This document shows positions 1 to 35,901 of a stretch of 35,901 nucleotides of DNA, one piece after another (within the stretch, counting starts at the first letter, position 1; every line of letters starts with the position of its first letter). A program made the position numbers and the translations under genes. Origin of the DNA: an uncultured Prevotellaceae bacterium. Lineage in GTDB: Bacteria > Bacteroidota > Bacteroidia > Bacteroidales > Muribaculaceae. Under the pieces are notes generated by a model. It was not told the origin of the DNA, ran no database searches, and saw only the letters and a list, made by a program, of their open reading frames with translations. The stretch spans positions 1-35,901 of the forward strand of contig ONIY01000017.1 of assembly GCA_900318065.1 (NCBI GenBank). Direction: 5' to 3'.

Positions 1-569
1 GGATGCCCTGGGTTCTGCTCAAGTGGGCACAAAGCAACGACGGTTTTCTTGCCGACGAGAGAGGAAGGGTGCTCTTCAGCACTCCATTGACCCAAACTCT
101 TGTTCACCGCGAGCGCGCTATGGTCGACGCTATTGTGGTGGGGGCCAACACGGTGCGCATCGACAATCCATCACTCACAACCCGGCACTGGAGCGGCAAT
201 TCGCCACTACGTGTGATAATGGACCAAAACCTATCGCTACCCAGCGACAGCAAGGTGCTAACCGATGGCGGCAACACACTGATTTACAACAATAAAAAGG
301 GATGCATTGAAGGTTGCGTGGAATGGGCAAAACTCGACACCGCTCAACCCGAAACATGGCTGCGCGACCTCTATCGCCGTGGCATCACCAGCGTGATGGT
401 GGAAGGTGGTGCCAACCTGCTTCAGCAGATGATAGATGCTCGTGCTTGGAACGAGATGCGTATCGAGGTGTCACCCAGCAACTTAGGAAAAGGAATCGAA
501 GCGCCAGCAGTTAATACTGCCACCGCACAAAGGCAAGTCATTGACGGCAACACAATTTTAACGATTTAA
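1..569 (+). CDS. ribD: RibD, reductase domain (5' end outside window)
   Basis: This is the C-terminal reductase domain of the bifunctional riboflavin enzyme RibD, which reduces the ribosyl side chain of the pyrimidinone intermediate with NADPH. About 188 codons are present and the frame is open to the window edge, so the start lies upstream and the deaminase domain is not visible. Family marks are the LKWAQSxDG entry strand, VGANTVRIDNPSLTTR (substrate/NADPH region) and VEGGANLL near the C-terminus. The stop at 567-569 overlaps by 12 bp the 3' end of the convergent DUF4886 gene. The reductase identity is secure; whether the deaminase half is fused cannot be told here. Confidence 0.9.
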   Translation, partial: MPWVLLKWAQSNDGFLADERGRVLFSTPLTQTLVHRERAMVDAIVVGANTVRIDNPSLTTRHWSGNSPLRVIMDQNLSLPSDSKVLTDGGNTLIYNNKKGCIEGCVEWAKLDTAQPETWLRDLYRRGITSVMVEGGANLLQQMIDARAWNEMRIEVSPSNLGKGIEAPAVNTATAQRQVIDGNTILTI

Positions 570-1520
570 CCCGCTCTGCATCAATTCATTAGGATGAGAT
601 ACTGCCGCCGCTGCACATTGCTGGCAAAGGGTGCGGTTGGCATCGGTAACCGCTACGGTCTCATAGGTGGACTTTTCTTTCTCGCTGTCGGTAGGCTCAT
701 GAGTAGCGACATTGCCCACCACAGTCACCTCATAGACCGGTGCTAAGAGCGCCTCGAACCATGCGCAAGCAGCCACATATCGCCCTACACCATATCCCAA
801 GTGCTTATTGTCGCGCAGGAGTCCATGCGGAGTGTTGAGTTCTGTAGTTCGCGCATTCTGAATCGCTGTACCAGTAGGGATTACCATGTCGACACTATAG
901 TCAAGAGTGAGTTTCACCACAGCGTTGATATTCTGCCAGTTCTGGATACTTGCCGCCATTCCTCCAGCTTCATCCCAAAAGCTCCACACCTGCTGCCATG
1001 CGATTACCACGTCTTTATTAGGACATTTCGACCTTATAAAATTCACAAGATAAGGCAGACTGGGCAACAACTTTGTCGCATCTTGTGCCAGTGTCGACAC
1101 CTGCTGCACTGTCACCACGTCCCAGTCCTGCGCAAGAATCTCAGCAAGAGGCGCTTCGACCACTGGCATCTCCAGCAGTCCCGACCGCCGGTGAAGGGAA
1201 ATAATGGTACCATCATCACATGCACTTGACCAATCGTCGAGCGAGGCACTGCTCTTCACAGCCGAGTATACGCACAGATTGCTGCAGTCGATGCCCGAAT
1301 TCCTTACTATCTTGTCGAAATAGGCCATAGGGTCATCGACAAACGAGTTACCTATCGCCAGCACTTTGAGCGCTTTCTTGCCTGCAGGGAGTTCATGCTT
1401 AGGCGTTACGGGAGTCACAGGATTGGGCTCCGGCTCGGGTTCAGATTCATGCTTGCTGCATTGCACGCAAGTGAGCAAAACTGCGATTGCCGCAATAAGT
1501 ATCGACGCTTTATGTTTCAT
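558..1520 (-). CDS. DUF4886 SGNH-hydrolase-like lipoprotein
   Basis: A predicted lipoprotein of 320 aa. A hydrophobic signal ends at a Cys (LTCVQC) and is followed by a Glu/Pro-rich tether (about residues 21-45). The domain begins with VLAIGNSFVDD, the DUF4886 version of the SGNH block I with the presumed Ser nucleophile, and has a late RDNKHLGYGVGRY segment with the expected His. DUF4886 proteins are SGNH-fold putative esterases often linked to glycan deacylation; the substrate here is unknown. An ATG at 1535 overlaps the upstream gene's stop, but the ATG at 1520 starts a proper MKHK signal peptide, so I prefer 1520. It is the last gene of the GYF/TPM operon. Confidence 0.8.
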   Translation of the reverse strand: MKHKASILIAAIAVLLTCVQCSKHESEPEPEPNPVTPVTPKHELPAGKKALKVLAIGNSFVDDPMAYFDKIVRNSGIDCSNLCVYSAVKSSASLDDWSSACDDGTIISLHRRSGLLEMPVVEAPLAEILAQDWDVVTVQQVSTLAQDATKLLPSLPYLVNFIRSKCPNKDVVIAWQQVWSFWDEAGGMAASIQNWQNINAVVKLTLDYSVDMVIPTGTAIQNARTTELNTPHGLLRDNKHLGYGVGRYVAACAWFEALLAPVYEVTVVGNVATHEPTDSEKEKSTYETVAVTDANRTLCQQCAAAAVSHPNELMQSGLNR

Positions 1521-1528
1521 GCTATTAA

Positions 1529-2512
1529 TTACCATTCGCTGTCGGCACCGCCGCCGCCACTGTCGCCACCACCCCAGTCATCGTCGTCGCTGTCGAAATC
1601 CCAGTCGAAGTCGCCACTGTCGTCATCCCAGTCGCTGTCAAAATCGTCGTCGCCAGCCGGCACGCCATAATGTCGGCGCTCACGTTTCCATCGGAGCAAA
1701 TCACCCTCTTCAATTCTCTTTTGCCTAACATTAGTAGCAAGAGTTGGAGATGAGAGTCGTGAGTAGTTGTCAAGTTTAATGGGTCTGAAGTTAAAGTACC
1801 ACAAAAGTCCCATTAAAACCACATAAATAACTATGTAAGTAATGCCCGTATCCAGTCCTTCGCTTGCCATGTCTAACCCCGACTGAATCAAGATGATAAC
1901 TATGCCTATGAGTGTTGTCACGCTCACCAACCAAGCGTTTATTAGGGCCAATTTGTCGGCCTTTACACGAGATGGTGTACCCTGAGCGTAAGACTCCTTG
2001 TTCAGTCCCTTAATTTGTGCGCCAAGATAAAGAGCCACGAAACATAACAGAAACCCAACAATATCGAGATAAATGTAAGAGAACGTTGTGGCACCGACGA
2101 TTCCCAGCATGAAATGCATAGACACACACGCTAGCACCATCCACGTCTCCTTGGCCCATGTGGGGCAAGGAAAATCGTAGCGAGTCTTCTCCTTAAGTTT
2201 CACAGGAGGAGCGATAAGGTCCTCCACGTTGTCGGTATCAAGCCTTGCGACCTCTTTGGTCAAGTTCTCAATCTCACGTTTAGTCTTTTCAATCTCACGC
2301 TGCAAATCTAGCGCCTGCTGTGAGACAGGTGCTGCCTGCGGCACCGGGACAGGCAAGACGGGCGAGAGTTCCGCCATGGCGCTTGCCAGCATCCATTGGC
2401 TCATTCCTTGCCTCCACACAAGAGTAGATGGCGTCAAACCGTGCGCCACCAACTCCTCTATCTTGAACGGTCCTTGCTGCTGACCGTTGCCTTGACTAAT
2501 ATAGTAGTCCAT
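1529..2512 (-). CDS. GYF_2-domain membrane protein with acidic/glycine tail
   Basis: About 327 aa. Residues 1-50 form a GYF_2 (DUF4339) domain with the pattern GPFKIEELVAHG...VWRQGMSQW. Next come a coiled-coil stretch (about 70-95), a soluble linker and four likely membrane helices between about 120 and 240. The C-terminus is strongly acidic (DDDFDSDWDDD...) and ends WGGGDSGGGGADSEW. I start at MDYY (2512) because the paralogue at 3431-4228 starts with the same residues; a start at 2536 is possible. GYF_2 domains are thought to bind peptides, but no partner is known. Its last 19 residues match, position by position, the tail of the neighbouring TPM protein. Confidence 0.8.
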   Translation of the reverse strand: MDYYISQGNGQQQGPFKIEELVAHGLTPSTLVWRQGMSQWMLASAMAELSPVLPVPVPQAAPVSQQALDLQREIEKTKREIENLTKEVARLDTDNVEDLIAPPVKLKEKTRYDFPCPTWAKETWMVLACVSMHFMLGIVGATTFSYIYLDIVGFLLCFVALYLGAQIKGLNKESYAQGTPSRVKADKLALINAWLVSVTTLIGIVIILIQSGLDMASEGLDTGITYIVIYVVLMGLLWYFNFRPIKLDNYSRLSSPTLATNVRQKRIEEGDLLRWKRERRHYGVPAGDDDFDSDWDDDSGDFDWDFDSDDDDWGGGDSGGGGADSEW

Positions 2513-2545
2513 AAACTGTTGAGAGAAGACTGACAATCAAAAAAC

Positions 2546-3418
2546 TTACCAAGAACTGCTGGCACCACCGCCACCACTTGAGCCTCCGCCCCAACTGCTG
2601 GAACTTGAACCCCAACTTGAACTGCTAGAACCAGAACTCCAGCTCGAACCACTGGAACCTGAACTCCAACTTGAGCCACTTGAACGGCTCGATCCACTAC
2701 TTCTTCTCGAAGAAGAGGCCGCCGCGGCAGCAATAATGGGCGATGCCATGAGAGAATACCAGTCCTTCTTGGTGGGCATGAAGAAGAAGTACCAGATGAG
2801 TCCACACAGAATGATGTAGAGGATGACATAAACGATTACCGCAACGAGTGCATTGCTCTTCCGCTCTTTTTCCTTCTCATCCAGGAATGTCTTTATCTCC
2901 TGCGGATACTCGCCTTTCATGGCTGGCGTGATGAGACTCACGGCCTTTAATATGGCAAGGCCATAGTTATTCTCCTTGAAAGCTGGTATCATCGAGTCGG
3001 TCTGGATTTTCTTGCATAGCAGGTCGGGCAGCACGCCTTCGGCACCATAACCAGTGTGAATGCGCACCTTTCCATTGCTTGACTCGGTTTTGGGCTTTAC
3101 AACAATGAGCACACCGTTGTTGGTCTCCTTGTCGCCAATGCCCCACGTCTCAAACACCTCTTGGCAATAATCGGCGATATCCATCCCGTCGAGCGACTCC
3201 ACAGTGAGCACCACCACCTGCGACTTGTTGTAACGGTACAGACTCTTGAGCGAATCGTTGATGACGGCAAGGTTGGCCGAGTCGATAACGTGGGCATAGT
3301 CGTAGACCAGCTCGTTGGCATTCTTGGGTTGTGGTGGCACACCAGCATTGAGACTCAATGTAGCGGACAAAACCACCAACGCCAACATCATATATCTTGA
3401 AATCAAAAACTTTTTCAT
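2546..3418 (-). CDS. TPM-domain (YgcG-like) membrane protein with Ser/Gly tail
   Basis: 290 aa. A signal peptide or anchor (about 1-26) is followed by a TPM domain (PF04536, about 35-175) with VYDYAHVIDS, the TNNGVLIVV strand and HTGYGAEGVLPD, all usual for this family. A single membrane helix lies near 190-212. The last 60 residues are Ser/Gly/Trp repeats ending WGGGSSGGGGASSSW, the low-complexity ending common in bacterial YgcG-type proteins. TPM proteins include acid phosphatases and photosystem repair factors, but the bacterial role is unsettled. It sits between two GYF_2 paralogues, which suggests one membrane complex. Confidence 0.85.
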   Translation of the reverse strand: MKKFLISRYMMLALVVLSATLSLNAGVPPQPKNANELVYDYAHVIDSANLAVINDSLKSLYRYNKSQVVVLTVESLDGMDIADYCQEVFETWGIGDKETNNGVLIVVKPKTESSNGKVRIHTGYGAEGVLPDLLCKKIQTDSMIPAFKENNYGLAILKAVSLITPAMKGEYPQEIKTFLDEKEKERKSNALVAVIVYVILYIILCGLIWYFFFMPTKKDWYSLMASPIIAAAAASSSRRSSGSSRSSGSSWSSGSSGSSWSSGSSSSSWGSSSSSWGGGSSGGGGASSSW

Positions 3419-3430
3419 AGCGGTAACAGG

Positions 3431-4228
3431 TTAGCAAACATAAACATAATGAGCCGATTGCACAAGAATGATGAGAAATCCCACTGCCGCCGTAGCACTC
3501 ACCAGGATGCCGTTGAAGTATCCCAGTTTCTCGGCCTTGAGTCGCGACTCACTGCCCTTCTTGTAGGAAATGGCATTGAGTTTCCTGATTTTGATGCCTA
3601 TGACAATGCCTATGATGCTGAGCACTGCCCCCACAATGTCGAGATAGATGTAGAAGAACGTGGTCTGGCCACATAGGGCCAGGATGGCGTGGATAACCAC
3701 AAACGCCAAGATCCATATCGACTCGTTGCGCCAGTCGCACACCGGATAGTCATATTTGCTCTTGCTCTTTTTCTTATCTTTGGTCTCCTTTTTCTTCTCG
3801 ACCTCCTCCTTCTTTTTCTTTTCCTCCACCTGGAGTTTTTGCTGTTTTTGTGCCGCAACAAGTTTATTCTGCTTCTCAGCTTTCTTTTGCTCAAGCACTT
3901 TCTTGAGTTCAGCCTTTCTCTGGTTGAGTTGCTCCAACTGACGCTTCATGTCTTCGTCTTGCTGAGCAACCTGAGCAGCAGGTTGTTGCGCCACCTGTTG
4001 CACTGGTTCAACAGGCCGCACCTCGATGGTGGGTCCCAGTGTCATTTCCATGGGAGGTGGCACATCGTTGATGATATCGTCCAGCTCCCGCAGTTGCTCG
4101 GCCGGAGTCCAAGCCGCAAGACCCTGCCGCCACACCATTGTGGAGCGGTCAAGACCAGCCGCTATGAGCCGGTCCTTCGAGTAGGGCCCTGTATATTGTC
4201 CGTCGCTATTTGAAAGATAGTAGTCCAT
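3431..4228 (-). CDS. GYF_2-domain membrane protein with Lys/Glu coiled coil
   Basis: 265 aa and first gene of the minus-strand operon. Residues 1-48 are a GYF_2 domain (GPYSKDRLIAAG...VWRQGLAAW). A Gln/Lys/Glu-rich coiled coil spans about 85-155, then three membrane helices follow. The helical part (TTFFYIYLDIVGAVL, SRLKAEKLGYFNGILVSA) is clearly paralogous to the protein at 1529-2512 (TTFSYIYLDIVGFLL, SRVKADKLALINAWLVSV). Unlike that paralogue it stops right after the last helix and has no acidic/glycine tail. Function unknown; presumed partner of the TPM protein encoded 12 bp downstream. Confidence 0.8.
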   Translation of the reverse strand: MDYYLSNSDGQYTGPYSKDRLIAAGLDRSTMVWRQGLAAWTPAEQLRELDDIINDVPPPMEMTLGPTIEVRPVEPVQQVAQQPAAQVAQQDEDMKRQLEQLNQRKAELKKVLEQKKAEKQNKLVAAQKQQKLQVEEKKKKEEVEKKKETKDKKKSKSKYDYPVCDWRNESIWILAFVVIHAILALCGQTTFFYIYLDIVGAVLSIIGIVIGIKIRKLNAISYKKGSESRLKAEKLGYFNGILVSATAAVGFLIILVQSAHYVYVC

Positions 4229-4250
4229 AAAAATGAAATATATATTGTTG

Positions 4251-4258
4251 CAAAGATA
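4251..4258 (-). promoter_or_regulatory. -7 box of the GYF/TPM operon promoter
   Basis: The minus strand reads TATCTTTG, matching the Bacteroidetes -7 consensus TAnnTTTG, 22 bp before the first operon gene (start 4228). A TTTG (CAAA at 4282-4285 on plus) could be the -33 box, though the 23-nt spacing is slightly long. Confidence 0.5.
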
Positions 4259-4482
4259 ATCATTTTTCCAATCTTTCGGAGCAAAAAAACAAAAAAGGTT
4301 CTGCCAAGAGAGGCCAGGGTGCGTTAAAAAGGTGTAAAAATCGCACTTTTGCCTTTTATTATCTTAATTTCGTTGTGTGCATTGGTCGTTAATTATTAAT
4401 TTTACACCGTGAAATATTGGGCATTTTATATTATAATGTATAATTATATGATTTTTATATGCTCAGTTTACTTTATTTGTTG

Positions 4483-4490
4483 TACCTTTG
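4483..4490 (+). promoter_or_regulatory. -7 box of the DUF6242/porG promoter
   Basis: TACCTTTG matches the TAnnTTTG consensus and lies 24 bp before the ATG at 4515, giving a short leader. No clear -33 TTTG is seen. The region from 4229 to here is AT-rich and otherwise holds only the divergent promoter at 4251. Confidence 0.6.
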
Positions 4491-4514
4491 CAAGATATTT
4501 TTAAGAACATAATA

Positions 4515-6005
4515 ATGAAGAGATACATTCCCATATACCTGTTGTTGTCACTCGTGGTGGCAACTAACCTGCTATCGTGTAACAAGAAAGATGAACCTAA
4601 TAGCTCGACGATAACCGACTACAGCGTCTACTCTGGCGCCACTACCCTGGTGTCGTCGTTCAAGCTGCAGGCCAACACTAAGATATTGTCAAACCTTGAC
4701 TCGGTGCACTTCACCATCGACCAGGACCGCGGCATCATCTATAATGCCGACTCGCTGCCACGCGGCACGCGCGTCAACGCCCTGCTTGTGGACTTGACCT
4801 GCGCCACCAATGTCTCGACACGCGAGTTCATTATCAAGAACGGCACCCGCCAGCAGGACACCATTATCACCTACACCTCCAGCAGCAAGGACTCTATCGA
4901 CTTCACCGGCGACGTGACGCTGCGCATCACTTCCTATGACAATCAGCACACCCGCGACTACAAGGTGAAGGTCAACGTTCACAAGCAGGTGCCCGACTCT
5001 ATTGTGTGGAACACGTCAATGCGCCGCGACCTGCCAGGAGCAGAGTCCACATTATTTGAGTCGAAGACCGTGATGAAGAACGACGTCTTTGTGTGCCTCG
5101 TTGACAACAACAGCTACTACGTGCTGAGCGAGAGCACCGATCCACTGGGTCCCTGGGACAGCAAGCCCGTCACATTCCCCTTTGAGCCACAAGTGAACAG
5201 TCTCACGGCTACAAGCGACGCACTATACATGCTCGACGAGAATGGACAACTCTTCAAGAGCACCGACATGGGCGACAGCTGGAGCGACTGCGGCGTGGCT
5301 TGGCACAGCCTGATAGGAGCCTACGGCAACAAAGTGCTTGGCGTCAAGAACGACGGCGGCACTTGGATGCACGACCAGTATCCTCAAGGCGATGACTTCG
5401 TGCCCACTCCACTGCCTCAACGCTTCCCCGTGAGCGGCATGAGCCAGCTGGTGATGGCAAGCAACGAGTGGACATCGAGCCAGCAGGCAATGATGATGGG
5501 AGGACTACTTGCCAACGGCTCGTGCAGCAATGCCGTGTGGGGCTATGACGGTGAGACATGGGGCCTCATCAACGACGCCCCAGGCACCCAAGCCCTTCCT
5601 GCCTTGCACGATGCACTGATGTTCCCCTACTACACCTATGTGGTTGCTCCCAACGGCTACACCCCCAGCAAGCAAGTGACATGGATAGTGATGGGAGGAA
5701 AGCACCCCAGTGGCGACCTCAACACCGTGAGCTACGTTTCTCGCAACCAGTGCATCAACTGGAGCAAGGGCGAGAATGGAGTGCAACTGCCAGCCCATGT
5801 GCCAGCATTCAGTGGCGCACAGGCGTTCACCTTCTCGCGCGTTCAGCCACGCCTGCTCTCCTATAACCCTGGCCAGACCACCCCAATCAGCGAGTGGGAC
5901 TGCCCCTACATCTACATCATGGGTGGCAATGCCGCCAGTGGCGCTGCCCTCAACAGCATTTGGGAAGGCGTGCTCACAAGGCTCACCTACAAACCAGTGT
6001 TCTAA
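4515..6005 (+). CDS. DUF6242-type lipoprotein, sialidase-like propeller
   Basis: 496 aa from the ATG at 4515 (MKRYIP); the frame is open upstream but this start gives a good signal peptide with lipobox LLSC. After an N-terminal beta domain (about 40-165) the protein has repeats resembling a beta-propeller, with an Asp-box-like STDMGDSW, a preceding STDPLGPW and repeated MGG turns. I recognise it as the DUF6242 family of Bacteroidales lipoproteins, which I recall being encoded beside porG/uppS/bamA; this is from memory. Its role is unknown, and the location suggests an outer-membrane biogenesis accessory. Probably the first gene of the envelope operon. Confidence 0.7.
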   Translation: MKRYIPIYLLLSLVVATNLLSCNKKDEPNSSTITDYSVYSGATTLVSSFKLQANTKILSNLDSVHFTIDQDRGIIYNADSLPRGTRVNALLVDLTCATNVSTREFIIKNGTRQQDTIITYTSSSKDSIDFTGDVTLRITSYDNQHTRDYKVKVNVHKQVPDSIVWNTSMRRDLPGAESTLFESKTVMKNDVFVCLVDNNSYYVLSESTDPLGPWDSKPVTFPFEPQVNSLTATSDALYMLDENGQLFKSTDMGDSWSDCGVAWHSLIGAYGNKVLGVKNDGGTWMHDQYPQGDDFVPTPLPQRFPVSGMSQLVMASNEWTSSQQAMMMGGLLANGSCSNAVWGYDGETWGLINDAPGTQALPALHDALMFPYYTYVVAPNGYTPSKQVTWIVMGGKHPSGDLNTVSYVSRNQCINWSKGENGVQLPAHVPAFSGAQAFTFSRVQPRLLSYNPGQTTPISEWDCPYIYIMGGNAASGAALNSIWEGVLTRLTYKPVF

Positions 6006-6100
6006 AAAACATTAAGAAATGGCTTGTTGCTTGGTGCAAATATACTTTTTCACGGCATGATTGCGTTTTCTTTATAATAACACCTTTTACCAGAGACGAA

Positions 6101-6769
6101 ATGATAAAGAAAATAGCAATATTGTCGATCACGCTGCTCACAGCAGTGGCTGCCTGGGGGCAGACCTACCGATTTGAGGTGGGGCCCGCCGTGGGCATCA
6201 CTGGCTACTTGGGCGACCTGAACACGAGCAACATGTACAAGATGCCACGAGTGGCTGGTGGCGGAATATTCCGCTACAACCTCAACACCCGCTGGGCATT
6301 CAAGGGCAACCTGCTCTATGTGAACCTTGCCGGCGACAGCAAGAACATTGAGTCGCAGTTCCCCTATGGAGCTCAGAACAGCTTCTCGTCGCACGTGATA
6401 GACCTGGGCGGACAGGTGGAGTTCAACTTCTTCCACTTTGGCGAGGGCCCACGCTACAAGAACTACAAGCGCCTCACGCCCTACATGGTAGCCGGGCTGG
6501 GCATGGAAATGACCTATACAGGCGGCAAGGCCTACTTTGGCGCAGTGCTGCCACTGGGCGCCGGAGTGAAGTTCAAGCTCAAGGAGCGAATGAACCTGGG
6601 CTTTGAGTTCACCATGCGCAAGTCGTTCAGCGACAAGGTCGACGGTTTTAGCGACTTCTATGGCTACAGCCACGGCTTTGCCAAGAACACCGACTGGTAC
6701 TCGGTGGCAATGTTCACCTTTACCTACGAGTTCAGCAAGCGTTGCGTGAAGTGCCATCACATTGAATAA
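6101..6769 (+). CDS. porG: DUF6089 outer-membrane protein, PorG-like
   Basis: 222 aa. The start at 6101 (MIKKIAIL) gives a clean signal peptide ending WGQ; the longer frame back to 5894 overlaps the previous gene and is rejected. The mature part is a small beta-barrel-type sequence: [17 protein letters not shown], alternating aromatic strands, [12 protein letters not shown] and a C-terminal FTFTYEF. This is the DUF6089 family, which includes PorG of the Porphyromonas gingivalis type 9 secretion system; porG there is also next to uppS and bamA. The location supports the name, but DUF6089 members occur in bacteria without an active T9SS, so secretion should not be inferred from this gene alone. 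The last residues CVKCHH could bind metal. Confidence 0.75.
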
Positions 6770-6795
6770 TAAATTTTTACAACAATAATATCACT

Positions 6796-7554
6796 ATGTC
6801 ATCGATTGAGAAAATAGACAGGGAGAGGCTTCCCAAGCACGTCGCCATTATTATGGACGGAAATGGACGTTGGGCCAAGCAACACGGTTTCATGCGCTCG
6901 ATAGGACATGAAAACGGTGTCACCACCGTGCGCAAGATCACCGAGATTGCCAGTGAGCTGGGAATAGGCTACCTCACCCTCTACACTTTCTCGACCGAGA
7001 ACTGGAACCGTCCCAAGGACGAGGTCGACGCCTTGATGAACTTGATAGTGGTCGCTATTGAGCAACAGACTCCCGACCTTATCAAGAACAACGTGCGCCT
7101 CACCGCCATTGGCAACCTCAACAGGATGCCACAGTTTGCCCGTGAGCGCCTCAACAAGTGCATGCAAGACACAGGCCACTGCACCGGACTCGTGCTGTGC
7201 CTGGCACTGAGTTACTCGTCGCGATGGGAGATTGTGGAGGCGTGCAAGCAACTTGCCTCGCGCGCCGTGGCAGGTGAAATCAACGTCAACGACATTGACG
7301 ATGCCATGGTGAGCGCCGCTCTTGCCACACGCGACATGCCCGACCCCGATCTGCTCATACGCACTGCCGGCGACGAGCGCATCAGCAACTTCCTGCTGTG
7401 GCAAATTGCCTACAGCGAGCTCTACTTCACGAGCAAGTTCTGGCCCGACTTCACTAAGGACGACTTTTGCGATGCCATTGTCGACTATCAGAGCCGCGAG
7501 CGACGCTTTGGAAAGACCAGTGAACAAGTGACAAACGAAAACGAACAAATTTGA
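6796..7554 (+). CDS. uppS: Isoprenyl transferase (undecaprenyl-PP synthase)
   Basis: 252 aa, normal length for cis-prenyltransferases. It condenses isopentenyl diphosphate onto farnesyl diphosphate to make the C55 carrier for peptidoglycan and O-antigen. Visible motifs: [10 protein letters not shown] with catalytic/Mg-binding Asp21, [11 protein letters not shown] (63-73), [15 protein letters not shown] (189-203) and AYSELYF with Glu208 equivalent to the second Mg ligand. In the RT-x-G-E-x-R motif the Glu is Asp193 here, a conservative change. The stop lies 4 nt before the bamA start, so the two are almost certainly cotranscribed. Confidence 0.95.
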
Positions 7555-7558
7555 CAAT

Positions 7559-10204
7559 ATGCGATATATTAAGGTACTCCTACTCTTCCTCTCGATATAT
7601 GTGACGGGCTTTGCTTGGGCACAGGCTCAAGAATCCTACACGGTGAACGACACAATCTTCAACCCACGACTGACGTTCAACGGCGTGCCCACCAAGTATG
7701 AGATTGCAGGCATCAAAGTGAGCGGTGTCGATAACTATGAGGACTATATCATCATAGGTTACTCAGGGCTGTCGATAGGTCAGCGTGTAGACATTCCTGG
7801 AAGCGACTTGCGCAACGCCGCCAAGCGCTTCTGGCGCCAAGGCCTTTTCTCTAAGGTGCAAATCAAGGTGGAGAAGATCTACGGCGACAAGGCATGGCTC
7901 GAGTTTGTGCTCCGCCAGCAGCCACGCATCTCCAAGATCAACTACTTGGGCATGAAGAAGGGAGAGCAAAAGGATATCGTGGAGCGACTGGGCAACCTCG
8001 TGGGTAACCAAATCACTCCTAATATCGCAAGCCGCATCGAGCAGATTATCGAGAAATACTACGCCAGCAAGGGATTTGAGAAGGCCACTTGCAAAGTGAA
8101 TCAGCAAGAAGACCTGAGCAAGCAGAACGAGGTGATTGTCGACGTGGTTGTCAACAAAAACGAGAAAATCAAGGTCCACAAGATATATATCGAGGGCAAC
8201 GAGGTGCTGAGCGACCGCGCCATCAAGCAAGCCATGAAGAAGACCAACGAAGGTGGCCTCTTGAATGTGCTCAAATGGTTCAGCCAGAAGAAATTTGTGC
8301 GCTCCGACTACGAGGACGATAAGCAGCGCATCATCGACAAGTATAACGAGAAAGGCTACCGTGATGCCGTGATTGTGTGGGACAGCGTAGCCACCTATAA
8401 CGAGAAGGCCGTCGACGTCTACCTCAAGGTTGACGAGGGAAAGAAATACTATATCTCTAATGTGTCGTGGGTGGGCAACACCGTCTATCCCACTGCCGTG
8501 CTCAACGAAATCCTGGGCATTGAGAAAGGCGACGTCTATAACCAGAAACTACTGAACAAGCGCACCACCGAGGACGATGATGCCGTTTCTAACCTGTACA
8601 TGAACAACGGTTATCTGTTCTTCCAGCTCGTCCCCACCGAGACACGCATCGAGGGCGACTCCATCGACATTGAGATGCGACTCTACGAGGGCAAGCAGGC
8701 ACGCATCAACAGGGTGGTCATCAACGGTAACGACCGCCTCTATGAGAAGGTAGTGCGCCGCGAGCTGCGCGTGCGCCCTGGCGACCTGTTCAGCAAGGAA
8801 GACCTCGTGCGCTCGGCACGTGAGATTGCCCAGACGGGACACTTCGACCCCGAGAAGATGGACATTCGCCCCGAGCCCAACGAGGAGGACGGCACCGTTG
8901 ACATCATCCTGAACCTGGAGTCGAAGGCCAACGACCAGATCGAGGTGTCGGCAGGTTGGGGACAGACGGGTATCATTGGTAAAGTGACCCTCAAGTTCAC
9001 CAATTTCTCCATCAAGAACCTGTTCCACCCGTCGTCCTACAAGGGCATCATCCCGCAAGGCGATGGACAGACGTTCTCGATCAGCGCCCAGACCAATGCC
9101 AAGTACTATCAGGCCTACAGCATCTCGTTTGTCGACCCCTGGTTTGGCGGCAAGCGTCCTAATACCCTGTCGGTGTCGGCATTCTACAGCCGCACCACTG
9201 GTATCAACTCGTCTTATTACACCAGCCAGTACCAGAACTACTATCTCAACACCCTGTACAACGGCATGTATAACGGTTACAACGGCTACAACAACTACTA
9301 CGGCAACAACTACTATGAGAACGCCTACGACCCAGACAAATATCTGCAGATGGCAGGTGTGACAATAGGTTTTGGTAAGCGCCTCAAGTGGCCCGACGAC
9401 TACTTCACCCTCATGGCCGACCTGAGCTACCAGTGGTACAGCCTCAAGAACTGGGAATACCTCTACTACATGAAGAATGGTGTGAGCAACTCTATCGTGC
9501 TGGGCTTGACACTTGCCCGCAACAGTATCGACAACCCGCTCTACACACGTCGCGGTAGCTCGTTCACCCTGTCGTTCCACACCACACCTCCTGCCAGCCT
9601 CTTTGGCAAGAAGAACTGGAAGGCATTGAGCGAGTCTAACACCGACGCTGCCAAGAAAGAACTCTATCACTGGATTGAGTACTGGAAACTCAAGTTCCAG
9701 GCCAAGACCTATACCCCACTCACCGACCCCAATGGCCGCTGGACCCTCGTGCTCATGTCACGTGCCGACATTGGCCTGTTGGGCAGCTGGAACCGCCACA
9801 TCAAGTCGCCATTTGAGACCTTCTATGTGGGTGGTGACGGCATGAGTGGTAGCGCCACCTATGCCACCGAGGCGATTGCCCTGCGTGGTTATGAGAACGG
9901 TGCCTTCACTCCCTACGGACAAGAGAGCTATGCCTACGCCCGCTATGTGATGGAGCTCCACTTCCCACTGATGCTCTCCACCAGTGCCACCATCTATCCA
10001 TTGCTCTTTGTCGAGGCCGGTAATGCCTGGACAAGCGTGAAGAAGTTCAACCCATTTGACTTGAAGCGCTCGGCTGGTGTGGGTGTTCGCATCTACCTGC
10101 CAATGATTGGCATGATGGGTATCGACTGGGGTTATGGCTTCGACAGAGTGGATGGCAACAAGGGTGGCAGCAACTTCCACTTCGTCCTGGGACAGGAGTT
10201 CTAA
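7559..10204 (+). CDS. bamA: BamA outer-membrane assembly factor
   Basis: 881 aa. Signal peptide 1-24, POTRA repeats to about residue 440 (for example KVHKIYIEGNEVLSDRAIKQ and ARINRVVINGNDRLYEKVVR), then a C-terminal 16-strand Omp85 barrel from about 470 ending in Phe. The LRGYENG segment corresponds to the conserved (V/L)RG(F/Y) motif on barrel loop L6. BamA folds and inserts outer-membrane proteins. A Tyr/Asn/Gly-rich insert (about residues 560-590, DNA 9240-9330) is probably an extracellular loop. It is followed by skp genes, whose products deliver clients to this machine. Confidence 0.95.
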   Translation: MRYIKVLLLFLSIYVTGFAWAQAQESYTVNDTIFNPRLTFNGVPTKYEIAGIKVSGVDNYEDYIIIGYSGLSIGQRVDIPGSDLRNAAKRFWRQGLFSKVQIKVEKIYGDKAWLEFVLRQQPRISKINYLGMKKGEQKDIVERLGNLVGNQITPNIASRIEQIIEKYYASKGFEKATCKVNQQEDLSKQNEVIVDVVVNKNEKIKVHKIYIEGNEVLSDRAIKQAMKKTNEGGLLNVLKWFSQKKFVRSDYEDDKQRIIDKYNEKGYRDAVIVWDSVATYNEKAVDVYLKVDEGKKYYISNVSWVGNTVYPTAVLNEILGIEKGDVYNQKLLNKRTTEDDDAVSNLYMNNGYLFFQLVPTETRIEGDSIDIEMRLYEGKQARINRVVINGNDRLYEKVVRRELRVRPGDLFSKEDLVRSAREIAQTGHFDPEKMDIRPEPNEEDGTVDIILNLESKANDQIEVSAGWGQTGIIGKVTLKFTNFSIKNLFHPSSYKGIIPQGDGQTFSISAQTNAKYYQAYSISFVDPWFGGKRPNTLSVSAFYSRTTGINSSYYTSQYQNYYLNTLYNGMYNGYNGYNNYYGNNYYENAYDPDKYLQMAGVTIGFGKRLKWPDDYFTLMADLSYQWYSLKNWEYLYYMKNGVSNSIVLGLTLARNSIDNPLYTRRGSSFTLSFHTTPPASLFGKKNWKALSESNTDAAKKELYHWIEYWKLKFQAKTYTPLTDPNGRWTLVLMSRADIGLLGSWNRHIKSPFETFYVGGDGMSGSATYATEAIALRGYENGAFTPYGQESYAYARYVMELHFPLMLSTSATIYPLLFVEAGNAWTSVKKFNPFDLKRSAGVGVRIYLPMIGMMGIDWGYGFDRVDGNKGGSNFHFVLGQEF

Positions 10205-10297
10205 GCACACATTGCTAGCCTAGATTAAACTTTCAACACAATTGATAGTCAAAAACAAGCACAATATTAACAATTTTAGATACACATAAAGAACAAA

Positions 10298-10813
10298 ATG
10301 AAAAAAATCGCATTATTAATTGTGGCTATGGTGGCTTGCATGTCATCGGCCAATGCTCAAAAGTTTGCGCTCGTAGACATGGAGTATATCCTCAAGAATA
10401 TCCCTGCCTATGAGATGGCCAACGAGCAGCTCAACCAGGTGTCGCAACGCTGGCAACGCGAGGTGGAAGACCTCAAGAAGGCTGCCGACGTGATGTACAA
10501 GAACTATCAAAGCGACAAGGTGTTCCTTACCGACGACCAAATCAAGAAAAAAGAGGAAGAGATTGTTGCCAAGGAGAAAGAGGCTTCACAACTCAACTAC
10601 AAGTACTTTGGTCCTCAGGGAGAGCTCTTCAAGAAGCGTCAGTCGCTCATGAAGCCCATTCAAGACGATGTGTATAACGCAGTAAAGAAGGTGAGCGAGG
10701 AACGTGGACTCCAGGTAATCTTCGACCGCGCCTCCTCACAGAGCATTGTCTTTGCCTCACCCAACATCGACATCAGCAACCAGGTGCTCGAGAAACTGGG
10801 ATACTCTAAGTAG
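10298..10813 (+). CDS. skp: Skp/OmpH periplasmic chaperone 1
   Basis: 171 aa. Signal peptide ending ANA|Q, then the OmpH start KFALVDMEYILKNIPAYEMA, a long charged coiled coil (about 45-115) and a short C-terminal beta region (GLQVIFDRASSQSIVFASPN). Skp-like proteins hold unfolded outer-membrane proteins in a trimeric cavity on the way to BamA, encoded 93 bp upstream. First of three non-identical paralogues in a row. Confidence 0.9.
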   Translation: MKKIALLIVAMVACMSSANAQKFALVDMEYILKNIPAYEMANEQLNQVSQRWQREVEDLKKAADVMYKNYQSDKVFLTDDQIKKKEEEIVAKEKEASQLNYKYFGPQGELFKKRQSLMKPIQDDVYNAVKKVSEERGLQVIFDRASSQSIVFASPNIDISNQVLEKLGYSK

Positions 10814-10990
10814 TTTTCAGTAGTCAGTTTTCAGTAGTCAGTTGTCAGTAGTCAGTTGTCAGTAGTCAGTTGTCAGTCTTTGGCGCTATTCTACTACTAA
10901 ACTATTCAACTGCTTTACTACTCTACTACTTTACTACTCTACTGCTTTACTACTCTACTACTTTACTATTCAACTACTCAACTATTTCAC
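10814..10990 (+). repeat. Degenerate tandem repeat tract after skp1
   Basis: Begins at the base after the skp stop codon. Part one (10814-10877) repeats TCAGTAGTCAGTT(T/G) about every 10 nt. Part two (10891-10990) is a pyrimidine-rich 7-8 nt repeat of the type CTACT(A/G)CTTTA. No coding potential. The first part reappears, oriented the same way relative to its upstream gene, at 33775-33835. Confidence 0.85.
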
Positions 10991-11038
10991 TTTTTCATCT
11001 GTAAACTTTAATTTTAATAAATAACCAATTAATTGATT

Positions 11039-11542
11039 ATGTTTAAGAAAATCCTACTCGCAGTCCTCGTGGCTGCCCCTATGTGCCTGAGCGCACAGAC
11101 TCTTAAGTTTGGTACAGTTAACCCAACCGAAATCTTCAATGTTATGCCCGATGTTGCTACTGCCAACAATACGCTGAAGACATTGCAAGAGAAATATGAG
11201 GCTCAAGCCAAGCCATTACAGGAAGAGTTGACCAAGAAGATTAATGAATACCAAGAGCTGGAGAAGAACAAAGCTGCACAAGCTACGCTCGATGCTAAGC
11301 AAAAGGAGTTTGAAGACCTGAAGACTCGCTATGACAACTTCATGCAGACTGCACAGAAGGACATGTCGCAGCAGCAAGAGACCCTTCTCGCTCCCATCCA
11401 GCAAAAGCTGATGAATGCCATTCAGGCAGTGGGTGCCGAGGGCGGTTATGCTGGCATTCTTGACAGCGCTACTCTACTCTACAAGGGCAACAACATCGAG
11501 GATGTTTCGTCCAAGGTGAAAGCTAAATTAGGTATTAAGTAA
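11039..11542 (+). CDS. Skp/OmpH periplasmic chaperone 2
   Basis: 167 aa from the ATG at 11039; a TTG two codons earlier is unlikely. Signal peptide ends LSAQ, then KFGTVNPTEIFNVMPDVATA (OmpH core start), a Lys/Glu/Gln coiled coil (about 45-120) and GGYAGILDSATLLYKGN as the closing beta part. Same role as the preceding gene is expected. A strong terminator follows, so this gene probably ends the bamA operon. Confidence 0.88.
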   Translation: MFKKILLAVLVAAPMCLSAQTLKFGTVNPTEIFNVMPDVATANNTLKTLQEKYEAQAKPLQEELTKKINEYQELEKNKAAQATLDAKQKEFEDLKTRYDNFMQTAQKDMSQQQETLLAPIQQKLMNAIQAVGAEGGYAGILDSATLLYKGNNIEDVSSKVKAKLGIK

Positions 11543-11564
11543 GTAATCGTTACATATTTTTGTG

Positions 11565-11609
11565 TTTCGGTCTGAGAAGGGCTTTCCCGTCTCAGACCGA
11601 AGTTTTTTT
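11565..11609 (+). terminator. Strong intrinsic terminator after skp2
   Basis: A perfect 12-bp stem, TTCGGTCTGAGA (11566-11577) with TCTCAGACCGAA (11590-11601), plus an inner GGG/CCC pairing, is followed by seven T. It closes the plus-strand envelope operon. Confidence 0.93.
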
Positions 11610-11621
11610 CTCTCGATAATG

Positions 11622-11653
11622 TGTGCTGTTGTGACAAAAAAGTGCTACCTTTG
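11622..11653 (+). promoter_or_regulatory. Promoter of skp3
   Basis: TACCTTTG at 11646-11653 matches the -7 consensus; TGTG at 11622-11625 is a one-mismatch -33 box at 20-nt spacing. It sits between the terminator and the ATG at 11685, so the third skp gene has its own promoter. Confidence 0.65.
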
Positions 11654-11684
11654 CAGTATTACAACACACTAAAACTATTGAACG

Positions 11685-12197
11685 ATGAAAATAAACCGAC
11701 TCTTAATGCTTGTGCTGGCTATTGTGCCACTGGCAATGGCAGCACAGGTGAAGATTGCAACAGTAGATGTGCAGGCAATTTTCAATGCCATGCCCGAGAC
11801 TAAGACGGCTGCCGAAACGCTCGAGAACGCCTCTAAGCAGTACAAGGCCGAATATGAGATGATGCAAGCGGAGTTCAACAGCAAGTATGAGGCCTATCAG
11901 GCAATGACAGCCAGCAAAGATGTGCCGCAAACCATCCGCGACCGCCGCATCCGCGAGATACAGGACGGAGACCGCGAGATTGAGGCATTCCTCGAGAAGA
12001 GCAAGAGCTTGCTCAACGAGCAGAAGCACGCCCTCGAGGCTCCCATCTATGACAAGATCCAGCAAGCCATCAAGCAAGTGGGCGACGCCGGCGGCTACAC
12101 CTATATAATAGATGTGTCGAAGACACCAGTAGTCTACTCCGGCCCCACCGCCATCGACCTCACCACAACAGTGAAGAAAACACTGGGAATAGAGTAA
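11685..12197 (+). CDS. Skp/OmpH periplasmic chaperone 3
   Basis: 170 aa. Signal peptide (LAMAAQ), OmpH core KIATVDVQAIFNAMPETKTA, coiled coil about 45-120 and GGYTYIIDVSKTPVVYSGP near the end. It is closer to the second paralogue (shared I/VFN-MP start and GGY-ILD/IID end) than to the first. It has a separate promoter, so the paralogues may be differentially expressed. The gene is followed immediately by a three-part tandem repeat. Confidence 0.88.
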   Translation: MKINRLLMLVLAIVPLAMAAQVKIATVDVQAIFNAMPETKTAAETLENASKQYKAEYEMMQAEFNSKYEAYQAMTASKDVPQTIRDRRIREIQDGDREIEAFLEKSKSLLNEQKHALEAPIYDKIQQAIKQVGDAGGYTYIIDVSKTPVVYSGPTAIDLTTTVKKTLGIE

Positions 12198-12377
12198 AAA
12201 GGACGAAGGACGAAGGACGAAGGACAAAGGACGAAGGACAAAGAGCTCGACTGCTCGACTGCTCGACTGCTCGACCGCTCGACCGCTCGACCGCTCGACC
12301 GCTCGTTCTCCCATCCCCGATTCCCGACCTCCCATCCCCGATCTCCCATCTCCCATCCCCGATCCCCCATCCCCCAA
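12198..12377 (+). repeat. Three-part microsatellite between skp3 and vsr
   Basis: Directly after the stop codon: 12198-12245 is a 7-nt repeat GGACGAA/GGACAAA; 12246-12305 an 8-nt repeat CTCGACTG turning into CTCGACCG; 12306-12377 a C-rich repeat of TCCCATC/CCCGATC type. It ends 11 nt before the vsr ATG. All frames read as artefactual repeats, so I treat it as noncoding. Confidence 0.92.
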
Positions 12378-12388
12378 AAAAGACAACC

Positions 12389-12904
12389 ATGGCCGACAAG
12401 ATGACTGCCGAGCAGCGACATCGCTGCATGAGCAACATCAAGAGCAAGAACACCAAGCCCGAGATGATTGTTCGCCGGTGGCTGTGGCACGAAGGCTATC
12501 GCTATCGCCTAAACGTGAAACAGCTGCCTGGTCGCCCCGATATTGTCTTGCCCAAGTACAGCACAGTAATCTTTGTGAATGGCTGCTTCTGGCACGCTCA
12601 CGAGGGCTGCGACAAGTACCGCCTGCCATCGACCAATGTCGACTTCTGGGCTCAGAAGTTCCAGCGCAACAAGAGCCGCGACGAGCGCAACTACAGGCTG
12701 CTGCACAAGATGGGATGGTATGTGCTTGTGGTGTGGGAATGCCAGCTCGAGAAATCGCGCCGCCACGACACTCTCCTGGCCCTCTCAAGGCGGTTGAGCC
12801 AGATATACCTCGACACGCACAACGCCCGGCTCTACACGCCCTCGCTCGATGAAGAGGCCACAATACAACAAGCCGCCGAGCCACTGGTGCCCTACGGCGA
12901 GTAA
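12389..12904 (+). CDS. vsr: Very short patch repair endonuclease Vsr
   Basis: 171 aa, usual length about 140-160. Vsr nicks 5' of the T in T:G mismatches that arise by deamination of 5-methylcytosine. Motifs are complete: MSNIKSKNTKPE N-terminus, LPGRPDIVLP with catalytic Asp51, FVNGCFWHAH with Cys66, His69 and His71, then Cys74 and VVWECQ with Cys118 as the other zinc ligand. Vsr is normally paired with a C5-cytosine methyltransferase, but none is in this window. The upstream side is a microsatellite and the downstream gene is convergent, consistent with an inserted solitary gene. Confidence 0.93.
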   Translation: MADKMTAEQRHRCMSNIKSKNTKPEMIVRRWLWHEGYRYRLNVKQLPGRPDIVLPKYSTVIFVNGCFWHAHEGCDKYRLPSTNVDFWAQKFQRNKSRDERNYRLLHKMGWYVLVVWECQLEKSRRHDTLLALSRRLSQIYLDTHNARLYTPSLDEEATIQQAAEPLVPYGE

Positions 12905-12941
12905 ATAATAACGGTGAATAAAAAGGAATTATCGCTCCAGC

Positions 12942-14327
12942 CTAATATTGCTGGCTGGGATTGACCACGTAGCTTTTTCTTTTCACAGGCACGGGAACCT
13001 GAGTGGTGGTGCCTTTCTCTTGTCGTGCTCGTGCTGCAGGCACCTGGCGATAATCGCTGCCAGCATGGCCCGAGTAGTTGGCTGGCGGGTAGCTTGCTGG
13101 TGTGTAGCTGGCAGGACGTGGCGAGTCGTTATAGGCGATGCTCACGCTTCGGCGTCTCGACACTGGTGCTTCATCGATGGGTTCGATTACAGCAGGCGCA
13201 AGATGCGGCTGGTAGTCTTCCTTGCTCTCACCAGGCTGCACCTCGTCGCGCACGGCATAGAGCTCGCGGTCATGACTGGCGATGCGGTCGCGGTTGCGCC
13301 TGTAGCTGTAGACATACTGCGCTGGCAGTGTCAGGGCATAAGGATGAATATTGCCCGGTATCACATCGTTGCGGTACTGAGGGTTGAGGAAACGGAGCTC
13401 GTCGATGGGGATATTTAGCACTTGAGCAACCTGGTTCAGGTTCACTCGCTTGTCCACCATAACGCTGTCAACGTCGAGGCGCCTGCGTGCTGGTGCCGAC
13501 CCTATGTTGTGCTCACGGTGGAAGGCCATCACATAGTTGGTGGCGATAAAGGCAGGCACATAGCCGCGAGTGTTGCGCGGCAGGAAGTTATAGATGTCCC
13601 AGAAGCCGGGATGCGACACGCCATTAACCTCGGCCCTTCTCACTGCCTTGTTCACATTGCTTGGCTCGCAGTAGTAGGCTGCGATAGCAAGCATCCAGTC
13701 GCCATAGGTGTCGTGGAGTTTCTTCAGATAGGTAGCAGCGGCATAGCTTGCCTTCACGGGGTCGCGGCGCTCGTCGACGAGAGAGTTCACCTCAAGGCCA
13801 TGCCCCTTGGCAGTGAGCACCATGAAGTGCCACAAGCCACCGGCGCCAGCAGGCGACACGGCATTAGCATCGAGTGCCGACCCCGCCAGTGGAACACACC
13901 TCAAGGCCCTGGGCAACCGCCTGCTGCCTATCGCCCTGTCAAAATAGGGCATATAGAAGGTGCACATTCCCAGCATTTGAGCCACGAGAGTGCGCTTGCG
14001 CTGCAGGTAATACTCAATGTACTTCTTCACGATGGGGTTGAAAGTCATCTCAACCCCCATCTGTCGCGACAGGCTGTTGAGACGGTCGCGGTACACATTG
14101 TCGGTCGCGAGCACATTGCTGTGGTTATTGTCAACAATGGCAAAGTTCTGGAGATACCAGTTGGCAGCCATCGCCCTGCTGCCAGTCTCGAGACTGGCGG
14201 GATAGACGATGTTGTTGTCATTGATAGATTCCTTAATCGACAACGAGTGGCGGGCATTTTGCGCTATTCCACAAAATGCCGAACTCACTATCATTGCCGT
14301 TATTAAAAGAATCTTATTGGTTCTCAT
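12942..14327 (-). CDS. MltD-like protein lacking the catalytic Glu, no LysM
   Basis: 461 aa, third of three tandem MltD paralogues. Signal peptide (CGIAQ), then the MltD N-terminal region and an SLT (GH23-like) domain at about 110-270. Where the active paralogue has PIIESAL, this one reads PLAGSAL (Gly149, codon GGG), so the catalytic acid is gone. Motif II is GLWHFMVLTAK instead of GLWQFMPSTAK and motif III is AYYCEPSNVNKA instead of AYNCGPGNVNKA. The C-terminal third is Pro/Arg-rich without LysM. The ATG overlaps the upstream stop by one base (TAATG), implying translational coupling. Probably a non-enzymatic peptidoglycan-binding or scaffold protein. Confidence 0.85.
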   Translation of the reverse strand: MRTNKILLITAMIVSSAFCGIAQNARHSLSIKESINDNNIVYPASLETGSRAMAANWYLQNFAIVDNNHSNVLATDNVYRDRLNSLSRQMGVEMTFNPIVKKYIEYYLQRKRTLVAQMLGMCTFYMPYFDRAIGSRRLPRALRCVPLAGSALDANAVSPAGAGGLWHFMVLTAKGHGLEVNSLVDERRDPVKASYAAATYLKKLHDTYGDWMLAIAAYYCEPSNVNKAVRRAEVNGVSHPGFWDIYNFLPRNTRGYVPAFIATNYVMAFHREHNIGSAPARRRLDVDSVMVDKRVNLNQVAQVLNIPIDELRFLNPQYRNDVIPGNIHPYALTLPAQYVYSYRRNRDRIASHDRELYAVRDEVQPGESKEDYQPHLAPAVIEPIDEAPVSRRRSVSIAYNDSPRPASYTPASYPPANYSGHAGSDYRQVPAARARQEKGTTTQVPVPVKRKSYVVNPSQQY

Positions 14328-17110
14328 TATCTTCTCTTCTTGCCGTTGCTGGGTTGCACTGTGCTGTTGTTATTATTCTTTACCACCTGCTTTGTATTTT
14401 TACTTGACTTGTGCTGGTGGTGCTGCTCGTCATTGTCATGCTGCTGGGCATGGGCGTTCTTGCCACCCTTGGGGATGTTGATCTTTTGACCAATCACGAT
14501 GTTGTCGCCCTTGATATTGTTGGCCTTGCGAATCGCCTCGGGAGTGGTGCCATACTGCTGTGCGAGCTTGGTGAGGTTTTGACCTTCCTTCACCTCATGC
14601 ACGATGGGCTTGGCAGCCTCACGGCGACGGCGTTCCTCTTCTTCGCGCTTCTTCATAGCCTCGGCAGCCTCTTTTTTCTTCTTCTCGGCTAACTCGGCTT
14701 CATGCTTCTTCTTTGCGTCGGCGTCGCGTTTCTTCTTGGCGGCAGCCTTCTCGTCGGCATTGCGCTTCTTGTCGTTGTCGTTATCGGCAACATTATGTTG
14801 CTTAGCTGCTTGCTGAGGTTTTCCAGCGGTGCCAGGCACCTTGAGGTTTTGCCCTATCTTGATGTTATCGTCGCTCAGGTTGTTGAGTTGCATGAGCACC
14901 TCGGGGGTAGTGCCGTATTGCTGCGCCAGCTTGGTGAGGTTTTGTCCCTCGGTCACCTTGTGGAATGTGGTTGACTGCACCTCGTTCCTCTTCTTGTTGC
15001 CGGTGTTGCTGGCAACATTGCCCTGCTGCTTGCCTTGTTGCTGAGCAACTTTCGAGCCATTAGGAATCTTGATGGTTTGGCCTATCTGGATGTTGTCGTT
15101 GGTCAGGTTGTTGGCTTGCATGATAGCCTCGGGAGTGGTGCCATACTGCTGCGCCAGCTTGGTGAGATTGTCGCCCACGGCAACCTTGTGGTTGGTGGCG
15201 CGGTAGGGAACCTCGGTCTTCTTGCCGGCATTGCTGGGAGTGTTGCCCTGCTTGGGCTGCTGCTGGCTAGCATATTGCTGTCCGTTGCGAGGAATCTTGA
15301 GCACCTGCCCAATCTTGATGTTGGGGTCGGTAATGTTGCTGGCTTGCATGATGGCCTCGGGGGTGGTGCCATACTGCTGCGCCAGCTTGGTGAGGTTCTG
15401 TCCCTCGGTCACCTTGTGGTTGATGGGCTTCTCGGCCTCACGACGGCGACGCTCCTCTTCCTCTCGTTTCTTCTTGGCCTCGGCATCTCTTCGCTTAGCC
15501 TCGGCAATCTCAGCATCGCGCTTGCGCTGAGCAGCGAGTTCGGCTTCGCGTTTCTTCTTAGCTTCGGCGTCGCGTTTCTTCTTAGCCTCGGCGTCACGTT
15601 TCTTGCGAGCTGCCTCTTCCTGCTGGCGCTTCAACTCCTGTTGATAAACCTCCTCGCTATAATCATCGTCGTCGTCATCCACATAGCGGTTGCTGTTGCT
15701 CGAGGAACTCTTGTTGTCATTGTAGGCATAGTTGCCACTGCTGTTACTTGAAGAAGAAGAATAGGAAGAGCCGCTGTTGACAGTGCTGTTCACCAGGTTG
15801 CTTCCCTTGCGCTTGATCTTGAGCACATCGCCATCTTCCACCTCATCTTCATAGCGAATGTTGTTAGACGCCAGCAGTTCGTTAAGGCTCATGCCATAAC
15901 GGCTGGCGATGTCCTGCAAGTCCTCGCCCTCAATCACGGTGTGGTAGATGGTGCCGTCGTTAGGAATCTCATCTTTCTCCTCACCCACGATGTTCTTCAC
16001 ATCGCCAGGCTGCACCTCGTCGCGACGGGCAAACTGGTTGCGGTGATACTTCAAGATTTTCTCCCTTGCCATCGAGTAGCTCTCGATTTGCTGCTTGGGC
16101 AGCACAAGATTATAGGGCTTGATGTTGCCAGGAATCACATCGGTGCGATACTGTGGATTTAGCAGTCTTATCTCCTCGAGAGGGATGTTGAGCACCTGCG
16201 AGATTTGGTGGAAGCTCACGCGGTCGTTCACCTTCACGCTATCGAGCACCAGTGGCTTGCGGGCAAGGGTTGGGTTGATGCCGTGAGCCTGGTAATAGTT
16301 CATGGCATAGCATGTGGCGATAAAGGCGGGCACATAGCCTCGCGTGGTCTTGGGCAGGAAGTTATAGATGCTCCAGAAGTCGGGCTTTTCGATGCCCTGC
16401 TTCTGAGCACGCCTGATGGCTTTGTTCACATTGCCCATGCCGTTATAGGAAGCGGCAATGGCAAGCAGCCAGTCGTTGTAGCGGTCATAGAGTCGTTTCA
16501 AGAATATGGCAGCGCTGTAGCTCGACTTCACTGGGTCGCGGCGCTCGTCAACGAGAGTATTCACCTCCAGTCCATGTCCCTTGGCAGTGATCACCATGAG
16601 TTGCCACAGTCCACTGGCGCCCACCAGCGATGATGCGCTGGGGTTCAACTCCGAGCCTGTCACGGGCAAGTATTTAATAGCCTCGATGTGCTTGGGCGCG
16701 ACACCATTCTCGCTGAGAGCCTTCTCAAAGATGGGCATGTAGAAGTGGTTCAATCCCAGCATTTGAGGCACAAGGTTGCGGTTCTTGTTGCTGAAATATT
16801 GCTCTATGTAGTTTTTCACTAGTGGGTTGAAAGGCATGTCGATGCCCGTGTGCTTCGACAGTTCCTCAAGTCTCTTTCTCAGCTCGCTGTCGGTGGCATC
16901 ACGGTAGTCCTGGCCCTCGGTGTCGAGAATAGCGAAATTGTTGAGATACCAGTTATCGTCGATCTTCACGTTGTTAGGATCGGAGCTAAATGGAAACACT
17001 ATCGACCGGTCGTTGATGGTATACTTGAGCGACTTGTTGTCGGTAGCATTCGCCGTCAAGACCGATGACAGAAGGATGAGTGTAGATGAAAACAGTAAAT
17101 GATATTTCAT
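14327..17110 (-). CDS. MltD-like protein lacking the catalytic Glu, five LysM
   Basis: 927 aa, second paralogue. Signal peptide, MltD N-terminal region and SLT-like domain (about 115-275), one LysM near 390-440, a Ser/Asn linker, a Lys/Arg/Ala/Glu helical repeat (AEAKKKRDAE type), then four more LysM modules each with LTKLAQQYGTTPE. The catalytic position reads PVTGSEL (Gly152, codon GGC) instead of PIIESAL. Motif II is GLWQLMVITAK and motif III ASYNGMGNVNKA. The frame is intact over 2.8 kb, so this is not ordinary decay. LysM binds GlcNAc in glycan strands; with five copies the protein should bind the wall tightly even without cleavage. Confidence 0.88.
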   Translation of the reverse strand: MKYHLLFSSTLILLSSVLTANATDNKSLKYTINDRSIVFPFSSDPNNVKIDDNWYLNNFAILDTEGQDYRDATDSELRKRLEELSKHTGIDMPFNPLVKNYIEQYFSNKNRNLVPQMLGLNHFYMPIFEKALSENGVAPKHIEAIKYLPVTGSELNPSASSLVGASGLWQLMVITAKGHGLEVNTLVDERRDPVKSSYSAAIFLKRLYDRYNDWLLAIAASYNGMGNVNKAIRRAQKQGIEKPDFWSIYNFLPKTTRGYVPAFIATCYAMNYYQAHGINPTLARKPLVLDSVKVNDRVSFHQISQVLNIPLEEIRLLNPQYRTDVIPGNIKPYNLVLPKQQIESYSMAREKILKYHRNQFARRDEVQPGDVKNIVGEEKDEIPNDGTIYHTVIEGEDLQDIASRYGMSLNELLASNNIRYEDEVEDGDVLKIKRKGSNLVNSTVNSGSSYSSSSSNSSGNYAYNDNKSSSSNSNRYVDDDDDDYSEEVYQQELKRQQEEAARKKRDAEAKKKRDAEAKKKREAELAAQRKRDAEIAEAKRRDAEAKKKREEEERRRREAEKPINHKVTEGQNLTKLAQQYGTTPEAIMQASNITDPNIKIGQVLKIPRNGQQYASQQQPKQGNTPSNAGKKTEVPYRATNHKVAVGDNLTKLAQQYGTTPEAIMQANNLTNDNIQIGQTIKIPNGSKVAQQQGKQQGNVASNTGNKKRNEVQSTTFHKVTEGQNLTKLAQQYGTTPEVLMQLNNLSDDNIKIGQNLKVPGTAGKPQQAAKQHNVADNDNDKKRNADEKAAAKKKRDADAKKKHEAELAEKKKKEAAEAMKKREEEERRRREAAKPIVHEVKEGQNLTKLAQQYGTTPEAIRKANNIKGDNIVIGQKINIPKGGKNAHAQQHDNDEQHHQHKSSKNTKQVVKNNNNSTVQPSNGKKRR

Positions 17111-17149
17111 GACTCTATAGTGATTTCTTGTTGTGAGTACAGTGGTGTA

Positions 17150-19177
17150 TTATTTCTTCCTGGGAATCTGGAGAGTTTGTCCTTCCCTGATGTTGTCGCC
17201 CTTGATGTTGTTGGCCTTGCGAATCGCCTCGGGGGTGGTGCCATATTGCTGCGCGAGCTTGGTGAGGTTTTGTCCCGACTTCACCTTGTGGCTGATGGGT
17301 TTCTCGGCCTCGCGACGGCGACGTTCCTCTTCCTCACGCTTCTTCTTGGCCTCGGCCTCGTGTTTTTTCTTCTCGGCAAGCTCAGCCTCTTTTTTCTTCT
17401 TAGCGGCTATCTCGGCCTCACGCTTTTTCTTAGCTTCGGCCTCGCGTTTCTTCTTGGCTTCGGCCTCACGTTTCTTCTTAAGCTCGGCGTCTTGTTTCTT
17501 CTTAGCCTCGGCTTCGCGTTTCTTGAGGGCAGCCTCTTCCTGCTGGCGCTTCAGCTCCTGCTGGTAGACTTCCTCGCTATATTCGCTCTCGTCGTCATCG
17601 AAGTTGTCGTAACGGCTGTCGCGGCTAGTGTTGTATTGAGATTCCTGGTTGTAGGAGTCGCTCTTCTTTCTTCTCTCGGGCACAGGGCGGTTGTCGCTGC
17701 CACTGTGACCGTTGCTATTGTAGTCGTTGTCGTTATAATTGTTGTTGCCATAGTAACCGCCACTGTTGTTTTTCTTAGTGGGGGTGCTGTTGTAAAGCTT
17801 GCTCAGCTCGTCGTCGGCGTCGCTTGAACTGTTGTACTTGTCGTCACCGTCTTCGCCAGAGTTGATGTACTTCTCGTCGTCATAATCCTGCTTATTTCCA
17901 GTGGAGGCAATGTTGCCTTGCTGGCTCTTGTTGCGCCTGCTGCTGGTGGTCATCACCTTCAGGATTGTGCCTGGCTCCAATTGATCATATTCCGACTCCA
18001 GCTTGTTGAGTGTCAACAGGTCGTCGATTTTCATGCTATACATGTCGGCAATGGCAAATATGTCCTCTCCCTCTTTAACCTCATGATCCTGGAGGAAGTC
18101 CTCGCCGCCACCTTCGTTGCTGCGACGGTAGTTGTAGATCTTGTCCTCTTCCTCGATGAAGCTCATAATCTGCTGCGAGGGAAGGGCGAGTGTGTAGGGG
18201 CGCACATTTCCAGGAATCACGTCGCCGCGATACTGTGGATTCAAGACCCTGATCTCATCCATTGGGATTTTCAGCACATTAGAGATTTGGCTGAACGACA
18301 CACGCTTGTTAACCTGCACGGTATCGATGATGAGAGGGCGGTCGGGATACTTGGGGTTGATGCCATGCTCGCGGTAGTAGGTCATCACATAGTTGGCAGC
18401 GATAAACGCTGGCACATAGCCACGAGTTTCCTTGGGCAGGTAGTTGTAGATTTCCCAGAAGTCGGGATGCTCGGTGCCCACTCGCTTCATCGCTTTGTTG
18501 ACATTGCCAGGGCCACAGTTGTAGGCAGCAATGGCAAGCGACCAGTCGCCATAGGTGTCATAGAGCTTCTGGAAGAACACAGCAGCCTTCTCGCTCGAGA
18601 CGTAGGGGTCGCGGCGTGCATCGACCTGGCTGGTCACCTCCATGCCTATACCCTTGGCTGTCGAGGGCATGAACTGCCACAGGCCGCCGGCACCGGCAGG
18701 CGACACGGCATTGGGGTTGAGTGCGCTCTCAATAATGGGGATATACTTGAGCTCAAGTGGCATGTTGTGGCGCTCAAGGGCAGCCTCAAAGATGGGCATA
18801 TAGTAGGAACTCATACCCACTAGTTGCGCCACCAGAGTGCGTCCTTTCACCACATATCTCTCGATATAGCTTTTCACGATTTGGTTGAATGGCATCTCGA
18901 TTGAAGTGGGCAGTTTTTGCAGTCTCTCCTTGTACACCCTGTCGCTCACGGTGCCGGTGTTGGTGCTATAGCTGCTGTTGAAATCAAAATCCCTGAGATA
19001 CCAGCTCTCCATCATCTCCTTGGTATCGCTCTCAAAGCTCGAGGGGTAATGGATAGCATTGTCGGTAATCGACTCCTTGATTGAGAGCACGTTCTTGCGC
19101 TTGGTGTCGGGTGCCGCCCAAGCAGTCGATAATGTTATTAACGATAGTGTTGTTAGAATTAAAATTCGATATTTCAT
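17150..19177 (-). CDS. mltD: Membrane-bound lytic transglycosylase MltD, two LysM
   Basis: 675 aa, the intact paralogue. Signal peptide (WAA), SLT domain about 110-275 with PIIESALNPNAVSPAGAGGL (catalytic Glu150-Ser151), GLWQFMPSTAKG and AYNCGPGNVNKA, all canonical. LysM 1 lies near 375-425, then a Ser/Asn/Asp linker, a long Lys/Glu/Ala charged helix (about 545-620) and a C-terminal LysM. It cleaves between MurNAc and GlcNAc to give 1,6-anhydro ends during wall growth. It is encoded 27 bp after DUF5683 in the parB operon, as in other Bacteroidales. Confidence 0.93.
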   Translation of the reverse strand: MKYRILILTTLSLITLSTAWAAPDTKRKNVLSIKESITDNAIHYPSSFESDTKEMMESWYLRDFDFNSSYSTNTGTVSDRVYKERLQKLPTSIEMPFNQIVKSYIERYVVKGRTLVAQLVGMSSYYMPIFEAALERHNMPLELKYIPIIESALNPNAVSPAGAGGLWQFMPSTAKGIGMEVTSQVDARRDPYVSSEKAAVFFQKLYDTYGDWSLAIAAYNCGPGNVNKAMKRVGTEHPDFWEIYNYLPKETRGYVPAFIAANYVMTYYREHGINPKYPDRPLIIDTVQVNKRVSFSQISNVLKIPMDEIRVLNPQYRGDVIPGNVRPYTLALPSQQIMSFIEEEDKIYNYRRSNEGGGEDFLQDHEVKEGEDIFAIADMYSMKIDDLLTLNKLESEYDQLEPGTILKVMTTSSRRNKSQQGNIASTGNKQDYDDEKYINSGEDGDDKYNSSSDADDELSKLYNSTPTKKNNSGGYYGNNNYNDNDYNSNGHSGSDNRPVPERRKKSDSYNQESQYNTSRDSRYDNFDDDESEYSEEVYQQELKRQQEEAALKKREAEAKKKQDAELKKKREAEAKKKREAEAKKKREAEIAAKKKKEAELAEKKKHEAEAKKKREEEERRRREAEKPISHKVKSGQNLTKLAQQYGTTPEAIRKANNIKGDNIREGQTLQIPRKK

Positions 19178-19204
19178 GACTATATTTTATGTTCTGAATT
19201 TATT

Positions 19205-19882
19205 TCAAAAGTTCACGTGGCATCCCAGCCCTATCGATGGCAGCCGCGAGTGCTGGTTGTCGATGACAGCAGGTCCCCAGTCCATCGAGAGGTCGGGGCT
19301 CACGTCGAAATGCATCATCGAGGCGTCAACATAGGCATCGACCACGTTGAGCAAGTAGACTGCCGCAATGCCAATGATGCAGATGTCGCGATAGCGCCGG
19401 TAGTAGTCCTTGCGGCTCTTGAGGGTGCTCGTGAGCCAGGTCTTGTCAAGGTCGCTCTCCTGGACCGTGGGTGGATAGAAGTCCATGTAGCTGCGGGTGT
19501 TGGGGTCGTTGTCGGTGATGTCACGATAGGCCTTGCTGTAGTCGTTGAGCATGCGATTGTTCCACGATGTGCCATAGGTGAGTCCCACAAAAGCGCCAAT
19601 CACGATGGGCAGTTTCCAGTAGCGACGGTTGTAGATTTGTCCTGCTCCAGGGCATAACGCCGAGAGCCACATTGCGCGCATGGGGTTAGGGTTGAACTTC
19701 ACCGCCAGGTCGCTCGCCTGCGGGCTCTTTAGGGTTGTGCCGGTGAGCAGTGCAGTGCTGTCGCTCAGGATGATGGTGTCGCCAGAGGCAATGTCACGGT
19801 CGAGCAGCACATTGCCCTGTGCCAGTGAAACAAGCGCAAGCATTGCGCCCAGCATTAGTGCCAGAGCGCGTTTCATTGCCAT
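19205..19882 (-). CDS. DUF5683 membrane protein
   Basis: About 225 aa from ATG 19882; ATGs at 19876 and 19945 are alternatives and all leave a signal peptide (LALMLGAMLALVSLAQ). The core has FNPNPMRAMWLSALCPGAGQIYNRRYWKLPIV, long in DUF5683 proteins, a helix near residue 85-105, a second near 160-180 and VDAYVDASMMHFD. The PGAGQ-YNR-YWK signature is typical of small multi-helix Bacteroidetes membrane proteins in the parAB-mltD neighbourhood. Biochemical role unknown. Confidence 0.8.
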   Translation of the reverse strand: MAMKRALALMLGAMLALVSLAQGNVLLDRDIASGDTIILSDSTALLTGTTLKSPQASDLAVKFNPNPMRAMWLSALCPGAGQIYNRRYWKLPIVIGAFVGLTYGTSWNNRMLNDYSKAYRDITDNDPNTRSYMDFYPPTVQESDLDKTWLTSTLKSRKDYYRRYRDICIIGIAAVYLLNVVDAYVDASMMHFDVSPDLSMDWGPAVIDNQHSRLPSIGLGCHVNF

Positions 19883-19964
19883 ATGTGATGTGTTGCAGCC
19901 TGTATTCACGATGGTTTTGGACTTTGGGCACTGGCGCATTGCCATTGCCGCAAAGCACTATATA

Positions 19965-20843
19965 TTATTTTAAACGATCAAAAATGCTAATTATTCTGTC
20001 AAGGTCGTCGTCGTTGTTGAAGGCAAATGTTATTTTTCCTTTACCCGACGCGTCGCAGGCGAACTTCACTGGCACGCCAAAGGCCTTCGACAGGTGATTG
20101 GTGAGAATGCTAAAATCCTCGTTACCATGGCGTTTTGAGGACTTTTTGCCTTCGTCTTTCCCAGTCTTGGCACTCTCTTGATACTGCTTTGCAAGCTGCT
20201 CTACCTGCCTTACCGATAAACCTTTTTTAAGTGTCTCGTTATATAATTTTAACTGCAAAGCCGGGTCGGTGATGGGCAGCAGTGCACGGGCGTGACCCAT
20301 GTCGAGCTTTTTGTCGCGCAGGCCGCGCTGAATCTCGGCGGGCAACTTGAGAAGGCGCAGGAAGTTGGCTATTGTAGCACGATTCTTGCCAATGCGCTCG
20401 CTCAGGCGCTCTTGAGTGAGGTGATACTGGTCTATGAGCTTGCTCATGGTGAGCGCAATCTCAATGGCATTAAGGTCCTCGCGCTGGATGTTCTCGATGA
20501 GTGCCATCTCGGTGAGCTCGGTGTCGTTGGCCTCACGAATGTAGGCTGGCACCGTTTTGAGCCCTGCCATCTTGGCGGCGCGGTAACGTCGCTCTCCCGA
20601 GATAATCTGGTAGTTATCATCGTCAATCTTGCGCAGCGTGAGAGGCTGGATGATTCCCAGCTCACGAATCGATGCCGCAAGTTCCTCAAGAGCAGCGTTG
20701 TCAAAGGTTGTGCGAGGCTGGTCGGGGTTGGGCGTTATCTGCTTGATGTCGATGTCATTGATACCCTGGGTGGTGGCATCGCTCTGGATGTCGTCCATCG
20801 ATATCAACGAGTCAAGTCCGCGACCTAAAGCGTTTCTCTTCAT
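19965..20843 (-). CDS. parB: Chromosome partitioning protein ParB
   Basis: 292 aa. N-terminal ParA-contact segment (LGRGLDSLI), ParB/Srx CTPase domain with GERRYRAA (83-90) and ENIQREDLN (117-125), a helix-turn-helix region (LSERIGKNRATIANFLRLLKL begins near 145) and a C-terminal dimerisation part. ParB loads at parS and slides as a CTP-bound clamp, guiding origin segregation with ParA. I searched the window for the usual parS palindrome centred on CACGTG and found no convincing copy. It has its own promoter, so it need not depend on parA transcription. Confidence 0.95.
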   Translation of the reverse strand: MKRNALGRGLDSLISMDDIQSDATTQGINDIDIKQITPNPDQPRTTFDNAALEELAASIRELGIIQPLTLRKIDDDNYQIISGERRYRAAKMAGLKTVPAYIREANDTELTEMALIENIQREDLNAIEIALTMSKLIDQYHLTQERLSERIGKNRATIANFLRLLKLPAEIQRGLRDKKLDMGHARALLPITDPALQLKLYNETLKKGLSVRQVEQLAKQYQESAKTGKDEGKKSSKRHGNEDFSILTNHLSKAFGVPVKFACDASGKGKITFAFNNDDDLDRIISIFDRLK

Positions 20844-20887
20844 ATACTATGTATTACTTATTTACAATTATTTTTACTTTCAGCCTG

Positions 20888-20918
20888 CAAAGGTACAAAA
20901 AAAACAGCGAGAAATCAA
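20888..20918 (-). promoter_or_regulatory. Promoter of the parB-DUF5683-mltD operon
   Basis: Minus strand: TTG (20916-20918) then 20 nt then TACCTTTG (20888-20895), a good fit to the -33/-7 consensus, 45 bp before the parB start. It lies inside the parA-parB gap, separating parB from parA transcription. Confidence 0.75.
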
Positions 20919-20937
20919 CTTTATTTGAGAACATTAA

Positions 20938-21000
20938 CAACTGGGAGTAAGTGTTAAGGTTTAGGCTTAAAGGTCAAGGGACAAGGACTAAATTTAAGGG
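20938..21000. repeat. Degenerate AAGT/AAGG tract between parB and parA
   Basis: On plus it reads GGGAGTAAGTGTTAAGGTTTAGG..., an imperfect 7-nt periodicity like the tract at 26066-26130. Weaker than the other tracts. Confidence 0.4.
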
Positions 21001-21032
21001 GATTCCAGCAAATTAGTTAATTCGCTGGAATC
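21001..21032. promoter_or_regulatory. 32-bp near-perfect palindrome between parB and parA
   Basis: Outer arms GATTCCAGC and GCTGGAATC are exact 9-bp inverted repeats; the inner AATTA/TAATT also pairs, leaving one mismatch and a two-base centre. It starts 25 bp beyond the parA stop. No T-run follows on either strand, so it is a poor intrinsic terminator; a protein-binding site is possible. Confidence 0.6.
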
Positions 21033-21057
21033 ACTGTTTTGCCAAAGTGGGCTTTAT

Positions 21058-21831
21058 TTACTGCTTCTCGTTTTCCTTCTCGATGAGTTCCTGAGCGAGC
21101 TGGAGGTGGCTGATGGCGCCTCGACTCTGGGGGTCGTAGAGCAATGCTGGCAGGCCGTGGCTGGGCGCCTCGCTCAAGCGGGTGTTGCGGGGAATGACGG
21201 TGGTGAACACAATGTCGCCAAAGTGGCTCTTGAGTTCCTCGTAGATTTGGTTGGCAAGTCTCAGTCTCGCGTCATACATAGTGAGCAGGAATCCCTCGAT
21301 GTGAAGGCCTGTGTTGAGTTTTGCCTTGATGATGCGCACCGTGTTGAGCAACTTGCTGATACCTTCGAGCGCGAAATACTCGGCTTGAACCGGGATTATC
21401 ACACTATTGGCAGCCGTGAGGGCATTGACGGTGATGAGCCCCAGCGACGGGCTACAGTCGATGAGGATGTAGTCATATTCCTTGTCCAGACTGGCAAGCA
21501 TAGTGCGCAGCACCTTCTCGCGACTGGGCTTGTTGATGAGTTCCAGCTCGGCACCCACGAGGTCGATTCTTGAGCCCAGCACGTCGAGGTTCTCCACCTG
21601 CGAATGCAGCACTGCACTCTTGATGGGATAGTCGTCGACAAGGCACTCGTAGACCGACGATTGCAGCCCTTTTGGGTCGAATCCCAGTCCCGAGGTGGCA
21701 TTGGCCTGCGGGTCGGCGTCAATGAGTAATACCTTCTTTTTTAGTGTTGCCAGCGAAGCGGCAAGGTTGATGGCGGTAGTGGTCTTGCCCACACCACCCT
21801 TTTGATTTGCAATAGCTATTATCTTTGTCAT
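21058..21831 (-). CDS. parA: Chromosome partitioning ATPase ParA
   Basis: 257 aa, standard for small chromosomal ParA/Soj. Deviant Walker A KGGVGKTTT (11-19, with the signature Lys11), LLIDADPQAN (Walker A', 35-44), Walker B YILIDCSPSLG and the VIPRNTRLSEAPSHGLP region usual for Soj. It binds nonspecific DNA as an ATP dimer and moves ParB-parS complexes. No N-terminal helix-turn-helix, so it is a chromosomal rather than plasmid type Ia protein. Encoded upstream of parB on the same strand. Confidence 0.95.
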   Translation of the reverse strand: MTKIIAIANQKGGVGKTTTAINLAASLATLKKKVLLIDADPQANATSGLGFDPKGLQSSVYECLVDDYPIKSAVLHSQVENLDVLGSRIDLVGAELELINKPSREKVLRTMLASLDKEYDYILIDCSPSLGLITVNALTAANSVIIPVQAEYFALEGISKLLNTVRIIKAKLNTGLHIEGFLLTMYDARLRLANQIYEELKSHFGDIVFTTVIPRNTRLSEAPSHGLPALLYDPQSRGAISHLQLAQELIEKENEKQ

Positions 21832-21861
21832 TTTTCCGTTATTCGTTTATTCGATTACATT

Positions 21862-21914
21862 AACTCTCCACTCTGTACTCTCCACTCTGTACTCTGTACT
21901 CTCCACTCTGTACT
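21862..21914 (-). repeat. Tandem repeat after the permease stop
   Basis: On minus, just after the permease stop, the 7-nt units GAGTACA and GAGTGGA alternate about seven times. Noncoding. Confidence 0.8.
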
Positions 21915-21916
21915 CG

Positions 21917-23140
21917 TCACTGAATCCACAACGATTTAATCTTGCGCTTGATGGCTATTACGTTGCCCACGGTGATGAGCGCCATGATCACAATCGCCAC
22001 AATCACAGCGATGACCACTGTGCCGCCGCAGTTGCCCAGCGCCTGGAGCACGGGCAGGTAATAGGCCCTGGCAAGCAGCATGATGACGATGGCAAGCACG
22101 AGTACCACAGCGTTGATGGCAATCACCATGTTGATGTAGGTGCGCGACACTTGTGCAGGCGAGTAACCCAGCAACAGCAGGTCTTGAAGTTTCTTAGTGT
22201 TCTTCTGCAACAGCAGGTAGATGCTGAGCATGAGCACAAAGAACGCCAGCAGGCTGATGATGACGCCCACCACAATGACGATGCTCACAATTAGATTGAG
22301 GAAATACTGTGCCTTGCCTTGCTGCATCTTGTCGCCTGCCACCTGATAGCCGTGATCGTCGAAATAGCGCTGCATCTTCACGTCGCCAGGACTGTTCACC
22401 TCGATGATTAGTCGCGACGGATTGCGGTCGAGACCACTGCCGTAGCGCTCATTGCTCCACTTCATGAACTCCTCGGGAACGATGATGGTGTTGAGACGGT
22501 TAGAGAAGCCCACTATGCGACCTTTCAACGTCTCGTTGTGTCCATTGCCCCGAAGGGTGAACTCCAGTGGCACGCTCGAGACAATGCCCTCACTAATTTG
22601 TGGCAGCCCCTGACTGGCGGCAAACCCAAAGTTGTAGAGCGACAAGTAGTCGCGCGACATGATAACTGGTATCTCGGGCTTGGCGGGGTCGAATTTCCAG
22701 GCACGGTCGGTAACATCGATAAACTCGGTGGGTATCGACTCAAAGAACAGCATCGTCCCCATGGCACGGCCGCCCAAACCGCCCACCGACAGGGTGGCGT
22801 AAAGGCTATAGTCGTTGCTCGAGAACTTGCCCACCTTGCGGCACCAGGGCTGTGCCTCGATGTCGGCAATGGCATCGGGCGAGAATTCGTTGCTGCCACC
22901 CAGCAGAGTGCCAGCAGTCGACACGGCGCGAGTCACGATGAGATAGTCTTTCCTGATGAAACTCTCCTCGTCGTTGAACACCGGTCGCACGTCTTGATGG
23001 AACTGCACTGCCAGTATCACGATGGTGAGGCCTATGAGACTGGCAAGAGAGAATCCCACCAGTTGCGATGGACTGATGTGCGTGCGCAGGAGTTTCCACA
23101 TCAACCCCTTGCTGCTATGGTCTTTGGTTTGATTGCTCAT
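21917..23140 (-). CDS. FtsX-like ABC transporter permease
   Basis: 407 aa. One N-terminal helix (about 28-48), a large periplasmic domain (about 50-275), then three helices (about 280-310, 335-360, 375-395): the MacB/FtsX topology. Such permeases usually work mechanically on lipoproteins, peptides or wall enzymes rather than by importing solutes. The ATG overlaps the stop of the ATPase gene by 4 bp (ATGA). No MacA-type adaptor is nearby. Substrate unknown. Confidence 0.85.
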   Translation of the reverse strand: MSNQTKDHSSKGLMWKLLRTHISPSQLVGFSLASLIGLTIVILAVQFHQDVRPVFNDEESFIRKDYLIVTRAVSTAGTLLGGSNEFSPDAIADIEAQPWCRKVGKFSSNDYSLYATLSVGGLGGRAMGTMLFFESIPTEFIDVTDRAWKFDPAKPEIPVIMSRDYLSLYNFGFAASQGLPQISEGIVSSVPLEFTLRGNGHNETLKGRIVGFSNRLNTIIVPEEFMKWSNERYGSGLDRNPSRLIIEVNSPGDVKMQRYFDDHGYQVAGDKMQQGKAQYFLNLIVSIVIVVGVIISLLAFFVLMLSIYLLLQKNTKKLQDLLLLGYSPAQVSRTYINMVIAINAVVLVLAIVIMLLARAYYLPVLQALGNCGGTVVIAVIVAIVIMALITVGNVIAIKRKIKSLWIQ

Positions 23141-23781
23141 AGTTTAAACTCCTTGTCTACATTAATCCTCACATTGTTGCCCACCGAGGTGGAGATGATG
23201 CCGGCGCCTTGTGCCTGAGCCTCGCGAGTGACCATCTGCGCAACAATCTGGTTGTTGGCATCGTCGAGGTGGCTCACAGGCTCGTCAAGGAGAATGAAGT
23301 CGCAGGGCTGGCACAGGGTGCGCACGATTGCCACACGCTGCTGCTGTCCTATCGAGAGCTTCGCCACTGGGCTGTTGACTTTCTCACCAATGCCCAGCTG
23401 CTCCATCATTGCCACAATCTCCTGCTCACTCTTGTGGTGAGTGATGCTGTTCTTGAGCATGATGTTCTCCATAGCGGTGAGCTCGGGAAACAGGCGCATG
23501 TCCTGGGCGAGATAGGCGATGTGGTGGGTGCGAATCGCGCACCACTCGGCCACGCTCAGCGTCTTGATGTCACGTCCATCGAAGGCAATGGTGCCGCTGT
23601 AGTCGATGCGATAGCCATAGATATAGCTGCACAGCGACGACTTGCCGGTACCGCTCTCGGCACTGATGAGATAGTGCTTTCCTCGCTCGAAGGTGACCTC
23701 GCGAAGCCAGATGTCGCTGCCAGTGTCGCCACGACCGGCAAAGACTGCCGGGAGGGTGTTGTGAAGTGTTATTGTGTTCAT
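23137..23781 (-). CDS. ABC transporter ATP-binding protein
   Basis: 214 aa. Walker A AESGTGKSS (41-49), Q-loop Gln93 (YLAQD), signature LSIGQQQR (142-149) in place of LSGGQ, Walker B FILLDEP (162-168), D-loop SHLDD. The switch His normally in a TH(D) motif is absent: the strand reads IISTSVGNN, with Ser199 in its place. Partner of the overlapping permease gene. Function is probably mechanotransmission as in LolD/MacB; the missing His may lower hydrolysis. Confidence 0.88.
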   Translation of the reverse strand: MNTITLHNTLPAVFAGRGDTGSDIWLREVTFERGKHYLISAESGTGKSSLCSYIYGYRIDYSGTIAFDGRDIKTLSVAEWCAIRTHHIAYLAQDMRLFPELTAMENIMLKNSITHHKSEQEIVAMMEQLGIGEKVNSPVAKLSIGQQQRVAIVRTLCQPCDFILLDEPVSHLDDANNQIVAQMVTREAQAQGAGIISTSVGNNVRINVDKEFKL

Positions 23782-23926
23782 TTCAATATGCTTTACTCAG
23801 TTGCTTGCCGCAGTGGCCTGTAACTGACCCTTGACAAGAAACAATTTGCAAAAATAACCATTTAGTTTCAACCTATCTACATATTTAAGGAATTTTTGTG
23901 TTTCGCCAGTGATGATTGATATACCC

Positions 23927-24048
23927 AAAAAAGTAATCCACGGCATCACGCCGCAGATTGCTTAACTAATTAACCTTCTAATACCATTAACATAAACCTT
24001 AAACAATGAAAAAAGTATTTCGTCATCACGACGTGTTCTTAACTAATT
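23927..24048. repeat. Duplicated unit: A-run, covarying hairpin, CTTAACTAATT
   Basis: Two copies in direct orientation. Copy 1: AAAAAAGTA 23927-23935, hairpin CGGC-ATCAC-GCCG 23941-23953, CTTAACTAATT 23961-23971. Copy 2: AAAAAAGTA 24009-24017, hairpin CGTC-ATCAC-GACG 24021-24033, CTTAACTAATT 24038-24048. The stems differ by a compensatory pair (G-C to T-A) while the loop is identical. Confidence 0.6.
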
Positions 24049-24079
24049 CATAACATGAAATGCAAATACTATGCCAAAA

Positions 24080-24105
24080 GCGCCCAAAAACTCGATTTTG
24101 GGCGC
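24080..24105 (-). terminator. Hairpin terminator of the DUF486 gene
   Basis: Perfect 10-bp stem GCGCCCAAAA/TTTTGGGCGC with a 6-nt loop. On minus it is followed by TTTTGG, so it probably ends the transcript of the gene at 24222-24602. The T-run is short. Confidence 0.65.
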
Positions 24106-24221
24106 AATGTATAGTAAAAACCTATTAATTTAACCTTATTTAAGAATTCCTTTATCCTTTTGGGGGAGATTCATCCCTGCGAGACACGATGTGCTGACAG
24201 TGCGGCTATGCCATTTCATCA

Positions 24222-24602
24222 TCACTCGGTCTTCATGAAAGCAAAGAAAACGGCAGCCACCAGCAGGGCAAACGACACATAGTGGTTCCAGTGCAGGTGC
24301 TCGTCCTTGAAGAAAAGCGTGACAAAGAGTGTGAACACCGTGAGCGTGATAACTTCCTGAAGCACTTTGAGTTCGATTAGCGAGAACGGCCCACCGTTCT
24401 GGTCGTAGCCTATGCGGTTGGCGGGAACCATAAACGAGTATTCAAAGAAAGCAATACCCCATGAGAAAAGTATCACCGCTATCAATGGCCAGTGGGCGCT
24501 GATGCCCATTTGCTGGAGTTTGAGGTGCCCATACCAGGCAAATGTCATGATGCAGTTGCTCGCAATGAGCAATCCCACAGTAGCAAAAAGTGTCCAGTTC
24601 AT
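24222..24602 (-). CDS. DUF486 (DMT-superfamily) membrane protein
   Basis: 126 aa with four predicted helices: about 5-25, 38-58, 75-97 and 103-123. Characteristic features are FAWYGHLK in the first loop, WGIAFFEYSFMVPANRIGY, FSLIELKVLQEVITL and a final FAFMKTE. This is the DUF486/COG3169 family, half-size relatives of drug/metabolite transporters with no assigned substrate. Likely own transcript: promoter at 24658 and terminator at 24080. Confidence 0.9.
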   Translation of the reverse strand: MNWTLFATVGLLIASNCIMTFAWYGHLKLQQMGISAHWPLIAVILFSWGIAFFEYSFMVPANRIGYDQNGGPFSLIELKVLQEVITLTVFTLFVTLFFKDEHLHWNHYVSFALLVAAVFFAFMKTE

Positions 24603-24657
24603 TTGTTTATAGTCTTTTTGTGTGATTCGGGAATAGTAATCTTGTGAAAAGAGTTTG

Positions 24658-24665
24658 CAAAAGTA
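24658..24665 (-). promoter_or_regulatory. -7 box of the DUF486 gene
   Basis: Minus strand TACTTTTG fits TAnnTTTG; TTTT lies at the -33 spacing. It diverges from the plus promoter at 24697, only about 30 bp away, so the two promoters share one intergenic control region. Confidence 0.55.
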
Positions 24666-24696
24666 ATACTTTTTATCGAGTGAAAGAAAAAATCAC

Positions 24697-24704
24697 TACC
24701 TTTG
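24697..24704 (+). promoter_or_regulatory. -7 box of the esterase gene
   Basis: TACCTTTG, 20 bp before the ATG at 24725; the leader would be only about 13 nt. The -33 region (TTAT) is weak. Confidence 0.6.
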
Positions 24705-24724
24705 TGCAAAATTTTGTGACAGCA

Positions 24725-26065
24725 ATGAAAAATCGAGTGGTTTTAGCCGTGCTGGCAGTGCTTTTCATGAGCGTGAATGCCAGTGCGCATGAGATAATAA
24801 AGTTTCACATGGCAAGCTCGTCGGCTGGCATTTATCCAGGCACTGAGCGCGACGTGGAGGTCTATGTGCCCGAGGCCTACGACGGCACACGCCCTGCGTG
24901 CCTCTATGTGGGACTCGACGGCATCTTGTGCAACGCGCCGCATGTGATGGACAGCCTCATCACAGCAGGCAAGATGCCAGTGACCATTGGGGTGTTTGTC
25001 CAGCCGGGAGTGATCAAGGACAAGGACGGCAATGTGGTGCGCTACAATCGCAGCAACGAGTTTGACATGCCCACCGCCACCTTTGTCCGTTTTCTTGAAA
25101 GCGAGTTGCTGCCTCGCGTGGAGCAGCTGACTACCGCCAAGGGCTATCCCGTGAAACTGTCGCACCAGGCTGCCGACGGCATGATATTTGGACTGAGCAG
25201 CGGTGGCATAGCGGCGTTCACAGCGGCTTGGCATCGCCCTGACAGATTCAGCCGCGTGTTCAGCGGAGTGGGCACCTTTGTGGCGATGCGTGGCGGCAAC
25301 GACCTGCAGGCAATAGTGCGCAAGAGTGAACCTCGCCCCTTGCGCATCTTCTTGCAAGACGGCACCAACGATGTGTGGAACCCACTCTTTGGCCACTGGT
25401 ACGAGGGCAACCGCATGCTTGCCTCGGCGCTCGACTTTGCTGGCTACGACGCCCGCTACGACTGGAGCGACTGCTACCACGGCGTGAAGCGCGCTACCGA
25501 GATTTTCCCCGAAGTGATGGAATGGATGTGGCAAGACTGGCCCCAGGCTCCACGTTGCGGCAAGACGCAGAACAACCTACTCGACACCATGCTGGTCGAG
25601 GGCAGCGAGTGGAAACCATGGTTATGGGTCGTTAAAGAGAATGAGAATGATGTACCTATTGCTATCTATCCTGACTCTACACTGATGGTCAAAGCTCATC
25701 CTGGCTCAAATTGCCTGTGGCAGTACACGATAAACGAGAATGGTAATGAGCAAAATGGGCAACCTTTCTATTGGCTGCACAGCTACGACAACTCGCAACT
25801 CGACGTTAAAGCAATGACATTTGACGGAGCAGGCAATCTATGGGTAGTGACCAAAGATGTTGGCATCCAGATTTGTGACCAGAATGGCCGCGTGAGAGGC
25901 ATCTTGAAATTTCCTGGAACTTTGGATGGAAGCGACATTATGCGCATTGAGATTCATAAAAAAGAGATATATTTGTATGATCGTAGAGGCTATATACACT
26001 CGCGTCAGCTCCACGTCACACCTCCCACTCCTGGTGTCACCCCCAAGAGCCAAGGACAAGGGTGA
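24725..26065 (+). CDS. Secreted esterase with C-terminal propeller-like segment
   Basis: 446 aa from ATG 24725; this start is placed just after a -7 box and begins a signal peptide (VNASA), so the longer frame to 24644 is rejected. Residues about 30-290 are an alpha/beta-hydrolase of the Fes/esterase D type: nucleophile elbow GLSSGG (Ser158), an acid-region LQDGTNDVW and a late DCYHGVKRA with the probable His. Residues about 300-440 resemble the end of an SMP-30/gluconolactonase propeller (AMTFDGAGNLWVVT, GIQICDQNGRVRGILKFP, LYDRRGYIHSRQL). Similar esterase-propeller fusions occur in Bacteroidetes sugar-ester utilisation. Base composition changes sharply at the domain junction. Confidence 0.8.
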   Translation: MKNRVVLAVLAVLFMSVNASAHEIIKFHMASSSAGIYPGTERDVEVYVPEAYDGTRPACLYVGLDGILCNAPHVMDSLITAGKMPVTIGVFVQPGVIKDKDGNVVRYNRSNEFDMPTATFVRFLESELLPRVEQLTTAKGYPVKLSHQAADGMIFGLSSGGIAAFTAAWHRPDRFSRVFSGVGTFVAMRGGNDLQAIVRKSEPRPLRIFLQDGTNDVWNPLFGHWYEGNRMLASALDFAGYDARYDWSDCYHGVKRATEIFPEVMEWMWQDWPQAPRCGKTQNNLLDTMLVEGSEWKPWLWVVKENENDVPIAIYPDSTLMVKAHPGSNCLWQYTINENGNEQNGQPFYWLHSYDNSQLDVKAMTFDGAGNLWVVTKDVGIQICDQNGRVRGILKFPGTLDGSDIMRIEIHKKEIYLYDRRGYIHSRQLHVTPPTPGVTPKSQGQG

Positions 26066-26130
26066 ATAAGTAATAAGTGTTAAGTGATAAGTGATAAGTT
26101 GTAAGTTTCAAATTTCAAATGATAAGTGAG
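26066..26130 (+). repeat. Tandem repeat after the esterase stop
   Basis: Starts at the base after the stop: repeats of (A)TAAGTGATAAGT type, 7 nt period, degenerating into AAATTTCAAATGATAAGTG. Noncoding. Confidence 0.8.
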
Positions 26131-26171
26131 GGCAAGACGTGCCTTGCCCGCTAAGCAATTATAAAATCCTA

Positions 26172-27521
26172 ATGAACACTCCAGCGCAACATGCCAAGTT
26201 TGTGAAGTTGACCACCGAGCCTGTGGGACGGCTGGTCACGGGGCTTGCTGTGCCTGCCATGGTGAGCATGCTCGTGACGGGTATCTACAACCTGGTTGAC
26301 ACCTTCTTTGTTGGGCAAATCAACACCCAAAGCGTGGCGGCACTGGGCATCGTGTTCTCCTACATGTCGATAGTGCAGAGCATCGCCTTCTTCTTTGGCC
26401 AGGGCGCGGGCAACTACATCTCACGCATGCTTGGGCATGAGGACAGCCACAACGCTGGCATCATGGCATCGGTGGGACTGGTGTCTACTTGGCTCACAGG
26501 AGCGGTAATTGCAGTCATAGGCTTCCTGTTCATGGAGCCTGTGCTGCTCTTCTTTGGCTCTACTGCGACGATTCTGCCCTACGCTTGCGACTATTTCACG
26601 TTCATCTTGCTGGGTACGCCATTCATCATGAGTTGCTTCACGATGAACAACCTCATGCGCCATCAGGGCAACGCAGTGCTCTCGATGCTCGGCATCATGA
26701 CGGGAGCCGCCTTGAATGTGATTCTCGATCCCATCTTCATCTTCGGGCTAGGACTTGGAGTGAAGGGTGCCGGCATGGCAACGGCATTGTCGCAAGTAGT
26801 GAGTTTCACACTCATGCTCATGCTCGCTGGCAAGAGAGGCGGCGTGCCAATCAGCCTCGCCAAGTTCAAACCATCGCGGCAGCGCTACCGCGACATCGCA
26901 GCCGGCGGACTCCCATCACTGGCGCGCCAGTCGATGATGGGCATCGCAGCACTCATCCTCAACCATGTGGCAGGACTCTATGGCGACTCGGCGATTGCCA
27001 GTTTCTCGGTGGTGAGCCGCATCACCATGCTTGCCAGCGCAGCGATGATAGGTTACGGACAAGGGTTCCAGCCCGTGTGCGGCTTCAACTATGGCGCGGG
27101 AAAGTTTGACCGCGTGCGTTCCGCCTTCATCCACAGCTGCAAGGTGTCGACAATCTACTGCACCATTCTGGCGGTGGCGGGTTTCATCTTTGCACGCCAG
27201 CTCGTGTCGCTCTTCGTCGAGAGCGACCCCGAGGTGAGCCGCATAGGCGCCGAGGTGCTGCGCTACCAGTGCCTGTCGTTCCCCTTGACGGGCTATGTGG
27301 TGATGGTCAACATGTACCTGCAGAACATTCGCCGCACCGTTCCTGCCGTCATCATTGCCATGGCGCGCCAGGGCATCTTCCTCATCCCTGCCTTGTTCCT
27401 GGGCAACTGGTTACTGGGCTTCCTGGGAGTGGAGATTGCCCAAGCCGTCGCCGACACCGCCTCCTTCCTCCTTGCCATCCCACTGGGTATCAACACATTG
27501 AACAGAATGGGGAAAGAATAA
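26172..27521 (+). CDS. MATE family efflux transporter
   Basis: 449 aa with twelve helices. The start is ATG 26172 (MNTPAQHAKF), not the upstream frame from 26139 that begins within the repeat flank. Family features: PAMVSMLVTGIYNLVDTFFVGQ in helix 1, GQGAGNYISR, NNLMRHQGNAVLSMLG, LDPIFIFGLGLGVKGAGMAT and GYGQGFQPVCGFNYGAG in the second half. It exports drugs or metabolites using Na+ or H+. No regulator is adjacent. Substrate cannot be predicted. Confidence 0.92.
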   Translation: MNTPAQHAKFVKLTTEPVGRLVTGLAVPAMVSMLVTGIYNLVDTFFVGQINTQSVAALGIVFSYMSIVQSIAFFFGQGAGNYISRMLGHEDSHNAGIMASVGLVSTWLTGAVIAVIGFLFMEPVLLFFGSTATILPYACDYFTFILLGTPFIMSCFTMNNLMRHQGNAVLSMLGIMTGAALNVILDPIFIFGLGLGVKGAGMATALSQVVSFTLMLMLAGKRGGVPISLAKFKPSRQRYRDIAAGGLPSLARQSMMGIAALILNHVAGLYGDSAIASFSVVSRITMLASAAMIGYGQGFQPVCGFNYGAGKFDRVRSAFIHSCKVSTIYCTILAVAGFIFARQLVSLFVESDPEVSRIGAEVLRYQCLSFPLTGYVVMVNMYLQNIRRTVPAVIIAMARQGIFLIPALFLGNWLLGFLGVEIAQAVADTASFLLAIPLGINTLNRMGKE

Positions 27522-27563
27522 ACTTTGAAACTCCCTCTCTATAGCGCAAAAGACAAAGTTTTG

Positions 27564-29399
27564 TCAATTTCCTAATAGGATGTTATAAACCGATGTGACA
27601 TCGGCAGCGGTGATGTCTCCGTCGCCGTTCTGGTCACCGTTGACAATAGAACTGTCGTCATTGTTGAGCAGCCAGTTGTAGATTGCTGTCACGTCAGCAG
27701 CTGTCACATTGCCGTCGCCGTTGACATCGCCAGGAACCACAGTCGACTCATAGCCACTTAACGCTAATTCGGCTAGCTGGAACACGTAATGGTCGTTCTG
27801 CCAGCCGCCCTTGTCGCGCACTTCGCTCACCTCGAAGCGGAAGTATTGATAATTGGTGTTCACGCCATCGATATCGAAACTGTAGTCGGTGGTGTTATTT
27901 GTACCAAGTCCTTCAGCGTCGCCATCGGTGACATTGACGATAGTTGTCCAGGAGTCGTTCTGATTCGCCTTGGCATAGATTTTCCATTTCTTGGGATTGC
28001 GTCCGCTCCAACTCTGGGTGTCGTTACCCGTGGTCATGGTGTAACTGGTGGGGCGGAATGGCAGGTTGCTCTTGAAGTCAACCCAGATGGTCTCCCACGA
28101 CCCTGTGCTGTTGTCAACACACCACTTGGTGCTGCGGTCTTTGTCAAACAGCTTGTAATAGTCTTCAGCCGGATCGGTCTGCACGTTGTTGGGCGTATAC
28201 ACGTTATAAGGAGTGAGCGTCATTTCTGTGATGATTTCTATGGGCACAATCTTTACATTATCCACGGCGAAGTAATCACCCAAGGGGTGACCGCTATCAT
28301 CCTTGGTATAACTCCATGTGAGGGTGTGGGTGCCGGCGGGCAAATCAATAGAATAAAACTCCCAGTCGTTCTGATAGCCACCATGTATCAACTCTTCAGT
28401 GCCATCAACTGCTAAGGCGCACTTGTCCCATGGGGTTGATGTACCCTCGCCCCACGCCTTGAATTCAAACGATAGTGTCGAAGGCTTATCCAAATTGACT
28501 GTTGCCGTCACAGTTGAGGTGGAGCTATCGACACCCTTATTGCCCGACATGCCATATACGCGGTCACCATCCTCAGCCACTATCCAGGGGTATGCGCCTC
28601 CAGAGAGAAAGTTGATATTGCCGCCAGCGACGTTCATCGCAGCATTCAGGCCGGTGACAGGTCCAGGATCATCCCCCAGCGCGGGAATCTCATAGGTCTT
28701 GTAAGCCACAAGCTCCCTAATTCTTGGATTGCTATATACCACGTGGGCTTCGGCTTCAACGGTCTGTACCTCGTTGGTGCGCTGAATCACGTAGGGCATT
28801 CCCACGCGCTGCCCATTAACATATAGAATATATTCACATGCATATTGGTGGTTGTCGGTGGTGAAATAGAACGAACAATTGTCGTCATTAACTTCAAGGT
28901 CAGAAAATACTATTGTTTCTCCTGAGTCTATATAATCTTCAACCAAAGCTTGTGTGGCTGTTATCGGATCTGCTACACTTTTGGGTGTAAAGCTAATAGA
29001 ACCTTCGTCGCATGCCATATAGGCTGTTGAGCCAGGCATATTAGCGCAAATGTAGAAATTGTTTCCACTACCTTGTTCTACCCAATTTGTTGATTGGCTG
29101 AACAGGTAAGGGGTAAACTCCCATCCGTCACTCATGCTTTGTTGTAATGCTTTATTGTAGATCACAATTTTTCCTGTGTTAGAATCCTCCAGAAAACACC
29201 ACAGGTAATCATCCGAAGATGATGATGATTGAGTTGCACTTAGATCTCCCCATGACGTGGAGCAAAGGTAGTATCCGGCAATTCTCAACTTATACCAGTG
29301 AATAGGGTAAGTCGAAGGATTTGGCGTTGTCACAAACGGCCACGCCTGTGCCGTCATCGCCACCATCAGCAACGAGGCGATTAATAAGAATTTTTTCAT
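27564..29399 (-). CDS. Secreted multidomain protein: adhesin-like, discoidin-like, dockerin
   Basis: 611 aa. Signal peptide (TAQA). Residues 30-110 share PIHWYKLRIAGYY and DDYLWCFLEDSNTGKIVIYN with the next gene, possibly a trefoil-like glycan module. About 255-390 resembles a choice-of-anchor/MAM fold (FAVDNVKIVP). About 395-550 looks like F5/8 type C (discoidin) (KLFDKDRSTKWC...FRFEVSEVRD). About 555-611 is a dockerin: two Ca-binding repeats DVNGDGNVTAADVTAIYNWL and DQNGDGDITAADVTSVYNIL. Probably a glycan-binding surface protein; no catalytic domain was recognised. AT-richer than the core genes. Confidence 0.8.
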   Translation of the reverse strand: MKKFLLIASLLMVAMTAQAWPFVTTPNPSTYPIHWYKLRIAGYYLCSTSWGDLSATQSSSSSDDYLWCFLEDSNTGKIVIYNKALQQSMSDGWEFTPYLFSQSTNWVEQGSGNNFYICANMPGSTAYMACDEGSISFTPKSVADPITATQALVEDYIDSGETIVFSDLEVNDDNCSFYFTTDNHQYACEYILYVNGQRVGMPYVIQRTNEVQTVEAEAHVVYSNPRIRELVAYKTYEIPALGDDPGPVTGLNAAMNVAGGNINFLSGGAYPWIVAEDGDRVYGMSGNKGVDSSTSTVTATVNLDKPSTLSFEFKAWGEGTSTPWDKCALAVDGTEELIHGGYQNDWEFYSIDLPAGTHTLTWSYTKDDSGHPLGDYFAVDNVKIVPIEIITEMTLTPYNVYTPNNVQTDPAEDYYKLFDKDRSTKWCVDNSTGSWETIWVDFKSNLPFRPTSYTMTTGNDTQSWSGRNPKKWKIYAKANQNDSWTTIVNVTDGDAEGLGTNNTTDYSFDIDGVNTNYQYFRFEVSEVRDKGGWQNDHYVFQLAELALSGYESTVVPGDVNGDGNVTAADVTAIYNWLLNNDDSSIVNGDQNGDGDITAADVTSVYNILLGN

Positions 29400-29422
29400 A
29401 ATAGTATCTGTTTTTGATATTA

Positions 29423-30103
29423 TTAATTTCCCAACAGAATATTGTAAACAGAAGTGACATCGGCTGCGGTGATGTTTCCGTCGCCGTTCTGGTCGCCGTT
29501 GACAATAGCGCTATTGTCGTTATTGAGCAACCAGTTGTAGATTGCAGTCACATCGGCAGCTGTCACATTGCCATCACCGTTGACATCACCGACAACAGAG
29601 ACAATATCTCCTTCTACAAAAACCTCATTAACATTAAAAATGCTAGTCGATAACGCTGCTGAAGCTGAACTTAAAAAATCTTGTCCGTCACCAATATACT
29701 CATAAAGATAATAATACCTACCATCTCCATTATGATAATAGCGGATAAAGAATCCGCCAGCTGCTCTCTCCACAACGTGGCATAAATATGAACTGTTTAT
29801 GTCAGAAGTAACGAATTGGGCCTCCTCAAGATATCCATGGGCTGCTCTGTTATAAATCACGATCTTGTCAGTCGAAGCTTGTACAAAGCACCAAAGGTAA
29901 TTATCTTCAGTTGATGCCGTGGGAGTTAATTTGACTTGGTCGAAAATACCCGCGTTTGGGTCAAAATAAACATACTTGCCGTTAATTATCAGCTGATACC
30001 AGTGGATGGGAAGAGTGGTGGAACTGGGCGTTGTCACAAACGGTAACGCCTGTGCTGCGAACGCCACCATCAGCATTGAGGCGATTAATAACAATTTCTT
30101 CAT
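29423..30103 (-). CDS. Secreted dockerin protein, short paralogue
   Basis: 226 aa. Signal peptide (FAAQA), N-terminal module PIHWYQLIINGKYVY...NYLWCFVQ...KIVIYNRA matching the 611-aa neighbour, then a unique middle and a C-terminal dockerin almost identical to the neighbour's (DVNGDGNVTAADVTAIYNWL, DQNGDGNITAADVTSVYNIL). It lacks the adhesin and discoidin domains. Its upstream leader shares a 25-bp block with the DUF3298 gene. Likely a duplicate whose middle was lost or replaced. Confidence 0.8.
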   Translation of the reverse strand: MKKLLLIASMLMVAFAAQALPFVTTPSSTTLPIHWYQLIINGKYVYFDPNAGIFDQVKLTPTASTEDNYLWCFVQASTDKIVIYNRAAHGYLEEAQFVTSDINSSYLCHVVERAAGGFFIRYYHNGDGRYYYLYEYIGDGQDFLSSASAALSTSIFNVNEVFVEGDIVSVVGDVNGDGNVTAADVTAIYNWLLNNDNSAIVNGDQNGDGNITAADVTSVYNILLGN

Positions 30104-30115
30104 AATTTAGGGATT

Positions 30116-30370
30116 TTATGTGTTACTTTTAGCATTATTAGATAGCCAAACGCAAACCGATGTCGTTGTCGCCAAAGAGTGTTGGAGCCTTGAAACGCTT
30201 CGAGATGCGACATTTATCTGCCGAACTGTTCCAGCTTCCACCACGCAACACATCTCAAGCTCCTGGTCTCCAGGAACCATTGTAGTCCAAGCCGTTCTAG
30301 TCAAGTTCTGTGCCTGAACAGATAACATTGACGCAATTATTAGTGCCAAAACGAAAATAGATTTTTTCAT
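30116..30370 (-). pseudogene. FGE-sulfatase (SUMF1-like) remnant with signal peptide
   Basis: The 84-codon frame from 30370 begins with a good signal peptide (LALIIASMLSVQAQ), but beyond about residue 30 it looks non-native. In another frame, 30296 down to the stop at 30138-30140, the DNA reads as the end of a formylglycine-generating-enzyme-type domain: DVLRGGSWNSSADKCRISKR, FKAPTLFGDNDIGLRLAI. That frame has one TGA at 30255-30257. Most of the usual domain (about 200 residues) is missing. I infer an internal deletion plus frame change that joined the signal peptide to the tail. Expression as a new short secreted peptide cannot be excluded. Confidence 0.8.
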
Positions 30371-30410
30371 AATGTTATAATAAAATTATTTTTTTTCTTG
30401 TCTTCTATAG

Positions 30411-30938
30411 TTACTTGTGAATATTCCATACAATGGAACCTTTATCACAATCCTTGAAGAAGTCTGCAAGCTTGATATTAACTCTATCGGCTGGACGTCC
30501 ATTAAAGTCTAGAACCATCATATAATCGGCCGAAGAACGTATGCGAAAGTAGCCATTGTCAACCTTCTGTAGATACCATCGTTGCGCCTCACTGCCATTG
30601 AATCGTGCAAGCTGTATGTTGCCACCCTCAACTGCCGCATCATTCTTTATGGCAAGTACCAAGTTGCGGTCAAGAGCCGAACGAATGTAGTAAGAATCGT
30701 TGCCAGCGTTTTCGAAATACCACTTTTGTGCTTTAGTTCCATTGGCGTGGTGTATCTGGATATTAGTCTTTTCGGCTGCTACGCCCATTTTAACATCGAC
30801 GCAAAAATTCTGGTTAACAGTTGTGCTTATGATGTAGTATCCTTCCTTGATTCTTGCACCAGTTTCACAATTGGCCGAAGCAATATTGGCAGATGCAAGC
30901 AGTGTTATCAAGCACAGTAAAAATTTGTTGAGTTTCAT
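30411..30938 (-). CDS. Secreted ricin-type beta-trefoil lectin
   Basis: 175 aa. Signal peptide (NIASA), then a single ricin-B-like domain of about 150 residues with the trefoil pattern: YYIISTTVNQNFCVDV...AQKWYF, YYIRSALDRNLVLAI...AQRWYL, YFRIRSSADYMMVLDF...IVWNI. The Q-x-W motifs are present in repeats 1 and 2; repeat 3 is degenerate. No enzyme domain is attached, so it would bind sugars on its own. Part of the secreted island. Confidence 0.85.
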   Translation of the reverse strand: MKLNKFLLCLITLLASANIASANCETGARIKEGYYIISTTVNQNFCVDVKMGVAAEKTNIQIHHANGTKAQKWYFENAGNDSYYIRSALDRNLVLAIKNDAAVEGGNIQLARFNGSEAQRWYLQKVDNGYFRIRSSADYMMVLDFNGRPADRVNIKLADFFKDCDKGSIVWNIHK

Positions 30939-30963
30939 GTCTTTACGCTTAAATAATTATACT

Positions 30964-31794
30964 TTACTTCAATAAGCCTCTTCCATATTTTGTGAGAAGT
31001 TTCTTGCTACGCAGAGTCTTCAGGGGGATGGGCACCTCAACTACGCCGTCGCTGAAGGGACCAGCTTGGTAAGGTTGGAAAACAAACACCAATTTTCCAT
31101 TCTTAACGTAGAAGTTCTCAATCTCCACTTCATTGACATTATCATACCACTTGCTGTCTTTGTCGCGCTTGTCATATTTTGGTATCATGCGCAACACCTT
31201 AGTGGGACTGGTCACGATGTCTTTGAGCTGGATGGGACGATTGAGGACTATATCAAATGGGTAATAGCTGACACCATAGGTGTAATGCGCTCCACCATAG
31301 TAGCTGCTGCCATTCTCGACAAAGAACAAGATATTGCCCTCAGTGTGGTTTAATTTCATGTCAACAGTCTCATACCAGCAACGTTCTGGTTCTTTGTCGC
31401 TGTTAATGTCTTGTATCCCAGGTCCCATTTCTTTGACGGTATATTCCTGGACCATAACGTTCTCCCTCAAAATGTCGTGTACCCACTTCTTGACGCAACC
31501 AGAGAGAGTATTGACATCCCCGGGTATGCTTGGGAATGCATTTGGGTTATGGCTTGCGTAGAACACCGACTCTACCAAGTACTCGTTGAGAGCGGGACAC
31601 TTCTTGCCATTGACGGTAACAGGCCAATCGGCAGACGCCGACTTTGTGAACTTGTAGCCTATGTCCTGAGGATTGTTTGGTTCAAAAAATCTAACTGAGT
31701 CAGTCACCTCAAAATGTTGAGTCTTAACATTGATGCCTGAGGTGGCCGATGCCCCCAGCACCAAAAGCATGAATAAGGTAAAGAATTTCTTCAT
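30964..31794 (-). CDS. Secreted DUF3298 (RsiV-like) protein
   Basis: 276 aa, first gene of the island. Signal peptide (SATS), a DUF4163-like N-terminal part (about 25-120) and a DUF3298 domain (about 140-265) with SYYGGAHYTYGVSYYPFDI, RPIQLKDIV and FVFQPYQAGPFSDGVVEVPIP. The fold is that of RsiV, an anti-sigma factor that binds lysozyme, but there is no membrane anchor or sigma-binding part here, so a free secreted or periplasmic protein is implied. Function unknown. It is preceded by a leader with an intrinsic terminator. Confidence 0.8.
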   Translation of the reverse strand: MKKFFTLFMLLVLGASATSGINVKTQHFEVTDSVRFFEPNNPQDIGYKFTKSASADWPVTVNGKKCPALNEYLVESVFYASHNPNAFPSIPGDVNTLSGCVKKWVHDILRENVMVQEYTVKEMGPGIQDINSDKEPERCWYETVDMKLNHTEGNILFFVENGSSYYGGAHYTYGVSYYPFDIVLNRPIQLKDIVTSPTKVLRMIPKYDKRDKDSKWYDNVNEVEIENFYVKNGKLVFVFQPYQAGPFSDGVVEVPIPLKTLRSKKLLTKYGRGLLK

Positions 31795-31842
31795 AATTTC
31801 TGGATTTTATGTGTTAGAACTAAATTAATTGAACTAAAAAAG

Positions 31843-31876
31843 CGGCACACTCCGCACCAAGCGACGGAATGTGCCG
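31843..31876 (-). terminator. Intrinsic terminator in the leader of the secreted island
   Basis: On minus: a 12-bp stem with one mismatch (arms 31865-31876 and 31843-31854), 10-nt loop, then CTTTTTTAG. It lies 48 bp upstream of the DUF3298 start and after a promoter, so it could act as an attenuator. Confidence 0.8.
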
Positions 31877-31888
31877 TAAGATATTGAT

Positions 31889-31987
31889 TTACGAAAATTT
31901 ACGCTGTGGGGGTGGGTAAATGGTGACATCCAATGAGTTACACAACCCATTGATAGCCCTTGCCAGTATCCTAATGATGCAAATCAT
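31889..31987 (-). CDS. Possible 32-aa leader peptide
   Basis: ATG at 31987 to TAA at 31889-31891: begins MICIIRILARAINGLCNSLD and ends PPPQRKFS. It lies wholly between the promoter at 32063 and the terminator, and a hairpin (31931-31952) falls inside it. No ribosome binding site is obvious. I do not recognise the peptide. It may be a leader peptide, a small protein or chance. Confidence 0.35.
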   Translation of the reverse strand: MICIIRILARAINGLCNSLDVTIYPPPQRKFS

Positions 31988-32062
31988 AATAATTTCGGAA
32001 AAAAATGAGAGACAATTATCAATATCGATAAATATGCGTGATAATTATATTATTCTTCCATT

Positions 32063-32093
32063 CAAAATTACAAACTGCAATTAGATAAAACAA
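32063..32093 (-). promoter_or_regulatory. Promoter for the secreted-island leader
   Basis: Minus strand TTG (32091-32093), 20-nt spacer, TAATTTTG (32063-32070): good -33/-7 match. Predicted transcript start near 32056, giving about 215 nt to the terminator. Confidence 0.6.
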
Positions 32094-32122
32094 TAGAATC
32101 ACAAAAAACTTGGTTGCAATTT

Positions 32123-32178
32123 ACAAAAGTACAACCAAAAAGACAAAAGTGCAGCCAATTTTAACAAAAGTGTAACCA
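32123..32178 (-). repeat. Three phased 15-bp direct repeats upstream of the promoter
   Basis: Plus-strand consensus ACAAAAGTRYARCCA at 32123-32137, 32143-32157 and 32164-32178. Start-to-start distances are 20 and 21 bp, two helical turns, placing the copies on one DNA face 30-85 bp upstream of the -33 box. This is the layout of an activator-binding array. Confidence 0.7.
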
Positions 32179-32315
32179 ACTTTCTGTTGTCGAAAAGTGA
32201 ATTTCCATGCGCAATTCAGCAGAAACTCTTTCAATTAGTCGTCTCTGCAATAAAACTCACTAAGCCAATAATCCCAATTCGGGCATTAGGACAAATAGGA
32301 CAGTGACAATAAAAA

Positions 32316-32350
32316 TAGCAAGGATTATTTTCGTCAAATGATCCTTGCTA
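32316..32350 (-). terminator. Second leftward terminator
   Basis: Perfect 10-bp stem TAGCAAGGAT/ATCCTTGCTA with 15-nt loop; on minus followed by TTTTTATT. No gene lies between it and the lpxH terminator. Confidence 0.65.
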
Positions 32351-32609
32351 AGCATTCAATAGGTAATAATTTAATGTAAGGTAATAAAAGAATGTTTTGA
32401 GGTTTATTCTAAATGTAAAGTTAATGTCTCAATTTGAAATGCTATTTTTCATAAATTCAATAGTTTATAACGTCTCACGCATTTCTTGATGTTTTAGAAA
32501 GTTGTAATCGTTATGCAATCCATTTGAAAGACAAATTGTTACATCGCATCGCAGCCTCAAAATCTCTCGCAATGAAAAAAATGATGCAAACGATTGCGGA
32601 TGCCTTTCC

Positions 32610-32637
32610 AAAAAAATCCAGATAGTGTTTTCTGGAT
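32610..32637 (-). terminator. lpxH terminator
   Basis: Minus strand ATCCAGA-(8 nt)-TCTGGAT followed by TTTTTGG, 120 bp after the lpxH stop. Stem is short (7 bp) but the U-run is clear. A TAACTTTG match at 32682-32689 between the two could be a further leftward promoter; its -33 box is absent, so I give it little weight. Confidence 0.65.
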
Positions 32638-32756
32638 GGAAAGATTCAAATATTCTTCAATGACCTTGTGTTTTTGCGTTGCAAAGTTATGTATAATTTT
32701 TGAATATTACCTAATTTTTTGGTACAAAAGTTACAAACATATTTACAAAACACTGA

Positions 32757-33530
32757 TTAACAGCCGTGTGCATTCGACATTTTTTCGTCTCGCTTGTGTA
32801 ACTCCAGTTTGTGCCCATCAAAGGTGGCATAGGTGCACTGCCTTATCCAGTCGCCCAGGATGGTCATCGTGCGACCTTCGGGCAGTGACAACTGCCGCGC
32901 AAGATGCACGTGGCCAAACACATAGTGCTCCACCTCAGGGTGCTGGGCAAGGTGGTCCAGGCAGAACTCCTCGAGGTGGCGACAGCATGACTCTTTCATG
33001 TTATTCTCCTGCACTTGCGAGCGCGAAACGCGGTTCTGCTTCGACCACCCGGTGGCAATGGCATAGGTCCAGCGCGGATGGATGCCGGCATAGAGCCACT
33101 GGCACACGCGGTTGTAGAAGCACCAGCGCGTGAAGCGGTACATGGGCTTCTGGTATCCCACATCGTCGCCGTGCGAGAGCAGGAACTTCTTGCCCATCAC
33201 GTCCATGATGGTATTACCTTTAATCACCGTGAGCCCCACCTCGGTGGCGAGATAGTCGAAGAGCCACACATCGTGGTTGCCAGTGAACCAGTAGATTTTC
33301 ACGCCACAGTCGGCGAGCTCGGCGAGTTTGCCCAGGAAGCGCACATGCCCGCGAGGCACCACCGTCTTGTACTCATACCAGTAGTCCAGAATGTCGCCCA
33401 GCAGGAACAGCTCGGCGGCATCGTCCTTGATGCTGTCGAGGAAATCGACCAAGCGCCCTTCGTGCTCACGCTTGTTCTCAATATATTGCGCCCCCAGGTG
33501 AGCGTCGGATAAGAAATATGCTTTTTTCAC
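32757..33530 (-). CDS. lpxH: UDP-2,3-diacylglucosamine diphosphatase LpxH
   Basis: 257 aa. Calcineurin-type metallophosphatase with all metal motifs: SDAHLG (8-13), GDILDYW (45-51), GNHD (84-87), SHGDD (119-123) and FGHVHLA near 205. LpxH removes UMP from UDP-2,3-diacylglucosamine to give lipid X in lipid A synthesis at the inner membrane. The long helical insert RFTRWCFYNRVCQWLYAGIH is usual for LpxH lids. Starts with MKKAYFLSDAHLG. Stands alone between low-complexity DNA and its terminator. Confidence 0.9.
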   Translation of the reverse strand: MKKAYFLSDAHLGAQYIENKREHEGRLVDFLDSIKDDAAELFLLGDILDYWYEYKTVVPRGHVRFLGKLAELADCGVKIYWFTGNHDVWLFDYLATEVGLTVIKGNTIMDVMGKKFLLSHGDDVGYQKPMYRFTRWCFYNRVCQWLYAGIHPRWTYAIATGWSKQNRVSRSQVQENNMKESCCRHLEEFCLDHLAQHPEVEHYVFGHVHLARQLSLPEGRTMTILGDWIRQCTYATFDGHKLELHKRDEKMSNAHGC

Positions 33531-33540
33531 GCTATAAATC

Positions 33541-33835
33541 TGAAACTGATTACTGAACTTGGTTTATGGAAGACCAGTTTAGTTTATGGTTGATAGTTTA
33601 TTGTTTATGGAAGACAGTAGCGTCTCTTGGTTTATGGTTTATAGTTTATTGTTTATGGAAGACAGTAGCGAGATTCCAAGACACTGCAACCACTAAACCG
33701 ATAACTACTCAACTATTCGATTTATCGATTGTTCGATTGTTCGATTGCTCGAATGTTCGACTGCTTTACTGAAAACTGATAACTGACTACTGATAACTGA
33801 CTACTGATAACTGACTACTGAAAACTGATTACTGA
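33541..33835 (-). repeat. Composite low-complexity tract, 295 bp
   Basis: Three parts. 33561-33670 contains two 40-bp direct copies (33583-33622 and 33631-33670, one mismatch, 48-bp period) of a TTTATGG-rich sequence. 33710-33770 is an 8-nt TTCGATTG/CTCGAATG repeat resembling 12246-12305. 33775-33835 is ACTGATAACTGACT-type and, read on minus after the DUF59 stop, matches the tract at 10814. A 68-codon plus-strand frame here is only the repeat translated. Confidence 0.85.
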
Positions 33836-34162
33836 TCACTCCAAATCAAATCCCAGTTCCAGCTTTGCCTCGTCGCTCATCATGCGCACGTCCCATTCGG
33901 GCTCGTACACCAGGTTGACAGTGCAAGATGTGATGCCGTCGATGCTCTCCACCTTCTGCCGCACGTCCTCAAAGATGAAGTCGGCCATGGGGCAGTTTGG
34001 GGCGGTGAGGGTCATGTCTATTACCACATTGCCATCATCCTGAAGGTCAATCTTATATACCAGTCCCAGACTATAGACATCAACTGGTATTTCGGGGTCA
34101 AACACCGTCTTGAGCATCATGATAATCTGCTCCTCGAGTTTGAGTTTTTGTTCTTGTTCCAT
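33836..34162 (-). CDS. DUF59/MIP18-family Fe-S cluster assembly factor
   Basis: 108 aa. A single DUF59 domain: VFDPEIPVDVYSLGLVY near residues 20-36, IDMTLTAPNCPMADFI with the conserved Cys, and LVYEPEWDVRMMSDEAK at the end. Members (SufT, PaaD, MIP18 types) help transfer iron-sulfur clusters. The normal place is near suf genes; here no suf gene is in view. Own promoter suggested at 34186. Confidence 0.9.
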   Translation of the reverse strand: MEQEQKLKLEEQIIMMLKTVFDPEIPVDVYSLGLVYKIDLQDDGNVVIDMTLTAPNCPMADFIFEDVRQKVESIDGITSCTVNLVYEPEWDVRMMSDEAKLELGFDLE

Positions 34163-34185
34163 ATAAATTAAATTGTTTGAGCGTG

Positions 34186-34193
34186 CAAAAGTA
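34186..34193 (-). promoter_or_regulatory. -7 box of the DUF59 gene
   Basis: Minus TACTTTTG, 24 bp before the start at 34162. No clear -33 box. Confidence 0.45.
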
Positions 34194-34219
34194 GTGAAAA
34201 GATTTCAGTTTTTGGGGTT

Positions 34220-34918
34220 TTACAACAGATTTTTGATTTCGAGCAGAGAAGTGACAGTGTGATGGGCAAGAGGACAGTCGATGCCACGCATGTTGAGGTA
34301 AATCGTGTCCCATCCGGCGTCGTGGGCACCAGGAATGTCGGTGGTGGGGTCGTCGCCTATCATCACTATCTGCTCGGGCCTTGCGCCACACAATCGCATG
34401 GCATAGTCGTAGATGCCCTGGCGAGGCTTGGTCACGCCACAGTCCTCGCTCAGCACCACATGTGTGATGTAGCGGTTCATCCCTCCAGCCTCCAGTTTCT
34501 TCTCCTGCACTCCCTTGAATCCGTTGCTAATCACGTTGAGCTCATAGCCCTTGCCATGCAGGTATTGCAGCAGTTCCACCGCTCCTGGCACCAGCGCGTC
34601 GTGCTTGACGAGCTGGTCAAGATAGTAGGCGTTCATCGCCTGCGCCAGCTCATCCACATCGTCGCAGCAATAGTTGCACGCCTCCAGTGCCTGTTCAAAT
34701 CGCCGCACCTCGAGCACCTCCTTCTCTACCAGGCCCTGGTTGTACTGTTGCCACAGGTTGTGGTTGAAGTGCTCATAATGGTCATGAAACGTGTCATAGC
34801 TGCGGCACCACTCGCCACAGCCCATCATCTTGAAGGTTGTGGCAAGTGCTTTCTCGCTGTTGCGTTCAAACCACCACAGCGTGTTGTCGATATCCAGGAA
34901 AACGGTTGTTATCATCAT
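34220..34918 (-). CDS. HAD-family phosphatase, YjjG type
   Basis: 232 aa from MMITT at 34918; the frame extends 53 codons further into preA but those residues are not HAD-like. Motif I FLDIDNTLW (Asp9, Asp11), motif II VISNGFKG, motif III Lys in VTKPRQGIYD, motif IV IGDDPTTDIPGAHDAGW. The helical cap with a W/N-rich segment and the NTLW start fit YjjG-like 5'-nucleotidases, which dephosphorylate dUMP/dTMP and noncanonical nucleotides. Encoded 16 bp after preA, a pyrimidine-catabolism gene, which agrees with a nucleotide role. Confidence 0.88.
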   Translation of the reverse strand: MMITTVFLDIDNTLWWFERNSEKALATTFKMMGCGEWCRSYDTFHDHYEHFNHNLWQQYNQGLVEKEVLEVRRFEQALEACNYCCDDVDELAQAMNAYYLDQLVKHDALVPGAVELLQYLHGKGYELNVISNGFKGVQEKKLEAGGMNRYITHVVLSEDCGVTKPRQGIYDYAMRLCGARPEQIVMIGDDPTTDIPGAHDAGWDTIYLNMRGIDCPLAHHTVTSLLEIKNLL

Positions 34919-34934
34919 CGTGAAAAGCCCCGAC

Positions 34935-35901
34935 TTATTTGTGCTTGGGCACGCGCTTAGCCTGCTTGATTGCTCCAGTGGGACACACCAGGCTGCACAG
35001 GTGGCAACCCACGCACTTGCTGCCCACAATTTTCGGCTTGTGGTCGTCGCCAAAGGTGATTGCCTGATGGCCGCCATCCATGCAGGAGATGTGGCAGCGG
35101 CCGCAGCCTACGCACTTGTCGCGGTCAATCATGGGATAAACCACAGTAGACCGGTCAAGATCTATGGGCTTGACAAAACGTGGCAACTCCTCGCCCACCA
35201 GCTCGTCGAGACTGCTCACTTGGCGCTGGTACATATAGTACTTAAGTCCAAGGATAAGGTCGTCGATAATACGGTAACCATATTGCATCACAGCTGTGCA
35301 CACCTGCAAGTTGCGGCATCCCAGCTGCAAGAACTCCAAAGCATCACGCCAAGTCTCAATGCCGCCTATGCCACTGAACTGAATGTTCTTCATCAAAGTG
35401 TTTTTAGCCATATCAAGGATATACCTTTGTGCGATGGGTTTCACAGCACGCCCCGACAGTCCCGAAACCGTGCGTTGCCCCGACACATTGCTGCGGTCGT
35501 CCATGGTAATGCTCTTGATGGTATTGATGGCACTAATGGCATCGGCACCAGCAAAGTAAGATGCCATGGCAGGTTCATTGATATGGGTGATATTTGGCGT
35601 CATCTTGGGAATAACCGGGATACTCACAGCACGCTTAACATGTGCGGTAAAGAACAACACCAGCTCAGGATTTTGCCCCACGTCGCTTCCCATGCCAGCA
35701 AGACGCATCTGCGGACAAGAGAAATTGAGCTCCAGGGCGTCAACCCCGGCTTGCTCGGCCATCTTGGCAAGCTGTATCCATTCCTCCTCGGTCTGGCCCA
35801 TGATAGATGCCACCACAATCTTGCTTGGATAATCTTTCTTGAGCCTCCGCAGTATGTCGAAGTCAACCTCGGCGGGATTCTCGCTAAGCTGCTCCATGTT
35901 G
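34935..35901 (-). CDS. preA: Dihydropyrimidine dehydrogenase subunit PreA (5' end outside window)
   Basis: At least 321 codons, open at the window edge, so the N-terminus is missing. FMN-domain marks: ELNFSCPQMR (active-site Cys region), IPVIPKMTPN, GRAVKPIAQRYI, FSGIGGIETWRDALEF and LGCRNLQVCTAVM. The C-terminus is a 2[4Fe-4S] module: CVGCGRCHISC then CVGCHLCSLVC. With PreT it reduces uracil and thymine with NAD(P)H; PreT would lie outside the window. Family is secure. Confidence 0.9.
   Translation of the reverse strand, partial: NMEQLSENPAEVDFDILRRLKKDYPSKIVVASIMGQTEEEWIQLAKMAEQAGVDALELNFSCPQMRLAGMGSDVGQNPELVLFFTAHVKRAVSIPVIPKMTPNITHINEPAMASYFAGADAISAINTIKSITMDDRSNVSGQRTVSGLSGRAVKPIAQRYILDMAKNTLMKNIQFSGIGGIETWRDALEFLQLGCRNLQVCTAVMQYGYRIIDDLILGLKYYMYQRQVSSLDELVGEELPRFVKPIDLDRSTVVYPMIDRDKCVGCGRCHISCMDGGHQAITFGDDHKPKIVGSKCVGCHLCSLVCPTGAIKQAKRVPKHK

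Follow-up and report, generated by a model that had tools for sequence, protein, structure and literature searches.

MltD paralogues lacking the catalytic glutamate, encoded in tandem with mltD, are probably retained as pseudoenzymes in Bacteroidales

The window, by which we mean the whole stretch of 35,901 nucleotides analysed here, carries on its minus strand three intact open reading frames in tandem, downstream of parB and a DUF5683 gene. The first of them, mltD (17150..19177), is identified from its reading frame and a Pfam SLT match of 105 bits and encodes a GH23 lytic transglycosylase of 675 amino acids with two LysM stretches, whose catalytic Glu150 is read from a GAG codon at 18728..18730. 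The next gene, P2 (14327..17110), encodes an MltD paralogue of 927 amino acids with five LysM stretches, recognized from its frame, its Pfam matches, its orthologues in five species and its clade; its SLT domain (16388..16729, from the domain match and an AlphaFold model; 72.3 bits) has Gly152 (GGC, 16655..16657) in place of the catalytic Glu. P3 (12942..14327), a second paralogue of 461 amino acids recognized from its frame, Pfam and AlphaFold, has no Pfam LysM and a tail predicted to be disordered, and its SLT domain (13632..13913, domain match; 68.3 bits) has Gly149 (GGG, 13881..13883) at the same site. We call copies that lack this Glu dead copies. A sequence-only reading of this DNA had reported the Glu of MltD, the Gly of both neighbors and the integrity of their frames, and its numbering, codons and frames are correct. 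Pfam assigns P2 to SLT and LysM-type families and P3 to SLT, with no LytM/M23 match in either.

The DUF5683 gene (19205..19945, minus strand; Pfam), whose homologue precedes mltD in several other loci, lies 27 bp upstream of mltD, and the same minus-strand array continues with parB (19965..20843; Pfam) and with a reading frame at 21058..21831 that we take to be parA-like, both with homologues at other loci. A 39-bp spacer (17111..17149) separates mltD from P2, and the P2 and P3 frames share a single base (TAATG); because of these two short spacers and the overlap, a single transcript for mltD, P2 and P3 is likely, and the dead copies are presumably co-expressed with MltD. The earlier reading had named relA as the gene that follows mltD in related genomes. 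This holds for one Dysgonomonas locus (L154), the only one among five other loci (L124, L154, L128, L110 and L095) with a Rel homologue directly 3′ of mltD, but not for the window genome, which has its two RelA_SpoT genes on contigs C49 and C66, neither beside mltD.

To place the Gly residues in context, we compared the active sites of 122 distinct domains, obtained from 179 matches by dropping those shorter than 200 residues and repeats of cores already included. The Glu is kept in 115 domains, all with the YN of motif III; P2, P3 and their tandem counterparts in five further species make up the seven without it. Glu is likewise present in each of 65 additional domains, 49 from genomes of the genus and 16 being second copies found in the order. 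The five orthologues carry Cys at the site (VACSAL) and the two window copies Gly, so that Gly, which had been proposed for a test of conservation across species, is confined to the window genome. At this site MltD has GAG, P2 and P3 have GGC and GGG, and the orthologues have TGC or TGT, codons that would allow a mutational route from Glu through Gly to Cys. P2 alone among the seven has a Glu two positions after the site (TGSEL), and in P2 the catalytic residue may have shifted to it.

The dead copies differ from active MltD at further positions. Motif III, AAYNCGPGN in MltD, reads AASYNGMGN in P2, AAYYCEPSN in P3 and FN, FH or HT in the orthologues; it is altered in all seven dead copies, three of which show Tyr to Phe with the Asn retained, and FN alone also occurs in three Glu-bearing domains elsewhere in the order. 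In motif II, P2 has GLWQ and P3 has GLWH, GLWQ being retained in six of the seven, and RGYVPAF is present in MltD, P2 and P3 and in all seven dead copies. Of 66 alignment columns in which at least 97% of the 115 active domains agree, the dead copies match 53–59 (n = 7), against a mean of 0.29 and a maximum of three mismatches in the active domains, a comparison in which the columns were chosen on the active domains and other rows look more divergent for that reason alone. The near-invariant Glu142, Glu150 and Glu250 are lost in all seven and Tyr219 in six, and the losses common to all seven fit a single ancestral loss. From these residues, P2 and P3 have presumably lost transglycosylase activity.

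The window genome belongs to a genus of Muribaculaceae that is probably Candidatus Sodaliphilus, named loci of Sodaliphilus being interspersed with its sequences in the tree. Dead copies occur in six of 101 genus genomes (G000, the window genome, and G076, G079, G083, G006 and G062), each representing one species, and in all six the dead gene lies directly 3′ of the active mltD. The site could be read in 93 of the 101 (44 + 49), each with a Glu-bearing copy and six also with dead copies; the gene is cut off at the site in G012 and G038, and G020, G027, G028, G049, G093 and G094 gave no long match. In the other five dead-copy genomes, parB-like and DUF5683-like genes lie upstream and Vsr-like and mostly OmpH-like genes downstream (names assigned by inspection of the N-terminal residues). 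A third gene of the P3 type is found in the window genome alone among the six, a single dead copy being usual; of the two pseudoenzymes first described, a dead copy thus recurs, while the pair does not. A search of 397 family genomes, with up to four candidates scored per genome, found more than one match at E 1e-100 in this genus only. G026 has a second MltD-like gene, which carries the Glu. The missing Glu is not decay in a single genome, and the presence of dead copies in only six of 101 genus genomes implies a function that is dispensable for most.

The seven dead copies form one clade (SH-aLRT 99 in a first tree; bootstrap/SH-aLRT 99/99 in a more careful one), with their MltD partners from the six species in a separate clade (100/100). 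One duplication and one loss would fit the seven copies best. In the careful tree, P3 is the first branch of the dead clade (97/94), an order that codon models also favor, by about 10 log units, over a sister pairing of P2 and P3. P3, whose branch is long, may therefore be an old copy lost from the other five species.

Selection was measured on the SLT-containing N-terminal domain (301 codons). Most pairwise dS values are saturated, so that pairwise ω is firm only for the closest pair, G006/G062, in which the dead copies have ω = 0.032 (dS 1.54) and the active copies ω = 0.020 (dS 1.07). We also fitted a branch model (our own implementation, with a uniform rate among sites and P3 basal), which yields ω values of 0.066 for active branches, 0.064 for the other dead branches, 0.20 for P2 and 0.12 for P3, and ω = 1 is rejected for each dead class (2ΔlnL 747 for the other dead branches, 9.7 for P2 and 42.7 for P3). 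On the stem of the dead clade, ω reaches the upper bound of the model and exceeds the active rate (2ΔlnL 16.3); the branch model gives no support for a stem ω above 1 (2ΔlnL 1.2). Under the sister topology the values shift somewhat (0.14 for P2 and for P3) and the picture is unchanged. Fast change on the stem followed by purifying selection on the dead copies is well supported by these codon models. Taken together, the pairwise and branch models reject neutral decay both of P2-type copies and of P3, and pseudogene signs (relaxed selection, broken frames) are absent in the window copies. The sequence-only reading had proposed selective retention, with dN/dS below 1 as its check, and the five non-Glu orthologues, the origin in one clade and an ω far below 1 in both kinds of model bear it out; restored Glu and neutral decay, which it had named as refuting signs, were looked for in the six genomes (one per species) and not found. 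The assignment of P2 and P3 as selected pseudoenzymes is well supported on this evidence.

AlphaFold models give a mean pLDDT of 86.7 for the N-terminal 400 residues of P2 and of 80.7 for full-length P3, with block means of 87 to 98 over residues ~70–360 and values below 50 in the tail from 375. The best Foldseek matches of both models among solved structures are to Pseudomonas aeruginosa MltD. The SLT fold of P2 and P3 is thus predicted to be intact; since the alignments behind the models consist mostly of active relatives, the fold is plausible, and the models say nothing about binding in the groove. By Pfam, MltD has two LysM stretches in all six species, whereas the dead copies have three in five species, five in P2 and none in P3. 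The contrast of five LysM with none, drawn earlier for the window copies, holds by Pfam, with the qualification that the P3 model contains a strand-helix-helix-strand element at residues 286–335, which has no Pfam LysM match.

Dead copies also occur elsewhere in the order. Among 393 genomes we chose by eye 55 with at least two matches at E 1e-60 and examined the second copies in each of these, a design outside whose reach lie more diverged dead copies and dead single copies in other genomes. Of the 95 domains in this part (79 + 16 read), 89 have the Glu and six do not: G540, G637 and G423 of family f11, G447 of f35, and G695 and G611 of f100. One tree unites these six (SH-aLRT 99), among which the careful tree gives good support only to the grouping of the three f11 copies and to the f100 pair. 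A single origin of all 13 dead copies was rejected (p-AU 2.1e-06, for a group that was defined after the first tree and has long branches), so that at least two origins are likely. A profile of the order group, searched across the class, revealed no further dead copies in 395 genomes, all 30 best-match loci having the Glu. In the four genomes of f11 and f35, the dead gene lies directly 3′ of the active mltD, with ParB nearby in all four and a DUF5683 match in two (L246 and L247); in the two f100 genomes it lies away from the active mltD. For G540/G637, a pair for which the estimate is less firm than for G006/G062, ω is 0.025 (dS 2.31) for the dead copies versus 0.051 (dS 1.22) for the active ones; the dead copy is as constrained as its partner.

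Two GDSL-type genes lie 3′ of the dead gene in all six order copies (by Pfam for L244 and L248 and by tblastn for the rest), followed by an MBOAT gene in five (L244, L245, L246, L248 and L250); near the dead copy of G447, no MBOAT gene was found in the 2.9 kb of sequence beyond the GDSL pair. According to the accessible part of one report, MBOAT–SGNH pairs acylate envelope polymers, which for PatA/PatB is peptidoglycan (PMC12148441), and the order cassettes may acetylate peptidoglycan. Within the genus, a long MBOAT homologue (at least 62% identity) is present in 17 of 101 genomes, among them four of the six with dead copies (G000, G076, G083 and G062, not G079 or G006) versus 13 of the 95 others, counts that include kinship; MBOAT presence does not closely track the window-type dead copies.

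We propose, with a probability of about 0.5, that P2 and P3 are non-cleaving, glycan-binding partners that place or restrain MltD. An MltD duplicate would have lost, once, its general acid/base Glu along with two further Glu residues that are nearly invariant, and a short burst of fast change would have been followed by purifying selection that holds the dead copy. The dead SLT groove and the LysM array would hold glycan strands, forming a non-cleaving peptidoglycan clamp that is made together with MltD and that would place, restrain or shield the active enzyme. A role in holding glycan rather than cutting it is suggested by the loss of acidic residues, the retention of GLWQ and RGY, the higher LysM number, the tandem arrangement with mltD and the at least two probable origins. 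Since P3 has no Pfam LysM, a clamp suits P3 less well. More generally, a regulatory role of the dead copies is a good inference.

It is also possible, if rather unlikely, that the dead copy acts as an on or off switch of MltD through direct binding, with glycan binding secondary. The tandem genes and common fold are consistent with such an allosteric partner, and precedents exist in the accessible parts of three reports: DipM, a degenerate LytM protein, binds and stimulates SdpA (PMC10336132), IltA/LiiA provides dedicated protein control of MltF (PMC10746161), and a trypanosomatid deoxyhypusine synthase is activated by its dead paralogue (PMC3663545). However, the gain of LysM suggests wall binding instead, and in G695 and G611 the dead copy stands apart from the active mltD.

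New catalysis on peptidoglycan, through another residue or as another reaction, is improbable: the high stem ω is as expected after functional change, the Cys common to the five orthologues and the +2 Glu of P2 might serve it, and migrated residues in pseudoenzymes are noted in the accessible part of a review (PMC10211241), but no replacement is common to all seven copies (Gly or Cys, with the +2 Glu in P2 only), and three Glu residues are gone from the same domain, as is the motif III Tyr in six of seven. That the LysM part of P2 alone is selected, with the dead SLT domain as a passenger, is quite improbable; the raised LysM number would agree with it, but the low ω was measured on the SLT-containing domain itself, and P3 keeps an SLT domain with no Pfam LysM. 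Neutral decay of tandem duplicates, which the longer branches of the dead copies relative to active MltD and their patchy presence might suggest, is very improbable in view of frames intact over 461–927 codons despite large or saturated synonymous distances, an ω well below 1 and the non-Glu state retained in six species.

The non-cleaving partnership that we prefer has parallels in known systems. P. aeruginosa MltD (PDB 8RHE, 8RHF and 8RHI) resembles the predicted fold and shares the SLT domain and RGY motif and, with P2, LysM and GLWQ, whereas P2 and P3 are altered at the catalytic Glu, the equivalents of Glu142 and Glu250 and motif III, and differ in LysM number. Degenerate LytM regulators of cell-wall hydrolases, which we take to include EnvC and NlpD, likewise use a dead hydrolase domain in the service of cell-wall enzymes; they have a LytM metallopeptidase fold rather than the SLT fold of P2 and P3, which are moreover direct paralogues of their likely partner MltD. 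One such protein, DipM, acts on a lytic transglycosylase, as described in the available part of the source (PMC10336132). By analogy, these proteins would be the closest known way of working, P2 and P3 lying outside their family. In the part of the literature on pCF10 that was accessible, PrgK joins a degenerate hydrolase domain, proposed to be regulatory, to an SLT-type domain, but this degenerate part is of the LytM kind and shares one polypeptide with the active domain. IltA/LiiA–MltF is alike in its dedicated protein control of a lytic transglycosylase, but IltA is, in the accessible part of its report, a Sel1-like repeat protein and no transglycosylase relative (PMC10746161). For the order group only, the GDSL and MBOAT genes after the dead MltD gene recall PatA/PatB-type MBOAT–SGNH cassettes, unlike the window genome, whose MBOAT genes lie on other contigs and do not adjoin P2 or P3. 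We know of no dead SLT gene in MBOAT–SGNH cassettes such as PatA/PatB. Cell-wall hydrolases that are dead have precedents; the retention of a dead SLT paralogue alongside an active partner appears to be new, no such case having been found in the literature searched, which took in few subscription papers and some sources only in part.

Tentatively, dead lytic transglycosylases might form a distinct Bacteroidales class, with at least two origins from mltD, whose members read glycan strands and either place or restrain MltD or guide a GDSL-GDSL-MBOAT acetylation cassette to the strands that MltD would cut. Annotation by family, as SLT or MltD, can give the wrong name to a protein that is probably unable to cleave. 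With a dead and a live protein encoded side by side, an arrangement that probably evolved at least twice, the pair can be tested directly together; if the order group does serve an acetylation cassette, the cutting and the blocking of the same glycan would be linked through dead transglycosylases.

Across window positions 14327-19177, DNA pieces were compared between mltD, which bears the catalytic Glu, and its Gly-bearing neighbor P2: those from the linker and LysM regions are 73-78% alike, compared with 68-71% for N-terminal pieces, and several near-copies were observed within P2. The closer likeness of the linker and LysM pieces, together with these near-copies, suggests that repeats have been exchanged between the adjoining genes. 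Converging on the other Gly-bearing paralogue, P3, are (window 7559-12904) a large outer-membrane gene, named BamA-like by eye, three OmpH/Skp-like genes, and Vsr, in that order; the third OmpH/Skp-like gene is Pfam OmpH and was not noticed among the ORFs listed for comparison loci L040 and L041.

Genome G026 carries a second MltD-like gene (L038:3629-6490, G026:C11; 954 codons) on a different contig from its main locus; the Glu is present (IESGL), and its long N-terminal extension failed to align with the other sequences compared. In family f59 (G471, G576, G668, G736, G796, and G1165), matches to the A5 profile, built on another dead group, run across in-frame stops, perhaps situated at the LysM part, which may thus be split off or degraded in these genomes.

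At six of six loci around dead MltD copies of separate origin, from three families of the order, the dead MltD gene is followed by a GDSL gene pair, and at five by an MBOAT gene as well (L244:8636-15001, L245:1229-7561, L246:545-6842, L247:2922-7312, L248:886-6465, and L250:1916-7543). This array looks like an envelope acetylation cassette headed by a dead transglycosylase gene.
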